Part shown: positions 1 through 64,000 of the stretch, piece by piece
Position numbering within the stretch: position 1 is the stretch's first letter
Layout: every line of letters starts with the position of its first letter
Assembly (NCBI GenBank): GCA_944320795.1
Contig: CALUIU010000004.1
Span: 62,001-126,000, forward strand
DNA: 64,000 nt
Direction of reading: 5' to 3'
Source: Candidatus Paraprevotella stercoravium
GTDB taxonomy: Bacteria > Bacteroidota > Bacteroidia > Bacteroidales > Bacteroidaceae
Translations under genes and position numbers: made by a program
Notes under the pieces: generated by a model
What the model was told of the DNA's origin: nothing
The model's input: the letters and a program-made list of their open reading frames with translations, nothing else
Databases searched by the model: none

Positions 1-1332
1 AGCCGGAATCTGGGTGAAAAACACAAGCTGAGCCTGTTGGGATCGGCATTCCTGACCCAGGAACGGGAGACCTATGACATTCAGGGACAGTACTGGCTGA
101 GCGAAACGAATACCAGCGAGCAGCTGGGCGTGGGCACCTATCTGGAACACGCGCGCAATTACCTGAACGCCAACGTGAAGAGTCTGAAACTGGTGTACGA
201 CGGAAAAGCCGGTAACCACCAGATACGGAGCGGCATCACCTGGAAAAACGAGACCATCCGGGAGAAATCCAAGGAATGGGAGATGCGCGACTCTTCGGGC
301 TATTCCATCCCGCACGACCCCACCCGACTGCAACTGATCTACAGCCTGCGCTCCCCGGAGCTGACCCTGACGAGCAACCGCATGGAACTGTTTGCCCAGG
401 ATACCTGGCGCTTTGAGCACCGGAGCGGCGTGTTCTCGCTGAACTACGGCGCACGCCTGAGCTACTGGAACTGGAACAGGGAATGGCTGTTCAGTCCGCG
501 GGTATCGCTGGGTTATGTGCCGGCATGGAACGACAACTTCACCTTCCGTCTGGCCACAGGTATCTATTACCAGGCACCGTTCTTCAAGGAACTGCGGGAC
601 ACGACCACCGTGGACGGTACCACCTATGTGTCGCTGAACCGCAACATCCGCTCGCCGCGCTCCGTACAGGTGGTGCTGGGAGGAGACTACAAGTTCAAGA
701 TGCGCGAACGGCTGTTCAAGCTGACAGCCGAGGTATACTACAAGGCACTGAGCCGCATCAACCCGTATAATGTGGACAATGTGCGGGTGGTGTACTACGG
801 ACAGAACATCGGAAAAGGATACACCGCCGGAGTGGATCTGAAACTCTTCGGCGAATTCATCGAAGGCACGGACTCCTGGATCAGCCTGAGCCTGATGAAG
901 GCCCAACAGACCATCAACGGGCACAGCATGCCGCAGCCTACCGACCAGCGCTATAACGTGAACTTCTTCTTTACGGACTTCTTCCCGGGAAGCACACGCT
1001 GGCAGATGAACCTGAAAGCCTCGATTGCCGGCGGACTGCCTTTCGGACCGCCCCATACGGGACTGGAACGGCAGGTGTTCCGGGCTCCGGCCTACAAGCG
1101 TGTGGATATCGGTATGAGCTATCGCCTGCTGAACAACGAGGACCGGCAGAACCCGCACAAATGGGCACGCCCCTTCCGCAACATCTGGCTGGGACTGGAC
1201 GGATTCAACATCCTGGACATCAGCAACGTGAGTTCCTACTATTGGGTGACCGACGTGACCAACCAGCAATATGCCGTGCCGAACTATCTGACCGGAAGAC
1301 AGATCAATTTCCGCATCCTGTTGGAACTGTAA
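1..1332 (+). CDS. TonB-dependent receptor, C-terminal part (5' end outside window)
   Basis: The reading frame is open from base 1, so the gene begins upstream and only about 443 C-terminal residues are present. They are rich in alternating aromatic/polar beta-strands typical of the 22-strand outer-membrane barrel of TonB-dependent receptors, and end in a hydrophobic terminal strand (RQINFRILLEL) of the kind recognised by the BAM machinery. Such receptors import large or scarce substrates across the outer membrane with energy from TonB-ExbBD. The plug domain, and hence any clue to the substrate, lies outside the window, and no SusD partner follows. A bidirectional hairpin closes the gene. The family call is firm; the substrate is unknown. 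Confidence 0.85.
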   Translation, partial: SRNLGEKHKLSLLGSAFLTQERETYDIQGQYWLSETNTSEQLGVGTYLEHARNYLNANVKSLKLVYDGKAGNHQIRSGITWKNETIREKSKEWEMRDSSGYSIPHDPTRLQLIYSLRSPELTLTSNRMELFAQDTWRFEHRSGVFSLNYGARLSYWNWNREWLFSPRVSLGYVPAWNDNFTFRLATGIYYQAPFFKELRDTTTVDGTTYVSLNRNIRSPRSVQVVLGGDYKFKMRERLFKLTAEVYYKALSRINPYNVDNVRVVYYGQNIGKGYTAGVDLKLFGEFIEGTDSWISLSLMKAQQTINGHSMPQPTDQRYNVNFFFTDFFPGSTRWQMNLKASIAGGLPFGPPHTGLERQVFRAPAYKRVDIGMSYRLLNNEDRQNPHKWARPFRNIWLGLDGFNILDISNVSSYYWVTDVTNQQYAVPNYLTGRQINFRILLEL

Positions 1333-1350
1333 CACCGGAAAAAAGACAAA

Positions 1351-1395
1351 AAAAAGAGCTATATTCCCCACAACGGGCGGAATATAGCTCTTTTT
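1351..1395. terminator. Bidirectional intrinsic terminator between receptor and panD
   Basis: A perfect 17-bp inverted repeat (arms 1351-1367 and 1379-1395, core AGAGCTATATTCC) has an A-run on the left and a T-run on the right, so it can terminate the receptor on the plus strand and panD on the minus strand. Confidence 0.85.
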
Positions 1396-1433
1396 TAAAA
1401 CGGGTTCCTGCCGGACCGGACACTGCCGGCCGG

Positions 1434-1787
1434 TTAACGGACCACCTTATTGGTCGTGGAGTCGGGGAACACCACCGTAGGGGTGAAATGCCGCGCCTCC
1501 TCAAAATCCATCAGCGCATAGGAAATGATAATGCAGATATCACCGACCTGTACCTTGCGGGCAGCCGCTCCGTTCAGACAGATACAGCCGGAACCGCGCT
1601 CTCCCTTGATAATATAGGTCTCGAAACGCTCTCCGTTGTTGTTGTTCACAATCTGTACCTTCTCACCGGCAATCATATTGGCCGCATCCAGCAGATCCTC
1701 GTCGATGGTGATACTGCCCATGTAGTTCAGATTCGCTTCCGTCACCCGCACGCAATGCAGTTTGGACTTCAAAACTTCAATCATCAT
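1434..1787 (-). CDS. panD: Aspartate 1-decarboxylase
   Basis: This pyruvoyl enzyme makes beta-alanine from L-aspartate for pantothenate and CoA synthesis. The 117-residue product has the [14 protein letters not shown] start and the self-cleavage site Gly24-Ser25 (YMGS), at the same position as in the E. coli enzyme, plus the NGAAA and RGSG motifs of the family. I chose the first of two tandem ATGs at 1787: longer in-frame starts run into the end of panC, and the residues they add have no family match. It lies 13 bp downstream of panC on the same strand, so the two steps that use and make beta-alanine are co-transcribed. It ends at a shared terminator. Confidence 0.93.
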
Positions 1788-1800
1788 AACGCGCTCTTCC

Positions 1801-2652
1801 TTATCCTTTATATCTGATATGGTCAATCAAACGAATCGGAGCCGCACCACAGAACACCGTGATACAGCCGACAATAGAATCAGATTCATCCCAGCGGTCG
1901 AGATCCTGCAGCGTATCCCCGTCGACAATGGAAAAATACTGCACTTCCAGTCCCACTACCGAATTGATGGTGTCGATCACATAACTGCGGGTGTCGGCCA
2001 GACTGTGGTTGGCCGCAAACAGCTTGCTCTTCTTCAGCACCTGATAAATCTGGGCGGCTGTCTGACGCTCCTCGTCGGACAGCAGGGTGTTGCGGCTGCT
2101 CATGGCCAGACCGCTTTCCTCACGGATCACCGGACAGGGAATAATCTCTACCGGCAGTTTCAGATCGGCCACCATGGCCTTGATCACGGCAATCTGCTGG
2201 AAGTCCTTCTCACCGAAATAGGCACGGTCGGGCTCCACGATATAAAACAGCTTGCTTACAATCTGACATACTCCGTTGAAATGTCCCGGACGGAAAGCCC
2301 CCTCCATCACGGAGTCTACTCCGGGGTAACTGAAACGGCGCAAATCCTCTTCGGGATACATCTCCGAAACGGAAGGAGCAAACACGATGGACGCGCCCAC
2401 CTCTTCCATCAGAGCACAATCGGCTTCCAGGGTTCTGGGGTATTTCTCCAGATCCACCTTGTCGTTGAACTGAGTAGGATTCAAAAAGACACTGACCACC
2501 GACAGATCGTTCTCGGCCACACAACGCTCAACCAAAGAAGCATGTCCGCGATGCAAGGCACCCATCGTGGGCACCAGTCCGATTTTCTTTCCTTCCTGAC
2601 GAGCCGAAGCCAGAAGAGTCTTCAACTCCTGAATTGTACTAACTAACTTCAT
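1801..2652 (-). CDS. panC: Pantoate--beta-alanine ligase (pantothenate synthetase)
   Basis: It condenses pantoate with beta-alanine using ATP to give pantothenate. The 283-residue length is standard. The nucleotide-binding signature is clear: [10 protein letters not shown] near residue 30 (HxGH class), then FLNPTQF, and the KMSKS-like region MSSRNTLL. It is the first gene of a panC-panD pair. The next gene to the right is divergent, so the promoter must lie within 2653-2842; only a degenerate -7 box is visible there on the minus strand. No panB or panE is nearby. Confidence 0.95.
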
Positions 2653-2805
2653 TGTTTATATTTAATGATACATCGTTCCTGAAAAAAACATGCAAAATAA
2701 CATATAAAATACCACATGAGGAAGTTTTTCAGAAACTAAATACCAAATAAATGTGAAACCCGGGGAACGATTACCCCTTTTTTAGGACTTTCAGGATATT
2801 TTTTG

Positions 2806-2813
2806 TATCTTTG
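2806..2813 (+). promoter_or_regulatory. Bacteroidetes -7 promoter box for the GT5-domain/DUF4270 unit
   Basis: TATCTTTG matches the Bacteroidetes consensus TAnnTTTG, with an imperfect -33 element (TTTA at 2781-2784) 21 bp upstream. The start codon is about 30 bp downstream. Confidence 0.7.
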
Positions 2814-2842
2814 CAAGAAAATCAAATCATTAAAACGAAACA

Positions 2843-3664
2843 ATGGAGGCAAAAAAGATCTTATTTATAACACAAGAAATCTTACCTTATGTTCCCGAAT
2901 CCGAACTGTCGGTCATGGGACGCAAACTACCGCAAAGCATTCAGGAAAAAGGACGTGAAATCAGAACCTTCATGCCGAAATGGGGCAACATCAACGAACG
3001 CAGAAACCAGCTGCATGAGGTGATCCGCCTTTCGGGCATGAACCTGATCATTGACGATACCGACCATCCGCTGATCATCAAGGTGGCTTCAATCCAGGCC
3101 GCCCGCATGCAGGTGTATTTCATTGACAATGACGACTACTTCATGAAGAGACTGATGGCCACCGACGAGGAAGGCAAAGAATATGAAGACAACGGCGAAC
3201 GGGCCATCTTCTACGCCCGCGGTGTGCTGGAAACCGTCAAGAAACTGCGCTGGACACCGGACATCATCCACTGTCAGGGATGGATGTCGGCCCTGGTACC
3301 GCTGTATATCAAGACCGCCTACAAAGAAGAGCCTTCCTTCTGCGACTCCAAAGTGGTCTATGCCCTGCACAACGACGAACTGAAGCAGAATCTGGGCAGC
3401 AACTTCGGCAACTGCATCGCCTATAAGGATGTGGACAGCTCGGTGCTGAAGGATTTCAGCGCGGACTTCACATTCGAGGAGCTCAACAAACTGGCCGTGA
3501 AATATGCCGACGGTCTGATCATGGCCGGCGACCAGGCCAATCCGAATGTGGCCGACTACGCACGGTCCCTCCAGATTCCGATACTGGAATATCCCGGTGA
3601 GAATTATGCCGACGCATATGCCGACTTCTACGATAAGGTATGGAGTGAGGGCAAGAACGGCTAA
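2843..3664 (+). CDS. Glycogen/starch synthase N-terminal (GT5) domain protein
   Basis: The 273-residue product resembles only the N-terminal Rossmann half of bacterial glycogen synthase. It opens KKILFITQEILPYVPES and has the WTPDIIHCQGWMSALVPLYIK segment where GlgA has its DIIHxHDW motif. Full-length GlgA is about 480 residues; the C-terminal half with the E-x7-E sugar-nucleotide site is absent and no second ORF supplies it. The usual KxGGL substrate loop is also replaced, by PESELS. A catalytic role alone is therefore doubtful; a scaffold or regulatory role, or pairing with the GT4 enzyme at 10.2-11.5 kb, is inference. The DUF4270 lipoprotein gene follows after 24 bp. Confidence 0.8.
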   Translation: MEAKKILFITQEILPYVPESELSVMGRKLPQSIQEKGREIRTFMPKWGNINERRNQLHEVIRLSGMNLIIDDTDHPLIIKVASIQAARMQVYFIDNDDYFMKRLMATDEEGKEYEDNGERAIFYARGVLETVKKLRWTPDIIHCQGWMSALVPLYIKTAYKEEPSFCDSKVVYALHNDELKQNLGSNFGNCIAYKDVDSSVLKDFSADFTFEELNKLAVKYADGLIMAGDQANPNVADYARSLQIPILEYPGENYADAYADFYDKVWSEGKNG

Positions 3665-3688
3665 CAGCAAACCTCAATATTTTTGACA

Positions 3689-5098
3689 ATGAAAGCCAGA
3701 TTTTTATGGATCGCCCTTGCTGCCGCCTTGGGCGCCTGCGATGACAATACAGCCACCCTGGGTATCCTGGAGGAGAATGACCAGATCACTTCCTCCTACA
3801 GCCAGTTCCAGATGAAGACCACCACCCTGCTGGTGGACTCTGTTCCGGCCATCAACGGAACCTGCTATCTGGGACAGGTAACGGATCCGGAAACCGGAAC
3901 ACGGATAACGGCGGATTTTCTGACGCAGTTTCACACGATGGAAAATTACAAGCTGCCCAAAAAGGAGCAGATGAATCAGGACCAGTACGGAAAAGTGGTG
4001 GCCGACTCCATAGAGGTGCGCCTTTACTTCAACGACTTTTACGGAGACTCCACCAATCTGATGAAGCTGAGCGTCTACGAACTGGACACCCTGAATGTGG
4101 TGAAAGAAGGAACAGAATACTACACCAACCTGAACCTGAAACAGTTTGTCAACCCGCTGCGCAGCGCTCCTATCGCCCAAAAGGTGTTCACCCCCCGGGA
4201 TATGACCGTGGATGACGGTACGCTGGACGGAAGCAACTACTATCATAACGTGCGGATCAAACTGCCGGCCGAGTACGGTTCCTTTATCCTGAACAAGTAT
4301 TATGAAAACCCGGACTTCTTCAAGAACTCATTCGAGTTTACCCATCATGTATGCCCGGGATTCTACTTTAACCTGACTCAGGGAGACGGCACCATGCTTT
4401 ATCTGGATGTCAGCGCCATGGACGTGTACTTCACCTACACGGATCAGGATTCGACCATGACGGGTATGACCCGCTTCGCGGCTACAGGCGAGGTGATCCA
4501 AGGCAACCGGATGGATGTGAAAGGCTGTGAAAGCCTGTTGCAGTCGGCACTCAACTCCTCACATACGTATATCAAGACGCCAGCCGGACTGTATACGCAA
4601 CTGGAACTGCCGGTGAACGACATCTACCGGAACCACGAGAACGACAGTGTGAACAACGTAAAGATCACCCTGAACCGTTATAATGACTTCAATACGAGCA
4701 ACTATGCCCTGGGCATTCCGCAAACCTTGCTGCTGGTGCGCAAACAGGACATGAACACCTTCTTCCAGGAAAAAAAGAAAGTGGACAACATAACCTCGTA
4801 TGTCACTTCCTTCAACATGAACCAGTACGCGTTCTCCAACATCGCCCGCCTGATCTCCCACTGCAGACAGGAAAAGATGCGGGGCATGAGCGAAACCGGA
4901 CTCTCGGAAGCGGAATGGGAACAGCAGAATCCGGACTGGAACAAGGCGGTGCTGATTCCGGTGACGACCTCGAACAGCCAGAGCAGCAGCAGTTCCTCAC
5001 AGATGTGGCTGCTGGACATGAAGCTGAACAGTGTCTGTCTGCAAGGACAGAACCAGACCATCATGATGAACGTGATTTACAGTAAATTCTCCCGATAG
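3689..5098 (+). CDS. DUF4270 family lipoprotein
   Basis: The ATG at 3689 gives a clean lipoprotein signal peptide, MKARFLWIALAAALGAC, with lipobox LGAC; an earlier TTG adds only two residues. The mature protein starts CDDN, the acidic pattern next to the acylated Cys that often favours surface export in Bacteroidetes. The rest (about 450 residues) matches the DUF4270 family, beta-rich proteins of unknown function that commonly sit next to a glycogen-synthase-like gene in this order. It is probably co-transcribed with the preceding gene and ends at a strong hairpin. The function is not known. Confidence 0.85.
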   Translation: MKARFLWIALAAALGACDDNTATLGILEENDQITSSYSQFQMKTTTLLVDSVPAINGTCYLGQVTDPETGTRITADFLTQFHTMENYKLPKKEQMNQDQYGKVVADSIEVRLYFNDFYGDSTNLMKLSVYELDTLNVVKEGTEYYTNLNLKQFVNPLRSAPIAQKVFTPRDMTVDDGTLDGSNYYHNVRIKLPAEYGSFILNKYYENPDFFKNSFEFTHHVCPGFYFNLTQGDGTMLYLDVSAMDVYFTYTDQDSTMTGMTRFAATGEVIQGNRMDVKGCESLLQSALNSSHTYIKTPAGLYTQLELPVNDIYRNHENDSVNNVKITLNRYNDFNTSNYALGIPQTLLLVRKQDMNTFFQEKKKVDNITSYVTSFNMNQYAFSNIARLISHCRQEKMRGMSETGLSEAEWEQQNPDWNKAVLIPVTTSNSQSSSSSSQMWLLDMKLNSVCLQGQNQTIMMNVIYSKFSR

Positions 5099-5107
5099 GA
5101 ACCAAAT

Positions 5108-5164
5108 AAAAACAGGGAATCCCATAACCCGGCATGCACCGTGATTATGGGATTCCCTGTTTTT
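5108..5164. terminator. Bidirectional intrinsic terminator
   Basis: A 20-bp inverted repeat (5108-5127 and 5145-5164, core ACAGGGAATCCCATAA) is flanked by A- and T-runs between convergent genes; it serves DUF4270 and the TerB/DnaJ gene. Confidence 0.88.
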
Positions 5165-5183
5165 CGGACGGTCGCGGAAACGG

Positions 5184-5954
5184 TTACTTCATGCCGCGCG
5201 CCTTGTAAATCTTTTCCTTGGCATTGTTGATCTGCTGGAATTTCTCCTCGGCAGCCCGACGCACATCCTCGCCCAAAGCGGCCACCCGGTCGGGATGATG
5301 CTTCAGCGCCAGACGGCGGTAAGCGGCCTTGACCTCTTCGTCGGTGGCCGACGGACTCAGCTCCAGGACCTGATAAGCCTCTTCGAGCGAGTCACCGCGC
5401 AGATGAAGCAATGAATCCAGTTCACCGGCAGACAGGCCCAACTCCTGGGTCACTTCACGCAAAGCCGCAATTTCGTCGGAACATACCCGACCGTCGCTCT
5501 GCGCGATCTGCACCAGAAAGCTCAACAGCTGCAGGCGCTGGCTGTAACTCATGTTCGCGGCTATCTGAGCCCCGCAATCGGCAATCAGTTGGCGATAGCC
5601 TCCGGGATTCTCGGCATCCTGCTTCTTGGCTTCCTCAAACAGATGGAGCAGAATCTGTTCTCCCTCAACCACGGCCCCCTCACCAAAACGGGTGCGCAGG
5701 AAATTGCGGACAAACTCCATCTCGCTGTGCATGATCCGGCGGTCGGCCCGGATCACATACGACGCCATGACCAGCAGCGAAAACAGAAAACTGTTGCGCT
5801 GGCCCTGGGCCTCTGCCTCGGGAGAAGAGGAACTGCCGGACTCCAGATCGGAAGCCGTATCAAAAAGACGGCCGATAAAATAACCGGCCAAAGCACCCAG
5901 AGGTCCCATAGCCACAAAGCCCAGGGCACCTCCGATCCATTTACCTAATTTCAT
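5184..5954 (-). CDS. TerB-domain DnaJ-like co-chaperone (DjlA type)
   Basis: The product is about 256 residues. A glycine-rich hydrophobic N-terminus (WIGGALGFVAMGPLGALAGYFIG) probably enters or touches the inner membrane. A TerB-like helical domain follows (about residues 50-170), then a C-terminal J domain with the KHHPDR (HPD) motif that stimulates DnaK ATPase. This order matches DjlA. I chose ATG 5954 rather than 6011 because a -7 box lies at 6023-6030, which would leave almost no leader for the longer form, and because the hydrophobic segment then starts at the N-terminus as in DjlA. The client proteins are unknown. Confidence 0.85.
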   Translation of the reverse strand: MKLGKWIGGALGFVAMGPLGALAGYFIGRLFDTASDLESGSSSSPEAEAQGQRNSFLFSLLVMASYVIRADRRIMHSEMEFVRNFLRTRFGEGAVVEGEQILLHLFEEAKKQDAENPGGYRQLIADCGAQIAANMSYSQRLQLLSFLVQIAQSDGRVCSDEIAALREVTQELGLSAGELDSLLHLRGDSLEEAYQVLELSPSATDEEVKAAYRRLALKHHPDRVAALGEDVRRAAEEKFQQINNAKEKIYKARGMK

Positions 5955-6022
5955 ATTTCCAAATTTTAAATATTCGTGACGGCGGATAAAGGTACAAAAT
6001 AAAATCCTCATTTTCTGCTAAA

Positions 6023-6030
6023 CAAAGATA
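6023..6030 (-). promoter_or_regulatory. -7 promoter box for the TerB/DnaJ gene
   Basis: On the minus strand it reads TATCTTTG, an exact TAnnTTTG match. Transcription would begin near 6016, which supports the start codon at 5954. Confidence 0.65.
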
Positions 6031-6081
6031 TTAATCTATAATATAAAGGTGTATTCTACCGCAGTTATGGAGATTTGCTCG

Positions 6082-6089
6082 TATTTTTG
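6082..6089 (+). promoter_or_regulatory. -7 promoter box for the DUF5686 gene
   Basis: TATTTTTG, an exact TAnnTTTG match, lies 20 bp before the ATG. No good -33 element is seen. Confidence 0.6.
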
Positions 6090-6109
6090 TAGCTGAGAAA
6101 ATAATTTAT

Positions 6110-8707
6110 ATGCAAAAAACAGTTCTTCTTATCTTATTCCTGCTTCTGCTTGCCCCGGCAGCCATTGCCCAGAAAATCACCGGCAAGGTGACCGACAAGG
6201 AAACCGGCGAACCGCTGGGCTGGGTACAGGTATATTACCAGGACCAGAAAGGTTCGGGAGTGCCGACCCGCGAGGACGGCAGTTACAGCATCCCTTACCG
6301 CAAAGGAAAAATCCTGTGTTTCTCCATGATGGGCTATGAGACACAGACGTTCAACATAGAACGCCTGCGGCCCATCCACGTCAGCCTGAGCAGCCGGACA
6401 CAGGATATCCGGGAGGTGGAGATCACCCGGCAACGGAAACGCTACAGCCGGAAAGACAATCCGGCCGTGGCACTCATGCAGAAGGTCATTGCCGCCAAGA
6501 AGAAAACGGACCTGCACGAGAAGGACTTTTTCAGTTACAACCGATATCAGAAACTGACCTTCGGACTGAATGAGGTGACCGAACGGGTCTTTGAAGAGGG
6601 ACAGTTCAAACGGATGCCTTTTCTCAAGGATCATGTGGAAGTGTGTGAGGAAACCGGAAAGCTGATTCTGCCGCTGACCGTCAATGAAACCGTATCCCGG
6701 CATATCTACCGCAAGGAACCGAAAAGCGAAAAGGAAATCGTCACGGGCATCCGTTCCAACGGCATCAACGAACTCTTCAACACCGGAGAGGTGGTCAACA
6801 CGCTGATCAAGGACTGCTTTACGGACGTGAATATCTACGACAACGAAATCCGATTGTTGCAGTTTCCCTTCATCAGTCCCATATCCAGCACCTCGGCCAT
6901 CCGCTTCTACCGCTATTTCATTGTCGACACCCTGGAGGTACACGGCGAGAAATGCATCCGTGTGGACTTCACTCCCAACAACCCGCAGGACTTCGGATTC
7001 GCGGGCAGCCTGTATATTCTGGCAGACTCTTCCTGGCAGGTACGGCGGGTGGAAATGGGTATCCCGAAACGCTCGGACGTGAATTTTGTTGAGCAGATGA
7101 ACATCATCCAGGAATACAACCGGCTGCCTACCGGAGAATATGTGCTGACCGACGACAAGATGATCGTGCAGCTGTTCCTGATCAAGTCGGTACAGAAATT
7201 CCAGGTGGAACGCACCACTACCTACCAGGACTATGCCTTTACTGAAATTCCCGACAAGACCTTCAAGTTCCGGGGAAAGCAGAAGACCGATCCCAGCGCC
7301 ATGATGCGCAACGAGGCATTCTGGAACAAACAGCGCCCGAAAGAGCTCACGGCATCGGAGGGCAAAATGAATGATTTCATCAAAAAGCTGGAAAGCATCA
7401 AAGGATTCAACTTCGTGCTGTTCGTGGCAAAGGCGTTCATCGAAAACCATGTGGAGGTGACCGCCGATCCGGAAAAACCGAGTCCGGTAGACATCGGTCC
7501 GATCAACACGATCATCACCCACAATTTTGTGGAAGGACTCCGTCTGCGCGCCAGTGCCCAGACCACGGCCAACCTGCACCCGCACCTGTTCGGCAAGGGC
7601 TATGTGGCTTACGGATTCGGCGACCACCGCTGGAAAGGCATGGGAGAACTGACTTATTCCTTCAACAAGAAAGACTATCTGCCCCGGGAATTTCCGGTGC
7701 ACAACCTGTCCTTCTCCTATGCCCGGGACGTCATGTCGCCCAGCGACAAGTTCCTGCCTACGGACAAGGACAATGTGTTCATCTCCTTCAAATGGACTCC
7801 GGTGGAACACATGCAGTATTACGAACGCTTCGCGGTGAACTATGACCGGGAATGGGAAAACGGGCTCCGCTTCAATCTCCGCATGAAACGGGAAACCAGC
7901 GAACCGACGGGAGCGCTGTTCTACGAACCGATGAACGGACGGACGGCTCCTTCGAACACGTCGTTCAGACGACTGCGGTATCTGACCACTACGGACGCCA
8001 CCGTAGGAATCACCTACCAGCCGGGCGCCACCTGGATCAATTCCAAGCAGCACCGTCTACAAACCAATCAGGACGCCCCCATTCTGGGACTGGAGCATAC
8101 GACAGGCGTTCCGCTGCTGGGAGGAGACTATACCTATAACTTTACGGAAGCCACACTGTACAAACGCCTGTGGCTGCGCTCGTGGGGACGCATGGACTTT
8201 TATGTCAAGGGGGGTATACAATGGAACAAGGTGCCCTTCCCGCTGCTGATCATGCCGGCAGCCAACCTGTCGTATATCATAGAGGACAACACCTTCCACC
8301 TGATTGACAATATGGAATTCCTGAACGACCGCTACAGTTCCCTGATGTTCTCCTGGGACATGAACGGCAAGATCCTGAACCGGATTCCGCTCATCAACCG
8401 CCTGCAATGGCGCGAGTTTATCGGCTGCAACGTGCTGTGGGGCACGCTGACCGACAAAAACAACCCATTCCTGGCACGGAACCTGAATGATCCGGAACTG
8501 TTTTATTTCCCGGGTAATTTTGACCGCAACGGACAGTTTACCTACAAATCAGGAGTCATGAACCCGAAGGTGCCTTATGTGGAGCTCGTTGTCGGTGTAC
8601 ACAATATCTTCAAATTATTCCATGTGGAATATGTGCGCCGCATGAATTATCTGAAGGAAGACACGCAGAAATGGGGCGTGCGCTTCCTGTTCCGTATGTC
8701 TTTCTAA
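6110..8707 (+). CDS. DUF5686 outer-membrane protein with carboxypeptidase-regulatory-like domain
   Basis: The 865-residue protein has a signal peptide (about residues 1-20, ending AIAQ). Next is a CarboxypepD_reg-like beta-sandwich (KITGKVTDKETGEPLGWVQV to GYETQTF), as found at the N-terminus of many Bacteroidetes outer-membrane proteins. The long remainder matches DUF5686, predicted to form a large outer-membrane barrel, and ends in a typical terminal strand (WGVRFLFRMSF). It stands alone with its own promoter. It resembles TonB-dependent receptors in domain use but lacks a plug domain. Its function is unknown; outer-membrane biogenesis or transport is a guess. Confidence 0.85.
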   Translation: MQKTVLLILFLLLLAPAAIAQKITGKVTDKETGEPLGWVQVYYQDQKGSGVPTREDGSYSIPYRKGKILCFSMMGYETQTFNIERLRPIHVSLSSRTQDIREVEITRQRKRYSRKDNPAVALMQKVIAAKKKTDLHEKDFFSYNRYQKLTFGLNEVTERVFEEGQFKRMPFLKDHVEVCEETGKLILPLTVNETVSRHIYRKEPKSEKEIVTGIRSNGINELFNTGEVVNTLIKDCFTDVNIYDNEIRLLQFPFISPISSTSAIRFYRYFIVDTLEVHGEKCIRVDFTPNNPQDFGFAGSLYILADSSWQVRRVEMGIPKRSDVNFVEQMNIIQEYNRLPTGEYVLTDDKMIVQLFLIKSVQKFQVERTTTYQDYAFTEIPDKTFKFRGKQKTDPSAMMRNEAFWNKQRPKELTASEGKMNDFIKKLESIKGFNFVLFVAKAFIENHVEVTADPEKPSPVDIGPINTIITHNFVEGLRLRASAQTTANLHPHLFGKGYVAYGFGDHRWKGMGELTYSFNKKDYLPREFPVHNLSFSYARDVMSPSDKFLPTDKDNVFISFKWTPVEHMQYYERFAVNYDREWENGLRFNLRMKRETSEPTGALFYEPMNGRTAPSNTSFRRLRYLTTTDATVGITYQPGATWINSKQHRLQTNQDAPILGLEHTTGVPLLGGDYTYNFTEATLYKRLWLRSWGRMDFYVKGGIQWNKVPFPLLIMPAANLSYIIEDNTFHLIDNMEFLNDRYSSLMFSWDMNGKILNRIPLINRLQWREFIGCNVLWGTLTDKNNPFLARNLNDPELFYFPGNFDRNGQFTYKSGVMNPKVPYVELVVGVHNIFKLFHVEYVRRMNYLKEDTQKWGVRFLFRMSF

Positions 8708-8727
8708 CCATCATGTCCTTCCGAGCA

Positions 8728-8761
8728 TAAAAAAAGAGATGTGCCCCCAAAGGCACATCTC
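8728..8761 (-). terminator. Intrinsic terminator of the glycogen-degradation operon
   Basis: A GAGATGTGCC / GGCACATCTC hairpin (8736-8745 and 8752-8761) is followed on the minus strand by a T-run (A's at 8728-8735). It lies downstream of the GH57 gene. Confidence 0.8.
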
Positions 8762-8833
8762 CTACGCAAGTCTTTATAAAGTTTCCAAAACTTAGTGAAC
8801 AAATAATTACAAACAATAATAACAAATACTTTA

Positions 8834-10210
8834 CTAAGACTTGGTCTGTTTCTTGGCTGCTACAGGACGCTTTTTCGGTTTCGCACCAGCCGTATCTCCG
8901 GCAGCGGAATCTCCTTCCTGCTTTTTCAGACGGGCAGTCAGGCGGGCGATCTCCTTGTCCTTCACTTCCAGTTCCTCACCCTGATTACGGATGGTTGTCA
9001 GCAAGGCGTTCAATTCCTCGTTCTCGACCTCTGACGGGAACAGGTTATTGACACGGTTGATGAAATCCGCCAGAATATTCATATAGTTGGTGAAAGCATC
9101 GTAGGGAGAATCATAGATACCGCGGTATCCGCCATAGCTGGATGATTTGGTAGACATAAAGCGGAAATTATTGCTGGCCTGCAGATAATCCCAGTCCTGC
9201 TTGATACGGCGGTCGCGGCACAGACGTACCCGTTCGGCCACACTGTACAGCTTCTCGAAAGCCTCACGCTGCATGACATTACCCAGACAGAAAGAAGTGT
9301 CGCGCTCCTCATCGGTCCAAGACATCGGATAAGGAACCTCCAGAGCATCCACAGAGTTCTGGGCGGCAATCACCTCAGACGGAGTGGCAAAGGAAATGCC
9401 ACGCTCACGGGCATAGTCCGGAATAGCTTTCAGGAAATCGAGAATATGTGAAGACAGCGGCTGGAACATACCCAGAGCACAAAGCTCCATAAAGATGTTC
9501 ACGATCTGCTCGTTTTCCGGCAGCGTAGCGATCCAATCCACATAACGGTCGGCAAACAGCGGATATTCCGACCAGCTGGTATCGGCGAAACGCAGCGCGA
9601 TGTCATCCGACAACTTATAGTCGCGCAACAACAGTTTCAGGTTCGGATTGAGGGCGCAGTGATAAAGATAGTGCGGACTCTTCCATCCCAGGATGTGACG
9701 GGCTCCCTCGGTGATCATTCCCTTGAATCCCATAGAAGCCACCACCTCACCGATATCATCGGAATAGATCAGGGAAGAGTTGCGGATCACCTGCGGCTCC
9801 TTGCCGAACATCTGCTTCATCAGGCGGCACTGTTTCTGTACATCCTCACGGAACGCCTCTTCATCGATAAGCGAAGACAAGCCGTGAGAATAAGGCTCGG
9901 CCAGAAATTCCACGCAACCGGTCTCGTTCAGTTCCTGCAACAGTTCCATAACATCGGGAGCGTGATTCTCCAGCTGCTCTACAGCTACACCCGACAGAGA
10001 GATGGCAAACTTAAAGTATCCGGCATGAGTACGGGCCATGTCCAGCAAGGTCTGCAAGGCCGGGATGTAAGAATTCAGGGCCGTTTCGGTGATGGCATGC
10101 TCGTTCTCATAATCATCATAATAATAATGATCGGTACCTATATCAAAAAAGCGGTAACGCTTCAGATGAATATTCTGATGGATCTCAAAGTACAAACAAA
10201 TGGTTTTCAT
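8834..10210 (-). CDS. Glycoside hydrolase family 57 alpha-amylase/glucanotransferase
   Basis: This 458-residue cytoplasmic protein has no signal peptide. It starts KTICLYFEIHQNIH, the first conserved GH57 motif with its active-site His, and continues with a (beta/alpha)7-type core including AEPYSHGLSSLIDEE and NSSLIYSDDIGE. GH57 enzymes hydrolyse or rearrange alpha-1,4-glucans. A coiled-coil, lysine-rich tail (from about residue 400, ending KKRPVAAKKQTKS) is an extra. It is the last gene of a three-gene minus-strand operon, 16 bp behind the GT4 gene, and its neighbours point to intracellular glycogen or maltodextrin turnover. Confidence 0.88.
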   Translation of the reverse strand: MKTICLYFEIHQNIHLKRYRFFDIGTDHYYYDDYENEHAITETALNSYIPALQTLLDMARTHAGYFKFAISLSGVAVEQLENHAPDVMELLQELNETGCVEFLAEPYSHGLSSLIDEEAFREDVQKQCRLMKQMFGKEPQVIRNSSLIYSDDIGEVVASMGFKGMITEGARHILGWKSPHYLYHCALNPNLKLLLRDYKLSDDIALRFADTSWSEYPLFADRYVDWIATLPENEQIVNIFMELCALGMFQPLSSHILDFLKAIPDYARERGISFATPSEVIAAQNSVDALEVPYPMSWTDEERDTSFCLGNVMQREAFEKLYSVAERVRLCRDRRIKQDWDYLQASNNFRFMSTKSSSYGGYRGIYDSPYDAFTNYMNILADFINRVNNLFPSEVENEELNALLTTIRNQGEELEVKDKEIARLTARLKKQEGDSAAGDTAGAKPKKRPVAAKKQTKS

Positions 10211-10226
10211 ATATAGACCTTTTTAA

Positions 10227-11507
10227 TTATTTACATTTTTCTATGGTTTTCTCGTATAAGGCACGAATCTTGACGCCTACCTTCTCCCAGGTAATGCCGT
10301 CGACTTCCTTCTTACCCTCTTCCTGCAGATATTGATGCAGGGCCGGATTGGTACACAAGGAATACATGGCATCCGACATGGCGTCGATGTCCCAATAATC
10401 AATCTTGATACATTTATCCAAAATCTCCGCACAGCCCGACTGCTTGCTGATGATGCTAGGCACCCCACTCTGCATGGCCTCAAGCGGCGAGATACCGAAA
10501 GGCTCGGACACAGACGGCATGACATAGACATCACTGTCGCGGAAGCACTCGAACACCTGCGCCCCTTTCATAAAGCCCGGGAAATGGCAACGGTCGGCGA
10601 TACCGTAAGAAGCGGCCAGTTCGATCATGGCATTCATCATATCACCGCTTCCGGCAAAACAGAAACGCACATTATGCGTACGCTCCAATACCTTACGGGC
10701 GGCCTCGATGAAATATTCAGGTCCTTTCTGCATGGTGATACGTCCCAGGAAGGTCACCACCTTTTCCTTACGCTCGGAAGCCGGCTTGCGCTGATCCACG
10801 ATGGCCTGCAGATGGTCGGCCAGCGGATACACCGCATTGTGCATGGCAAAACATTTGTTTGGATCCTGATGATAATGGTTGATTACGGTCTGCCGGGTCA
10901 GTTCACTCACACACATGATACAGTCGGCATGGTCCATACCGTCCTTTTCGATGCTGTAGACCGTAGGATTGACATTGCCGCGGCTGCGGTCAAAGTCTGT
11001 GGCATGCACGTGAATCACCAGCGGCTTGCCGCTCACCTGCTTGGCATGGATTCCCGCCGGATAAGTCAGCCAGTCGTGTGCATGAATGATGTCATACTCC
11101 TGCTGGCGGGCTACGACACCGGCGACAATGGAATAGTTGTTGATCTCTTCATGGAGGTTATCCGGATAACATCCGGAAAACTCCATGCATCCCAGATCAT
11201 TGACATGCATATAATTAAAATCAGCATAGATATGATTGCGCAAATCGAAATACAGCTGCGGATCCATATACTTGCCGACACGCTCCTGAACCTGTTCCCA
11301 AGAAGGGTCGCGCCAGGCAATCGGCACACTGTTCATACCGATAATCTTCATAAAGCTCTGATCCTCATCCCCCCAAGGTTTGGGAATACAGAACGTGATC
11401 TGCATATCCGGCTGTACCGACAATCCTTTGGTCAGTCCATAACTGGCTGTACCCAATCCTCCCAGAATATGAGGAGGAAATTCCCATCCGAACATCAATA
11501 CCTTCAT
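10227..11507 (-). CDS. Glycogen-synthase-like glycosyltransferase (GT4/GT5 superfamily)
   Basis: The 426-residue GT-B enzyme has both Rossmann domains. The N-terminus MKVLMFGWEFPPHILGGLGTASYGLTKGL carries the glycine-rich acceptor loop, and the C-terminal half carries EPFGISPLEAMQSG, the E-x7-E sugar-nucleotide site. It lies between a debranching enzyme and a GH57 amylase, so it most likely builds or remodels alpha-glucan. It would supply the catalytic half that the separate GT5-domain protein at 2.8 kb lacks. Sucrose-synthase-like or other GT4 specificities cannot be excluded from sequence alone. Confidence 0.87.
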   Translation of the reverse strand: MKVLMFGWEFPPHILGGLGTASYGLTKGLSVQPDMQITFCIPKPWGDEDQSFMKIIGMNSVPIAWRDPSWEQVQERVGKYMDPQLYFDLRNHIYADFNYMHVNDLGCMEFSGCYPDNLHEEINNYSIVAGVVARQQEYDIIHAHDWLTYPAGIHAKQVSGKPLVIHVHATDFDRSRGNVNPTVYSIEKDGMDHADCIMCVSELTRQTVINHYHQDPNKCFAMHNAVYPLADHLQAIVDQRKPASERKEKVVTFLGRITMQKGPEYFIEAARKVLERTHNVRFCFAGSGDMMNAMIELAASYGIADRCHFPGFMKGAQVFECFRDSDVYVMPSVSEPFGISPLEAMQSGVPSIISKQSGCAEILDKCIKIDYWDIDAMSDAMYSLCTNPALHQYLQEEGKKEVDGITWEKVGVKIRALYEKTIEKCK

Positions 11508-11526
11508 CTTTCTTCCTCCTTCATTT

Positions 11527-13470
11527 TTATTCCATGTTGTATTTTTCCATTAGTTTCAACACACGCAAGATACCGCCCACATTCATGGCAAAAGAGATGG
11601 CACCCCGGCCGTGGAACGGCGGATTACCGTCGAAGAGCTCCGGCAGGGTACTCAGGCAGTGATAGAACATCTCTTCCTCATAACCCACCAGCTGGCGCTC
11701 GATAAAGCTCAGGCGGCTGTATTTGTACACCTTGAGGCAAGCCTCCATATAAAATCCTGCCAGCCAAGGCCAGGCTGTTCCCTGATGATAGGCATAGTCA
11801 CGCTGCACCTGCGGACCGACATACATCGGATTGTAGCCCGAGCTCTTGGGACTGAGCGAACGCAATCCCTTCGGGGTGAGCAGTTCCTTGGTACAGATAT
11901 CCAGTACGGACTTCTGCTGCTTCTTGTCCAGCGGAGAGAAGTCCAGCGCCACGGCAAAGATCATGTTCGGGCGCACGCTCCAGTCCTGCGGTCCTTCATC
12001 CACATAATCCATCAGATATCCGTGTTCGTTCCAGAACACCTGTACGAATGAATCTTTTGCCTGACGGGCACGCTCCTCATACATGGCTCCGCGCTCGTTA
12101 TAGTTCATGGCCGCACACATCTGCGCGCAATACTTCATGGCATTATACCACAGCGCATTGATCTCTACGATATATCCCGAACGAGGCACAATGGGGCGTC
12201 CGTTGGAAGTGGAGTTCATCCAGGTAACCGGCTCTTCCTTACCTTCGGCCCATACCAGACCGTTTTCACGGATTTCCAGTCCCGGATGTTTTCCCTCGAT
12301 CATGAAATCCATGATGGCCCGCAGCAGGTCACCGTATTTCTCCATACATTTCGCTTCGGATACGATATTGGCATACTGCTGGATGCACCATACGGCCCAA
12401 AGCAGCACATCGGGATGCTCCAACTCATAGATCCGCACCGACAGCGGACGACCGTTCAGGAAGTCCTCGATACCCTTGCGGGCCGTCTCCATGAAAAGTT
12501 CGAACTTCTCGATCTCATCGTTTACCAAAGTCAGTCCCGGCAGAGAGATAAACATGTCACGGGCACGGCACTTGAACCAGGGATAGCCCGCCAGAATATA
12601 GTTTTCTCCGTCGCGGTGGTTGTAGAACTGATGCGCCGCATTGACCAGGCAATGATAGAAATTGTCGCGCGGGGTACGTGACTTCACCTCAAAATCCACA
12701 ACATTCTGCAACTGGGAAACCTTGATCTCCGAAAGGCCGGCCGAGAAGGTGACACTCTCGCCTTTCTTGATGTCACACTCGAAATATCCCGGCACATACA
12801 GGTCCTCATTGAAAGAATAGCCGCGCTCCTGCTCCTTGGGGTATTCTACGCCACGATACCAGTCGGGCGCGAAGACAAACTGATTCTTCTTGTCCAACTG
12901 CATATAAAGCTCGGGGTAACCGGGATACATGCTGGTCTTGATTCCATGATTGATTTCCGTGTACTGACGGGAGGCATACTGATTTTCATGAGTATATTCA
13001 CGAACGCTTCTGAAAGCCAAAAACGGCCGGAGACGCAAGGTAGTGGCTGAATGCGCCTCTAATAAGGTATAACGGACAAGGATACGGTTTTCATAATGCT
13101 GGAAAACCTTTTCTTTTTTCAGGACCACACCGCCCACACGATAAATGGTGGTAGGGACCTGCTGACAGTCGAATTCACGAATGTACTTATGTCCTTTCGG
13201 ACTGAAATTATCTCCCTGGTACTTATGCAAACCCAGGTTAAACTCAGCACCGTGCTGAACCACTGTTTCATCCAGAGATGAAAGCAACACATGATTTTCA
13301 TCATCCATTTCCGGGATCGGAACTACCAACAATCCATGGTATTTTCTTGTATTACAATCAACGATAGTAGAACAAGAATAGGCACCCGACCGATTGGATC
13401 GCAAGATCTCTTTGGGTAAAGACTCCTGCAGATTCGTCATCAGAGTTTTATCAAAATGCAAATAACTCAT
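11527..13470 (-). CDS. Glycogen debranching enzyme (amylo-alpha-1,6-glucosidase, GH133 type)
   Basis: The 647-residue protein has an N-terminal glycogen-debranching domain (LRSNRSGAYSCSTIVDCNTRKYHGLLV) and a C-terminal (alpha/alpha)6 amylo-alpha-1,6-glucosidase domain with GYPWFKCRARDMFISLPGL, VTWMNSTSNGRPIVPRSG and QGTAWPWLAGFYMEA. It removes alpha-1,6 branches left after chain shortening. It is the first gene of the operon, 19 bp before the GT4 gene; the 228-bp gap to the right is shared with the divergent Crp/Fnr gene. Confidence 0.93.
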   Translation of the reverse strand: MSYLHFDKTLMTNLQESLPKEILRSNRSGAYSCSTIVDCNTRKYHGLLVVPIPEMDDENHVLLSSLDETVVQHGAEFNLGLHKYQGDNFSPKGHKYIREFDCQQVPTTIYRVGGVVLKKEKVFQHYENRILVRYTLLEAHSATTLRLRPFLAFRSVREYTHENQYASRQYTEINHGIKTSMYPGYPELYMQLDKKNQFVFAPDWYRGVEYPKEQERGYSFNEDLYVPGYFECDIKKGESVTFSAGLSEIKVSQLQNVVDFEVKSRTPRDNFYHCLVNAAHQFYNHRDGENYILAGYPWFKCRARDMFISLPGLTLVNDEIEKFELFMETARKGIEDFLNGRPLSVRIYELEHPDVLLWAVWCIQQYANIVSEAKCMEKYGDLLRAIMDFMIEGKHPGLEIRENGLVWAEGKEEPVTWMNSTSNGRPIVPRSGYIVEINALWYNAMKYCAQMCAAMNYNERGAMYEERARQAKDSFVQVFWNEHGYLMDYVDEGPQDWSVRPNMIFAVALDFSPLDKKQQKSVLDICTKELLTPKGLRSLSPKSSGYNPMYVGPQVQRDYAYHQGTAWPWLAGFYMEACLKVYKYSRLSFIERQLVGYEEEMFYHCLSTLPELFDGNPPFHGRGAISFAMNVGGILRVLKLMEKYNME

Positions 13471-13535
13471 AGTCGATTCCTTAAGGTTTTGAAATTTATA
13501 TTATTGTTATTGTTCACTCTTAGGTTTCGTGTTTT

Positions 13536-13543
13536 CAAATATA
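13536..13543 (-). promoter_or_regulatory. Candidate -7 box for the debranching-enzyme operon
   Basis: On the minus strand it reads TATATTTG (TAnnTTTG), about 65 bp before the ATG at 13470. No clear -33 element is visible. Confidence 0.5.
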
Positions 13544-13635
13544 ATCATAAAAATCTTATTTTAAGAAAGAAAAAGAGAAAAATATCGCTAAAATCCTATT
13601 TTTATAAAAAATAGGAGATATTTTATAATCTGTTT

Positions 13636-13667
13636 TTTGTCGTCAAATCAGAAAATGATTATTTTTG
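13636..13667 (+). promoter_or_regulatory. Promoter of the Crp/Fnr-type regulator
   Basis: A full Bacteroidetes promoter: TTTG at 13636-13639, a 20-bp spacer, then TATTTTTG at 13660-13667. The start codon is 31 bp downstream. Confidence 0.8.
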
Positions 13668-13698
13668 TGTCGAACAACATATTTTTAACGCGATATCA

Positions 13699-14400
13699 AT
13701 GGTAAAACAAAGCATGACACTGGACGAGGCTATCGAAAAACTGGACGATATCTGGAGCCCGCTGAACGAAGAACAGCGAAACTTTCTGAAAGAACACCTC
13801 ACCATCAGAACCTTTAAGAAAAACGAATCCATTTATTCAGAAGGAGAACTTCCGAACCAGTTGTTGTGCCTGCTTCAAGGTAAGGTTAAAATTTTTAAAA
13901 ACGGTGCCGGCGGCCGCAACCAGATCATGCGTGTCATCAAACCGGTGGAATATTTCGGATATCGCGCTTCCTTTGCCGGCCAAAGCTTCCTGACATCCGC
14001 CGCTGCCTTTGAATATTCGATCGTGGGCATGATCCCGATGAGCATCATTACCAAACTGGTATGCGAAAACCACCAGCTGGCCTGGTTCTTTATCCGCCAG
14101 CTGTCCATCGATCTGGGAGTTGCCGACGAACGTACGGTCAACCTCACCCAGAAACATATCCGCGGACGTCTGGCCGAAGCCATTCTGTTTTTAAAGGAAA
14201 ACTACGGAGTAGAAGAAGACGGATGCACGCTGAGCATCTATCTGTCACGTGAAGATATGGCCAACCTGTCGAACATGACCACAGCCAATGCCATACGTAC
14301 CCTCTCCAATTTCTCATCGGAGAAGCTCATTGCCATTGACGGAAGAAAAATAAAGCTGATAGACGAGGCGGCCCTGGAAAGAATTTCCAAATTCGGGTAA
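13699..14400 (+). CDS. Crp/Fnr family transcriptional regulator
   Basis: The 233-residue protein has an N-terminal cyclic-nucleotide-binding-type beta-roll (about residues 20-125; IYSEGELPNQLLCLLQGKVKIFKNG) and a C-terminal winged HTH (RGRLAEAILFLKE, then LSREDMANLSNMTTANAIRTLSNF). The canonical cAMP phosphate-binding Arg/Ser pair is not evident, and there are no clustered N-terminal Cys for a Fe-S centre, so the ligand is unknown. It is transcribed divergently from the glycogen-degradation operon and may regulate it; that link rests on position only. A short hairpin at 14409-14438 follows the stop. Confidence 0.88.
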   Translation: MVKQSMTLDEAIEKLDDIWSPLNEEQRNFLKEHLTIRTFKKNESIYSEGELPNQLLCLLQGKVKIFKNGAGGRNQIMRVIKPVEYFGYRASFAGQSFLTSAAAFEYSIVGMIPMSIITKLVCENHQLAWFFIRQLSIDLGVADERTVNLTQKHIRGRLAEAILFLKENYGVEEDGCTLSIYLSREDMANLSNMTTANAIRTLSNFSSEKLIAIDGRKIKLIDEAALERISKFG

Positions 14401-14436
14401 CCGCAACGGATACGGCAGGAACAAAGGCCGGCCGTA

Positions 14437-15360
14437 TCAGGCGGGAATGATAAAATGAAGGCATTCCGGAAGGATTCTGACCTGAAATGGAGTCACGGCC
14501 TCCTCCCATACGGCACCGTCGAGACTGACACACGACTTTCCGTGACTGAGCACGGAAATCTCACGGGTGCGATACGGACGCACATTCTTATGATTCAGAA
14601 AACGTCCCCCAAGCAGCATCCACAATCCCTCAATCATCTTTTTCAATTCCGGATGGGAAACGATGGACACATCAAGCCATCCGTTATACGGAACACTGCT
14701 CGGTGTCTGTCCGTAGCCCCAGGCATTGCCGATACATACGGTCATGATTTTCTGACGGATCTCGTCCTTGTTGACCTTGAGATGCATCGTATGTTCGATC
14801 CGGTGAAAAAGCAACTGGGACATGGAAGCGAAGAAAGACAGGTTGCGCATGCCCCAAATGCGCTGCGTCTTATGCTGGATGCGCATAATACCGGCTACCA
14901 GTCCGATGTTGACACAATTCAGAAAATAGCGCCGGTTACCATTTTCCAACTGACAATAACCCACATCGATCCGACGCAGGCGGCGCTCCGCAATCGTATC
15001 TACCGCCTTTTTATAATCATCTTCAGACAAACCCCAGAAACGCGCGAAATCATTAGCCCAGCCATAAGGTATCACTCCCAGGGCTATCTGCGAAAGACAA
15101 TCGGCATCTACTGTCATCAATCCGTTCAACGCGCGATACAGCGCCGCGTCACCGCCGACCACAACAAGCGTGGTATATCCGTTGCCCGCCAGCATGGCAG
15201 CCAGGCGTTCTACAGACTCCTTATCCTCACTTTGAACAAAATCATAATGGATACCCTTCTCTTTCAGATATTTACGAATGGCCATCCAATGTTTCTGAGA
15301 TCCAGTCTTTCCTTCTTTCGGGCAGTAAATGATGCCCCATCTGTTCTTATCTGTTGACAT
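14437..15360 (-). CDS. Diacylglycerol/lipid kinase family protein (YegS-like)
   Basis: The product is about 307 residues. The N-terminal catalytic domain contains the nucleotide-binding signature in the variant form VVVGGDAALYRALNGLM (GGDAA at residues 69-73, where classical members have GGDGT), followed by GVIPYGWANDFAR in place of the usual P-x-GTxNDFAR. The C-terminal half is the beta-sandwich of the family. These enzymes phosphorylate diacylglycerol, ceramide or related lipids at the inner membrane. ATG 15360 is preferred because a -7 box sits at 15381-15388, downstream of the longer start at 15393. The substrate is unknown. Confidence 0.85.
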   Translation of the reverse strand: MSTDKNRWGIIYCPKEGKTGSQKHWMAIRKYLKEKGIHYDFVQSEDKESVERLAAMLAGNGYTTLVVVGGDAALYRALNGLMTVDADCLSQIALGVIPYGWANDFARFWGLSEDDYKKAVDTIAERRLRRIDVGYCQLENGNRRYFLNCVNIGLVAGIMRIQHKTQRIWGMRNLSFFASMSQLLFHRIEHTMHLKVNKDEIRQKIMTVCIGNAWGYGQTPSSVPYNGWLDVSIVSHPELKKMIEGLWMLLGGRFLNHKNVRPYRTREISVLSHGKSCVSLDGAVWEEAVTPFQVRILPECLHFIIPA

Positions 15361-15380
15361 AGCGAAGCGTTTTTGTATGA

Positions 15381-15388
15381 CAAAGGTA
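15381..15388 (-). promoter_or_regulatory. -7 box of the lipid kinase gene
   Basis: On the minus strand it reads TACCTTTG, an exact match. Placed 21 bp before ATG 15360, it rules out the longer start at 15393. Confidence 0.7.
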
Positions 15389-15425
15389 CACAAAAAATAA
15401 AAGAATACGCCTTGAAACAGCTATT

Positions 15426-16343
15426 TTATGGCAAACGGTAGCATCCCACAATCTGACGCACCTTTTCTTCAAGAGGCTGGGTTCCGTCAATCCAGCGGAT
15501 GCAGACACCCCGGCGCTCCATCCCCCGGAACCAGGTCATCTGGCGTTTGGCAAACTGATGAATCGCGATCTCCAGCTGATGATACATCTCTTCATAGCTC
15601 AACTGCCCCAGTACGTGAAGCGTCAGGAATTTATATTCCAGTCCATAATAAATCAGGTTGTCGGCCGGAATCCCTTCGGCGAGCAAGGAACGCACCTCAT
15701 CGATCATGCCTTCGTCCAACCGCTGCTTAAGACGGGCGGAGATTCTGCTGCGACGCAATTCCCGGGGAATATCGATTCCGATGACCAGCGAATTCAAAGG
15801 AGGCATCTCCGTCTGATCCACCGGATGTGTCCGGTAATACTCGGCAATCTCAATGGCACGTATGGCTCTTTTGACCGAATCGACATCCGTCTTGTTATGC
15901 AGGGTCTTGTAAGTGCTCAAAAGAGCCGTCAGTTCCTCGAGCGACTTTCCGGCCAGAGACTCGCGCAACGGAGTATTCTCCGGAACGGTATCCATGCGGT
16001 AGCCCCGCAGCACCGACTCCAGATAAAGCCCGGTACCACCGCACAGAACCGGCAGCACCTGACGTTCCTGCAGCTCGCGCCACACCTTCTTGAAATCCTT
16101 CTGATATTCGTAGACATTATATTGCGTGCCGGGCTCGCAGATATCAATCAGATGATAAGGCACCTGCACCCCGTCAATCCGGTAATCATCCAGATCCTTT
16201 CCCGTACCCAGATCCATACGGCGGTATACCTGCCGGCTGTCCGCGCTGATAATCTCTCCCTGCAGCGAAGCCGCCAAATGGGCCGCCAGCGTTGTCTTGC
16301 CGGAAGCTGTAGGACCCAGGATGGTAATCATATCATACTTCAT
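15426..16343 (-). CDS. miaA: tRNA dimethylallyltransferase
   Basis: It transfers the dimethylallyl group to N6 of A37 in tRNAs that read UNN codons. The 305-residue length is normal. The P-loop GPTASGKTTLAA is at residues 9-20, DSRQVYRRMDLGTGK follows, and GGTGLYLESVLRG and FAKRQMTWFRG complete the family signature. It lies 12 bp downstream of the Gate-domain membrane protein on the same strand and is probably co-transcribed with it. Confidence 0.96.
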   Translation of the reverse strand: MKYDMITILGPTASGKTTLAAHLAASLQGEIISADSRQVYRRMDLGTGKDLDDYRIDGVQVPYHLIDICEPGTQYNVYEYQKDFKKVWRELQERQVLPVLCGGTGLYLESVLRGYRMDTVPENTPLRESLAGKSLEELTALLSTYKTLHNKTDVDSVKRAIRAIEIAEYYRTHPVDQTEMPPLNSLVIGIDIPRELRRSRISARLKQRLDEGMIDEVRSLLAEGIPADNLIYYGLEYKFLTLHVLGQLSYEEMYHQLEIAIHQFAKRQMTWFRGMERRGVCIRWIDGTQPLEEKVRQIVGCYRLP

Positions 16344-16355
16344 AATCCAATGCCG

Positions 16356-17534
16356 TTAAAAAAGTGCATACAACAGATAAAGCCAATGGGCAAAAACACC
16401 GGCTACCAAACCGCTGACCAGATGAATCAACATAGCCTGTGAAGTAAGCTGACGGTAACCGATGGCATCAAAAATAGCCGAATATGTGGAAAGGAAACCG
16501 CTCCAGCTGATACCCATAGCCGTGAAAACGGTCACCGTATTGCCGTCGAGAAAGCCCTGTGAGATAAACAAAGGAACCTGACCGAGGGCGGCACCGACAG
16601 TACCCAGTGAAGTTATGGGAAAGGCAACCAGTTCCGGATGCTTGAAACCGAAAAGCCAGTCGAAAATGAAATTGATTCTTCCGGCCAGATCGGGAAGCAA
16701 GGCAATGCCCTGATAAGGAGAACCGTCGTACACGCCCGAAGGACCGGGACCGAAAGTCAGGATAAAGACTGCGGTGGAGATGATAATCACACCGGGGATA
16801 ATGGCCAGTCCGAGTTCCACTCCATTCTTTCCTCCGTCGAGCAAGGCATTCAGGAAACGGATAAACGTGCTTTCCTTTGCCTGAAGCATCTCGGTGCGCC
16901 GCTCCTCGTGCGTGCGGACTTCCTTCTGTTCGACGGTCAGCACCGGCATCGGTTCCGCATACGCGGGATCACGCTTCAGGAGCATCCGCTGAAAGAAACG
17001 GGTGGAAAGCACACAGGCGGCTATGGCACCCAACACTCCCAACAAAGGTTCTATGGCATATCCCTTACCCAACATGAACACCACCACGATGAGTCCCATA
17101 CCAAAGGCAGTACCGTAATTAATAAAGGAAACAAACTGATATTTCTTGAAATATCCGCTGAACTTCTTGTCCTTGGCCAGGGTCAACACCGCCGGATTAT
17201 CCGAAAGGAAAGGCATGATGGCACCCAATACAGCCACTCCGGGCAGACCGAACACCGGTTTCATGAGGCGCCCGAAAAGGAATTCCATGATACGTACCAC
17301 GCCGAACTCGATAAACAGACGGCTCAGCGCTCCCGACAGGACAACGACTCCCATCAGATAAAAAACGGTCTGCAACAACAGGTCATGCGCCGTATTCATA
17401 ATGGTATTCAACATATTCGAGAGCCCCATAATATGGCCGATATAGGTGAACACCCCCATAAAAACAATGATAAACACAAACCCCTCTACGGTTTTGCGTT
17501 GCAGCAATGCCTCTTTCAGTCTTTTTCTGTTCAT
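16356..17534 (-). CDS. Nucleoside-recognition (Gate) domain membrane protein
   Basis: The product is about 392 residues with eight or more predicted membrane segments. It carries two Gate-type modules, one around MPFLSDNPAVLTLAKDKKF and one with VAFPITSLGTVGAALGQVPL, as in the SpmA/SpmB/YjiH group of putative transporters. The substrate is unknown. I chose ATG 17534: the 21 residues upstream would be encoded within the promoter and gapA terminator region. The -7 box at 17554-17561 gives it its own promoter directly behind the gapA terminator. It precedes miaA. Confidence 0.8.
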   Translation of the reverse strand: MNRKRLKEALLQRKTVEGFVFIIVFMGVFTYIGHIMGLSNMLNTIMNTAHDLLLQTVFYLMGVVVLSGALSRLFIEFGVVRIMEFLFGRLMKPVFGLPGVAVLGAIMPFLSDNPAVLTLAKDKKFSGYFKKYQFVSFINYGTAFGMGLIVVVFMLGKGYAIEPLLGVLGAIAACVLSTRFFQRMLLKRDPAYAEPMPVLTVEQKEVRTHEERRTEMLQAKESTFIRFLNALLDGGKNGVELGLAIIPGVIIISTAVFILTFGPGPSGVYDGSPYQGIALLPDLAGRINFIFDWLFGFKHPELVAFPITSLGTVGAALGQVPLFISQGFLDGNTVTVFTAMGISWSGFLSTYSAIFDAIGYRQLTSQAMLIHLVSGLVAGVFAHWLYLLYALF

Positions 17535-17553
17535 TTTCACTAATTTTGCGGTG

Positions 17554-17561
17554 CAAAAATA
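17554..17561 (-). promoter_or_regulatory. -7 box of the Gate-domain protein/miaA unit
   Basis: On the minus strand it reads TATTTTTG. It lies one base beyond the U-tract of the gapA terminator and 20 bp before ATG 17534. Confidence 0.65.
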
Positions 17562-17562
17562 C

Positions 17563-17594
17563 AAAAAAAGCCACTCAGGCAAACTGAGTGGCTT
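17563..17594 (-). terminator. Intrinsic terminator of gapA
   Basis: Arms AAGCCACTCAG (17568-17578) and CTGAGTGGCTT (17584-17594) with a 5-nt loop; on the minus strand a T-run follows. It lies 21 bp past the gapA stop. Confidence 0.88.
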
Positions 17595-17614
17595 CATTTA
17601 TTGGATACGATTGA

Positions 17615-18637
<1,023 letters not shown>

Positions 18638-18698
18638 TTAAAAATTAAAGGTTAGAATATAAATTATTTATCTCCAAATACTTTTTCTGGCTGAAGAA

Positions 18699-18788
18699 TC
18701 AGCCGCAGTTGCAGTAATGCGCCGTGCCACATGACATAAGCAAAACAGCCGACAGAACTATGATACAGATGTAATATGTACGTCTCAT
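18699..18788 (-). CDS. Candidate 29-residue mini-lipoprotein upstream of gapA
   Basis: An ATG at 18788 opens a 29-codon frame: a basic start (MRRTYY), a hydrophobic stretch, and the lipobox LLMSC with the lipidation Cys at residue 20. The mature part would be only ten residues and holds three Cys in total (CGTAHYCNCG). A good ribosome-binding site (GTGAGG) precedes it, and a -7 box lies at 18810-18817. The lipobox, RBS and promoter together argue for a real gene, but no homology is known to me. It lies in the 362-bp gap between gapA and guaA, whose other content is the guaA terminator. Confidence 0.5.
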   Translation of the reverse strand: MRRTYYICIIVLSAVLLMSCGTAHYCNCG

Positions 18789-18809
18789 TTACCTCACTTT
18801 TATTCACTG

Positions 18810-18817
18810 CAAAATTA
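18810..18817 (-). promoter_or_regulatory. -7 box upstream of the mini-lipoprotein and gapA
   Basis: On the minus strand it reads TAATTTTG (TAnnTTTG), with a TTTG 23 bp further upstream (18841-18844), slightly longer than the usual 19-21-bp spacing. Confidence 0.5.
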
Positions 18818-18937
18818 ATAAAATCTTTTTATATATGTTCCAAAATCCCGGAAAAATTATCATTAAAAAAATCTATCGGTAAATTCAGCCGGACTAATCA
18901 TCGGCCAAAGAACATTCCCCGGAACCTGTAATCCTAA

Positions 18938-18986
18938 AAAAACAGGATACAGACCCGGGGCACCCCCTGGTCCGTATCCTGTTTTT
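18938..18986 (-). terminator. Intrinsic terminator of guaA
   Basis: An 18-bp inverted repeat (18938-18955 and 18969-18986, core ACAGGATAC) begins immediately after the guaA stop, followed by a T-run on the minus strand. Confidence 0.88.
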
Positions 18987-18987
18987 C

Positions 18988-20511
18988 TTATTCCCATTCG
19001 ATGGTGGCAGGTGGTTTTGAAGAGATATCGTAGCATACACGATTCACTCCTTTCACCTTATTAATAATGTCATTGCTTACCTTAGCCATAAATTCGTAAG
19101 GCAGATGAGCCCAGTCGGCCGTCATGGCATCGGTACTGGTCACGGCACGCAAAGCCACGGCACGCTCATAGGTACGCTCGTCGCCCATCACACCCACACT
19201 CTTGATCGGCAGCAGGATAACACCTGCCTGCCATACCTGATCATACAGGTTCCAGTCGCGCAGGCCCTGGATGAAGATATCATCGGCATCCTGCAGGATA
19301 CGTACTTTCTCCGGAGTGATATCTCCCAGAATACGTACGGCCAGACCCGGTCCCGGGAACGGATGACGGGTAATGAGATGTTCCGGCATTCCCATCTCGC
19401 GTCCTACCTTACGCACCTCGTCCTTGAAAAGCCACTGCAGCGGCTCGCAAAGCTTGAGGTTCATCTCTTCGGGCAGACCGCCTACGTTATGATGGCTCTT
19501 GATGGTCTTACCGGTAATATTCAGACTCTCGATACGGTCCGGATAGATGGTACCCTGTGCCAGCCACTTGGCATCGGTAATCTTATGTGCTTCGGCATCG
19601 AACACTTCCACGAAGTCGCGGCCGATAATCTTACGCTTCTGCTCCGGATCGGTCACTCCCTCGAGATCCTTGAAGAATTTCTCGCTGGCATCCACACCGA
19701 TCACATTCAGTCCCAGACACTCGTAATCGTGCATCACGTTCTTGAATTCGTTCTTGCGAAGCATTCCGTGGTCCACAAAGATACAGGTCAGGTTCTTTCC
19801 GATAGCCTTATTCAGCAATACGGCGGCAACAGATGAGTCTACTCCACCGCTCAAGCCCAGGATAACCCGGTCGTTACCCAACTGTGCCTTCAGTTCGGCT
19901 ACCGTTGTCTCTACAAAGGAAGCAGCACTCCAGTCCTGCTTGCCTCCACAGATATCTACCACAAAGTTTTTCAGCAACAAAGAACCCTGTACGGAATGGA
20001 ACACCTCCGGATGGAACTGTACGCCCCACAACGGTTCTCCCTCTGCCTGATAGGCCGCATTGACCACTTTGTCTGTCGAAGCAATCACCTTGAAGCCCTC
20101 CGGCAGCGCAGTGATGGTATCTCCATGGCTCATCCAAACCTGTGAATGCTCATCAAATCCCTTGAACAGAGGATTCTCATGGTCAAAGCTTTCCAGATTT
20201 GCCCGTCCATACTCACGGCTTTCCGCCGGTTCTACCTTACCGCCCAAGGCATAGCTCATAAACTGAGCGCCATAGCAAATACCCAGAATCGGATATTTAC
20301 CGCGGATCTCATCCAGTTCGATCTTAAACGCCTTCTCGTCATATACGCTGAAAGGTGAACCACTGAGGATCACACCGATTACAGAAGGATCATTCTTGGG
20401 AAACTTGTTATACGGAAGAATCTCACAGAAGGTATCCAACTCACGTACACGACGGCCAATCAGCTGAGTCGTTTGTGAACCAAAATCCAAAATAATGATT
20501 TTTTGTTGCAT
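18988..20511 (-). CDS. guaA: GMP synthase (glutamine-hydrolysing)
   Basis: It aminates XMP to GMP, the last step of guanine nucleotide synthesis. The 507-residue protein has an N-terminal class I glutamine amidotransferase (nucleophile Cys79 in GICYGAQ, with GVQFHPEV supplying the His and Glu) and a C-terminal ATP-pyrophosphatase with the P-loop [10 protein letters not shown]. It ends [12 protein letters not shown], the usual C-terminus. ATG 20511 is chosen because a longer frame start at 20541 falls inside the -7 box. It is a single gene with its own promoter and terminator. Confidence 0.97.
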
Positions 20512-20538
20512 AAAAAGGATATTTATCTGATTTGTCTG

Positions 20539-20546
20539 CAAAGATA
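20539..20546 (-). promoter_or_regulatory. -7 box of guaA
   Basis: On the minus strand it reads TATCTTTG. It lies 27 bp before ATG 20511 and excludes the 20541 start. Confidence 0.7.
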
Positions 20547-20563
20547 TAAAAAAAAGATTGTTC

Positions 20564-21301
20564 TCACATGATGCCGCTCAAGAAATCTCCGGCCAGAGGC
20601 AGAGTTTCCGGCTTTCCGATATCCAGAAGTTTCAGATCGGGACGACAGACGGCCTGAATATGCGCCCGATGGCATACGGACAGATAAAAGTCGATGATGG
20701 AGAACTTGTCGGGCCATGCGGCCATTTCCGGAAACAGCGACGGCGAAAAAGTATGGATGCCGGCAAAAGCATATTTACGACATGTCGCGGGATCCAGGTC
20801 GGGGTAAGGAGACTTGACCTGTCCGGTCTTTTCGTTGATCCATCCCTTCAGTCTGCCGTTCTCGTCGAAGAGCAGATAGCGGAACGTGTTCCGCTCACTG
20901 ACCAGCAACGCAGCATCGAAATCCCGCCCCTGCCGGTAAAACTCTTCCAGCGACACGTTGGACAGGATGTCCACATTATGCACCAGAAAGGGTTCCTCAC
21001 CGGAAGAAAAGAAGGCGGCCGCCTTCTTGATACCTCCACCGGTATCCAGCAGCTCCTCCGTTTCGTCGCTGACCCACAGACGGGGACGTTCCGTGGTCTG
21101 CAAGGTTTGGATGTGGCGCTTCATCAGATCGGCGTGATGATGCACATTGATCACGATGTCCGACACACCGGCACGATCCATTTTCCGGACCAGCAGGTCG
21201 AGCAGCGGCGTACCGCCCACCGGAATCAGCGCTTTGGGAATCCGGTCGGTCAGCGGACGCAGGCGGGTTCCGAGACCCGCCGCAAAAATCATTGCTTTCA
21301 T
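20564..21301 (-). CDS. MurU-like sugar-1-phosphate nucleotidyltransferase
   Basis: The 245-residue protein starts [30 protein letters not shown], the nucleotidyltransferase signature with GxGTRLxPxT and the Lys of PKAL. It is short, without the left-handed helix domain of GlmU, as in MurU. MurU makes UDP-MurNAc from MurNAc-1-phosphate in wall recycling; this role is inferred mainly from the gene just upstream, which encodes an AmgK-like kinase. Other NDP-hexose activities are possible. It is the last gene of a long operon. The start at 21301 is the first ATG in frame with the motif. Confidence 0.82.
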
Positions 21302-21311
21302 GATATTTCCT

Positions 21312-22799
21312 TTATTTCCGGGGCAGGAAACTGGTCGAGATTCCCTGTTCCCGATGACACACATTCACTTCTATCCCATATTTCTCGTGCAGATGTACGG
21401 CCACATGCTGTGCCGAATACACGCTACGATGCTGGCCGCCGGTACAACCGAAGCAGAACATCAGATGTGTAAAGCCGCGCTGCAGATAGCGTTCCACATG
21501 CGCATCAGCCAACGCATAGACCGAATTCAGGAATGTCAGAATCTCGCCATCCTCTTCGAGGAAGCGGATGACCGGTTCATCCAGACCGGTGAGATTCCGG
21601 TAAGGCTCGTATTTTCCCGGATTATGTACGGCACGGCAGTCGAACACGTAGCCTCCCCCGTTACCCGACGGATCTTCGGGAATCCCCTTGCGGTAAGAGA
21701 AGCTGAAGACCGACACTTTCAGCGCGGCGGTCCCTTCCAGTTTCACCTGAGGTGCGGATGCCGGAACAGGAGCGGCCGGCTCCTCGCCTTTAGGACAGAA
21801 TTTCGGATGCCGCACCAGATTCCAGAGTACTTCCTCCAGATACGGACAGGTACAGATTCCCTGTTCGAGCAGCGCGCGCAGATTATCCAGAGCAAAAGGT
21901 ATGCTGTCCATAAAATACTGTTTCCGCTCGCAATAGCCCCTCAAGCCATAAGCGCCCAGCACCTGTAAAGTACGGAAAAAGACAAAAAGATCCAGACGTT
22001 TCCGGAAATGCTCCGGATCGACCGAATCATAAGCCCGCAAGGCTTCGAGATAAACGGCTATCAGCTCCTCGCGCAGTTCAGCCGAATAATGCGCGGAAGC
22101 CTGCCACAGAAAACTGGCCACATCATATTCACGAGGTCCCTTCCGTCCTCCCTGAAAATCGATAAAGAACGGCTGGTCTGCGGCAGAGAGCATGACATTA
22201 CGGGCCTGAAAATCGCGATACAGAAACGTCTGTGACGATTCCTGCAACAAGTCGGCGGCCAAAGCCCGGAAATCCTCTTCCAGCTTTCCTTCATGGAAAT
22301 CCACGCCGCTGGGTTTGAGGAAACAGTATTTGAAATAATTGAGATCGAACATCACCGCCTCGTGATTCATCTCGGGAAGCGGATAACACGCAGAAAAATC
22401 AAGTCCCTGACGCGCGGCATACTGCACGGACGGCAGCAGACGGATGGTGCGTTTCAGCAGTTCCCGCTCGTAGCTGTCATACTGCCCGCCCTTTTTCCGT
22501 CCTCCGGCCAGAGCATCATATAAGCTACGGTTTCCCAGATCGGTCTGCAGATAACATATCTGCTCCTCGTCAGCGGCCAGAATCTCGGGTACGGCCAATC
22601 CCTGTGCCCGAAAGAAGCCGCTCAGGTAAATAAAGGCGGCATTCTCCTCACGGGAAGTACCCACGACCCCGATCACCGAATGTCCGTCCTCCTCATACAA
22701 CCGATAATATTTCCGGTTGCTTCCGGCACCGGCAAGCATTTCCACACGAACCGGTTCCTTCTTTTTCCAGTCCCGGTATAAAGTCAACAGTCTGTTCAT
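21312..22799 (-). CDS. AmgK-like amino-sugar kinase fused to a RapZ C-terminal domain
   Basis: The 495-residue two-domain protein begins with an aminoglycoside-phosphotransferase-type kinase (about residues 1-330), with a Brenner-like motif FLYRDFQARNVML and the metal-binding FIDFQGG, as in AmgK, the anomeric MurNAc/GlcNAc kinase. From about residue 361 it matches the C-terminal domain of RapZ: VFSFSYRKGIP, YVFDCRAVHNP, LTGLDEPV and GCTGGQHRSV. In E. coli that half of RapZ binds glucosamine-6-phosphate and contacts its RNA and protein partners; the RapZ N-terminal P-loop half is absent here. The start ATG overlaps the permease stop (ATGA) and MurU follows, so a wall-recycling role is a good inference. 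Confidence 0.85.
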   Translation of the reverse strand: MNRLLTLYRDWKKKEPVRVEMLAGAGSNRKYYRLYEEDGHSVIGVVGTSREENAAFIYLSGFFRAQGLAVPEILAADEEQICYLQTDLGNRSLYDALAGGRKKGGQYDSYERELLKRTIRLLPSVQYAARQGLDFSACYPLPEMNHEAVMFDLNYFKYCFLKPSGVDFHEGKLEEDFRALAADLLQESSQTFLYRDFQARNVMLSAADQPFFIDFQGGRKGPREYDVASFLWQASAHYSAELREELIAVYLEALRAYDSVDPEHFRKRLDLFVFFRTLQVLGAYGLRGYCERKQYFMDSIPFALDNLRALLEQGICTCPYLEEVLWNLVRHPKFCPKGEEPAAPVPASAPQVKLEGTAALKVSVFSFSYRKGIPEDPSGNGGGYVFDCRAVHNPGKYEPYRNLTGLDEPVIRFLEEDGEILTFLNSVYALADAHVERYLQRGFTHLMFCFGCTGGQHRSVYSAQHVAVHLHEKYGIEVNVCHREQGISTSFLPRK

Positions 22800-24004
22800 A
22801 ATCGCACTCCTTTCCGATACCAAATGGCAATAACCTTACGGTGAACGGCCCAAACATTAATGGCACTGACCCCCAACAGCAGGAATCCGCCAAGCAGATA
22901 AGCCGGCAGCATACTTCCTCCGTTCATCTGCGGGAAGATCTGATACAACATATCCATATAATACGCACGGATCCAAGCCAACAGAGCCAGAGACAGCAGA
23001 AGTACCAGCACATTCATGCCCACGGTCAATGCCTGATACGGGAAAGACACCCGTTGCGGCGTATATCCGATGAGCAGCAGATTTTCCAGTTTCTGCGTAT
23101 TCTTCTCTACCAGCAGATAAATGCTGAGCATCAGGATGTAGAAAGACAGGGCACTGATCAGCAGACCCACACTCATGATAATGCCCGAAACCATTTTCAG
23201 GAAAAAGGTTGTTTTTCCGGCATCGAGCTTATCATCGTCCGTTTCATAATTCATTTTCTTAAAATAGCTGGTGATGGCATCATCCGTAGGATTCTTTACT
23301 TCGACAATCAGACGGGAAGGTTCCGCCCCCTCTTCGGGAGCATATTCCCGGTTACTCCATTCCAAAAAGGCCTCGGGCACCAGAATGGTATTCAGACGTG
23401 TGCTGAAACCAATCACCTTGCCTTTGTAATAACCTTCCTTACCGTTTCCCCGAATCCGGACAGCCAGATCGATGGCTCCGATAAGCCCTTCGGACATTTT
23501 CGGCAAGGAACGGCTCTGGGCAAAGCCGAAATTATAGATGGTAAGATAATTCTTTGGCAGAATAATAGGGATGACTCCCTGCTGCGGATCAAAGCGCCAC
23601 TGGGAAAGATCGGTGTCCACAAAAGCATCCGGAACCGACTCAAAGAACAGTTCGGTACGGAAAGCCGGTGTTCCGGCCAGTCCCATACTGGCATCTACAG
23701 AATAGCGGCTGGAGTTGAAGGTGCCTACCGATTTCGTGAAACGCTGCGCCTTCATCTCCTCGATTTCCTGCGGCTTGAAAGTAGCGGCAGATGTTGAAAG
23801 AGAATGAGCCACGGAGAGGCGTTTGGACACAATCAGAAAATCCTTCTTGATAAAGCTGTCTCCCTGAGTAAAGACCGGAAGAACGTCATGATAGAACTGA
23901 AAACTCAACAACACAATCAACATACCCAGCAGATTGGCAAAAAAGAAACCGGCCAACTGCGGTTTACTGATATGCTGACGCAACAATTTCCAAACCAAAT
24001 TCAT
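22796..24004 (-). CDS. FtsX-like ABC transporter permease
   Basis: This 402-residue membrane protein has an N-terminal membrane segment (FFFANLLGMLIVLLSFQFY), a large extracytoplasmic domain (about residues 45-265), then three membrane segments, the layout of the FtsX/MacB permease family. Such pairs drive extracytoplasmic mechanical work or lipoprotein/peptide handling rather than classical import. Its start overlaps the ATPase stop by 4 bp and its stop overlaps the kinase start by 4 bp, so translation of the three is coupled. The substrate is unknown. Confidence 0.85.
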   Translation of the reverse strand: MNLVWKLLRQHISKPQLAGFFFANLLGMLIVLLSFQFYHDVLPVFTQGDSFIKKDFLIVSKRLSVAHSLSTSAATFKPQEIEEMKAQRFTKSVGTFNSSRYSVDASMGLAGTPAFRTELFFESVPDAFVDTDLSQWRFDPQQGVIPIILPKNYLTIYNFGFAQSRSLPKMSEGLIGAIDLAVRIRGNGKEGYYKGKVIGFSTRLNTILVPEAFLEWSNREYAPEEGAEPSRLIVEVKNPTDDAITSYFKKMNYETDDDKLDAGKTTFFLKMVSGIIMSVGLLISALSFYILMLSIYLLVEKNTQKLENLLLIGYTPQRVSFPYQALTVGMNVLVLLLSLALLAWIRAYYMDMLYQIFPQMNGGSMLPAYLLGGFLLLGVSAINVWAVHRKVIAIWYRKGVRL

Positions 24005-24645
24005 AATCTGAACACTTTATCGTAATTTAAATCCATGTGTTTTCCGATACTCGTCACTACGACTGTCGCTCCCTGCCGGTGAGCCTCCTCCATCATCAGT
24101 TCGGCCATAATACGGCTATTCTGTTCATCAAGGTGACTGATCGGCTCATCGGCCAGCAGAAAATCAAACGGCTGCACCAGGGCACGGATCATCGCCACAC
24201 GCTGCTGCTGTCCGAAACTCATCAGGCCGACCGGAGCATCCACCTTGTCTCCGATACCCAAGGCCTCGAACCAGCTCAAGATCTCTTTTTTCGTCTTAAA
24301 TTTTGTCAGACCGTTCTTGATACTGATATTCTCATAAGCTGTCAGTTCGGGAAAGAGACGCAGTTCCTGAAAAAGGATGCTGAGCGACTCGCGCCGCAAA
24401 TGCGCCCAGTCACGGATACGCAAATTGCGGATATTCTCTCTATCAAAATTTATAATTCCCTGATAATCCCGTCTGTATCCGGTAATATAACTACACAAGG
24501 AAGACTTGCCCGTACCGGAACTGGCTTCAATCAGATAAAGTTTTCCCCGTTCCAGAGAAACTTCCTGATGCCAGATTTCACTCTGAATGTCCGACCGGGT
24601 GGCAAAAACCTCCGGCAGGACATTCTTCAGCGCTATATGTTCCAT
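24001..24645 (-). CDS. ABC transporter ATP-binding protein (FtsE/LolD type)
   Basis: The 214-residue ATPase has Walker A EASSGTGKSSLCS, a variant signature LMSFGQQQRVAMIRAL (in place of LSGGQ) and Walker B FLLADEPISHLDE. It is the partner of the FtsX-like permease encoded next, with a 4-bp overlap. Its own start overlaps the stop of the preceding gene (TAATG). FtsE/LolD-like members power envelope remodelling or lipoprotein release; the exact role here is unknown. Confidence 0.88.
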   Translation of the reverse strand: MEHIALKNVLPEVFATRSDIQSEIWHQEVSLERGKLYLIEASSGTGKSSLCSYITGYRRDYQGIINFDRENIRNLRIRDWAHLRRESLSILFQELRLFPELTAYENISIKNGLTKFKTKKEILSWFEALGIGDKVDAPVGLMSFGQQQRVAMIRALVQPFDFLLADEPISHLDEQNSRIMAELMMEEAHRQGATVVVTSIGKHMDLNYDKVFRL

Positions 24646-26105
24646 TATTCAAACAATTGTTTCAAACCACTTTCTTTGTTTTTCAGGTAAAAGATCAGAT
24701 CCATTGATGTAGCTTTAGTAGAACGCAGAGCCACGGCCTTGAATTTTCCGAAGAAACGCTCTACCTGCTGTACCTGCGGATTCTGTTCCGAGAGTCCCAT
24801 GGAGCGGATGACTCCGTTAACGGCTCCCAGATTTCCCCAGACATAAAACTTACTCTCCCGGATATCATCCTCATAAGGCTTCAGCAAATCACTATCCATA
24901 CCTTTCTGCAGCCCGTTCATCGCAGAGCGGCTTGTGGTGAAAAGCACATTCCGGTCTTTCAGTCCCAGGAACAGATCCTGAGGAGCCACCTTTCCGATCC
25001 GGTACAGATCCTCATCCACACGTTCAAACTCATAGTTGCCGGAAGCCCGTGCCGAACTGATCCAATAATCCGCATCGTCCATAAAGGAAAGATCGGACAT
25101 ATGCGCCTGTACACAGACAACCGGTTCGCCGTCCACCGTTCCGGAAAGAGCCACATCTCCGTCAATACTCCGGATCATCCGTTCCACATCCATCACATGA
25201 TTCATGGCCATCAGATAAAGACGCAACGGAGGAATCTCACTCATGAGCTGCATCAGCTTGTCTCCTTTCAGATTGGCTCCCATCCACAGAGTGGTGTTCG
25301 GAGATACAGAAGTAAGGAAGTCTCCGTCAATCTGTCCGCTCAGATCATCCAAGGCCTTCATTTTCTGGGCAAGAGCCGGATCCTCGGACAACACACCGGT
25401 ATGGAAAACGATCTGCCCCTTTTTAGACTCTATAGACAAGGTCATGAGCATCTTGCTGAAATCCACATGTTCCGGCAATCCCAGATTCTGAAACATCCGG
25501 TAATACTCCGGAAACATCTCCAGAGAAACGGCAGCCTTCAGGACTCCGTCCTGCTCCTGCATTTTCTTGTATAAAGGCGCTTTCAGAACACTCTCACTCT
25601 TATCCTGTTTCAGGTATCCCAACATACGCTGGCGCATCTCGGCCTGTGCCGAAGCAAGGGTCGGTCCCATAATCATCAGCACATCATCGTCGAACCCCAA
25701 GACAAAACTGCCGGATACCAAACTCCAATAATATCCCTGCTGTTCTTCCACCGGAGTGATTCCCATACGCTCACCGTTTTGGGCCAGGAACTCCTTCAGT
25801 TCGCCAGCATCCTTCACAGCCAGCAAACAGCCGTTCATCCCCACAGCATCGACAAAAACATAGGCATGCTTTTCCCAGTCGATACCGCAGTTCCATACAT
25901 CCATATGCTCAGGAAGCAAAGTCTTGATCTTTTCTTCGGAAAGCTCACTCTCCTGCAGGAACCCTTCCAGATCCAGTTCCATCAGAGCTGTCGCATCAGC
26001 CGGAACGACCCGCACATGAGCAGACTGGTCCTTAGGCCAGAAAAACCACACGGCCAATACCACGACCAGCAGAGCGATAACGCCCACGATCCATTGTTTT
26101 TTCAT
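24645..26105 (-). CDS. Membrane-anchored DUF4836-like protein
   Basis: The 486-residue protein has an uncleaved-looking N-terminal membrane anchor (WIVGVIALLVVVLAVWFFW, residues 4-22) and a large extracytoplasmic part starting HVRVVPADATALMELDLEGFL. That opening resembles DUF4836-type Bacteroidetes proteins (VIPADA, then a self-self beta/alpha domain). The match is moderate and I would not exclude a neighbouring family. It precedes the ABC ATPase with a TAATG overlap, so it probably works on the same extracytoplasmic substrate. The function is unknown. Confidence 0.6.
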   Translation of the reverse strand: MKKQWIVGVIALLVVVLAVWFFWPKDQSAHVRVVPADATALMELDLEGFLQESELSEEKIKTLLPEHMDVWNCGIDWEKHAYVFVDAVGMNGCLLAVKDAGELKEFLAQNGERMGITPVEEQQGYYWSLVSGSFVLGFDDDVLMIMGPTLASAQAEMRQRMLGYLKQDKSESVLKAPLYKKMQEQDGVLKAAVSLEMFPEYYRMFQNLGLPEHVDFSKMLMTLSIESKKGQIVFHTGVLSEDPALAQKMKALDDLSGQIDGDFLTSVSPNTTLWMGANLKGDKLMQLMSEIPPLRLYLMAMNHVMDVERMIRSIDGDVALSGTVDGEPVVCVQAHMSDLSFMDDADYWISSARASGNYEFERVDEDLYRIGKVAPQDLFLGLKDRNVLFTTSRSAMNGLQKGMDSDLLKPYEDDIRESKFYVWGNLGAVNGVIRSMGLSEQNPQVQQVERFFGKFKAVALRSTKATSMDLIFYLKNKESGLKQLFE

Positions 26106-26125
26106 AAGGCTTTAAATTTTAACCG

Positions 26126-26893
26126 TTAGTAAGAATTCTTCATATGCATCATATGCACTGCCACCAGAGCCGCCGTTTCCGTGCGCAGGCGGCTTTTTCC
26201 CAAAGATACAGGCACGAAGCCCTGTTCCACCGCCATACGGACCTCTTCCAGAGAAAAGTCGCCTTCCGGCCCGATCAGCACTACGGTTTTGCGGTCACGC
26301 TGCAAGACATCATACAGAAAAGCCTTTCCGGCCCCCATATCCTTGGCACGTTCTTCCGTGTCTTCTATTCCGGCCACATCACGCTCGTCGTAACAGTGTG
26401 CGATAAATTTCTGTTCGTATTCCCCGGTCTGCTGCAGGAAAGTCCGAAAATCCGTCATCTCATTCAAAAGCGGCTTGAAACTTTTCCGGCTCTGCTTTAC
26501 AGCCGAAATCAGGATTTTGTCGATACGCTCCGTTTTAACGACCTTACGCTCCGAGTTTTTGCAATTCAGGAACGACAGTTCATCAAATCCGATCTCCGTA
26601 GCCTTCTCGGCCAGCCACTCGATACGGTCCAGATTCTTGGTAGGCGCGAGCGCCAGATGCAGCCAGCCCGCCCACTCCTTGGGCTGCGGCTCGCTTTCCA
26701 GTATCTGATAAAAACATTTCCGGGAATGCACATTAATGATTTCTGCCCGATAGAAAGTACCGGCTCCGTCCATCAGCATGATTTCATCGCCCACCTGCAG
26801 GCGGAGCACCCGCAGACAATGCTGCGCTTCCTCTTCGGGAAGCTGATCCGCGGTTGCGGCATCAGGCACATAAAAAAAACGTATCTCTTTCAT
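26126..26893 (-). CDS. rsmE: 16S rRNA (uracil-1498-N3)-methyltransferase
   Basis: The 255-residue SPOUT methyltransferase has an N-terminal PUA-like domain (EEEAQHCLRVLRLQVGDEIMLMDG) and a C-terminal knot with TVVLIGPEGDFSLEEV and LGKSRLRTETAALVAV, which bind SAM. It methylates N3 of U1498 in 16S rRNA. Its start overlaps the bifunctional-nuclease stop by 4 bp. Confidence 0.94.
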   Translation of the reverse strand: MKEIRFFYVPDAATADQLPEEEAQHCLRVLRLQVGDEIMLMDGAGTFYRAEIINVHSRKCFYQILESEPQPKEWAGWLHLALAPTKNLDRIEWLAEKATEIGFDELSFLNCKNSERKVVKTERIDKILISAVKQSRKSFKPLLNEMTDFRTFLQQTGEYEQKFIAHCYDERDVAGIEDTEERAKDMGAGKAFLYDVLQRDRKTVVLIGPEGDFSLEEVRMAVEQGFVPVSLGKSRLRTETAALVAVHMMHMKNSY

Positions 26894-27453
26894 TTTCGTC
26901 TCTTGATTTCGTCTCTCAATAAAGAAGCCAGTTCATAATTCTCTGTCTCCACAGCCCGTTTCAGCGCTTCGGAAAGCGCCTCATTGCTCACGGAATTGAT
27001 GGGCATGGAATAAGTGCCTTCGGAAACCTCGCGCATGTATTGCAACTCAAGCAGTTCCGGATGAATGGTAATAGGACACTTGAACGTGGCCGCCAGTACC
27101 AGTCCGTTTGAAGCACGGCAATAAGAAATCGTTTTACGCTCCCCATACTGCTCACAGATCAGATGACAGTAAGTCACCCCACCACGCACGGCGCAGATAC
27201 GCACTTCGCGCAAACGAATCGAAAAGCTGTTGAAGGTGCTCAGCATGATGTCCGAAAAGTCAATCGGCGTAGCGGCAACAAACACCTTCTTCATCTTCAA
27301 AAGCAGATGCAAGGCATCCTGGCGCTCCATCAGCACGGGTAACATGCGTTCTCCGTCGGTTTCCTTCAGGATCGCCAAATACGCGTTTCCTTCTTTCGAG
27401 CACTGGGATACATTAGAGATTTCCAAATATTTATATGGTTCTTTTTCTTCCAT
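26890..27453 (-). CDS. Bifunctional-nuclease (DUF151) domain protein with UVR motif
   Basis: The 187-residue protein has an N-terminal BFN/DUF151 domain (about residues 8-135; YLAILKETDGERMLPVLMERQDALHLLLKM), for which dual DNase/RNase activity has been reported in plants and bacteria. A C-terminal UVR motif (SEALKRAVETENYELASLLRDEIKRRK, residues 161-187) is like the UvrB-UvrC contact helix. The substrate is unknown. It lies 3 bp after the nucleoside permease and overlaps rsmE. Confidence 0.83.
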   Translation of the reverse strand: MEEKEPYKYLEISNVSQCSKEGNAYLAILKETDGERMLPVLMERQDALHLLLKMKKVFVAATPIDFSDIMLSTFNSFSIRLREVRICAVRGGVTYCHLICEQYGERKTISYCRASNGLVLAATFKCPITIHPELLELQYMREVSEGTYSMPINSVSNEALSEALKRAVETENYELASLLRDEIKRRK

Positions 27454-27456
27454 GGC

Positions 27457-28728
27457 TTACTGTTTTTCAGGCACATGCTTATAATGGAAAACAAATGCAA
27501 AAAGGACGGCAACCACCAGGGCATATGCCGCAAACAGATACCAGCAGGTGCTCCATCCTTCGACAATCTCATGTCCGGTAGCATCCTGCAGATTATAGAC
27601 ATATTTATTAATGACCATCTGGGCTCCCAATGTACCGATCGTAGCTCCCAAACCATTGGTCATCACCATAAACAAGCCCTGAGCGCTGCTGCGGATGTGA
27701 ATGTCCGTTTCCTTGTCCACAAACAGAGAGCCGGAAACATTAAAGAAATCGAAGGCCACTCCATAAACAATCATGGAGAGGATGAAAAGCCAGACGCCCG
27801 TTCCCGGATCGCCCATGGCAAAAAAGGCGAAACGAAGCACCCAGGCAATCATAGCCATCAGCATCACGATCTTGATGCCGAAACGATGCAGGAAAAACGG
27901 AATCAGCAGGATACACAATGTCTCGCTGATCTGCGACAAAGAAATCAGGATATTGGCATGCTGAACACCGAAGGTATCGGCATACTCCGGTATCTGACTG
28001 AAAGAAGAAATAAACGGATTGGCAAAGCCGTTGGTAATCTGCAAACAAATACCCAACAGCATGGAGAAAATAAAGAAAACAGCCATTTTCTTTATTTTAA
28101 ACAAACGGAAGGCCTGAAGTCCCAAAGCTTCCGAAAGGCTTTTGGATCCTCCCTCGCGATCGACCGGACAAGCCGGAAGAGTAAAGACATAAAACGCCAG
28201 GATAAAACTCAGGATACCGGAAAAGGCGAACTGCAGCGCATTCTGCTGCATACCTCCGAGATCGACCACCCACATGGAACAGATGAAGCCCACGGTGCCA
28301 AACACACGAATCGGAGGAAAATGCTTCACCGTATCCATTCCGGCACGGTCCAATACCGAGTAAGCGACCGAGTTGGAAAGAGCGATCGTCGGCATAAAGA
28401 AAGCCACACTTAAAGTATACAAAGAAAACAAAGTGGAAAAGACGACATCCGCTCCGGCAGTCGTTCCATAATAGGACGCGGCAAACATAAACGCACCGGC
28501 AAGAAAATGACAGATGCCCAACAGTTTCTGTCCTTCTACCCAGCGGTCAGCAATGATACCGATCAGAGCCGGCATGAACAGGGAGACAATTCCCTGAACA
28601 GAATAAAACCAACCGATATTCTCAGCCTGACCGACCTGAGCCAGATAGCTTCCCATAGACGTCAGATATGCTCCCCATACAGCGAACTCCAAAAAGTTCA
28701 TGACCGTTAGTCTAATCTTCAAACTCAT
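27457..28728 (-). CDS. Nucleoside permease, NupG/NHS-type major facilitator
   Basis: The 423-residue integral membrane protein has about 12 predicted membrane helices and opens MNFLEFAVWGAYLTSMGSYL, a hallmark of the nucleoside:H+ symporter family. Other typical parts are GIIADRWVEGQKLLGICH and GGMQQNALQFAF. It would import nucleosides. It is the first gene of an eight-gene operon running left to 20564; the promoter -7 box is at 28769-28776. Confidence 0.88.
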   Translation of the reverse strand: MSLKIRLTVMNFLEFAVWGAYLTSMGSYLAQVGQAENIGWFYSVQGIVSLFMPALIGIIADRWVEGQKLLGICHFLAGAFMFAASYYGTTAGADVVFSTLFSLYTLSVAFFMPTIALSNSVAYSVLDRAGMDTVKHFPPIRVFGTVGFICSMWVVDLGGMQQNALQFAFSGILSFILAFYVFTLPACPVDREGGSKSLSEALGLQAFRLFKIKKMAVFFIFSMLLGICLQITNGFANPFISSFSQIPEYADTFGVQHANILISLSQISETLCILLIPFFLHRFGIKIVMLMAMIAWVLRFAFFAMGDPGTGVWLFILSMIVYGVAFDFFNVSGSLFVDKETDIHIRSSAQGLFMVMTNGLGATIGTLGAQMVINKYVYNLQDATGHEIVEGWSTCWYLFAAYALVVAVLFAFVFHYKHVPEKQ

Positions 28729-28768
28729 AATTCATTTCTTTTGCAATGAAACAACAATTTATAAATTG

Positions 28769-28776
28769 CAAAATTA
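28769..28776 (-). promoter_or_regulatory. -7 box of the nupG-like operon
   Basis: On the minus strand it reads TAATTTTG, 40 bp before the ATG at 28728. It is the only convincing promoter upstream of the eight tightly spaced genes. Confidence 0.65.
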
Positions 28777-28882
28777 AAAAAGTTTTTTGATTATCTGCCC
28801 GTCCGTAAAAAAAATCATGAAGTGTGAAAATGAAAATGTTTTTCTGGCCCGCTCCGGTTCTTACTAAGGAAGAAACCTATAT

Positions 28883-28951
28883 AAAAAAAAGAAGGTTGTC
28901 ATCTCGACAACCAATCTTTTCGTTAACCTTAAATCTAATACCATGAAAAAC
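28883..28951 (-). ncRNA. Candidate small terminator-ended RNA
   Basis: On the minus strand there is an exact -7 box TACCTTTG (28958-28965) with an ATTG 19 bp upstream. About 40 nt downstream comes a perfect hairpin GGTTGTC-GAGAT-GACAACC (28894-28912) followed by a long U-run (28883-28890). This defines a transcript of about 69 nt with no gene of its own. It lies in the 310-bp gap between rlmI and the nupG-like gene and could be a stand-alone sRNA or a premature-termination leader. The family is not recognised with certainty. Confidence 0.5.
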
Positions 28952-29038
28952 ACGATGCAAAGGTAGTGCTTTTTCATGAACTTGCAATAGTTTAAAGTGT
29001 ATTTTCATTCACTTTTACATCAATTAACATATATAATT

Positions 29039-30220
29039 TTATTCTACATAGAGCACCAGTCCTTTAAGATACTCACCTTCAGGATGATAGATATTTATAG
29101 GATGATCCGCCGGCTGGTGAAGCTGATGCAAGATGCGTACCTTTCTGCCACTTTGCGCAGCCGCACTAAAGACCGCCGTACGGAAATGATCCTTGCTCAC
29201 CACCTGTGAGCAACTGAAGGTAAACAGGATTCCCCCGGGCTGAATTTTCTCAAAAGCCTTGGCATTCAACCGGGTATATCCCTTCAAGGCCTGTTTCAAG
29301 GAATCTTTATGCTTGGCAAAAGCCGGAGGATCCAGAATAATCATATCATACTGGTCGCCCATGGCATCGAGATATTTGAAAGCATCTTCGGCAAATGCCT
29401 GATGACGGGGATCATCCGGAAAATTCAAGGCTATGTTCTTATTGACCAGATCCACAGCCTTGGCGGAACTGTCGACCGAATGCACCAGACGCGCACCGCC
29501 GCGCATGGCGTAAACGCTGAATCCACCGGTATAGCAGAACATATTCAGCAAGGCCCGTCCGTGGGCATAATGTTCCAGCAGAGAGCGGTTATCACGCTGA
29601 TCCACGAAAAAGCCAGTTTTCTGCCCCTTCAGCCAGTCAATATGAAACTTCAGTCCGTTTTCTACAGCCACATTATCCGCGCTTCCACCACGGATAAAGC
29701 CATTTTCCTGTCCCAGATTAGCCTTAAACGGCAAAGTGGTCTCACTCTTATAGTAGACATGCTCCACCGCACCTCCGGTCTGACTCAGCAACGCATCGGC
29801 AATCATCATACGGTCCACATGCATGCCCACGCTGTGTGCCTGCATCACGGCTGTTTTGCCATAGATATCCACAACCAGTCCGGGCAAGCAATCGCCTTCG
29901 CCGTGAATCAGACGATAGGTGTTGTTTCTCTCCGTTCCTGCCACTCCGATAGCACAGCGCATTTCATAAGCCACCCGCACCCGTTCTTCCCAGAATGCCG
30001 CGTTGATCTCGATATCCGAAAAAGAGAGCACGCGTACCGCAATGGAACCGACCTGCCAATGACCTACCGCCAGAAAATTTCCATCGGCCGACAGCACACG
30101 GACCACCTCCCCTTCTTCAAGAGTACCTTCAATATGATGAATCGCTCCGGAAAAGATCCAGGGGTGAAACCGCTTCAGACTCTCTTCTTTTCCTTTTTTC
30201 AGAAAAATATTCTTATACAT
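29039..30220 (-). CDS. Class I SAM-dependent rRNA methyltransferase (RlmI-like)
   Basis: The 393-residue protein has an N-terminal PUA domain (KRFHPWIFSGAIHHIEG), an EEHI-type domain, and a Rossmann methyltransferase domain with FVDQRDNR, MFCYTGGFSVYAMRGGA and ILDPPAFAK. This is the RlmI architecture, which makes m5C1962 in 23S rRNA; the FSCS motif near the C-terminus supplies the catalytic Cys. It is the last gene of a three-gene operon, 12 bp behind the exonuclease gene. Confidence 0.9.
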   Translation of the reverse strand: MYKNIFLKKGKEESLKRFHPWIFSGAIHHIEGTLEEGEVVRVLSADGNFLAVGHWQVGSIAVRVLSFSDIEINAAFWEERVRVAYEMRCAIGVAGTERNNTYRLIHGEGDCLPGLVVDIYGKTAVMQAHSVGMHVDRMMIADALLSQTGGAVEHVYYKSETTLPFKANLGQENGFIRGGSADNVAVENGLKFHIDWLKGQKTGFFVDQRDNRSLLEHYAHGRALLNMFCYTGGFSVYAMRGGARLVHSVDSSAKAVDLVNKNIALNFPDDPRHQAFAEDAFKYLDAMGDQYDMIILDPPAFAKHKDSLKQALKGYTRLNAKAFEKIQPGGILFTFSCSQVVSKDHFRTAVFSAAAQSGRKVRILHQLHQPADHPINIYHPEGEYLKGLVLYVE

Positions 30221-30232
30221 AAAATAAAGATG

Positions 30233-30874
30233 TTATATTGCATTATTATTGATTGCTTGCTCCGTACGCACCAACAGCTGAAAATCACCGGTCCGGCCCA
30301 AGGATACCAGTTCGTTATAAATGCGCACACAGGCCCACGCATCCGTTGCCGCATACAGTTTCTGACTGTCGGTCAGTATATCCGCCTCCCAATTGGTAAG
30401 CCGCTGCCCCTTGGATATTTTCTCCCGAAACAGATTGGCATAGATTTTCTGAAGGCTCATATCTTCAATGCCTATCTTCTTCACAAAATCCTGCAGGTCC
30501 AGAAAGTTGGCCGGAGAGAAGTTTCCCCTTTTATGCAGCATGGCCAAATCATCCTTTAGGGACAAGCCCACCTTCAGAATGGTCTTTTCCTGCAGAAGGG
30601 AAGTCAGTGACGACGGAAGACCGATCCGGTTCAAACGGAACAGGAAACAGGTATCTTCCGTGGAAACCTGCAGCAAAGCCACAGCATTCACCTTGCCTTT
30701 TTTAAAAGAAGGACGAGTCTCCGTATCCACGCCCAACAATGGGAAAGTCCGGAGATAATCTACGGCTTTCTGTGCTTCCCCCTCTGTCTGGATCGTAAAA
30801 ATCCGTCCTTCAAAAACCGCCCGGGGTAAGGTATTCAGTTCATTTTTATCAAACTTATTGTACAGTGTTTTCAT
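30233..30874 (-). CDS. 3'-5' exonuclease (RNase D-like DEDD family)
   Basis: The 213-residue protein holds the DEDD exonuclease core: Exo I LGVDTETRPSFKKG, Exo II VGLSLKDDLAML, and Exo III YAATDAWACVRIYNEL (Tyr-type). There is no HRDC domain, so it is a compact RNase D/WRN-exo-like enzyme acting on RNA or DNA 3' ends. Its start overlaps the DUF5063 stop by 4 bp. Confidence 0.88.
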   Translation of the reverse strand: MKTLYNKFDKNELNTLPRAVFEGRIFTIQTEGEAQKAVDYLRTFPLLGVDTETRPSFKKGKVNAVALLQVSTEDTCFLFRLNRIGLPSSLTSLLQEKTILKVGLSLKDDLAMLHKRGNFSPANFLDLQDFVKKIGIEDMSLQKIYANLFREKISKGQRLTNWEADILTDSQKLYAATDAWACVRIYNELVSLGRTGDFQLLVRTEQAINNNAI

Positions 30875-31449
30875 AATAATTCCGACGAATCTTCATCCAA
30901 CAAATCCCCGGCATCCGCAGCATCCGTCTCCCGATCGGCCACCTGCCGCGCACCATGCAATGCCCGCAAGCCACTCAGCAAGGTCTGCCCCCAATAAAGA
31001 TCAAACTGCTCGCGCACCTGCACCAGAGCTTCATACATACTTGATTCTATCTCCAGTTTATAAGTCGTAACAAAGTTACGCACGGCCTGATATACATCCG
31101 CCAAATCTTCCGAAATACTTTTCATCTGAGGTTCCTGGACATAATCAAGACTGGTGAGATCCAGATCCAGATAAGCATCACGCTCACCCAAAATACGGCT
31201 CACCTGCATACGGACCGCCTCATAATCCTGCTCTGTAACAAATTCTTCGGGAAAAGAATCTCCCAGATCTTCCATACGAGGAAGAAGAAGAGCCTTTAAA
31301 TAAAGCAAAGGAAGAAGTTTTAACAAAGTTTCTATAAAATCTTTCTGCCGGACCTCGGTATGCCGCTCCAAAAAGGCACAATATTGCACTCCGACAGTAA
31401 CAAACTCCAAAACATCTTTATGATAAATCACAGACTTCATACTTTCCAT
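30871..31449 (-). CDS. DUF5063 family protein
   Basis: The all-helical product of about 192 residues matches DUF5063, a cytoplasmic Bacteroidetes family with no assigned function; the acidic C-terminus is low-complexity. The GTG at 31479 would start at or before the predicted transcription start (the -7 box is at 31484-31491), so ATG 31449 is preferred. It leads an operon with an exonuclease and an rRNA methyltransferase. Confidence 0.8.
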   Translation of the reverse strand: MESMKSVIYHKDVLEFVTVGVQYCAFLERHTEVRQKDFIETLLKLLPLLYLKALLLPRMEDLGDSFPEEFVTEQDYEAVRMQVSRILGERDAYLDLDLTSLDYVQEPQMKSISEDLADVYQAVRNFVTTYKLEIESSMYEALVQVREQFDLYWGQTLLSGLRALHGARQVADRETDAADAGDLLDEDSSELL

Positions 31450-31483
31450 AAAAGCAGTGGTTCTTTTAAATAAATTCACGTTA

Positions 31484-31491
31484 CAAAGGTA
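31484..31491 (-). promoter_or_regulatory. -7 box of the DUF5063-exonuclease-rlmI operon
   Basis: On the minus strand it reads TACCTTTG. It decides the DUF5063 start in favour of ATG 31449. Confidence 0.7.
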
Positions 31492-31534
31492 ACAAAATTC
31501 ACACGAAAATATATAAGGATATACGATTTTAGAT

Positions 31535-31542
31535 TAATTTTG
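31535..31542 (+). promoter_or_regulatory. -7 box of ftsK
   Basis: TAATTTTG lies 29 bp before the ftsK start codon, divergent from the promoter at 31484-31491. No clear -33 element is seen. Confidence 0.6.
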
Positions 31543-31571
31543 CGAAAGTTTCTTTTTAAACCCCTTTTTAC

Positions 31572-34067
31572 ATGTCGACAAAAAATACATCCATACGAAT
31601 AACCAAACTGGGAAACAAGACAAAACCGGGCGGAAAAACAGCCGCCAAAAAGAAAGGCAAACAGCCGGTGAGTGACAACGACCAACCCGACCGTACGGAA
31701 ACGATTCACTTTGTAATCGGAAGCTTCCTGCTGGTGGTCAGCCTGCTGATGCTCTTGTCTTTTTCTTCCTATATCTTTACAGGAGCAGAAGATCAGGGAC
31801 TTGTCGAGGCAAACGCAACCGAAGGCTTTTCCAATTATGCCGGGAGCATCGGTGCCTATTGTGCCAATTTCTGGATGAACAAGTGTTTTGGTGTGGCAGC
31901 CTTCTTCATTCCGGTTTTTCTTCTGGCCGCTTCGATGAAACTGACCAAAGCCTATCACATACGTCTGTGGAAATGGTTCCTGCACTGTTCATTCCTGACC
32001 ATCTGGGTATCACTGACCGCCTCTTTCTTTTTCGACAGCGTCGTCGCTGATATTCCGGAATGGAACTTTCTGAATCCGGGAGGCAGCCACGGACAGTTTG
32101 TCGTAGAGCGTCTCACCCAGAGTGCCGGCACTGTCGGCGTATTCCTGATCATCCTGCTGAGCGCCCTGGTCTATTTCATTTATCTGAGCCGGAGTACCAT
32201 TCTTTTCGTGCGCAAGATTCTGAACCCGGTAGAATATCTCAAATCCAAAATGCCCCACAGCCATGCTTCGGAGGAACCGGAAGCACTTGGCGAGGAAGAC
32301 GGAAATGAGCAGTTGAAAACAGACACAACAATACCGGAAACTACCGTAAAGATTATTGAGGAACCATCCGAGCCCTCTCATGAAGAGGCAGACGAACCTC
32401 TCCAGCCAAGCACCATCGATTTTGAACTTGCTCCCCGGAAAAAGCCGGAAAAAACGACATCCGTTGCCGTAAAACAAAATTCCGACGCTGACATCACGCT
32501 CGACATCGCCGAAGTCAAGCAGGAAGAAACCGCCAACGAAAGCGGAAAAGGAGCCCTGGAGCCATTCGATCCCAAGCTGGATCTGGAAAACTACCAATAT
32601 CCCGTGCTCGAACTGCTCAATAAATACGAAGATACGGGATGCGGCATCGATATGGAAGAACAAAACAAGAACAAAGACCAGATCATTGAGGTGCTGCAAA
32701 ACTTCGGGGTAGGCATTTCTTCCATCAAAGCCACAGTCGGACCGACCATCACCCTTTATGAAATCACTCCGGCCAAAGGAGTACGTATCTCCAAAATCAA
32801 GAATCTGGAGGATGATATCGCCCTGAGCCTTAGTGCCTTGGGAATCCGAATCATCGCGCCTATCCCCGGAAAGGGAACCATCGGTATCGAAGTGCCCAAC
32901 GCCCGTCCGCAAATGGTATCCATGGAAAGTATCCTGAACAGCCGGAAATTCCAGGAAGCAGACATGGAACTGCCCATCGCCCTCGGCAAGACCATTACCA
33001 ACGAGGTCTTTATGGTCGATCTGGCCAAGATGCCGCACCTGCTGGTTGCCGGTGCGACAGGACAGGGTAAGTCTGTGGGACTGAATGCCATCATTACGTC
33101 ACTGCTTTACAAGAAGCATCCGGCAGAACTGAAGTTTGTCATGGTGGATCCCAAAAAGGTGGAGTTCAGCATCTATGCCCCCATCGAGAATCATTTTCTG
33201 GCTAAAGTAGCCGATGAACCCGGCGAACCGATCATCACCGATGTCAACAAAGTGGTACAGACCCTGAAGAGCCTCTGCGTGGAGATGGACAGCCGTTATG
33301 ACCTGCTGAAAAAGGCAAGGGCCCGTAACCTGAAAGAATACAACACCAAATTCAAGAACCGCCAGCTCAACCCCGAAAACGGGCATCGCTTCATGCCTTA
33401 TATCGTAGTGGTCATCGATGAGTTCGGCGACCTGATCATGACTGCGGGAAAAGAGATCGAGTTGCCGATTGCCCGCATCGCCCAACTGGCCCGTGCGGTA
33501 GGTATTCATATGATTATCGCCACCCAACGCCCGACCACCAACATTATTACGGGAACCATCAAAGCCAACTTCCCGGCCCGTATGGCATTCAAGGTGAGCT
33601 CCATGATTGACTCCCGCACCATTCTGGACCGTCCCGGCGCCAATCAGCTGATCGGACGAGGTGACATGCTCTTCCTGAGCGGAAGCGAGCCGGTCCGCGT
33701 GCAATGCGCATTTGTTGACACCCCAGAAGTGGAACACATCGCCAACTATATTGCCCGCCAGCAAAGTTATGCCGGTCCTTTCGAACTGCCGCGCGTAGAA
33801 GTGGAAGGCGAAGAAAGCGGTGCCAATGTGGATATGACCAATCTGGACCCTCTTTTCGAAGAGGCTGCGCGCATGATTGTAGGAACCCAGCAAGGATCCA
33901 CTTCCATGATCCAGCGCAAATTCTCCATAGGCTACAACCGTGCCGGACGCCTGATGGACCAACTGGAAAAAGCCGGCATCGTGGGCGCGGCACAAGGAAG
34001 CAAGCCCCGCGAGGTTCTTTGTGTGGATGAAACCGATCTGGAAATGCGTTTAAATAATTTAAGATAG
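31572..34067 (+). CDS. ftsK: DNA translocase FtsK/SpoIIIE
   Basis: The 831-residue protein has a basic N-terminus, four membrane segments (about residues 45-210), an acidic linker (about 225-340), then the RecA-like motor with Walker A GATGQGKSVGLNA (near 490-505), Walker B VVIDEFGDL (near 615) and TQRPTTNIITG. It ends in a C-terminal gamma winged helix (TSMIQRKFSIGYNRAGRLMDQLEKAGI) that reads polar KOPS-like sequences. It pumps DNA at the division septum and supports dimer resolution. lolA follows after 9 bp. Confidence 0.95.
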   Translation: MSTKNTSIRITKLGNKTKPGGKTAAKKKGKQPVSDNDQPDRTETIHFVIGSFLLVVSLLMLLSFSSYIFTGAEDQGLVEANATEGFSNYAGSIGAYCANFWMNKCFGVAAFFIPVFLLAASMKLTKAYHIRLWKWFLHCSFLTIWVSLTASFFFDSVVADIPEWNFLNPGGSHGQFVVERLTQSAGTVGVFLIILLSALVYFIYLSRSTILFVRKILNPVEYLKSKMPHSHASEEPEALGEEDGNEQLKTDTTIPETTVKIIEEPSEPSHEEADEPLQPSTIDFELAPRKKPEKTTSVAVKQNSDADITLDIAEVKQEETANESGKGALEPFDPKLDLENYQYPVLELLNKYEDTGCGIDMEEQNKNKDQIIEVLQNFGVGISSIKATVGPTITLYEITPAKGVRISKIKNLEDDIALSLSALGIRIIAPIPGKGTIGIEVPNARPQMVSMESILNSRKFQEADMELPIALGKTITNEVFMVDLAKMPHLLVAGATGQGKSVGLNAIITSLLYKKHPAELKFVMVDPKKVEFSIYAPIENHFLAKVADEPGEPIITDVNKVVQTLKSLCVEMDSRYDLLKKARARNLKEYNTKFKNRQLNPENGHRFMPYIVVVIDEFGDLIMTAGKEIELPIARIAQLARAVGIHMIIATQRPTTNIITGTIKANFPARMAFKVSSMIDSRTILDRPGANQLIGRGDMLFLSGSEPVRVQCAFVDTPEVEHIANYIARQQSYAGPFELPRVEVEGEESGANVDMTNLDPLFEEAARMIVGTQQGSTSMIQRKFSIGYNRAGRLMDQLEKAGIVGAAQGSKPREVLCVDETDLEMRLNNLR

Positions 34068-34076
34068 CAGAAACTT

Positions 34077-34715
34077 ATGAAGAAAATCTTTTTATTACTT
34101 TTGTTTGTATGCGGACTGCAAAGTATTTCCGCCCAGAAAGACAGTCAAGCCCGCAAAGTACTGGAAGCTACCGAAAAAGCCTTTACCCAAGGCGGAGGTG
34201 TAAAAGCCCGGTTTAGCGCAGAGAACTTCGTCAACGGACAATCTCAGGGCAAGACAGAAGGAACCATGATGATCCTAAATCAAAAATTCCAGCTGACCAC
34301 CGATCAGGTCATCACCTGGTTTGACGGCAAGACCCAATGGAGTTATCTGAAACAGAATGACGAGGTCAATGTCAGTACCCCTTCAAAAGCCGAACTTCAG
34401 GGCATGAATCCTTATGCCTTTCTGAGTATATATAAAAAAGGATTCCGCTATACCATGCAAAAAGGCAGCTTGCGCGGACAAGGAGTATACACGGTACATC
34501 TGACGGCAGAGAAACCATCGGACGACCTGCAGGAAATTCTGTTGGATGTTTCCCAAAGCAACTATACCCCCTTCTGCATCCGTTTCCGTCAGAAGAACGG
34601 GGTCTGGACCAAAATTGTCGTACGCGATTTCAAAAACAAGCAAAGCTTCAAGGAACAGGATTTTGTATTCCCAAAAGAAGCCTATCCGCACGCAGAAATC
34701 ATTGATTTAAGATAA
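34077..34715 (+). CDS. LolA-like outer-membrane lipoprotein carrier
   Basis: The 212-residue protein has a signal peptide (residues 1-19, ending SISAQ) and a LolA half-barrel fold: LEATEKAFTQGGGVKARFSAENF, ITWFDGKTQWSYLKQNDEVNVSTPS and MNPYAFLSIYKKGF. LolA-type proteins shuttle lipoproteins through the periplasm. Bacteroidetes have several paralogs, so the strict lipoprotein-carrier role is likely but not certain. It sits between ftsK and trxB on the same strand. Confidence 0.85.
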   Translation: MKKIFLLLLFVCGLQSISAQKDSQARKVLEATEKAFTQGGGVKARFSAENFVNGQSQGKTEGTMMILNQKFQLTTDQVITWFDGKTQWSYLKQNDEVNVSTPSKAELQGMNPYAFLSIYKKGFRYTMQKGSLRGQGVYTVHLTAEKPSDDLQEILLDVSQSNYTPFCIRFRQKNGVWTKIVVRDFKNKQSFKEQDFVFPKEAYPHAEIIDLR

Positions 34716-34752
34716 ACATTACATTAATTAAATTCAAAACAGATAAAGAGTT

Positions 34753-35691
34753 ATGGAACATATCCGTTGTTTGATCATCGGTTCCGGCCCTGCCGGATAC
34801 ACAGCGGCAATTTATGCCGGACGTGCCAACCTGAGCCCAGTGGTCTACGAAGGCATACAGCCGGGCGGTCAGTTGACAACCACAACCGAAGTCGAGAATT
34901 TCCCGGGATATCCGGAAGGTATTACCGGTCCGGAACTTATGGACGACCTACGGAAACAGGCCGAACGGTTCGGCGCTGACATCCGCAGTGCCATTGCCAT
35001 CAAGACCGACCTGAGCGAACGTCCTTACCGGATCACCTTTGACAACGGTGACGAAGTCAGTGCCGACACCCTGATCATTGCCACCGGTGCCACAGCCAAA
35101 TATCTGGGACTGGACGACGAGAAAAAATATGCCGGAATGGGAGTCAGCGCCTGCGCTACCTGCGACGGCTTCTTCTACCGCAAAAAGACCGTGGCCGTAG
35201 TTGGCGGCGGTGACACAGCCTGCGAAGAAGCAACCTATCTGGCAGGACTTGCCAGCAAAGTATATCTGATTGTACGCAAGCCTTATCTGCGCGCTTCAAA
35301 AATCATGCAGGAACGCGTGCTGAACAATCCGAAAATCGAAGTTCTCTTTGAACACAACACCGTAGGTCTCTTCGGCGAAAACGGAGTGGAAGGAGCCCAT
35401 CTGGTAAAACGTTTGGGCGAAGCTGACGAAACCCGCTATGACATCGCCATTGACGGTTTCTTCCTGGCTATCGGTCATAAACCTAATTCCGACATATTCA
35501 AACCTTGGATCCAGACAGACGAAGTAGGCTATATTCTGACCGAAGGAGCGACTCCCCGTACAGGAGTTCCCGGTGTATTTGCAGCCGGTGACGTAGCCGA
35601 CCCACACTACCGTCAGGCTATTACAGCGGCAGGCAGCGGCTGTAAAGCTGCCATTGAGGCAGAACGCTATCTGACAGAGAATAATTTATAA
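34753..35691 (+). CDS. trxB: Thioredoxin-disulfide reductase
   Basis: This 312-residue flavoprotein has the FAD site GSGPAGYTAAIYAGRA (residues 10-25), the redox-active CATC (Cys134 and Cys137), the NADPH site VGGGDTACEEA, and a second FAD motif GVFAAGDVAD. It reduces thioredoxin with NADPH and supports oxidative-stress defence in these anaerobes. It lies 37 bp after lolA, probably in the ftsK transcript. Confidence 0.95.
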   Translation: MEHIRCLIIGSGPAGYTAAIYAGRANLSPVVYEGIQPGGQLTTTTEVENFPGYPEGITGPELMDDLRKQAERFGADIRSAIAIKTDLSERPYRITFDNGDEVSADTLIIATGATAKYLGLDDEKKYAGMGVSACATCDGFFYRKKTVAVVGGGDTACEEATYLAGLASKVYLIVRKPYLRASKIMQERVLNNPKIEVLFEHNTVGLFGENGVEGAHLVKRLGEADETRYDIAIDGFFLAIGHKPNSDIFKPWIQTDEVGYILTEGATPRTGVPGVFAAGDVADPHYRQAITAAGSGCKAAIEAERYLTENNL

Positions 35692-35713
35692 AAAACATTA
35701 AATAAACAAATTC

Positions 35714-35763
35714 CGGCTGCAAAGATTTTTATTTACGAAATCAAAGATGTATCTTTGCAGCCG
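35714..35763. repeat. 13-bp inverted repeat overlapping the rplU promoter
   Basis: Arms CGGCTGCAAAGAT (35714-35726) and ATCTTTGCAGCCG (35751-35763) are perfect complements 24 bp apart. The right arm contains most of the rplU -7 box. It could be an operator, or a hairpin ending the trxB transcript; there is no T-run after it. Confidence 0.7.
35750..35757 (+). promoter_or_regulatory. -7 box of rplU-rpmA
   Basis: TATCTTTG followed by CA, an exact TAnnTTTG match. It predicts a leader of about 80 nt. Confidence 0.75.
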
Positions 35764-35843
35764 ATTTTAGTCCGTGGAGGCTCGGTCAAGAAATATCCCA
35801 GATATTCGCCTTGCGGAGAAACCCGTTTAATTATTTAAAATAA
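35764..35843 (+). promoter_or_regulatory. Candidate structured leader of the L21-L27 operon
   Basis: The 80-nt 5' leader folds on inspection: hairpin AATATC-CCA-GATATT (35792-35806), enclosed by GGC/GCC (35779-35781 with 35808-35810) and CCG/CGG (35772-35774 with 35814-35816) with an internal loop. Such leaders are often autoregulatory in ribosomal-protein operons. That role is inference. Confidence 0.45.
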
Positions 35844-36161
35844 ATGTACGCAATTGTAGAAATTAACGGTCAGCAGTTCAAAGCTGAAGAAGGTAAGAAA
35901 CTGTTTGTTTACCACATTCAGAACGCTGAAGCAAACCAAACTGTAGAGTTTGAAAAAGTATTATTGGTTGACAACGCCGGTAACATCACTGTAGGCGCTC
36001 CTACTGTAGAAGGTGCTAAGGTTGTATGTGAGGTTGTATCTCCACTGGTAAAAGGTGACAAGGTGTTGGTATTCCACAAGAAGAGAAGAAAAGGTTATCG
36101 TAAACTGAATGGTCATCGCCAGCAGTTCACTGAGTTAACTATCAAACAAGTTATTGCTTAA
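35844..36161 (+). CDS. rplU: 50S ribosomal protein L21
   Basis: The 105-residue protein begins [22 protein letters not shown] and ends with [24 protein letters not shown], the L21 signature that contacts 23S rRNA. Codon use is that of a highly expressed gene. rpmA follows after 21 bp, the usual rplU-rpmA order. Confidence 0.97.
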
Positions 36162-36182
36162 TCATTAAAAACGTAGAAAGAA

Positions 36183-36458
36183 ATGGCACATAAGAAAGGT
36201 GTAGGTAGTTCTAAGAACGGCCGTGAATCAGCATCACAAAGATTAGGCGTTAAGATTTTTGGTGGTCAGGCTTGCATCGCTGGTAACGTTATCGTTCGTC
36301 AGCGTGGTACAGTTCACTACCCAGGTAAGAATGTAGGTATGGGTAGCGATCACACTCTTTACGCATTGGTAGACGGTGTAGTAACTTTCAAGAAAGGAAG
36401 CTACAAAGGACGTCAGGACAGAAGCGTTGTTTCTGTTGAGCCTAAGGCAGAAGCATAA
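36183..36458 (+). CDS. rpmA: 50S ribosomal protein L27
   Basis: The 91-residue protein starts [24 protein letters not shown], the conserved N-terminal tail near the peptidyl-transferase centre, with [23 protein letters not shown]. It has no N-terminal cleavage extension of the type seen in Firmicutes. A strong terminator follows. Confidence 0.97.
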
Positions 36459-36472
36459 TTGTTATCATTATA

Positions 36473-36512
36473 ACACAAAAAAAGCAGTCTTTTCAGACTG
36501 CTTTTTTTGTGT
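36473..36512. terminator. Bidirectional terminator after rpmA
   Basis: An 18-bp inverted repeat (36473-36490 and 36495-36512, core AAAGCAGTCT) with a 4-nt loop and A-/T-runs lies between convergent rpmA and the small HTH gene. Confidence 0.9.
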
Positions 36513-36525
36513 TATTTTATTTTCT

Positions 36526-36753
36526 CTAAATCTCCTCTTCCCCTTCGTCTTCTTCCAGTTCGCGAGAATAATATCTAAAGAAATCGTGAGACAATATCCG
36601 GGAAATACGATAAAGTAATTCAGAATCTACGCTTTCGCGCTGGAAAATCTTATACACATTGGTCCGGTCACAATATAAACATTTCGCAAACCAGGTCACC
36701 GTACGTCCCTGATTCCGAAGTTCTTGCTTGATTATCTTACCAATATGCATCAT
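36526..36753 (-). CDS. Small helix-turn-helix protein
   Basis: The 75-residue protein has a predicted XRE-like HTH: MHIGKIIKQELRNQGRTVTWFAKCLYCDRTNVYKIFQRESVDSELLYRIS, with helices at about residues 17-25 and 28-37, and an acidic tail (ELEEDEGEEEI). Homologous small single-domain regulators are common in Bacteroidales. A second ATG directly follows the first. It has its own -7 box and no obvious partner gene, so the target is unknown. Confidence 0.7.
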   Translation of the reverse strand: MMHIGKIIKQELRNQGRTVTWFAKCLYCDRTNVYKIFQRESVDSELLYRISRILSHDFFRYYSRELEEDEGEEEI

Positions 36754-36781
36754 TTCTACTCAGAAATAAAATTATCTGCGA

Positions 36782-36789
36782 CAAATATA
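36782..36789 (-). promoter_or_regulatory. -7 box of the small HTH gene
   Basis: On the minus strand it reads TATATTTG, about 30 bp before the start codon. Confidence 0.5.
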
Positions 36790-36912
36790 GTTATAATTCT
36801 CAACAAAAAAAAGAAAACTCTTGTGGAATATATAGCTACACCGTAAAGGAAAAATACAGACAAATCAAGATTCTTCCCCTCATATCCCTTCCGTTTCGTC
36901 AGGAACCGACTT

Positions 36913-37728
36913 CTAATGATGTCCACACGAATGCCCGGCTTCGTCATGATGCTGGCAGGAAACACCGGAATCCTGAATCTCCCCACGCAAATATGCTTCT
37001 ACCACCTGGAGTACCGCACCGTGGCATCCCCGAAAAACCTGAATTCCGCAAGCCGACAATTTGTTCAATGCTCCGGCTCCCATATTTCCGGCCAACATAA
37101 CCGTCACTCCTTTTTCCTGGAGTTCCTCGGCTATATGCGACTTACAGCCACAACCTTGTGGTGAAGGCATTGTTTCCGTCAGCACAATCTGTCCAGCCTC
37201 ATCGACAGACACTAATGTATAAAATTCACAATGACCAAAATGATCATCAATCTGGCCTCCACGAGTAGGCAACGCTATTTTCTTCATCGTTCTATATTTT
37301 TTTAGATTAATGTTTTCCGAATCAATTTCGCGACAAGGATCCCCACATCGGGGACAAGTTCCCCCATCTGTACGGGACTGCACGGACAAAGTATTGAAAA
37401 GCAAGTCACAACGCGGACATGAGAACCACCCCAAATCCGTATAAACACGTCCTCCTTCCACTACCAGACTTCTGGAACAGACCAGAGCCTCGGCAATTTT
37501 CTTCCGGGCTGAGGCATAAATACGTGTCACGGTAGGGCGGGATACCTTCATTTTCCGTGCGGCTTCAGCCTGAGTAAGCCCCTCGTAATCACAAAGAAGA
37601 ACTGACTCATACTCCTCAAAAAGCAACACAACAGGCTCGGCATTCTCGCCATGCAACGGTACAAAACCGGAGGAAGCCGGAATTCCGCTTATTCTTTTGA
37701 TCAGTTTAGGACGTGGTGACATAATCAT
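36913..37728 (-). CDS. DUF134 DNA-binding domain fused to NifX/NifB-type cluster-binding domain
   Basis: The 271-residue protein has three parts. Residues 3-95 are a DUF134 domain with a sigma-70 region-4-like HTH (LTQAEAARKMKVSRPTVTRIYASARKKIAEAL). A zinc-ribbon-like pair follows (CPRC near 103 and CPRCG near 125). From about residue 147 (MKKIALPTRGGQIDDHFGHCEFY) it is a dinitrogenase Fe-Mo-cofactor-type domain, ending in a Cys/His-rich tail. No nif genes are present, so the likely theme is Fe-S or metal-cluster sensing; this is inference. A second ATG lies at 37722. Confidence 0.8.
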   Translation of the reverse strand: MIMSPRPKLIKRISGIPASSGFVPLHGENAEPVVLLFEEYESVLLCDYEGLTQAEAARKMKVSRPTVTRIYASARKKIAEALVCSRSLVVEGGRVYTDLGWFSCPRCDLLFNTLSVQSRTDGGTCPRCGDPCREIDSENINLKKYRTMKKIALPTRGGQIDDHFGHCEFYTLVSVDEAGQIVLTETMPSPQGCGCKSHIAEELQEKGVTVMLAGNMGAGALNKLSACGIQVFRGCHGAVLQVVEAYLRGEIQDSGVSCQHHDEAGHSCGHH

Positions 37729-37740
37729 TGTTTATCGGCA

Positions 37741-37748
37741 CAAAGATA
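37741..37748 (-). promoter_or_regulatory. -7 box of the DUF134-NifX gene
   Basis: On the minus strand it reads TATCTTTG. It lies only 12-18 bp from the two candidate ATGs, so the second (37722) may be the real start. Confidence 0.6.
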
Positions 37749-37804
37749 ATGAACAAATGTTCATAACAGATCATTTTCACCAAAATATTTTCTTTTTCCT
37801 CGGA

Positions 37805-37812
37805 TAAGTTTG
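37805..37812 (+). promoter_or_regulatory. Candidate -7 box of the lipocalin gene
   Basis: TAAGTTTG (TAnnTTTG) lies 49 bp before the lipocalin start codon. Confidence 0.45.
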
Positions 37813-37861
37813 CCGAACCCGATAAACTTTGGTATTCTTGAAAGATTTAGAATGAAAAACC

Positions 37862-38326
37862 ATGAAAAAGGAAGGTAAAAAAATAAACAAAGACACGGTT
37901 CCTGATTTTGATTTAAACCGCTATCTGGGTACCTGGTATAAAATTGCACGGTATGATCATTACTTTGAAAAAGGACTGCATCAAGTCTCCGCAACATATG
38001 CGATCAGAACCGACGGAAAAATCACCGTACTCAATGAAGGATATAAAAAAGGAAAGCACAAGCAAATATTCGGAAAAACCTATCAGCCCGATAAGAACGA
38101 TCCCGGAAAACTGAAAGTATCTTTTTTCCTATGGTTCTATTCAGGTTATTACATTCTGGAGCTGGATGACGATTATCAGTTTGCCGTTGTCGGAAGCAGT
38201 TCGGAAAAATATCTCTGGATTCTAAGCCGAACCAAGACTTTGCCACAAGAGACTTATTCCAATCTGCTGCAACGGTTACAACAACGCGGATATGATACCG
38301 AAAAACTGATTCCAGTAGAACAATAA
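37862..38326 (+). CDS. Lipocalin family protein (Blc-like)
   Basis: The 154-residue protein has the lipocalin GxW motif in DFDLNRYLGTWYKIARYDHYFEKGL, followed by eight short strands and FAVVGSSSEKYLWILSRTKTLP, as in bacterial Blc. Unlike E. coli Blc there is no signal peptide or lipobox; it starts MKKEGKKINKDTVPDF, so it is probably cytoplasmic. Lipocalins bind small lipophilic ligands; the ligand here is unknown. Confidence 0.87.
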   Translation: MKKEGKKINKDTVPDFDLNRYLGTWYKIARYDHYFEKGLHQVSATYAIRTDGKITVLNEGYKKGKHKQIFGKTYQPDKNDPGKLKVSFFLWFYSGYYILELDDDYQFAVVGSSSEKYLWILSRTKTLPQETYSNLLQRLQQRGYDTEKLIPVEQ

Positions 38327-38376
38327 TAAAAAAAATCTTTTTTGACAGGCTTTATTTTTAATAATCCGAATAAAAA

Positions 38377-38408
38377 TTTGGTCAGATACAAATAAAATGA
38401 TACTTTTA
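38377..38408 (+). promoter_or_regulatory. Promoter of the amidase and probably of the iorA operon
   Basis: TTTG at 38377-38380, a 20-bp spacer and TACTTTTA at 38401-38408 (7 of 8 to consensus), 22 bp before the ATG. Confidence 0.65.
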
Positions 38409-38430
38409 GGGTCGGAAAAATTAAAAAGCC

Positions 38431-39198
38431 ATGAAAATTAGTATTATTCAAAGTGATATTATCTGGAGCAATCCGGAAGAAAATCGTCGCAGAATGGAAG
38501 AAAAGCTGAACACCCTTCCTGCGGCCGATTTATATGTTTTTCCGGAAATGTTTTCTACCGGATTTTGTACTGAACCTCATCAGATAGCAGAAGAAGCCGA
38601 CAAGCCCGGAACTTTGGAATGGATGCAGACTACCGCACAAAAAAAACAATGTGCTCTGGCAGGTAGTGTAGCTACGCACGCAAAAGGAAAATACTACAAT
38701 CGTTTTTATTTTGTATATCCTGACGGCAGCTACCATTCTTACGACAAAAAGCACCTGTTTACTTATGGCGGAGAACACCTTACCTTCACCCCCGGACAGG
38801 AGCGCGTCGTTGTAACCTATAAAGGTGTACGTATCCTGTTACAAGTCTGCTATGATCTCCGCTTCCCGGTATGGGCCCGCAACCGAAAAGACTACGATAT
38901 GATCCTTTATGTGGCCAGTTGGCCAGAAACACGTATTGAAGCCTGGAATACCCTGTTGCACGCACGAGCCATTGAAAACCAATGCTATGTAGCAGGAGTA
39001 AACCGAGTGGGAACCGATCCTTCCTGCGCATATTGTGGAGGCAGCATATTGATCGATCCCTATGGAAAAACACTGGCGGCCTGCAAGCCGAATGAAGAGG
39101 ATGCCGTATCCACCCTGATCGACCTGGAAGGATTGGAAAGCTTCCGTAAAAAATTCCCGGTGCTGAATGACGCCGATCCTTTCACGCTTACCCCTTAA
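38431..39198 (+). CDS. Carbon-nitrogen hydrolase family amidase (omega-amidase-like)
   Basis: This 255-residue nitrilase-superfamily enzyme shows the full catalytic triad: Glu39 (FPEMFSTGF), Lys106 (YDKKHLF) and Cys140 (LQVCYDLRFP). It most resembles the YafV/omega-amidase branch, which hydrolyses 2-oxoglutaramate and 2-oxosuccinamate produced by glutamine or asparagine transaminases. It lies 30 bp upstream of iorA and an aminotransferase gene is in the same run, so a role in clearing transamination by-products is plausible. Confidence 0.87.
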   Translation: MKISIIQSDIIWSNPEENRRRMEEKLNTLPAADLYVFPEMFSTGFCTEPHQIAEEADKPGTLEWMQTTAQKKQCALAGSVATHAKGKYYNRFYFVYPDGSYHSYDKKHLFTYGGEHLTFTPGQERVVVTYKGVRILLQVCYDLRFPVWARNRKDYDMILYVASWPETRIEAWNTLLHARAIENQCYVAGVNRVGTDPSCAYCGGSILIDPYGKTLAACKPNEEDAVSTLIDLEGLESFRKKFPVLNDADPFTLTP

Positions 39199-39228
39199 CT
39201 TACCAGAATATTCAAAAAGAAATATAAT

Positions 39229-40845
39229 ATGACAGATAAAAAATTGCTTTTAGGCGATGAAGCCATCGCATTGGGCGCTTTACATGCCGGTATCAAAGGC
39301 GTATATGCCTATCCCGGAACCCCAAGCACAGAAATCACCGAATACATACAAAAGCACCCGCTGACCCGGGAACGGGGAGTGCATAACACCTGGTGCACCA
39401 ATGAAAAAACAGCGATGGAAGCCGCATTGGGAATGTCCTATGCCGGTTGCCGCGCCATTGTCTGCATGAAGCATGTGGGACTGAACGTAGCGGCTGATGC
39501 CTTTGTCAATTCAGCCATGACCGGTGTAAACGGAGGTCTGATTGTCATCGTCGCCGATGACCCTTCCATGCATTCATCACAAAATGAACAGGATTCCCGC
39601 TTTTACGGAAAATTCTCCCTGATGCCCATTCTGGAACCGGCATCACAACAAGAAGCCTATGACTTAATGCCCTACGGCTTCGAGTTGTCTGAAAAGCAGA
39701 AACTTCCGGTACTGATGCGCATCACCACCCGCATGGCACACTCCCGTGCCGCCGTGACCGTAAAAACAGAAGCACAGCCCATTCAGCAACTGCCTTTTGC
39801 CAAAGATCCCGCATCGTGGGTTCTGCTTCCGGCAAATGCACGCCGCCAATATGCCGCACTCATCGAGAAACAGGCAGAACTGGAATCACTGTCAGCCCAA
39901 GGGCATCATACCCGTCTGGAGTCAGGCAGCAACAGTAAGGGTATCGGTATCATCGCCTGTGGTATCGGTTACAATTATGTCAAGGAAGCCGAAGGAGGAC
40001 ATGATGATTTCCCGGTTCTGAAAATCGCACAATATCCGCTGCCTTCTACGTTAATTCACGAGCTGGCCGCACAATGCCGGGAAATTCTGGTCGTGGAAGA
40101 CGGACAACCTTTCGTTGAAGAACAGGTACATGCCTTATTGGGAGCAGACTATCCGATTAAAGGACGTCTTACCGGCGATCTGCCGCGTACCGGTGAACTG
40201 ACTCCCGACAATGTAGCTGCCGCGATGGGAGTTGCCAGCAAGCGTTTCTTTGAAGCTCCGAAGAATCTGGTACCCCGTCCGCCGGCCCTGTGTCAGGGAT
40301 GCGGTCACCGTGATGTGTACAACGCGCTGAACGAAGTGGTGCGTGAATATCCTGATGCCCGTGTCTTTGCTGATATCGGCTGCTACACACTGGGAGCTCT
40401 ACCACCTTTCCGGGCCATTGACAGTTGCGTGGATATGGGCGCCTCCATCACTATGGCCAAAGGTGCCGCAGACGCAGGCCTGTTCCCGGCTATCGCTGTA
40501 ATCGGTGATTCAACCTTTACTCATTCGGGAATGACCGGATTGCTGGATGCTGTCAATGACAAAGCCAATATCACCGTTGTCATCTCGGACAATCTGACCA
40601 CGGCCATGACCGGAGGACAGGATTCCGCCGGAACCAATAAGTTTGAAGCTATCTGTCTGGGACTGGGAGTAGAACCGGAACACGTACGTGTAGTCGTTCC
40701 CTTGCCCAAGAATATGGAAGAGATAACCCGGGTGATCCGTGAGGAGATCGAATACAACGGAGTATCGGTCATCATTCCTCGCCGTGAGTGTATCCAAACC
40801 CTGAACCGTAAACTGAAACAAAAAAGAAAGGAACAACAAGCATGA
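39229..40845 (+). CDS. iorA: Indolepyruvate (arylpyruvate) ferredoxin oxidoreductase, alpha subunit
   Basis: The 538-residue TPP enzyme subunit starts LLLGDEAIALGALHAGIKGVYAYPGTPSTEI (pyrimidine-binding domain) and has CQGCGHRDVYNAL and the TPP motif VIGDSTFTHSGMTGLLDAVND to ISDNLTTAMTGGQ. It oxidatively decarboxylates arylpyruvates to arylacetyl-CoA, or runs in reverse with reduced ferredoxin. The C-terminal 2[4Fe-4S] ferredoxin domain of classical IorA (about 600 residues) is missing; the protein ends RRECIQTLNRKLKQK. The stop overlaps iorB by 4 bp. Confidence 0.93.
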   Translation: MTDKKLLLGDEAIALGALHAGIKGVYAYPGTPSTEITEYIQKHPLTRERGVHNTWCTNEKTAMEAALGMSYAGCRAIVCMKHVGLNVAADAFVNSAMTGVNGGLIVIVADDPSMHSSQNEQDSRFYGKFSLMPILEPASQQEAYDLMPYGFELSEKQKLPVLMRITTRMAHSRAAVTVKTEAQPIQQLPFAKDPASWVLLPANARRQYAALIEKQAELESLSAQGHHTRLESGSNSKGIGIIACGIGYNYVKEAEGGHDDFPVLKIAQYPLPSTLIHELAAQCREILVVEDGQPFVEEQVHALLGADYPIKGRLTGDLPRTGELTPDNVAAAMGVASKRFFEAPKNLVPRPPALCQGCGHRDVYNALNEVVREYPDARVFADIGCYTLGALPPFRAIDSCVDMGASITMAKGAADAGLFPAIAVIGDSTFTHSGMTGLLDAVNDKANITVVISDNLTTAMTGGQDSAGTNKFEAICLGLGVEPEHVRVVVPLPKNMEEITRVIREEIEYNGVSVIIPRRECIQTLNRKLKQKRKEQQA

Positions 40846-41423
40846 AAACAGACATCATATTATCCGGTGTAGGCGGACAGGGCATCCTGTCCATCGCCAC
40901 CATTATCGGTGAAGCAGCCACACACAGCGGTCTGCATCTGAAACAGGCCGAAGTACACGGAATGAGCCAGCGCGGTGGTGATGTACAATCCAACCTCCGC
41001 CTGTCAGACAGTCCTATCGCTTCCGATCTGATCGCACAGGGCACAGCCGACATGATCCTCTCGCTTGAACCGATGGAAGCCTTACGCTATCTGCCTTATC
41101 TGGACCGCGAAGGATGGATCATCACTTCATCGGCCCCATTCAAGAATATTCCGAACTATCCGGACGAACAAGCCTTGAAGGACGAACTGGCCCAATTGCC
41201 TCACATTATTCTGGTAGATGTTGAAAAAATCGCCCACGAACACAATATGCCCAAATGTGCCAATGTAATCCTTCTGGGAGCAGCCTCACGTTATCTCGGC
41301 ATCGTTTCTGTTGACGAACTGCGCGACAGCATCGCCCGTGTATTCGGATCCAAGGGGGCTGCTGTAGTAGAAATGAATCAGAAAGCTTTTGATCTGGGCC
41401 ATGCTGCCGCAGAAAACAAATAA
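40842..41423 (+). CDS. iorB: Indolepyruvate ferredoxin oxidoreductase, beta subunit
   Basis: The 193-residue gamma-type domain protein has ILSGVGGQGILSIATIIGEAA at the N-terminus, VHGMSQRGGDVQSNLRLSD in the middle and VILLGAASRYLGIVS near the end, the standard IorB pattern. It completes the arylpyruvate oxidoreductase with IorA; translation is coupled by the ATGA overlap. The aminotransferase gene follows after 12 bp. Confidence 0.94.
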   Translation: MKTDIILSGVGGQGILSIATIIGEAATHSGLHLKQAEVHGMSQRGGDVQSNLRLSDSPIASDLIAQGTADMILSLEPMEALRYLPYLDREGWIITSSAPFKNIPNYPDEQALKDELAQLPHIILVDVEKIAHEHNMPKCANVILLGAASRYLGIVSVDELRDSIARVFGSKGAAVVEMNQKAFDLGHAAAENK

Positions 41424-41435
41424 AACACCGGAACC

Positions 41436-42752
41436 ATGAAACATCAAGTATTCAGCGAAGAACTGGTCCGCTCTGTGGTGAATGAGCTCCAGATTGCCAA
41501 TCTGGAACAGGCCACCATCGGCGAAGTGCTTCTGGTAGCTTCACGACTGGAAGAAAAAACCGGTATTCCCTTCATCCGAATGGATCAGGGATCACCCGGC
41601 CTTCCGGCCAATCAGATTGGCATTGAGGCCGAAAAAGCAGCCTTGGACCGCGGTGTCGGTTCACAATATCCGGCAGCAGCCGGTGTGGCTGAACTGAAAG
41701 CGGCAGCATCCCGTTTTGTTAAGGCCTTTATCGACATAGACATTCCGGCCGAAGGATGTATCCCGACCACCGGTTCTGTGGCCGCATCATACGGTTCCTT
41801 TATAGCCTGTACCCAACGTATTCCGGGAAAGAACAAGGTTTTATTTATTGATCCGGGATTCCCGATCCAAAAGTCACAACTACGTATCATCGGAGCACAA
41901 TGGGAATGGTTCGACATCTATCATTATCGCGGAGAAGCCTTGCGCGAGAAACTGGAGTCTTATCTGAGCAAAGGGGATATTGCTGCCATTGTCTACTCCA
42001 ATCCGAATAATCCGGCATGGATCTGTCTGGAAGACTCCGAACTGAAGATTATCGGAGAACTGGCCACACGCTACGATGCCATCGTCATGGAAGATATGGC
42101 TTATTTCTGTATGGACTTCCGCAGTGATTTGGGTAAACCCTGGCAACCGCCCTACCCTCCTACCGTAGCCCGCTATACCGACAATTACGTGCTGATGCTG
42201 TCTTCATCCAAAATCTTCAGTTATGCCGGACAGCGTATGGCTGTACTCTGTGTACCCGAAAAACTGTTCCACACCCACTATCCGGCACTGGCCGAACGCT
42301 ACGGTGACTCCGGAATATTCGGACAGACGCTGATTGCCTCCATCCTTTACATGATCACTTCGGGCTGTACCGCCTCCACACAATATGCCTATGCCGCCAT
42401 GCTGGACGCATCTGTAGAAGGCCGCATTGACTTTGTGAAAGACACCCGGGAATACGGACGACGCGCCGAACGCATGAAAAAGATTTTCACAGACAACGGG
42501 TTCCATATCGTATACGACCATGATGTGACCCAACCGGTTGGCGACGGCTTCTTCTTTACCTTGGGCTATGGCAACATGCCGAGCGGACAGCTGCTTAAAG
42601 AACTGCTGTATTACGGAGTCAGCAGTATTTCCCTAAGCACCACCGGTTGTGAGCAGAACGGAGTGCGTGCCTGCACATCGCGTATGCGTGAAGAACTTTA
42701 TCCGGTACTGGAAGAACGCATGAAAGCCTTCCATGCCGACCATCCGCTATAA
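41436..42752 (+). CDS. PLP-dependent aminotransferase, class I/II
   Basis: The 438-residue fold-type I aminotransferase has the PLP-binding Lys at about residue 259 (SSSKIFSYAGQRMAV), AIVYSNPNNPAWICLEDSEL with the substrate-facing Asn, and VMEDMAYFCMDFR for the pyridine-N Asp region. Placed between arylpyruvate oxidoreductase and phenylacetate-CoA ligase genes, it most likely interconverts aromatic amino acids and arylpyruvates. The exact preference (Phe, Tyr or Trp) cannot be read from the sequence. Confidence 0.88.
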   Translation: MKHQVFSEELVRSVVNELQIANLEQATIGEVLLVASRLEEKTGIPFIRMDQGSPGLPANQIGIEAEKAALDRGVGSQYPAAAGVAELKAAASRFVKAFIDIDIPAEGCIPTTGSVAASYGSFIACTQRIPGKNKVLFIDPGFPIQKSQLRIIGAQWEWFDIYHYRGEALREKLESYLSKGDIAAIVYSNPNNPAWICLEDSELKIIGELATRYDAIVMEDMAYFCMDFRSDLGKPWQPPYPPTVARYTDNYVLMLSSSKIFSYAGQRMAVLCVPEKLFHTHYPALAERYGDSGIFGQTLIASILYMITSGCTASTQYAYAAMLDASVEGRIDFVKDTREYGRRAERMKKIFTDNGFHIVYDHDVTQPVGDGFFFTLGYGNMPSGQLLKELLYYGVSSISLSTTGCEQNGVRACTSRMREELYPVLEERMKAFHADHPL

Positions 42753-42788
42753 CACACTAATTTTTAATATTACCGAAAAAACACAACA

Positions 42789-44090
42789 ATGATTTGGAAC
42801 GAAAGCAAGGAGTGCATGAGCCGTGAAGAGATGCGCATGCTCCAAGGCAAGAGATTACACAAACTGGTTGATCTGGTTTATCACAATACCCCTTTCTACC
42901 GCAAGAAAATGCAGGAAATGGATCTTACCCCTGAGGATATCCAGACAATTGATGATATTGTCAAATTGCCATTTACCACCAAGCAAGACCTGCGCGACAA
43001 CTATCCTTACGGACTGCAGGCTGCATCCATGCAAGAGATTGTACGTGTACACGCCTCATCCGGAACCACAGGAAACCCAACTGTTGTAGGCTATACCCGT
43101 CATGATCTGGAAGTATGGAAAGAAGTGACCGCCCGAGCTTTGGGAGCATTCGGCATTTCACGTAATGATGTATTCTCTGTGGGTTATGGATATGGCCTGT
43201 TTACCGGAGGTTTGGGATTACACTATGGTGTGGAACACTTAGGAGCGACCGTAATACCGACATCGACCGGAAATACGGAAAAACATCTGCACCTGCTGAA
43301 AGACCTGCAAGTAACCGGTCTGGCCTGTACTCCGTCCTATGCTCTATACCTGGCTGAAACCATGCAGAAAAAAGGAATGACGAAAGAGGACCTTCATCTG
43401 CGTGTCGGTGTTTTCGGAGCTGAACCCTGGACCGAAAACATGCGTCAGGAAATTGAGCAGAAACTGGGACTGCAAGGTTATAATATCTACGGTCTGAGTG
43501 AAATTATCGGTCCGGGTGTAGCCTACGAATGTTCTTGCAAGAACGGTTCGCACATCAGCGAAGACCACTTCTATCCGGAAATCATTGACCCGGAAACCGG
43601 AAATGTACTTCCGGCCGGAGAAACCGGAGAGTTGGTGCTGACCACCTTGACGAAAACCGGTATGCCCTTGTTGCGCTACCGCACCAAGGATCTGACCTCG
43701 CTGATTACCGAGCCTTGCGAATGCGGACGAACCAATGTACGCATCACCCGTATTATCGGACGTTCGGACGATATGCTCATTATCCGAGGTATCAATGTAT
43801 TCCCGTCACAGGTAGAAAGTGTCATCCTGGAAATGAAGGAATTCGAACCACAATATATGCTTGTGGTAGACCGTCAGGGAAATCTGGATACTCTGGAAGT
43901 ACAGGTAGAACTGCGCAAAGAACTCTATACCGACGAGATGGGTTCGCTGCTTAACCTGAAGAAAAAACTGGCCGACCGGTTGAAGAGTGTACTCTCCATC
44001 AGCGCCCAGGTGAAACTGATGGAACCAAACTCTATCCCACGCAGTGAGGGCAAGAGCAAACGTGTCATCGATAAACGAATCATCAAATAA
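42789..44090 (+). CDS. paaK: Phenylacetate--CoA ligase
   Basis: This 433-residue adenylate-forming enzyme has the P-loop HASSGTTGNPTVVGYT (near residue 90), NIYGLSEIIGPGVAYEC and a C-terminal AMP-dependent lid domain (ITRIIGRSDDMLIIRGINVFPSQVE). It activates phenylacetate or indoleacetate to the CoA thioester with ATP. With IorAB and the aminotransferase it allows reductive recovery of aromatic amino acids from arylacetates, or runs in the degradative direction. No paaA-E ring-oxidation genes are present, as expected in an anaerobe. Confidence 0.94.
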   Translation: MIWNESKECMSREEMRMLQGKRLHKLVDLVYHNTPFYRKKMQEMDLTPEDIQTIDDIVKLPFTTKQDLRDNYPYGLQAASMQEIVRVHASSGTTGNPTVVGYTRHDLEVWKEVTARALGAFGISRNDVFSVGYGYGLFTGGLGLHYGVEHLGATVIPTSTGNTEKHLHLLKDLQVTGLACTPSYALYLAETMQKKGMTKEDLHLRVGVFGAEPWTENMRQEIEQKLGLQGYNIYGLSEIIGPGVAYECSCKNGSHISEDHFYPEIIDPETGNVLPAGETGELVLTTLTKTGMPLLRYRTKDLTSLITEPCECGRTNVRITRIIGRSDDMLIIRGINVFPSQVESVILEMKEFEPQYMLVVDRQGNLDTLEVQVELRKELYTDEMGSLLNLKKKLADRLKSVLSISAQVKLMEPNSIPRSEGKSKRVIDKRIIK

Positions 44091-44102
44091 TAACTACGCC
44101 TT

Positions 44103-44519
44103 ATGACTATACGACAAATATCCGTTTTTCTGGAAAACAAAAGCGGGCGCATCAATGATGTGACCAAAGCTTTGGGCAAGGCCGGTATCAACATGCATGC
44201 TTTCAGTATGTCCGAAACAACCGACTTCGGTATTCTGCGCCTCATCGTATCGGATGTGGACCGTGCCATTGAAGTACTGCGTGCCGCCAACTTCTCGGTT
44301 ATTCAAACCGAAGTGATCTGTATCAGCTGCGCCAATACCGCCGGTTCTCTGTCCGTAATTCTGGAACGTCTCGCCGAACAGAACATCTTCATTGAGTATA
44401 TGTATGCCTTTGCCCAAGGCGACAAAGCCAATGTCGTGATCCGCCCGAGTGACCTAAATCGCAGTCTGGAAGTACTGAAACAGATGGATTGCAGCGTGCT
44501 TACAGCAGGAAATCTGTAA
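44103..44519 (+). CDS. Tandem ACT-domain protein
   Basis: The 138-residue protein consists of two ACT domains: QISVFLENKSGRINDVTKALGKAGINMHAF and CISCANTAGSLSVILERLAEQNIFIEYMYAF. ACT pairs bind amino acids. As the last gene of the ior-paaK operon, 12 bp after paaK, it probably senses an aromatic amino acid and modulates the pathway. There is no catalytic or DNA-binding domain, so it must act through a partner. Confidence 0.88.
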   Translation: MTIRQISVFLENKSGRINDVTKALGKAGINMHAFSMSETTDFGILRLIVSDVDRAIEVLRAANFSVIQTEVICISCANTAGSLSVILERLAEQNIFIEYMYAFAQGDKANVVIRPSDLNRSLEVLKQMDCSVLTAGNL

Positions 44520-44540
44520 AAAGCAGATTTCCTGAAACAA

Positions 44541-44591
44541 AACAAGTCGTCCCGGCTCAAAATCTCTCTGAGCCGGGACGACTTGTTTTTT
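44541..44591. terminator. Intrinsic terminator of the ior-paaK operon
   Basis: A 19-bp inverted repeat (44541-44559 and 44569-44587, core AAGTCGTCCCGGCTCA) is followed by T's. It lies between convergent genes. Confidence 0.9.
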
Positions 44592-44597
44592 CTTCAC

Positions 44598-46409
44598 CTA
44601 TTTTACCAGAACTTTTCGGCTCTGACTACCGATACGGACAATATATACCCCTTTGGAAAGATGATTCACCTGATTTGTCTTTCCCTTATAAACCAGAACA
44701 CCATTATCCCGATACACAGCAATATCGGTAATCCGGTCCAGAATAAGGACTCCAGGAGTCGAATATAAAGCAGGCATCTCTACCGGCTGGCCAACAATTC
44801 CGGTAAGATTCTTTTTCTCTGCTGTCACCTTATAATACAAGGCTTCCAGTTCTCCATCCTGCCATTTTTGGTTCTCCTCAGACCATAAAAAGGCAGCAAC
44901 ATAAAAATCTCCCAACAGCAAAGACCCATCATCATTCATTTTCAAAGTCCATGTATCGCTCCAGTCATCTGTAGCCTCATCGAAAACATAAAGCGTATAC
45001 AACGGATTACTGCTATTAGTATAATTCAGAATGTTATACTCAGATATATCAACTGTAGCAGTGCCATTCCCCTGATCTTTCAACCTTAATCCCCCATTAT
45101 TATTTTGGGTCAAATCACAACCAAACATAGAAGTGATATAAAAAGCACCCTCATTCTTCTGGATGACCAATTCAAATTCATCCGGATAAGTCTGTGTCGG
45201 ATTGTTCTCTACGTGACTTGCTGAAACATGATAATTGCCCTGCCACTCCGATATTTCTCCGGTTGATTCAGACTCCACAGTTATGGCACAAATCGCAGCC
45301 AAATCGTTTGCAGTCATCACAATGATATTGGCAGTACCCTTTCTTTGTGCGGTGACAATTCCATGATTATCAACTGTAGCAACTTCCCTATTATCACTGA
45401 TCCAGGTCAATGATTTATCTGTAGCATCTTCCGGAGTCACCGTTGCTATCAGCTGCAAGATCTCTCCTTCCTTTAAAACAGCTTTTGTTTGATTCAGCGA
45501 AACAGATACCGGCTTTACGAATTCCTTTACGACAATGGAACATGCTGCTGATTTTCCACTGCCATCTTTCGCCTTACAGATTATCGTTGCGCTTCCAGTA
45601 GATTTTGCAGTAACCAGACCGTTGCTGGAAACTGTAGCTACTGCTGCATTGTCAGAAGACCAGTCCAATGATTTGTTGGTAGCGGTAGAGGGAGTAATAT
45701 CAGCGCGAAGCTGCAAAGTTTCTCCTGCATATAAAGCCTTTTCGGTTTCATTCAATGATATACTTGATATGTAAACCATAGAAGACTCAACCATAATGCG
45801 GCAAGTCGCATATTTTCCACTACCATCAGCTGCACGACAGGTTATGGTAGCTGTTCCTTCAGATTTGGCTGAAACCAGACCGTAGGAGCTGACTGTTGCC
45901 ACAGAAGTATTGCTGCTAGACCAGTAGACCTGTTTATTGGTAGCATTCGAAGGGTATACCGTAGCCGACAACTGCAAGGTATTTCCTTCCTTCATGGTAG
46001 CAGACGAGCGGGAAAGCGACACATTAGTGACACTTATGGTGGTTGCCTTCACCGTAATATCATAATAAAAATCCATAGTACGGTAAAAACCATCAATAAA
46101 ATAGCTGCATTTAAAATATACTTTACATGAAGACGTTGCTCTGACTCCCTTAATGGTTGCACTGTAACGTGTAGAACTGGTCACCGTAGCATAGGAGTTG
46201 CTCTCTGAATACCATTGACAGGTTACTCCCGTTGACTGCATCAGAGTTCTCTTGTATGGGTCCGGCAAATTAACCGTAACCGTACGATCTTCATAAACGG
46301 TAGCCTCCCCTACTTTAGCCGATGCATGAGCCACCTGAATTTTTACAAATAAACAAAGAACAGCCATAATTATGGTCTGAAATCTTACTTTTGACATTCT
46401 CATAATCAT
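44598..46409 (-). CDS. Secreted protein with three BIG2 Ig-like domains and a sorting-like C-terminus
   Basis: The 603-residue protein has a signal peptide (ending VAHASA) and three bacterial Ig-like group 2 repeats, each with the pattern LxLxxTVTPxxATNKxxxWSSxNxxVATV and GxATIxCxAxDGSG (about residues 115-190, 205-285 and 295-375). A unique beta domain follows (about 385-540). The last 45 residues (ITDIAVYRDNGVLVYKGK to LSKGVYIVRIGSQSRKVLVK) look like a type IX secretion sorting domain. Three ATGs lie within the first five codons. It is probably surface-exposed and adhesive; no ligand is known. Confidence 0.8.
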   Translation of the reverse strand: MIMRMSKVRFQTIIMAVLCLFVKIQVAHASAKVGEATVYEDRTVTVNLPDPYKRTLMQSTGVTCQWYSESNSYATVTSSTRYSATIKGVRATSSCKVYFKCSYFIDGFYRTMDFYYDITVKATTISVTNVSLSRSSATMKEGNTLQLSATVYPSNATNKQVYWSSSNTSVATVSSYGLVSAKSEGTATITCRAADGSGKYATCRIMVESSMVYISSISLNETEKALYAGETLQLRADITPSTATNKSLDWSSDNAAVATVSSNGLVTAKSTGSATIICKAKDGSGKSAACSIVVKEFVKPVSVSLNQTKAVLKEGEILQLIATVTPEDATDKSLTWISDNREVATVDNHGIVTAQRKGTANIIVMTANDLAAICAITVESESTGEISEWQGNYHVSASHVENNPTQTYPDEFELVIQKNEGAFYITSMFGCDLTQNNNGGLRLKDQGNGTATVDISEYNILNYTNSSNPLYTLYVFDEATDDWSDTWTLKMNDDGSLLLGDFYVAAFLWSEENQKWQDGELEALYYKVTAEKKNLTGIVGQPVEMPALYSTPGVLILDRITDIAVYRDNGVLVYKGKTNQVNHLSKGVYIVRIGSQSRKVLVK

Positions 46410-46598
46410 TTGATAAATATTTTAAACAATACAATTGTAGTAAAAAATCAATACATATACAAACAAATCTCAAAGAACTTTATCATACAATATCTTCTTC
46501 GCGTGAAAATAAATCCATGTTTTTTTTGAATTTCTAATTTAAAGAGTCTATATTACCTCTGTTTCTAACAGAATTCATAAACTTTAAATATACTAAAC

Positions 46599-47432
46599 AT
46601 GAAAATCTTATACGTACATGGTTTTAACGGTTCACCGGAAGGACACAGCTATAGTTTATTAAAGAAACACTTACCGGAAGGATGTGGCCTCATCGGCATG
46701 AATTATAATCAGAATGACTGTGATGTGGCCCTGAAGCAAATACAAGAAACGATTCAGAAAGAGTCCATTGATCTGGTTATCGGTTGCTCGTTAGGCGGTT
46801 TTCTGACACTCCTTGCCGAGGGGGTGGAACGGTTTGTCGTCAATCCCTGCTATCTACCCAGCATCGAACTGCCCAAGCTGAAAACACAAAACGGCCTGCC
46901 GGCAGCCTCAACAGAAATGGTGGATACCTACGAACCTTTTGAATACAAGTGGAGATATCTTCCTCAAAGCGACAAGGAAAGGATCCACTGCTTTATCGGT
47001 AATGCCGACGAGCTGTTCGGTGAAAAGTATTATTACGACATCCAGGATGATTTAGGCCGTCCGCCCCGCATGCTCTATTCCGGGCATCATCTGTCGGAAT
47101 CCGCAGCAGAAACCCTTTGCTGTCTGATCGCACAAAAAGAGATAGACAGAAGCCCAAACCATAAGGCCAGCAATAAAATGACAGAAGCCATACTACGGGA
47201 TGCCCATAAATATTCCTGCAATCATGAAGAATTCATCAACAGATCCGAATACTGTGGGTGCTTCTCCTGCTGCCGGGTCTTCCCTTCTTATGAAATTAAA
47301 AATTATATCAAAGATATGGGAGGAAAGACGGCACTTTGTCCTTATTGTGACACCGATGCCCTATTGCCGCAGAGCGGTCCGTACGAACTCTCAGAAGTTC
47401 TTTTGAGAAAGATGAACAAAAGATGGTTTTAA
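46599..47432 (+). CDS. YqiA-like alpha/beta hydrolase fused to a Cys-rich cytoplasmic domain
   Basis: The 277-residue protein has two parts. Residues 1-180 form an alpha/beta hydrolase of the YqiA/YcfP type: KILYVHGFNGSPEGHS, nucleophile Ser64 in GCSLGGF, and a late His in SGHH. From about residue 195 a separate domain starts (AHKYSCNHEEF), with CGCFSCCRVF and CPYCDTDALLP, a putative zinc site, and the end MNKRWF. That second domain resembles free-standing uncharacterised cytoplasmic proteins of other bacteria. The hydrolase substrate (an ester or thioester) is unknown. Confidence 0.75.
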   Translation: MKILYVHGFNGSPEGHSYSLLKKHLPEGCGLIGMNYNQNDCDVALKQIQETIQKESIDLVIGCSLGGFLTLLAEGVERFVVNPCYLPSIELPKLKTQNGLPAASTEMVDTYEPFEYKWRYLPQSDKERIHCFIGNADELFGEKYYYDIQDDLGRPPRMLYSGHHLSESAAETLCCLIAQKEIDRSPNHKASNKMTEAILRDAHKYSCNHEEFINRSEYCGCFSCCRVFPSYEIKNYIKDMGGKTALCPYCDTDALLPQSGPYELSEVLLRKMNKRWF

Positions 47433-47455
47433 CCTTAGAACCTACAAATACAAAA

Positions 47456-47499
47456 TGCCCGTCCGCGATTCCACAAGTACAGAATCAACAGGACGGGCA
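47456..47499. terminator. Possible terminator hairpin
   Basis: TGCCCGTCC (47456-47464) and GGACGGGCA (47491-47499) with a nested GATTC/GAATC stem lie between convergent genes. The flanking T-runs are weak, so function is uncertain. Confidence 0.45.
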
Positions 47500-47570
47500 C
47501 AAAAACTTTAAAAAGATTATCCGGATTCTGAATAAGATTCGGACGACCCAATATTTAAAGCCTTAATGGC

Positions 47571-48092
47571 TCATTTCTTCTTAATCTCACTCATTTTCAA
47601 AGCATCTCCTTCTGCTACGCAATGAATCTTAACACTTCCCCGGTTTCCCATATCCAGGAAAGTCACCTTATACCAATCTTCTCCCTCAGGGATAATCTCC
47701 ACAACCTTATATTCTTCAGACGGTCCATCCTGTGCGTCTGAGCGGAAACTGGTCTGATCATAGCAAGGGCCGTCAGTACATTCATATTCATACTTATCCG
47801 AAAGATATTTCTGCAGTTCCGGAGTGCAGAAGGTTTGTACCGCTTCTTCATAAGTCAGCTTTCCCTTTTGAGTCTGGAAAACATATTTATCATAAAAATC
47901 CTGCAAGAAAGCTTTTACCTTTGCTTCATCCTCCAAAGGAGACACAACAACAGAATCCGGCTGACTCTGCACAGAATCAACAGATAAAGTGTCCTTTGTA
48001 CCTTCCGCTACATCATTACTCTTAGTTGCATTTCCACACGACATTAACGCAAAAGCCATCATAGCCACCGTAAAAATTTTGTTTTTTCTCAT
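47571..48092 (-). CDS. DUF3828-like lipoprotein
   Basis: The 173-residue protein has a signal peptide with lipobox ALMSC (Cys19), then a Ser/Asp/Val-rich linker (about residues 20-52). The globular domain begins KVKAFLQDFYDKYVF and ends VKIHCVAEGDALKMSEIKKK, resembling DUF3828-type or NTF2-like periplasmic domains. The function is unknown. A -7 box lies 67 bp upstream, and a pair of 10-bp-period repeats sits just beyond it. Confidence 0.7.
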   Translation of the reverse strand: MRKNKIFTVAMMAFALMSCGNATKSNDVAEGTKDTLSVDSVQSQPDSVVVSPLEDEAKVKAFLQDFYDKYVFQTQKGKLTYEEAVQTFCTPELQKYLSDKYEYECTDGPCYDQTSFRSDAQDGPSEEYKVVEIIPEGEDWYKVTFLDMGNRGSVKIHCVAEGDALKMSEIKKK

Positions 48093-48158
48093 GATATAAT
48101 TATTTTAAACAACCAACAAACATCGCTTACGCAATGCTACTTAAATTTATATACCAAA

Positions 48159-48166
48159 CAAAGATA
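48159..48166 (-). promoter_or_regulatory. -7 box of the DUF3828-like lipoprotein
   Basis: On the minus strand it reads TATCTTTG. No TTTG -33 element is found; a direct-repeat element lies in that region instead. Confidence 0.6.
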
Positions 48167-48187
48167 AACAAAACCCACATAATCACT

Positions 48188-48205
48188 TTGGTCCATTTTG
48201 ATCCA
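48188..48205. repeat. Direct-repeat pair TTGGTCCA-TT-TTGATCCA
   Basis: Two 8-mers of form TTGRTYCA with a 10-bp period, 21 bp upstream of the lipoprotein -7 box. A three-copy version occurs at 60644-60671. This could be an activator site. Confidence 0.5.
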
Positions 48206-48224
48206 TAATTCATTTCAAACCCAA

Positions 48225-49829
48225 TTACACCATATCTTCACCTGTATGAATCACCGGAACCCGGACGGTCTTATGGAAAGGAATAAAACGAGATACCACC
48301 GTTAGCACGACAGTAACAGCAAACAGCCAACCAAGCAAATGTTTCAAAGCCAACAGAGTACTTTGCTGTTGTAACACCGTGTAAAGAGTATTCGTAGCCA
48401 ACTGCATCGCCTCGGAGGTTCCCTGTCCTTGCTGTAAGGCTGAAGCAAAGGATGAATCCCAACGGGAAGCCGCCAATGGATCTACCCATGTAGCGTTCTC
48501 TGACAATTGAACCAGATATTTCTGCTGCAAATGATACAAGGCATTATTATAAAAAGCGGAAGCCACCACCGGTGTCAATACAGACCGGAATGTAATCAGG
48601 AAAAAAGCATTCGCCAACAAATATTTCGGCGGAAGATCTTCCACGGCAAAAAGGGCAAATGCAATAATCAGTGTAAGCATCCCCAAGCCACGTAAAAACA
48701 TTGGCAGATAAAGCATCTCATAAGTGCTGTCCGGTGAAATACCGAAATAAAGCATTCCAAAAAACGCTGCAAAACAAGCCATACCCCCAGCTATCAGAAA
48801 ACGGAAACGCCACCGCTGCCAGCGGAACCACCAGAAACAGACAACAGCTCCGAGCAGATAACCCGGCAACAACCAGATGTAAAGAGTATAACTGTGCGTA
48901 TTATCAACCCGGAGAATCGTAGTGAGATAGCTGGTAAGCAGACTGGTAGAGGTACTGAAAAACATGACCAGCATCATATACAAATATCCCAAAATGGCCT
49001 TCCACTGAAACAAAGGTTTCAGACTGACATAAGGATGTGTAGAATGAAACTGCTCCCATAGAAAAAGAGCAATCAGTAACGGAGCCAGAATAACATAGAG
49101 AATAATACGTGAAGAAGCCATCCAATCAAGAACCTTACCATACGTAATCACATAAATAAGCATGAGCAGTCCGGTAGAAATGATGAGCATCTCACGCAAA
49201 TGCAGTTCCCGCCAAGGTACCGGTTTTGCCGGACGATCATGGCGCATAAAAAGCAGTACAGCCAAAAGAGCAACCAGCAGAAGCAACATCATGAAATAAT
49301 ACATATATTTCCAGTCGTAATGATAAGCCAGCAAAGCGGTAATTACCATAGACAACTGTCCGCAACCAAACACCAACGGATAGAAATAGGCATAAAATTC
49401 ACTGCGTACATCGGCCGGACTGAAAATAAACTTAATACGACGAATGACCCAAAGCATCAGAAAACCTTTCAGAAAGCCAATAACAAAGCTAGCGGCAATC
49501 AACAGCTCAATCTGTGACTGGCGGGCACAAAACCAACTGAGCAAAAGCTGTAACGTGAGATCGGCCACCAAAAGAGTCTTAGAAGAAAACGTAGCCAGAA
49601 TCTTGGGTACAATCGGATAAGATACAGCCATGCCTGCCGAAGCGGCATAATATCCTATTGTAATATCTTCGGTATAGACACCCAGGGTATTGGATACCTC
49701 AACAATGCTTCCTGTATAAGTGCCATTGAGCATGGCGATCGGAAGCATCACCAGAAACAGAAGGATTACCGCCAAACGGTCAGGAACCCAGTTACGTACC
49801 GGTATATCCAGTTCTCGTGCTGTTTTCAT
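48225..49829 (-). CDS. MFS drug-export transporter (EmrB/DHA2-like)
   Basis: The 534-residue protein has about 14 predicted membrane helices and starts with the cytoplasmic segment RELDIPVRNWVPDRLAVILLFLVMLPIAMLNGTY. Together with the HlyD-type adaptor and TolC-type channel encoded upstream it forms a tripartite EmrAB-TolC-like pump through both membranes. Its start overlaps the adaptor stop by 4 bp. The substrate is unknown; hydrophobic toxins or bile-like compounds are typical. Confidence 0.87.
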   Translation of the reverse strand: MKTARELDIPVRNWVPDRLAVILLFLVMLPIAMLNGTYTGSIVEVSNTLGVYTEDITIGYYAASAGMAVSYPIVPKILATFSSKTLLVADLTLQLLLSWFCARQSQIELLIAASFVIGFLKGFLMLWVIRRIKFIFSPADVRSEFYAYFYPLVFGCGQLSMVITALLAYHYDWKYMYYFMMLLLLVALLAVLLFMRHDRPAKPVPWRELHLREMLIISTGLLMLIYVITYGKVLDWMASSRIILYVILAPLLIALFLWEQFHSTHPYVSLKPLFQWKAILGYLYMMLVMFFSTSTSLLTSYLTTILRVDNTHSYTLYIWLLPGYLLGAVVCFWWFRWQRWRFRFLIAGGMACFAAFFGMLYFGISPDSTYEMLYLPMFLRGLGMLTLIIAFALFAVEDLPPKYLLANAFFLITFRSVLTPVVASAFYNNALYHLQQKYLVQLSENATWVDPLAASRWDSSFASALQQGQGTSEAMQLATNTLYTVLQQQSTLLALKHLLGWLFAVTVVLTVVSRFIPFHKTVRVPVIHTGEDMV

Positions 49830-50902
49830 CTCTTTCGCTCCGCTTCAGTAACCACCATCATGCCGGCACGCAGCTGGCTCATGCTCTCCTCATCCACATT
49901 ATCCAAATCTATCCGGACAGGAATACGTTGCTGTACTTTCACAAAATTACCGGCAGAATTATCCGTAGGCACCAAAGAATATTTGGAACCCGTAGCTTCA
50001 GATATGGCCGTAACATGCCCCTGAAAGACTTTTCCAGGTATACCATCAACCTTAATACGGACAGGCTGTCCGATGTAGATATGTGCAATCTGTGTTTCCC
50101 GATAATTGGCGGTAATCCACTTGCCGGACTGGCGTACCAGATAAGAAAGAGTCTGCCCGGCAGAAACATATTGCCCCGGTTCCAGAGTACGACGCCCCAT
50201 GTAACCGCTGTAAGGAGCAGTCACTACGGTATACGAAAGATTCAGGTTAGCCAGATCGAGTGCCGCTTCAGCACGCAACACACCGGCTTGTACTCCCACC
50301 TGCTTATGAGTAGCCTCATCATATTGCGAATGAGCCGCATCCTTTTGTTTCAACAAAGCATCATAACGAGCCTGTGCCGCATCGTAAGCAGCCTTCATCT
50401 GATCATACTGCTGACGCGGAACAGATTCTTCACGCAACAGACGCTCATAACGATGATAGTCCTGTTCTGCTTGCCAAAGCTTGGCCTTAGCCTCGGCCAG
50501 ATTGGCATTCTGCTCATCTATACGACTTCGGGAAGTTCGGATTCCGGAAGCCAGCACCTGTCCTTCACCTTTTGCATCGAGCAAAGCAGCCTGAGCCTCT
50601 TTCTGGCGAATCAGATACTCACGGTTATCCAGAATCACCAAAGTATCCCCCGCATGCACATACTGATGTTCCCGGAAGCGGACTTCCTGGATATATCCCG
50701 ACACCCGTACATTTACCGGTGCCACATATTGGTCCACAAAAGCATCATTCGTAATCTCATAACTGATATAACGCCAGAAATAATTGGCCGTCCAGGTTAG
50801 TCCAGAACCGGCAATAAGCAAACAGACAATATTCAGGATAATGTTCCGGCGCTTTTTCTTTTTCAAGCGCTCATATCGGATTTGAATGAATGACTTTGAC
50901 AT
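49826..50902 (-). CDS. HlyD/EmrA-family periplasmic adaptor
   Basis: The 358-residue protein has one N-terminal membrane anchor (about residues 20-42), a biotinyl-lipoyl-like half (VRVSGYIQEVRFREHQYVHAGDTLVILD), a long alpha-hairpin (about 80-200) and the matching half (YTVVTAPYSGYMGRRTLEPGQYVSAGQTL). It bridges the MFS pump and the outer-membrane channel. It is the third gene of the MarR-TolC-HlyD-MFS operon. Confidence 0.93.
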   Translation of the reverse strand: MSKSFIQIRYERLKKKKRRNIILNIVCLLIAGSGLTWTANYFWRYISYEITNDAFVDQYVAPVNVRVSGYIQEVRFREHQYVHAGDTLVILDNREYLIRQKEAQAALLDAKGEGQVLASGIRTSRSRIDEQNANLAEAKAKLWQAEQDYHRYERLLREESVPRQQYDQMKAAYDAAQARYDALLKQKDAAHSQYDEATHKQVGVQAGVLRAEAALDLANLNLSYTVVTAPYSGYMGRRTLEPGQYVSAGQTLSYLVRQSGKWITANYRETQIAHIYIGQPVRIKVDGIPGKVFQGHVTAISEATGSKYSLVPTDNSAGNFVKVQQRIPVRIDLDNVDEESMSQLRAGMMVVTEAERKR

Positions 50903-50928
50903 ATTCTATAAAAACTAAAAATTCTGAA

Positions 50929-52245
50929 TTATAAATTACCGATCATGCGCTGCAACTCATAATAAGTATAAAGCACCCGGGTACGGGCAGTAGTAAGTTG
51001 CAATTCGGCATTCAAACGCAAATTATCAGCATCAAGTAAATCCGTAAGTATGGCCAGCTGATTCAGATACCGGTTGTTCATAATACGATAATTCTCCTCA
51101 GCCTGACGGACAGAAAGTTTCAAAGCCTCTACCCGATCCAAAGCTTCACGATGCCTTAATAAAGCTTTCTGAACAGCCATACGAATTTGCTGACGACTCT
51201 GCTCTGTAGTATTCTGCAAGAGTTTCACCTGTTGGCGTGCTTCATTCAGACGATGACGGTTCTGATAAAGCGAGGATAAAGAATAGGAAAACGTAAGTCC
51301 TACATTCCAACTGTTATTATACAAATCGGCCATGGTGCGCGTTATCGGTCGGGCTAAAGTGTTTGAAGCATAAAGCGACAGCCGGGGCATTTGCTCCGCC
51401 TGTGTCAGGCGAATCTGGTTCTGAGCCATTTCCGTCTGTTTTTGCAACAAAAGCATAGAAGGCTCTATAACATAAGCCCGGTCCACATAATCTTCGTATG
51501 CCACTATCGGACAACTCTGTTCCAACAAAGCCGTATCGGGCAAAAGTAGCAGTTCTTCATCCATGCCGAGCAAAATATCCAATTGCCGGGACACCAAGCG
51601 TATATTATTCTGTGTCTCAGACAATGACAGACGATTATCTGTCAACTGCATTTCACTACGCAACACATCATTATTGGTAATCACCCCCTCCTCACAAAGA
51701 CGGCGTATATTCTTCAACCGCTGTTCCGACTCTTCGATATTACGCTGCAATACCCGACATTGTTTATAAAGACTGAACAAAGAAAGATACTGATCCAATA
51801 AAGCCAGTTTTATCTCCGCACAATCCGCTTTGGTCTGCAACACAGCCAACTCTTGTGCCAAATCAGCCTGTCGGATAGCATAACGGATACGTCCGCCCTG
51901 ATAAACCGGTTGCGAAAAATCAAAAGAATAATTCTGCTGCCAGTCTGGCGATTCCGGGCGCGTGGCATCATTCAAGCCATGCTGCCATACAACCGGTTGC
52001 CCCAAATATCCTCCTTTCAAACCGATATTCATCTCCGGCAGGCGAGCCGTTCGCGCCGTACGTGCCTGCTCTTTGGCTATATTTTCTTTCAACCGGTCTG
52101 CCGCCAAACGAAGATGCTCCCGGCTGCCCCGTTCAAACAACTGAGGCAATGATAAAAAAAGGGTGTCTTGTCGTGCATAAATACCGTCGGTCAATCCCCA
52201 TAATCCAATGAAGAGAACCAACAAATCAATAAGTTTCCAACGCAT
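50929..52245 (-). CDS. TolC-family outer-membrane efflux protein
   Basis: The 438-residue protein has a signal peptide (LIDLLVLFIGLWGLTDGIYA) and two long helical repeats typical of TolC (LRLAADRLKENIAKEQARTARTARLPEMNIGLKGGY; VALKLSVRQAEENYRIMNNRYLNQLAILTDLLDADNL). It supplies the exit duct for the adjacent pump. Its start lies within the last 20 bp of the MarR gene in another frame, so translation is probably coupled. Confidence 0.92.
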   Translation of the reverse strand: MRWKLIDLLVLFIGLWGLTDGIYARQDTLFLSLPQLFERGSREHLRLAADRLKENIAKEQARTARTARLPEMNIGLKGGYLGQPVVWQHGLNDATRPESPDWQQNYSFDFSQPVYQGGRIRYAIRQADLAQELAVLQTKADCAEIKLALLDQYLSLFSLYKQCRVLQRNIEESEQRLKNIRRLCEEGVITNNDVLRSEMQLTDNRLSLSETQNNIRLVSRQLDILLGMDEELLLLPDTALLEQSCPIVAYEDYVDRAYVIEPSMLLLQKQTEMAQNQIRLTQAEQMPRLSLYASNTLARPITRTMADLYNNSWNVGLTFSYSLSSLYQNRHRLNEARQQVKLLQNTTEQSRQQIRMAVQKALLRHREALDRVEALKLSVRQAEENYRIMNNRYLNQLAILTDLLDADNLRLNAELQLTTARTRVLYTYYELQRMIGNL

Positions 52246-52672
52246 GTTGTACCTCCTGAAGCAAATCCTGAATATGTTTTAGCTTTTCTTCTCCCACCAA
52301 ATCATCCAAACGCCGATAATACTCTTTCAACTGAGGAGCCAACCAATTTCGGAAAGCCTCACCTTCTTCCGTAAGAAAAACCAGTTTATTACGACGGTCA
52401 TGACTATCCTCTTTACGACAGACATACCCTTTACGTTCCAAATTCAGCATTAGTTTGGTGAGACAAGCCTTGTCTTTTGCCGTACGCTCAGCCAGAACCT
52501 GCTGACTGACCCCTTGTTCATACCAAAGACAACTCATGATTTGCAACATCTCAAAAGTGATGTCTGCTCCGACATTTTTCAAAAAACGCTGCATGGCCTG
52601 CCGGGAAGCCATACGGGTACGAATTAACTGACGCAAACATTCACGCGAAGTGTTATTGACTTTTTCCTGCAT
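52226..52672 (-). CDS. MarR-family transcriptional regulator
   Basis: The 148-residue protein has a winged HTH (ITFEMLQIMSCLWYEQGVSQQVLAERTAKDKACLTKLMLNLERKGYVCRKEDSHDRRNKLVFLTEEG), including the DxRxK wing of MarR proteins. As first gene of the efflux operon it most likely represses it and responds to an exported compound. ATG 52672 is chosen: a longer start at 52702 is inside the -7 box at 52700-52707. No clear palindromic operator was picked out by eye. Confidence 0.92.
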   Translation of the reverse strand: MQEKVNNTSRECLRQLIRTRMASRQAMQRFLKNVGADITFEMLQIMSCLWYEQGVSQQVLAERTAKDKACLTKLMLNLERKGYVCRKEDSHDRRNKLVFLTEEGEAFRNWLAPQLKEYYRRLDDLVGEEKLKHIQDLLQEVQHALETY

Positions 52673-52699
52673 CAAAGTATCATTTTTTAAATTGTGCCG

Positions 52700-52707
52700 C
52701 AAAGGTA
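52700..52707 (-). promoter_or_regulatory. -7 box of the MarR efflux operon
   Basis: On the minus strand it reads TACCTTTG. It fixes the regulator start at 52672. Confidence 0.75.
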
Positions 52708-52810
52708 ATACTTTATTTTCATTTAGTAAAACATTTAACTATTTACCCATTAATAAAAATGATTCCGCTCTTTTTCTGACGTATCATCAAAGAACAGAAT
52801 CATTCTATCG

Positions 52811-53836
52811 TTACAATAAAGAAATCAAGGTATCAATATCCTCTTCCCGGGTAGCCCAGCTCGTCACAAAACGAACAACACTCTCCGTTTCCCCTCGTGG
52901 TCCCCATAATTCAAAGGTAACCTGCTCCGCCAACCGGTCTATCACCGCATTAGGCAAACAGACAAACTGCTGATTAGTCGGAGAATCCAAAAAGAGCCGA
53001 TATCCCTTGTTCTGAAAAGCATCTTTCAACTTCAAAGCCAGGCGTACGGCATGTTCTCCTATACGTTCATAAAGACCATCCTCAAACAAAGCCTCAAACT
53101 GTACTCCCAGCAAGCGACCTTTAGCCAGCAAAGCTCCATGTTGTTTCATCAGAGGATAAAAATGCGGCAAACGTTCCGGATTGGCAGCGACAACCGCCTC
53201 GCCAAACAAAGCCCCCACTTTGGTACCTCCAATATAAAATACATCACAAAGTCGGGCAATGTCCGGCAGGGCAACATCTGACGAAGGAGCAGAAAGAGCA
53301 TAGCCCAAACGGGCACCATCGAGATAAAGCGGAATACCGGCCTGATGACAGACCTGACTTATTGCTTCCAGTTCCGAAAGAGAATATAAGGTTCCTAACT
53401 CTGTAGGATGGGATATATATACCATACCCGGAGCAACCATATGTTCATAAGTTTCATCCCGATAGAAATCAGTGATAAAAGCATGAATCTCTGCTGCCGA
53501 CAGTTTTCCCTCATGTTGCGGTAAAACAAGCACCTTATGCCCTGTCGCTTCAATAGCTCCCGACTCATGCACATTGATATGAGCTGTTTCCGCAGCCAAA
53601 ACTCCTTCATGACGACGCAACAAGGCATCAATTACCGTAGCGTTGGTCTGTGTACCTCCCACCAACAGATGTACAGCGGCATCTGGAGTATGACAAGCAC
53701 TACGAATCAAATCCTTCGCATGGAGCGTATAAGCATCCATACCATAACCGACAGTCTGTTCCAGATTCGTTTCCACCAAACGGCGCATCACTTCAGGATG
53801 TGCTCCTGCCATATAATCAGAATTAAAATGTATCAT
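52811..53836 (-). CDS. ltaE: Low-specificity L-threonine aldolase
   Basis: The 341-residue fold-type I PLP enzyme has the PLP Lys206 in FYIGGTKVGALFG, LYLDGARLGYA with the pyridine-N Asp, and AHINVHESGAIEATGHKV. It cleaves L-threonine or L-allo-threonine to glycine and acetaldehyde. It is a single gene, divergent from the TIGR04076 gene, with a -7 box at 53865-53872. Confidence 0.9.
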   Translation of the reverse strand: MIHFNSDYMAGAHPEVMRRLVETNLEQTVGYGMDAYTLHAKDLIRSACHTPDAAVHLLVGGTQTNATVIDALLRRHEGVLAAETAHINVHESGAIEATGHKVLVLPQHEGKLSAAEIHAFITDFYRDETYEHMVAPGMVYISHPTELGTLYSLSELEAISQVCHQAGIPLYLDGARLGYALSAPSSDVALPDIARLCDVFYIGGTKVGALFGEAVVAANPERLPHFYPLMKQHGALLAKGRLLGVQFEALFEDGLYERIGEHAVRLALKLKDAFQNKGYRLFLDSPTNQQFVCLPNAVIDRLAEQVTFELWGPRGETESVVRFVTSWATREEDIDTLISLL

Positions 53837-53864
53837 GATGTATTCTTTATTATTTATAGTCTTA

Positions 53865-53872
53865 CAAAGTTA
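53865..53872 (-). promoter_or_regulatory. -7 box of ltaE
   Basis: On the minus strand it reads TAACTTTG, 28 bp before the ATG. Confidence 0.7.
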
Positions 53873-53936
53873 AGTGTTTTCAATACGAATCAATAAAAAA
53901 CCGAAAAAAGAATTCATCGCTATACCAAATAAATCA

Positions 53937-53944
53937 TAACTTTG
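53937..53944 (+). promoter_or_regulatory. -7 box of the TIGR04076 gene
   Basis: TAACTTTG, the same sequence as the divergent ltaE box. It excludes a TTG start at 53947 and supports ATG 53983. Confidence 0.7.
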
Positions 53945-53982
53945 CCTTGGAAGAACAAAGCAAAACGGTTATCAAGAAAGAT

Positions 53983-54285
53983 ATGAAAAAAATCAGGATT
54001 ACAGCAATGAGGAAAGCCTGTTATCGGGATTTGATGGAAAAATATGAAAATCCCATTGAACATGCATGTGATATAGAAAAAGGGCAAGTCTTCATTTCTG
54101 AAAACGGCAACAAGCCACAGGGACTTTGTGAAAGTGCATGGCAAAGTATGCTGCCATTTGTGATGGTCTTGGCACATGGAGGCGGAAATCTTTATGACGG
54201 TTGGATGAAAAATGAACATTCGGCCATGATTTCCTGCAACGACGGATTCCGTCCTGTAAGCTTTCTTTTGGAAGTGATTGAGTAA
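53983..54285 (+). CDS. TIGR04076 family protein
   Basis: This small protein of 100 residues resembles TIGR04076: KKIRITAMRKACYRDLMEKYEN, then GQVFISENGNKPQGLCESAW, VLAHGGGNLYDGW and ISCNDGFRPVSFLLEVIE. Conserved Cys residues and the CNDGxRPVxF motif suggest a redox or metal role, but no function is assigned. The trmH-like gene starts about 105 bp further on, so they may share a transcript. Confidence 0.78.
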   Translation: MKKIRITAMRKACYRDLMEKYENPIEHACDIEKGQVFISENGNKPQGLCESAWQSMLPFVMVLAHGGGNLYDGWMKNEHSAMISCNDGFRPVSFLLEVIE

Positions 54286-54391
54286 AGCGACACCTCAAAA
54301 AAGAAAGTCTCATGAAGACCGTAAGTTCCTTTATCGAAAACAGAAAAATAAAATCCTTGTCCTACAACCTTCAAAATACTTCAAAACCTCT

Positions 54392-55189
54392 ATGCCTATC
54401 ATAGAAATCCAAACATTAGATCACCCGGGAGTAGAAATCTTCAGTTCACTTACCGAAGCCCAACTACGCAACCGGCTGGATCCTGAAAAGGGAATATTCA
54501 TCGCAGAAAGTCCCAAAGTAATCCGGGTGGCACTTGATGCCGGATATGAACCTCAAGCAATATTATGCGAAACCAAGCATATTACCGGAGACGCCGCGGA
54601 TATCATCCATAGATGCGGTGACATACCTGTATATACCGGATCCCGGGAATTACTGACCCAACTGACCGGATATACTTTGACCCGCGGGGTTCTCTGCGCC
54701 ATGCAACGCAAACACTCCCAACCAATAGAGGAAATCTGCAAAGATGCCCGGCGCATAGCCGTGATTCACGGAGTTGTAGATACAACCAATATTGGAGCCA
54801 TCTTTCGCTCGGCAGCTGCACTGGGTATAGATGCCATAGTACTGACCCGAGACTCCTGCGACCCGCTGAACCGACGTGCCATACGGGTTTCCATGGGCAG
54901 TGTGTTCCTGATTCCCTGGACATGGACAGATCATCCGATCAACGAACTGCATCAGATGGGTTTCAGCACCGCAGCATTAGCTTTGACCGAATGTTCCATA
55001 CCATTGGATCACCCGGCATTAAAAGCGGAATCAAAACTGGCCCTGATTTTTGGAACGGAAGGTGACGGTCTTCCGCAACATACCATTGAAGAAGCAGACT
55101 ATGTAGTCCGTATCCCCATGTCTCACGGAGTGGATTCCCTGAATGTGGCAGCAGCATCCGCAGTAGTTTTTTGGGAACTGAGAAAATAA
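54392..55189 (+). CDS. TrmH-family (SpoU) RNA 2'-O-methyltransferase
   Basis: This 265-residue SPOUT enzyme has motif 1 VVDTTNIGAIFRSAAALGIDAIVL, motif 2 LALIFGTEGDGLP and motif 3 IPMSHGVDSLNVAAASAVVFWEL, which together form the SAM-binding knot. It methylates a ribose 2'-OH in tRNA or rRNA; the target is unknown. ATG 54392 is used because the 38 extra residues of a longer frame (from TTG 54278) overlap the previous gene and match nothing in the family. Confidence 0.9.
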   Translation: MPIIEIQTLDHPGVEIFSSLTEAQLRNRLDPEKGIFIAESPKVIRVALDAGYEPQAILCETKHITGDAADIIHRCGDIPVYTGSRELLTQLTGYTLTRGVLCAMQRKHSQPIEEICKDARRIAVIHGVVDTTNIGAIFRSAAALGIDAIVLTRDSCDPLNRRAIRVSMGSVFLIPWTWTDHPINELHQMGFSTAALALTECSIPLDHPALKAESKLALIFGTEGDGLPQHTIEEADYVVRIPMSHGVDSLNVAAASAVVFWELRK

Positions 55190-55194
55190 AAACT

Positions 55195-55202
55195 TATATT
55201 TG
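55195..55202 (+). promoter_or_regulatory. Candidate -7 box of the Ser/Thr kinase gene
   Basis: TATATTTG (TAnnTTTG); it would give a leader of about 140 nt. No other box is seen before 55351. Confidence 0.4.
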
Positions 55203-55350
55203 TGTAAGCATAAAGCAGAGATTTCATCGGATTTGATTTATAAATCAATCTATTGCCCAAACCATATCTGTCAGCAGACCACAGATAGAAGTCAACAATA
55301 ATGTGGTGGCAGTATCTACAAACCTTTAGAAGAAAAATAGCTTACAAATA

Positions 55351-56619
55351 ATGAATACAAATACAACAGAAAGCTCCACTTCACTTTGGTTTAACAGCGA
55401 ATCCCCTTATTTATCCAAAGAATTTACAGACATAACTTTGATCTATCAGTCTGCCAAAGGGTATACAGCACTCTACCGGGCAAGCCGGATGGGTAAATAT
55501 TTTATGCTGAAAGCGCTCATACCCGAACTGAGTGAAGACATGTTCTACCGCAGTGCACTACAAAAAGAATTTGACATAGGTTACCGTTTACTGCATCCTT
55601 ATGTTGTACAGACCATCGGTATGGAAGAAGTACCGGGAATTGGTCTCTGTATCGTTTTGGAATGGATTGAAGGACAAACATTGCGCAAATGGTTAACCTG
55701 CCACCCGTCACTTCAAGAACGTCTCCGCATTGCCCGTGAACTGTGTGAAGTTCTGAGCTATCTACATGCCCAAGGCATCCTGCACCGAGATCTGAAACCG
55801 GAAAACATCATGATTACCACGAATGGTTCCTTTGTCAAATTAATTGATTTCGGATGTTCGGATGCAGACAATTATAAAATACTGAAAGCTCCAGCGGGAA
55901 CCCGACATTATGCAGCTCCAGAATTATTTGATCCGAATATTATACCTGACGGACGTGCTGATCTATTCGCATTAGGTATCATCTTCAAGGAAATGAATAC
56001 CCCCTGGTGGAAAGGTTCCTGGCGACTGGCACATATCGGCAGAAAATGTAGCCGCAAAGAGCGAAGCAGACGCTATAATTCCGCACAGGAAGTAAACAAG
56101 GCATTAACCTCAACCAAAGTACGGACAATAAGCCTGATTACCTTTGTTCTGCTGCTGACCGGCGGACTAGTCTGGCGGATGGAACAAAAAAATTCCGCAC
56201 CCAATCAGATAACTCAGGCTCCTACACTGATTAAAGATACCTTATATATTGTACGGACGGATACAATCATCCAGCAACATACTGATACCGTTTTAGTCGG
56301 AAAGAAAAACTATATAGAGCAGCAGAAAGAAAAGAAAGAGCTTCAGAAACTAATCGCTTTCACTCGAGAATATACCTTACAGGAAATGAAAAAGGCCAGT
56401 AAAATAGCTCAAGATACTAGTATTTCAGAGATAGATCGAGCTGCCTACGGAAACAATATGTATTTTGCCATTGAAAACCGTATCAAAAAAGAAGTCTCGC
56501 AAATTGCCAATCCGAACTCTTTGGAGTATACCACTTATCTGAATCTGGCAATCACACAAATGACTCAAACCATGAAAGAGTATAATGCCAAACATCCATA
56601 TATAATCAACAAACCGTAA
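55351..56619 (+). CDS. Membrane-anchored Hanks-type Ser/Thr protein kinase
   Basis: The 422-residue protein has a kinase domain (about residues 25-250) with Lys54 (YFMLKAL), helix-C Glu73, catalytic loop HRDLKPEN (Asp147), DFG Asp166 and APEL, so the active-site residues are intact. The Gly-rich loop is weak (YQSAKGYTALYRA). One membrane helix (about 258-276) follows, then an extracytoplasmic part of about 140 residues with a coiled-coil stretch (KKNYIEQQKEKKELQKLIAFTREY). No PASTA repeats are present. It is convergent with the zinc-ribbon operon. The signal and targets are unknown. Confidence 0.87.
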   Translation: MNTNTTESSTSLWFNSESPYLSKEFTDITLIYQSAKGYTALYRASRMGKYFMLKALIPELSEDMFYRSALQKEFDIGYRLLHPYVVQTIGMEEVPGIGLCIVLEWIEGQTLRKWLTCHPSLQERLRIARELCEVLSYLHAQGILHRDLKPENIMITTNGSFVKLIDFGCSDADNYKILKAPAGTRHYAAPELFDPNIIPDGRADLFALGIIFKEMNTPWWKGSWRLAHIGRKCSRKERSRRYNSAQEVNKALTSTKVRTISLITFVLLLTGGLVWRMEQKNSAPNQITQAPTLIKDTLYIVRTDTIIQQHTDTVLVGKKNYIEQQKEKKELQKLIAFTREYTLQEMKKASKIAQDTSISEIDRAAYGNNMYFAIENRIKKEVSQIANPNSLEYTTYLNLAITQMTQTMKEYNAKHPYIINKP

Positions 56620-56638
56620 ACAAATACTCAAACAATAC

Positions 56639-56678
56639 AAAAAAGATGCAGCCAACGCCAGAAGCGGCAGGCTGCATC
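56639..56678 (-). terminator. Terminator of the zinc-ribbon operon
   Basis: GATGCAGCC (56645-56653) and GGCTGCATC (56670-56678), followed on the minus strand by a T-run (A's at 56639-56644). Confidence 0.75.
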
Positions 56679-56727
56679 CATTCCAATCATCTGATATGGG
56701 TCATGTAACATTAAATAGGAAGATGAT

Positions 56728-57987
56728 TTACAAATCACATAGTTTGATTTCAGACTCATCAAAGTGTTCCATTGTTGCATCTGTCGGTGAAGAAGTCAAC
56801 AATGAAGTTTTAGAGTCATCAAAACGGATACTTTTAGCAGTTGTGATATAAGTCCAGGACTCAGAATCCATATCATAAGCCAATGCAGTATCTGCATTTG
56901 TCATACCTGCTGCACCATTATTGGTAATAAAAACGATTTTGCTGCCCGCAACGGCATAATCCGAAATACTGCTAACGATAAACTCATCAGAGAGCTGCTC
57001 CATGCTGATCGTGTATATAGTACCAGTATTCGTATCTTTCTGATAGATGTTCAAATCACCCTCTTTCAGATAATAGTCATATTGACCGGAAGAGGAGGAA
57101 CCTACAAAACTAGCATATTCCAACACAGAAGTTCCGTCTGCAGTATCCTCACCAGACATAGTGTTTTCATCAATGGGAAAATCCGTAATGGCAGCAGATG
57201 AATCTGAAGTATCCGAAGCCTCTATCGCACGAAGCATTTCCTCTGCCATTTTTTCCGAAAGGTTCTTTATTCCAACCGTAATCCCTACTGCAGATACAAT
57301 CACAATCAGCGCCAAAGCGATCCAATCCATAGCGACTCCTTTTACCGGAACATTTTTAGTTTCACCTTTCTTACAAAGTAATACCAACAACCAGATAACT
57401 CCGATTACAGGTACTAACGAAATTAAATACCACCATCCACTTTTTCCGATATCATGCAAGCGACGCACCACCAGAGCCATATAAGGAACCAAAGTAGCCA
57501 GAATGTAAATGAGCGACAACACAGGGATTCCAATAAGCATATCCAGCGCATAAAAGAGGATTAAAATCAAGGCATAAAAAAGATAGCCCATCCAGTACTG
57601 TTTGCGTGATGCCTTACCGGAAAAATCTGCATAATGCTTCATAAAAACATCAACAAAATAATATGCAAACAAGCTGCGAGGTTTATCGTCCTGCACATCA
57701 GTTGCCGTATGCTCAAGATGATCTGACACAGAAGTATTCTCTACCGCAGGTTTTAGCTGTGCGGCTCGAACATCCTCATCCACTAATACTTCATGGCAAT
57801 GAGGGCAGACTTTTGTACCTTTTTCAATCGGTTCAGAACATATCGGACATAAAATCATACTTTTTCCGGATTCATTATCCTCCTTTTTTTCTTCCTGCTC
57901 TGGCAACCACTCACCACAATATTTACATTTCTTTGCTGTAGATAAAATTTCTTCGCCACAAAAAGGGCAATGTTTTTTACTTTCCAT
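56728..57987 (-). CDS. Double zinc-ribbon, DUF805 membrane protein
   Basis: The 419-residue protein has two N-terminal zinc ribbons (CPFCGEEILSTAKKCKYCGEWL and CPICSEPIEKGTKVCPHCHEVL). A DUF805 membrane domain follows (SGKASRKQYWMGYLFYALILILFYAL to RRLHDIGKSGWWYLISLVPVIG, about residues 120-215), then a further helix and a C-terminal soluble domain of about 170 residues on the other side of the membrane. The function is unknown. It is the last gene of an operon whose two upstream neighbours carry the same zinc-ribbon motif. Confidence 0.8.
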   Translation of the reverse strand: MESKKHCPFCGEEILSTAKKCKYCGEWLPEQEEKKEDNESGKSMILCPICSEPIEKGTKVCPHCHEVLVDEDVRAAQLKPAVENTSVSDHLEHTATDVQDDKPRSLFAYYFVDVFMKHYADFSGKASRKQYWMGYLFYALILILFYALDMLIGIPVLSLIYILATLVPYMALVVRRLHDIGKSGWWYLISLVPVIGVIWLLVLLCKKGETKNVPVKGVAMDWIALALIVIVSAVGITVGIKNLSEKMAEEMLRAIEASDTSDSSAAITDFPIDENTMSGEDTADGTSVLEYASFVGSSSSGQYDYYLKEGDLNIYQKDTNTGTIYTISMEQLSDEFIVSSISDYAVAGSKIVFITNNGAAGMTNADTALAYDMDSESWTYITTAKSIRFDDSKTSLLTSSPTDATMEHFDESEIKLCDL

Positions 57988-58002
57988 TTTTCTATTTTTT
58001 TA

Positions 58003-58611
58003 TCAGTTTGTTTTTTTCTCATCCTTTAATATAAAATCTTCCCATTCCACAAAAGGGATAACAATACCTAAAAATCCGAAACATACAACCGTCCCTTCAT
58101 CAACAGTATTGCGATTATGAATTTTTCCAACAGACCACAACCATTTTGATTCTATAGTTATAGAATTATTCTTCTTGAACTGTTCAAAAATGCTTCCGTC
58201 AGAAATGCTACTATCAAAAAACAAAGAAGCTATTTCAGCAGCCTCATCACCTAAAAGCAGACTTGTATAAGAAGTCGTCTTATCTCTAACACATTCCTGC
58301 ATATCTTTAATGATAGCACGTTCCATTCTTGTATCAGAAGGCACAGTACCATGAACGATTAAAGCAATTCCTCCCCAGAATATTGCATACATGAGAATTG
58401 ATATTAAAATGTCTGACGCATTATTCTTTTTCTGCTTTTCCGAGTGTTCTTCTTTCCATTTTTCAAAACTGGCTTGTTCCTGTTCTCTTTTCTTAATTTC
58501 TGCTGCCTTTTTCGTTTCTTCGGTCAACCATTCACCACAATGCCTGCATTTCTTGGCTTCTTTGAGAATCTTTTCACCACAATAAGGGCAATATTTAATC
58601 TTATTATCCAT
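58003..58611 (-). CDS. Zinc-ribbon membrane protein
   Basis: The 202-residue protein has an N-terminal zinc ribbon (CPYCGEKILKEAKKCRHCGEWL, residues 8-29), a charged coiled-coil linker, one membrane segment (ISILMYAIFWGGIALIVHG, about 70-88) and a C-terminal domain of about 110 residues without a recognised family. It is AT-rich. It lies 15 bp before the DUF805 gene and 6 bp after the next zinc-ribbon gene. The function is unknown. Confidence 0.7.
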   Translation of the reverse strand: MDNKIKYCPYCGEKILKEAKKCRHCGEWLTEETKKAAEIKKREQEQASFEKWKEEHSEKQKKNNASDILISILMYAIFWGGIALIVHGTVPSDTRMERAIIKDMQECVRDKTTSYTSLLLGDEAAEIASLFFDSSISDGSIFEQFKKNNSITIESKWLWSVGKIHNRNTVDEGTVVCFGFLGIVIPFVEWEDFILKDEKKTN

Positions 58612-58617
58612 AACCCA

Positions 58618-59229
58618 TTAATAATCAAATCGAGAACGCATAGCCGGTTGATGAAAAATGAGTGATACAACCGTACAAATAACCCCCATCCACCAATAAT
58701 CAGAATAATTGTCGGTTAATATCCGGCTTGCAATTTGCAGTTCCGACTCATCAAATAAATAAGGTGAAAGAGCAACGCCTATTATACCCCATACCAAAGA
58801 AATCACGATACAATAAAGTATTCTTAAAAAATGAATACTCAATAATATGGAAAATATACTGAAAAACACAACATATCCCCACCATTTGAAATCATAAATA
58901 TAGCCCACAAACATTCCTATGATAAAACTTTCAACATAAAGCAAACATCCGGTATCGCTATTTTCTCTTTCCTCTTCTATAGTCGCTTTCACTTCTTCAA
59001 CACTAACTACTCTTTGAGCCTCTCTCTGTTCTTGTTCAGATTTTTCTTCAAGACGACGTTGCCAAGCATCAAACCAATACCCGCAATAACGACACTTTTT
59101 AGCCTCAGCATTAATCCATTCTCCACATTGCGGACATTGCTTTTCCAACCATTTACCACAATGCTTACATTTTTTCGCATTTGCCAAGATTTCCTGTCCA
59201 CAATAAGGACATGATTTCATTTCTTCCAT
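58618..59229 (-). CDS. Zinc-ribbon multi-pass membrane protein
   Basis: The 203-residue protein starts with two zinc ribbons in tandem (CPYCGQEILANAKKCKHCGKWL then CPQCGEWINAEAKKCRYCGYWF, residues 7-53), then a charged helix. About four membrane helices follow (residues 95-195). The ribbons resemble those of the two downstream genes, suggesting duplication of the module. The function is unknown. Confidence 0.7.
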   Translation of the reverse strand: MEEMKSCPYCGQEILANAKKCKHCGKWLEKQCPQCGEWINAEAKKCRYCGYWFDAWQRRLEEKSEQEQREAQRVVSVEEVKATIEEERENSDTGCLLYVESFIIGMFVGYIYDFKWWGYVVFFSIFSILLSIHFLRILYCIVISLVWGIIGVALSPYLFDESELQIASRILTDNYSDYWWMGVICTVVSLIFHQPAMRSRFDY

Positions 59230-59265
59230 ATGATTGTATTTTAAATGATATTAAGGAAAACACTC

Positions 59266-60333
59266 CTATAATCTAAATGTTACAGGAATCGTAAAGTTAA
59301 CTCTTACATTTTTTTCACCCATTCTTCCCGGCTTCCAATTTGGCATTGATTGAACCACACGAACCGCTTCTTTATCCAAATCAGGATCTACACTTTTCTT
59401 TACTTTTACATCAGAAATAGAACCATCTTCGTTTACTATAAAAGAGACGATGACTCTGCCTTGAATTCTATTCTCCCGAGCAGCAATCGGATAATTTATA
59501 TGTTCCTGCAGATATTTCATCAAAGCACCATCACCGTTTGGAAATTCAGGCATTTCATCCACAACGCTAGAAACCGTTTGTTCTTCCTCCTTTTCAACCG
59601 TTTGACTTTCTTCCCTTTCAACAGACCACCATTTCCATTCAACGTTATTCCGCTTTATCATGGATTCCAAATTCTTATAATTATCTTCTATAATCATATT
59701 GAGCATATAAGTAATATCGCCCTCCACATTCTCAATGTCTCCCGTAGTCAAATCTTCCCGACAAAATTTCTTACAGACACCATGTTCATAAAGTCCGTAG
59801 AAACGAACAATATCGTTCTGTTGTAAGGTCCATTTCCCGTCACAATACCCGTTTTCATCGAATTGTCCCTTTAATGACTCCAAAGTAACAATATAATTGG
59901 ATATACCTTTTTTATAACAAAAACTCAGGTTTCTTCCATTTACATCTCCCATAAATCTCCCATTGCTTATTGTTAGAGAAATGCAATCATCTTTAGACGT
60001 ATATTGATATGGTCCATCCAGCATCCCATTTTTATATGTGGCTTTCAAAACAGGCATAGACATCAAAGAACTTCTACTCGTATATGTCCATTTCCCTTCT
60101 TTCCTATCATTCTTGAATTTACCTGTAACTTTATCCATGCCATTATTTCTGACATAGACAAAATCCCCTTCATAAATACGTCCACCTTCCGGATTGTCTT
60201 TATAGGTATAAGTAGCTGTCCCAAATTTATACTTGCCCGAGTATGTTTTGAGAGCTTGAGCATTTAATATAAGGACATTAAAAAGTAATCCTAACACAAA
60301 AAACAAGGATTTACATACAACTTGTTTGTTCAT
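59266..60333 (-). CDS. TonB C-terminal-domain protein with MORN-like repeats
   Basis: With ATG 60333 the product has 355 residues and a good signal peptide (KSLFFVLGLLFNVLILNAQA); an in-frame ATG at 60372 adds 13 residues. The middle has MORN-like repeats (YEGDFVYVRNNGMDKVTGKFKNDRKEGKWTY and similar, about residues 45-200). The last 95 residues are a TonB_C domain (LMKYLQEHINYPIAARENRIQGRVIVSFIVNEDGSISDVKVKKSVDPDLDKEAVRVV). Unlike energy-coupling TonB it appears secreted, with a cleavable signal. It precedes three zinc-ribbon genes. The function is unknown. Confidence 0.78.
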   Translation of the reverse strand: MNKQVVCKSLFFVLGLLFNVLILNAQALKTYSGKYKFGTATYTYKDNPEGGRIYEGDFVYVRNNGMDKVTGKFKNDRKEGKWTYTSRSSLMSMPVLKATYKNGMLDGPYQYTSKDDCISLTISNGRFMGDVNGRNLSFCYKKGISNYIVTLESLKGQFDENGYCDGKWTLQQNDIVRFYGLYEHGVCKKFCREDLTTGDIENVEGDITYMLNMIIEDNYKNLESMIKRNNVEWKWWSVEREESQTVEKEEEQTVSSVVDEMPEFPNGDGALMKYLQEHINYPIAARENRIQGRVIVSFIVNEDGSISDVKVKKSVDPDLDKEAVRVVQSMPNWKPGRMGEKNVRVNFTIPVTFRL

Positions 60334-60421
60334 AACATTGTTTTCTCCCATTTTGCAAAGCAATTTTTTCATGATTCATCATATTAACTTAACAATCTCC
60401 AATGAACAGAGATATCTCAAA

Positions 60422-60535
60422 TTAAAGTCCGTCTGCCGAACAGGGCAGGTCCGCATCATCACAAGCGCTGCACAATACAGATCCAAGAAATAAAATCAGA
60501 CTTAAACGCACCACATATAAGTTGTAGCCCCCCAT
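60422..60535 (-). CDS. Candidate 37-residue mini-lipoprotein
   Basis: ATG 60535 opens a 37-codon frame with a hydrophobic core (LSLILFLGSVL) and a lipobox-like LCSAC with the candidate lipidated Cys at residue 25, followed by DDAD, the acidic pattern linked to surface export in Bacteroidetes. The mature part is about 13 residues. It lies about 90 bp upstream of the TonB_C gene, in the same direction. No clear ribosome-binding site is seen, and the lipobox is not ideal. It occupies the 360-bp gap between 60373 and 60732. Confidence 0.4.
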   Translation of the reverse strand: MGGYNLYVVRLSLILFLGSVLCSACDDADLPCSADGL

Positions 60536-60577
60536 TTTATTACATTTTTCATGATATTCCCATTTTGATTTTTCATG

Positions 60578-60604
60578 GATAATTTTATCAAAAGCGAAAT
60601 TATC
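60578..60604. repeat. Inverted repeat GATAATTT / AAATTATC
   Basis: Perfect 8-bp arms at 60578-60585 and 60597-60604 with an 11-bp spacer lie between divergent transcription units; a possible operator. Confidence 0.45.
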
Positions 60605-60643
60605 TATAAATTTGTACTGTTACAATGGGATATTTAGTTCATG

Positions 60644-60671
60644 TTGGTTCAATTTGATTCAAATTGGTTCA
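60644..60671. repeat. Triple direct repeat TTGRTTCA with 10-bp period
   Basis: TTGGTTCA (60644-60651), TTGATTCA (60654-60661) and TTGGTTCA (60664-60671) have exactly one-helical-turn spacing, upstream of the -7 box at 60709. A related two-copy site is at 48188-48205. Confidence 0.6.
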
Positions 60672-60708
60672 ATTAAAAAAACAGTCTGTTTTATGCTGTT
60701 TTTTTCTC

Positions 60709-60716
60709 TACTTTTG
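60709..60716 (+). promoter_or_regulatory. -7 box of the HTH-like gene
   Basis: TACTTTTG (TAnnTTTG); it rules out a start at 60664 and supports ATG 60733. Confidence 0.65.
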
Positions 60717-60732
60717 TAAAATAAAAACAATC

Positions 60733-61305
60733 ATGATGAAAGAACAGTTACCAGAAAATTATGTAGATTTATTAAAACAAGCCATAGAAAAGAAGATTGG
60801 AAGAACCCTACGAACACCTGCTGACTTTGACTTTCTTATATTAAGGATGGAAGAAGAAGGAGCGGATACACTCAGCTTGTCTACCTTAAAACGCATCTGG
60901 AACTACGTACCAGCAAGCAGTTCTACACGTTTCTCCACATTGTCTGTTCTAGCCCGCTTTTTGGGCTTCTACGATTTTTCTGATTTTTGTCGTTCCATCG
61001 AAATAGAATCAGATTTCCTGACCAATATGGAAGTACGAAGCTGTGACCTGAAAATAAATGATATGGTAAAAATTTCATGGCTTCCTGATCGCATGTGTTC
61101 CTTACGGTATTTAGGAGACAATCGTTTTATTGTCGTAGAATCACAAAATGCCAAACTACTTCCCGGAGATACTTTTTCAACTTTGGTATTCCGTCTGAAA
61201 CATCCTCTTTACGCAACAGAACTTTGCCGCAGCGGATATAACATGCACAGCTATGTTGCCGCTTTGCGCCATGGACTGTCCGAGATTATCTGTACCCGCC
61301 CATAG
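60733..61305 (+). CDS. Bacteroidetes-specific two-domain protein with HTH-like N-terminus
   Basis: The 190-residue protein has an N-terminal helical domain (MKEQLPENYVDLLKQAIEKKIGRTL, then LSLSTLKRIWNYVPASSSTRFSTLSVLARFLGFYDFSDFCRS) of a type seen at the start of many Bacteroidetes proteins, with an HTH-like STLKRIW segment. The C-terminal beta domain (LKINDMVKISWLPDRMCSLRYLGDNRFIVVESQNAKLLPGD) is of unknown function. It could be a regulator; no DNA-binding evidence exists. The 10-bp-period repeats upstream may control it. It ends at a bidirectional terminator. Confidence 0.65.
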   Translation: MMKEQLPENYVDLLKQAIEKKIGRTLRTPADFDFLILRMEEEGADTLSLSTLKRIWNYVPASSSTRFSTLSVLARFLGFYDFSDFCRSIEIESDFLTNMEVRSCDLKINDMVKISWLPDRMCSLRYLGDNRFIVVESQNAKLLPGDTFSTLVFRLKHPLYATELCRSGYNMHSYVAALRHGLSEIICTRP

Positions 61306-61360
61306 ATTATATTCAAGCCCCATCCATATGATAAAACCTTAAGTTTTATCGTACTTATAA

Positions 61361-61392
61361 AAAAAGAGCAACGGATTCCCGTTGCTCTTTTT
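61361..61392. terminator. Bidirectional terminator
   Basis: AAAGAGCAACGG (61363-61374) and CCGTTGCTCTTT (61379-61390) with A-/T-runs lie between the convergent HTH-like and fucosidase genes. Confidence 0.9.
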
Positions 61393-61396
61393 AACT

Positions 61397-62800
61397 CTAT
61401 GATTCTACGCTAAAAACACTGAAATTACGGATTTGTGGTTCTGAAGTACTTTCTTCGATCACCAATCGGAATTCCCGGGCATTGGTTGTCGGAAATGCTT
61501 CTATCCGCTTGTGTCCCACCGAAAAACCTTTCGCCACAGTCGTCCACTTTCCGTCAACACGTGCCTCAACCCGATAGGCCCGAATACGTTCTCCTTTAGT
61601 GATATCCTCCTGTATCTGATAGTAATTCACCGGTTGAGACTTTTCCAGTTTCAACGACAGTTTCTGTTTTCCGGTGGCTGAAGTCTGTGCCAATGGAGTA
61701 CCGAAACGACGTCGGATCTCAATTCCCCATTCCTGCAAACGTGCCACATCTCCAGCGGGAATAAGTCCATCCGGATTTGGAGTCAGTCCCACCATCAGGG
61801 TTGCATTCCGTCCTACGGATTTTTCATACATATCCATCAGGTTCTCCAGCGGATAAACAGCCCGGTCATCATCTCCCGGCTCCCAGAACCATTCATGCCG
61901 CCCGTTATACCCGCGTAAAGGAGTATCTGCCATGGCCGGTATCCAGTACTTTCCTTCCGGATCGCCATGAGCCAATAACTTGTTATGATCGGTTACCTTA
62001 TCGGTTGCATTGCTATGACTGTACGGATATGGGAAACTGGACCAGCAAGGATAACCAACCGTACCGCTTTCCGAACCTCCCCAACGCAAGTCTGCCCGGT
62101 TCACATTATGATAAAACAGACAATTCGGCTGATAGCGGTTTACAATCGGTTCCACGTCGGGTCCCAGTCCTTTCGGATCATCGGCTCCTCCATCAAACCA
62201 GATCATGAACAGATCCCCATAACGTGTGCAGATTTCCTCAACCATCTTTTCACACAATCGTTTATACCACTGCTGACGGTTGCGGGCAAACTCACCTTCC
62301 CCCTCAGCCTTGAAATTATGGATTCCGAACAAAGAATTCCAACGGATACCGATATAGATACCGGGCTGAACATCATATTTACGACACGAATTGACAAAAT
62401 CACGAACAATATCTCCCTTGCCATCCCGCCACTTCACTGCTTTCAGACAGTAAGGATTCACATCACTCTGCCACAGACCAAAGCCGGTTTCATGAGTTGC
62501 CGTCAGAATGGCAAACTTGGCACCGGCCGCTTTGGCCGCACGAATCCATTGATCGGTATCCAGACTGTCCGGATGAAAAATATTGTAGTCCTCGACAGGA
62601 GTTATCCGGTTATTTCCCTGACCATACACCTTACCGTCGAACACATGCAGGTCGTAATGAAACACAACTCCGATCTCTGCTTCATGCCATTTCAGCTGAT
62701 GGGCAGCGGGTACCGGTCCCACCGAATCAGATTTTGCACTGACAGAAAAACACATCCCCCCAAATAGGAGCAATATCGCCAACAGTTTCTTTTTCATCAT
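61397..62800 (-). CDS. Alpha-L-fucosidase, GH29
   Basis: The 467-residue secreted enzyme has a signal peptide (LLAILLLFGGMCFSVSA), a GH29 (beta/alpha)8 barrel (LKWHEAEIGVVFHYDLHVF, AKFAILTATHETGFGLWQS) with the nucleophile Asp203 in MIWFDGGADD, and a C-terminal galactose-binding-like beta-sandwich. It releases fucose from host or dietary glycans. It stands alone, with no SusC/D pair in the window. A second ATG follows the first. The leader contains a terminator-like hairpin (62836-62867). Confidence 0.9.
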   Translation of the reverse strand: MMKKKLLAILLLFGGMCFSVSAKSDSVGPVPAAHQLKWHEAEIGVVFHYDLHVFDGKVYGQGNNRITPVEDYNIFHPDSLDTDQWIRAAKAAGAKFAILTATHETGFGLWQSDVNPYCLKAVKWRDGKGDIVRDFVNSCRKYDVQPGIYIGIRWNSLFGIHNFKAEGEGEFARNRQQWYKRLCEKMVEEICTRYGDLFMIWFDGGADDPKGLGPDVEPIVNRYQPNCLFYHNVNRADLRWGGSESGTVGYPCWSSFPYPYSHSNATDKVTDHNKLLAHGDPEGKYWIPAMADTPLRGYNGRHEWFWEPGDDDRAVYPLENLMDMYEKSVGRNATLMVGLTPNPDGLIPAGDVARLQEWGIEIRRRFGTPLAQTSATGKQKLSLKLEKSQPVNYYQIQEDITKGERIRAYRVEARVDGKWTTVAKGFSVGHKRIEAFPTTNAREFRLVIEESTSEPQIRNFSVFSVES

Positions 62801-62835
62801 TTATAGAGTAACTTTATCAGGTAATGGTTAAAAAC

Positions 62836-62867
62836 AAACTCTGCCCGATACATCGGAAGCAGAGTTT
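62836..62867 (-). promoter_or_regulatory. Terminator-like hairpin in the fucosidase leader
   Basis: AAACTCTGC (62836-62844) pairs with GCAGAGTTT (62859-62867), and CCGAT (62845-62849) with ATCGG (62852-62856). On the minus strand GTTTTT follows. It lies between a weak -7-like box (TATCTTCG, 62881-62888) and the start codon; a possible attenuator. Confidence 0.45.
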
Positions 62868-62942
62868 ATGAGTCTGCTTGCGAAGATAAACAAAAGATTT
62901 AAATAAGTCAGAGAGAAGAAACCTTTTCTAAATTAAAATTCC

Positions 62943-62950
62943 TATTTTTG
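62943..62950 (+). promoter_or_regulatory. -7 box of the alcohol dehydrogenase gene
   Basis: TATTTTTG (TAnnTTTG), 22 bp before the ATG at 62973. Confidence 0.65.
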
Positions 62951-62972
62951 TATAGGTTGAAAAAATAATATT

Positions 62973-64000
62973 ATGCTAGCATACACTTATATCGAACCCG
63001 GAAAATTCGCCTGGACCGACAAACCTGTGCCGCAGATTCTGGATTCTCGCGATGCCATCGTACGGATCACCATGAGCAGCATCTGTACCAGCGACCTGCA
63101 TATCAAGCACGGCTCTGTGCCCCGCGCCGTTCCCGGCATTACCGTAGGCCACGAGATGGTGGGCATTGTCGAACAAACCGGTGCAGAAGTAACCACGGTC
63201 AAACCCGGCGACCGAGTGACCGTAAATGTAGAAACCTTTTGCGGAGAATGCTTTTTCTGCCGCAAAGGTTATGTAAACAATTGTCAGGACCCGAATGGCG
63301 GTTGGGCTTTGGGATGCCGCATTGACGGCGGACAGACAGAATTCGTACGAGTACCTTATGCCGATCAGGGCCTGAACCATATCCCGGAAGGAGTGAGCGA
63401 CGAGCAGGCTCTCTTTGTCGGCGATATTCTGGCGACCGGATTTTGGGCCGCCCGTATTTCGGAAATCACTTCCGAAGACACTGTACTGCTGATCGGTGGC
63501 GGTCCTACCGGCATCTGCACCCTGCTCTGCGTACAGTTGAAGAAACCACGCCGCATTATTGTTTGCGAAAAATCAGAGGAACGCATCCGTTTCATTCGGG
63601 AGCACTATCCCGACGTACTGGTCACCACACCAGACCAATGCGCGGATTTTGTCCGCCTGAACAGTGACCACGGAGGAGCCGATATCGTGATTGAAGTGGC
63701 CGGAGCGCCGGATACTTTCCAACTGGCATGGCAATGTGCCCGCCCCAATGCCATTGTTACAGTCGTAGCTCTTTATGACCATCCACAAACGCTTCCGTTA
63801 CCTGACATGTATGGCAAGAACCTGACCTTCAAGACCGGAGGTGTGGACGGTTGCGACTGCGCCGAAATTCTCCGGCTGATAGCCGACGGCCAGATCGATA
63901 CCACCCCACTGATTACCCACCGCTTTCCTTTACGGGAAATAGAAAAAGCCTATCATCTCTTTGAGCATCATCTGGATGGAGTAATCAAAGTAGCCATTAC
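62973..64000 (+). CDS. Zinc-dependent alcohol dehydrogenase (3' end outside window)
   Basis: The ATG at 62973 opens a frame that runs to the window edge without a stop (342 codons). Catalytic-zinc ligands Cys38 (SSICTSD) and His60-Glu61 (GHEMVG) and the structural-zinc Cys90, Cys93, Cys96 and Cys104 are all present. The NAD(P) site is LIGGGPTGICTLL. It belongs to the medium-chain dehydrogenase family; the alcohol or polyol substrate is unknown. Typical members have about 340-360 residues, so little is missing. Confidence 0.9.
   Translation, partial: MLAYTYIEPGKFAWTDKPVPQILDSRDAIVRITMSSICTSDLHIKHGSVPRAVPGITVGHEMVGIVEQTGAEVTTVKPGDRVTVNVETFCGECFFCRKGYVNNCQDPNGGWALGCRIDGGQTEFVRVPYADQGLNHIPEGVSDEQALFVGDILATGFWAARISEITSEDTVLLIGGGPTGICTLLCVQLKKPRRIIVCEKSEERIRFIREHYPDVLVTTPDQCADFVRLNSDHGGADIVIEVAGAPDTFQLAWQCARPNAIVTVVALYDHPQTLPLPDMYGKNLTFKTGGVDGCDCAEILRLIADGQIDTTPLITHRFPLREIEKAYHLFEHHLDGVIKVAI

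Follow-up and report, generated by a model that had tools for sequence, protein, structure and literature searches.

A fusion of an AmgK-type kinase with the RapZ C-terminal domain in Bacteroidota and its possible place in MurNAc salvage

The fusion of an AmgK-type kinase with the C-terminal domain of RapZ (RapZ_C) is real, is common in Bacteroidota and is tied to AmgK. RapZ_C is present in 228 of the 619 genomes examined, and AmgK is present in every one of these 228, whether the two are fused, adjacent or unlinked. (What this means operationally is that the link is obligate in one direction: RapZ_C was never seen without AmgK.) The association hints that RapZ_C either carries out or regulates a step next to that of AmgK in the recycling route. 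The domains, their folds, the intact motifs, the linkage and the co-occurrence are observed; on function, the favoured reading, tentatively held, is of a bifunctional enzyme whose RapZ_C half would dephosphorylate a sugar 6-phosphate, probably MurNAc-6P, and then hand the sugar to the kinase.

The fusion gene lies in the window, that is, the whole 64,000-nucleotide stretch of DNA that was analysed, which comes from a 2.8 Mb genome that is 97% complete. The open reading frame 21312-22799 on the minus strand starts with ATG and encodes 495 aa; were translation to begin at a TTG 24 nt further upstream, the protein would have 503 aa. Its RapZ_C is the sole one found by a search of this genome. The nearest named relatives among the matches listed are from Paraprevotella and Prevotella-type Bacteroidales, the closest of those listed being a Paraprevotella MAG with 65% identity in the best segment. 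The features that matter here are these:

21312..22799, minus strand: AmgK-like kinase and RapZ_C fusion, 495 aa (open reading frame, Pfam, AlphaFold2, Foldseek)
22020..22733, minus strand: APH/AmgK kinase domain, residues 23-260 (PF01636, E 1.5e-16)
22197..22226, minus strand: Brenner-type catalytic motif FLYRDFQARN, residues 192-201, with D196 and N201 (conservation)
22146..22166, minus strand: metal-site motif FIDFQGG, residues 212-218, with D214 (conservation)
21729..21791, minus strand: disordered linker, residues 337-357 (pLDDT below 50, AlphaFold2)
21345..21722, minus strand: RapZ C-terminal domain, residues 360-485 (PF22740, 110.2 bits; the genome search puts it in the same place)
21423..21449, minus strand: predicted phosphate-binding loop GCTGGQHRS, residues 451-459, with C452, H457 and R458 (conservation)
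20564..21301, minus strand: MurU-like nucleotidyltransferase, its ATG 10 nt past the fusion stop (NCBIfam MurU models)
22796..24004, minus strand: upstream gene, ABC-permease-like by its position beside an ABC ATPase (no Pfam match; context only)

The end of the upstream gene overlaps the start of the fusion in an ATGA, and a gene similar to it is found in 10 of 84 related loci. The same gene run also holds a DUF4836 protein (24645-26105, minus strand) between the ABC pair and RsmE, likewise kept in 10 of the 84.

The identity of the C-terminal half is well defined. The PF22740 match (residues 360-485) has an E-value of 9.4e-32 and a score far above the Pfam cut-off of 27 bits; the NCBIfam RapZ model scores this part of the protein at 91.7 bits, below its equivalog cut-off of 244. 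AlphaFold2 gives a mean pLDDT of 90.2 for the whole chain and 91.6 for the C-domain alone, with a whole-chain pTM of 0.67, so that the relative placement of the two halves is uncertain. Searched with Foldseek, the C-domain model finds E. coli RapZ (E 4.5e-9, TM 0.77, 32% identity), the first non-RapZ row having an E-value of 0.49. A sequence-only reading of this DNA had proposed a RapZ-like fold after residue ~360, and that is what the model contains. RapZ's own P-loop N-terminal domain is missing from the fusion according to Pfam, with the kinase standing in its place, and Pfam finds no HAD domain in the protein.

As to the N-terminal half, the whole chain is matched by Foldseek to APH-fold kinases, best to 3csv. 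Its best NCBIfam kinase models are two for AmgK, at 70.9 and 36.4 bits, both scores lying below the equivalog cut-offs (NF045759, 550; NF045698, 500). The catalytic Asp (D196), the Asn (N201) and the metal-binding Asp (D214) are intact in all 36 fused proteins compared, as are F192, R195, F197 and R200 of the first motif and I213, Q216 and G218 of the second. By sequence this half is probably an AmgK-type kinase, for which MurNAc or GlcNAc would be the substrate, much as the sequence-only reading had supposed. The same reading placed MurU next door; the two top NCBIfam models of the downstream gene are indeed MurU (110.8 and 107.1 bits, both below cut-off).

The distribution of the fusion was followed in a phylum sample of 395 genomes drawn over Bacteroidota and in an order sample of 228 genomes from the window's order, 619 genomes together. 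RapZ_C occurs in 49 of the 395. The 48 loci other than the window comprise 36 in which it is fused to the kinase and 12 in which it is a stand-alone gene of 133-165 aa; RapZ's own P-loop domain is carried by none of the 49 proteins, as judged from their length and kinase match. With these 36 fused loci and at least 591 confirmed relatives, the fusion is not a local artefact. MurU follows the fusion in 29 of the 36 fused loci and is present in 56 of the 80 relatives kept as named loci. Ten genomes without an adjacent MurU have a MurU-like gene elsewhere, found with a model that also matches other nucleotidyltransferases. Eight of the 12 stand-alone loci are ordered kinase - RapZ_C - MurU, one keeps MurU while its kinase lies at another site, and the remaining three have neither gene close by. 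The matches listed for the order sample include seven stand-alone cases (frame below 200 aa), all of them kinase - RapZ_C neighbours and four with MurU.

On a tree of 62 kinases the fused label has to change 8 times, the split label 6 times and the label for a missing RapZ_C 4 times (4, 4 and 2, respectively, if only changes forced by well-supported branches are counted). One genus holds both forms: in G031 the split consists of a stop codon followed by an ATG (L072, 7882-7920), and its sister species G124 is fused. Two genomes of a single genus have their stand-alone RapZ_C far from AmgK and 32-37 nt away from an MFS transporter (L041, 6727-8541; L045, 6673-8393). Tannerella, in one species of which (T. 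forsythia) AmgK and MurU are said to act (PMC7670621), is represented among the fusion-bearing loci by two MAGs (L159, L163).

The tie to AmgK holds in one direction. A high-scoring AmgK (254-490 bits with the kinase profile) is present in 50 of the 395 phylum-sample genomes, and 49 of these are exactly the 49 with RapZ_C. In the order sample AmgK (E <= 1e-20) is found in 192 of 228 genomes and RapZ_C in 182, all within the 192. The converse does not hold: 11 genomes (ten from the order sample, plus G009) have AmgK and no RapZ_C. (One of the genomes counted as having AnmK and lacking RapZ_C, G403, is in 460 contigs with a weaker kinase match, maybe an assembly gap; the AmgK loci of G403, G416, G500, G528 and G599 were left out of the locus reading.) Among the separate-gene cases examined RapZ_C is a free neighbour of the kinase in 15 of 19, and in four genomes (G306, G271, G180, G331) the two are unlinked and nonetheless kept together, which suits an enzyme acting in trans. 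Linkage and co-occurrence thus uphold the earlier suggestion of a functional connection between kinase, RapZ_C and MurU.

Which residues of RapZ_C are kept bears most directly on what it does. Across the window and its 48 relatives no variation is seen (49/49) at G246-G250, H252-V255, D182, R184, N188, P189 and H276, in E. coli numbering. The Cys, Thr, two Gly, His, Arg and Ser of the loop are also invariant in all 80 named loci, residue 456 being Q or R (GCTGGQHRS in 74, GCTGGRHRS in 6, of the 80 drawn from at least 591 relatives). The K251 position is Gln in 48 of 49 and the H190 position is Gly in all 49. The core motif of cysteine phosphatases is C-x2-G-x2-R-S. The fusion's C-T-G-G-x-H-R-S fits this core; the CxxGxxR(S/T) loop of cysteine-dependent phosphatases is accordingly present in 49/49, and in the AlphaFold2 model it sits between a strand and a helix. 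Homology to protein tyrosine phosphatases (PTPs) by fold was considered and set aside: among the best 50 of 162 Foldseek rows for the C-domain model there is no PTP fold, and only RapZ chains appear at E <= 0.001, so that the likeness is limited to the loop.

The pocket of E. coli RapZ has been described in several papers. It has previously been likened to the PTP phosphatase loop (PMC7199280), it holds malonate or sulfate (PMC5737377), and it is thought to hold GlcN6P (PMC9841335), which the C-terminal domain binds with a KD of 10 nM (PMC7073468). Islam et al. report that C247A and C247S inactivate E. coli RapZ, that H190 is needed, and that a soak with GlcN6P left what is likely a chemically transformed product in the pocket, and they suggest that the SH group has a specialised catalytic role (PMC9841335). 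GlmZ binding was lost in the tested C247 variants as well (PMC9841335), and a catalytic defect is therefore not required to explain their inactivity. NTPase and phosphatase activities of YvcJ are stated in the GlmR paper, citing Luciano 2009 (PMC7525490), and HpaP has ATPase and phosphatase activity according to the title of a cited paper. The sequence-only reading had taken RapZ_C for an amino-sugar sensor. Of the five phosphate-pocket residues of E. coli RapZ (H190, T248, G249, H252 and R253), four are kept in 49/49, together with C247, and the loss is confined to H190, which is gone throughout; this leaves the sensor reading undecided. By its sequence, the intact CxxGxxRS loop would suit a catalytic role no less than a sensing one.

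The favoured scheme, of which the kinase substrate, the phosphatase activity, its substrate and the hand-over between halves are all four inferred, is as follows. In the RapZ_C half, the C-x5-R-S loop would bind an amino-sugar 6-phosphate, whose phosphate group R458 and H457 would hold in place, and hydrolysis would proceed through C452. The freed sugar would be passed to the AmgK-type N-terminal half, which would place a phosphate onto C1 of MurNAc (or GlcNAc), and MurU, the product of the next gene, would convert the kinase product to UDP-MurNAc. RapZ_C would thereby do the job that the unrelated HAD enzyme MupP does in Pseudomonas, MurNAc-6P to MurNAc. The more specific proposal, made with somewhat greater reserve, is that RapZ_C is the missing MurNAc-6-phosphate phosphatase of anabolic salvage in Bacteroidota, a non-homologous replacement of MupP fused to AmgK, with MurNAc-6P going in and MurNAc-1P coming out. 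The constant company of AmgK and the invariant loop (49/49 and 80/80) support a domain that acts as an enzyme. Against a phosphatase stand the glycine at the H190 position, with no general acid known, and the consideration that these genomes may have a MupP-like HAD enzyme. (NF009695, model PRK13222.1-2, was tried as a marker of MupP and dropped: it matches 14 of 14 controls and does not tell MupP from other HADs.)

The genes that supply and drain MurNAc-6P offer a test of this scheme. AnmK generates MurNAc-6P, which is either drained to GlcNAc-6P by MurQ or taken by MupP, AmgK and MurU to UDP-MurNAc (PMC5371407). MurQ is found in all 30 sampled genomes with AnmK and without RapZ_C (hand-picked from 240; two below the curated cut-off), as against 16 of the 31 with both AnmK and RapZ_C (two below cut-off), a difference with a Fisher value of 6.5e-6 that ignores shared descent. 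In these calls G091, G292, G001 and G365 (in two pieces) were counted despite scores below cut-off, and SIS-domain matches of ~20-45 bits, mostly in frames near 600 aa, were not. AmgK and RapZ_C are both present in each of the 15 genomes that have AnmK and lack MurQ; these genomes are expected to make MurNAc-6P and should therefore need some MurNAc-6P phosphatase.

RapZ_C can also be compared with AnmK itself. AnmK is present in 271 of the 395 phylum-sample genomes and in 31 of the 49 with RapZ_C (weakly in G216), which amounts to no phylum-wide enrichment of RapZ_C with AnmK. In favour of the scheme, among AmgK-bearing genomes of both samples RapZ_C occurs in 176 of 178 with AnmK versus 52 of 61 without (Fisher 1.7e-4 in the order sample and 1.0e-4 in the union, shared descent ignored); with ancestry counted, the comparison rests on 2 independent pairs if only well-supported branches are used and on 4 if all are, and p is 1. 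It also tells against a phosphatase that 52 of the 228 RapZ_C genomes lack AnmK, and that G569 keeps AnmK and AmgK and is missing RapZ_C. In the window's own genome, profile searches for AnmK, MurQ and PF01869 give no match, so that it shows no known source of MurNAc-6P. Of the 18 phylum-sample genomes with RapZ_C and no AnmK, 13 have a PF01869 (MurK-type) protein of ~300 aa (85-144 bits), and MurNAc-6P may arise by another route in such genomes; G230 has a weak PF01869 match beside MurQ. G230 and G238, of one genus, are reciprocal: the first has AmgK-RapZ_C and no AnmK, the second AnmK and neither AmgK nor RapZ_C, and both have MurQ. In two genomes of one genus (G306, G271) RapZ_C lies within 10-16 kb of anmK, a proximity that was discounted, the intervening genes being by eye not of this pathway.

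Salvage clusters of another composition also occur. The 84 genomes of the f18 family have a distant AmgK-like kinase and neither RapZ_C nor AnmK (their kinase matches, at 83-143 bits, were set apart from the 178 and 61 AmgK-bearing genomes counted above). One of their loci (L165, 1603-6210) reads, by Pfam, kinase - MurU-like nucleotidyltransferase - NamZ exo-muramidase - SSF transporter, and a second (L166, 5264-9913) is similar by eye. NamZ frees unphosphorylated MurNAc, and the absence of both AnmK and RapZ_C from this family counts in favour of the phosphatase reading. By gene content, these loci look like a MurNAc import and salvage cluster that operates without RapZ_C.

It is possible, if doubtful, that RapZ_C is instead a sensor, which would bind but not turn over GlcN6P or a similar sugar phosphate and would switch the AmgK half up or down, matching salvage to the de novo supply of amino sugars. 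The tight GlcN6P binding of the E. coli domain and the retention of C247, T248, G249, H252 and R253 speak for this, and GlcN6P is expected in every member, the window's genome included, where a maker of MurNAc-6P was not found. Obligate co-occurrence and fusion with a kinase suit a regulatory domain too. On the other hand, H190 is gone here as well, RapZ_C is a free neighbour of the kinase, or unlinked to it, in the separate-gene genomes described above, and a pure sensor has no need of a nucleophile-like cysteine, although C247S also kills E. coli RapZ (PMC9841335). The data do not decide between enzyme and sensor. The enzyme is favoured and the sensor stays close behind, because of the AnmK-less genomes, the window's genome with its want of a MurNAc-6P maker, G569, the few independent losses and the loss of H190.

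A structural role, in which RapZ_C would dimerise the kinase or dock MurU or another partner and have no ligand of its own, is improbable. RapZ C-terminal domains do form dimers in E. coli (PMC5737377) and contacts with the protein GlmR account for part of YvcJ's action (PMC7525490), but the invariant positions cluster in the phosphate loop and at D182, R184, N188, P189 and H276, which a scaffold would not need, and AmgK, by inference, works without RapZ_C in 11 genomes.

The sequence-only reading had also raised RNA binding, as in E. coli, which would tie salvage to a small RNA. Seven basic residues on the GlmZ path were examined, and three stay basic (K170, K/R in 47 of 49; R184, 49/49; R196, K/R in 44 of 49). 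Against this, four are mostly not (K194, R211, R238 and K251 are K/R in 9, 5, 0 and 1 of 49), H190 is gone, and the basic tail is lost, what follows H276 being short (median 10 residues) with a median charge of 0. Net charge over the 49 domains ranges from -7 to +12, the maximum being reached in one member, with a mean of +0.5; the corresponding E. coli stretch is +2 and the window's domain -4. For YvcJ, the GlmR paper says that there is no evidence of RNA binding and that the protein is without the RNA-binding consensus (PMC7525490). The window does contain an sRNA of the FopS family (28882-28953, minus strand; Rfam RF04319, 83.2 bits against a gathering threshold of 56), upstream of the minus-strand gene run that ends in the fusion and MurU; Rfam finds no such sRNA in the 10 of the 84 related loci that were searched, and it is judged unrelated to the fusion. 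RNA binding by RapZ_C is thus weakened as a claim and unlikely on sequence grounds, and an RNA link to salvage would be a very long shot.

What gives the fusion wider interest is that RapZ has been studied as an RNA adapter and GlcN6P sensor, with the role of its conserved cysteine loop left open in the published accounts (PMC7199280, PMC9841335). Here is a natural family in which the domain accompanies one metabolic kinase in each of the 228 genomes found to have it and in which the RNA features have eroded, and the question of a catalytic loop can be put to it directly. If the phosphatase reading is true, RapZ_C becomes a candidate enzyme for dephosphorylating MurNAc-6P in Bacteroidota, a step to which no enzyme was seen assigned in the accessible text of the literature searched. 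One domain of the E. coli RNA regulator would in that case be related to a phosphatase of peptidoglycan salvage. The matter bears on how MurNAc is returned to UDP-MurNAc in gut and oral Bacteroidales. No description of an AmgK-RapZ_C fusion was found in the literature searched, which excludes most subscription journals, in keeping with the earlier impression that its function is undescribed.

The fusion can be set beside four known systems. With AmgK and MurU of Pseudomonas it shares the APH fold, AmgK as its best NCBIfam kinase models and a MurU-like neighbour; it differs in scoring far below the AmgK equivalog cut-off (70.9 bits versus 550) and in its extra RapZ_C. It has in common with cysteine-dependent protein tyrosine phosphatases the CxxGxxRS loop between strand and helix, whereas their fold is unmatched among the best Foldseek rows. 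Gly precedes the Cys of the fusion's loop at the place where the PTP motif has His. E. coli RapZ and its B. subtilis homologue YvcJ are like it in the C-terminal fold, the invariant loop and D182, R184, N188, P189 and H276; in contrast to them it is without the P-loop N-terminal domain, H190 and most of the RNA-path residues, and has an AmgK kinase instead. Finally, Pseudomonas MupP is a HAD enzyme and the fusion has no HAD domain, yet the step proposed for RapZ_C would be the one that MupP takes in the same route, just before AmgK (PMC5371407).
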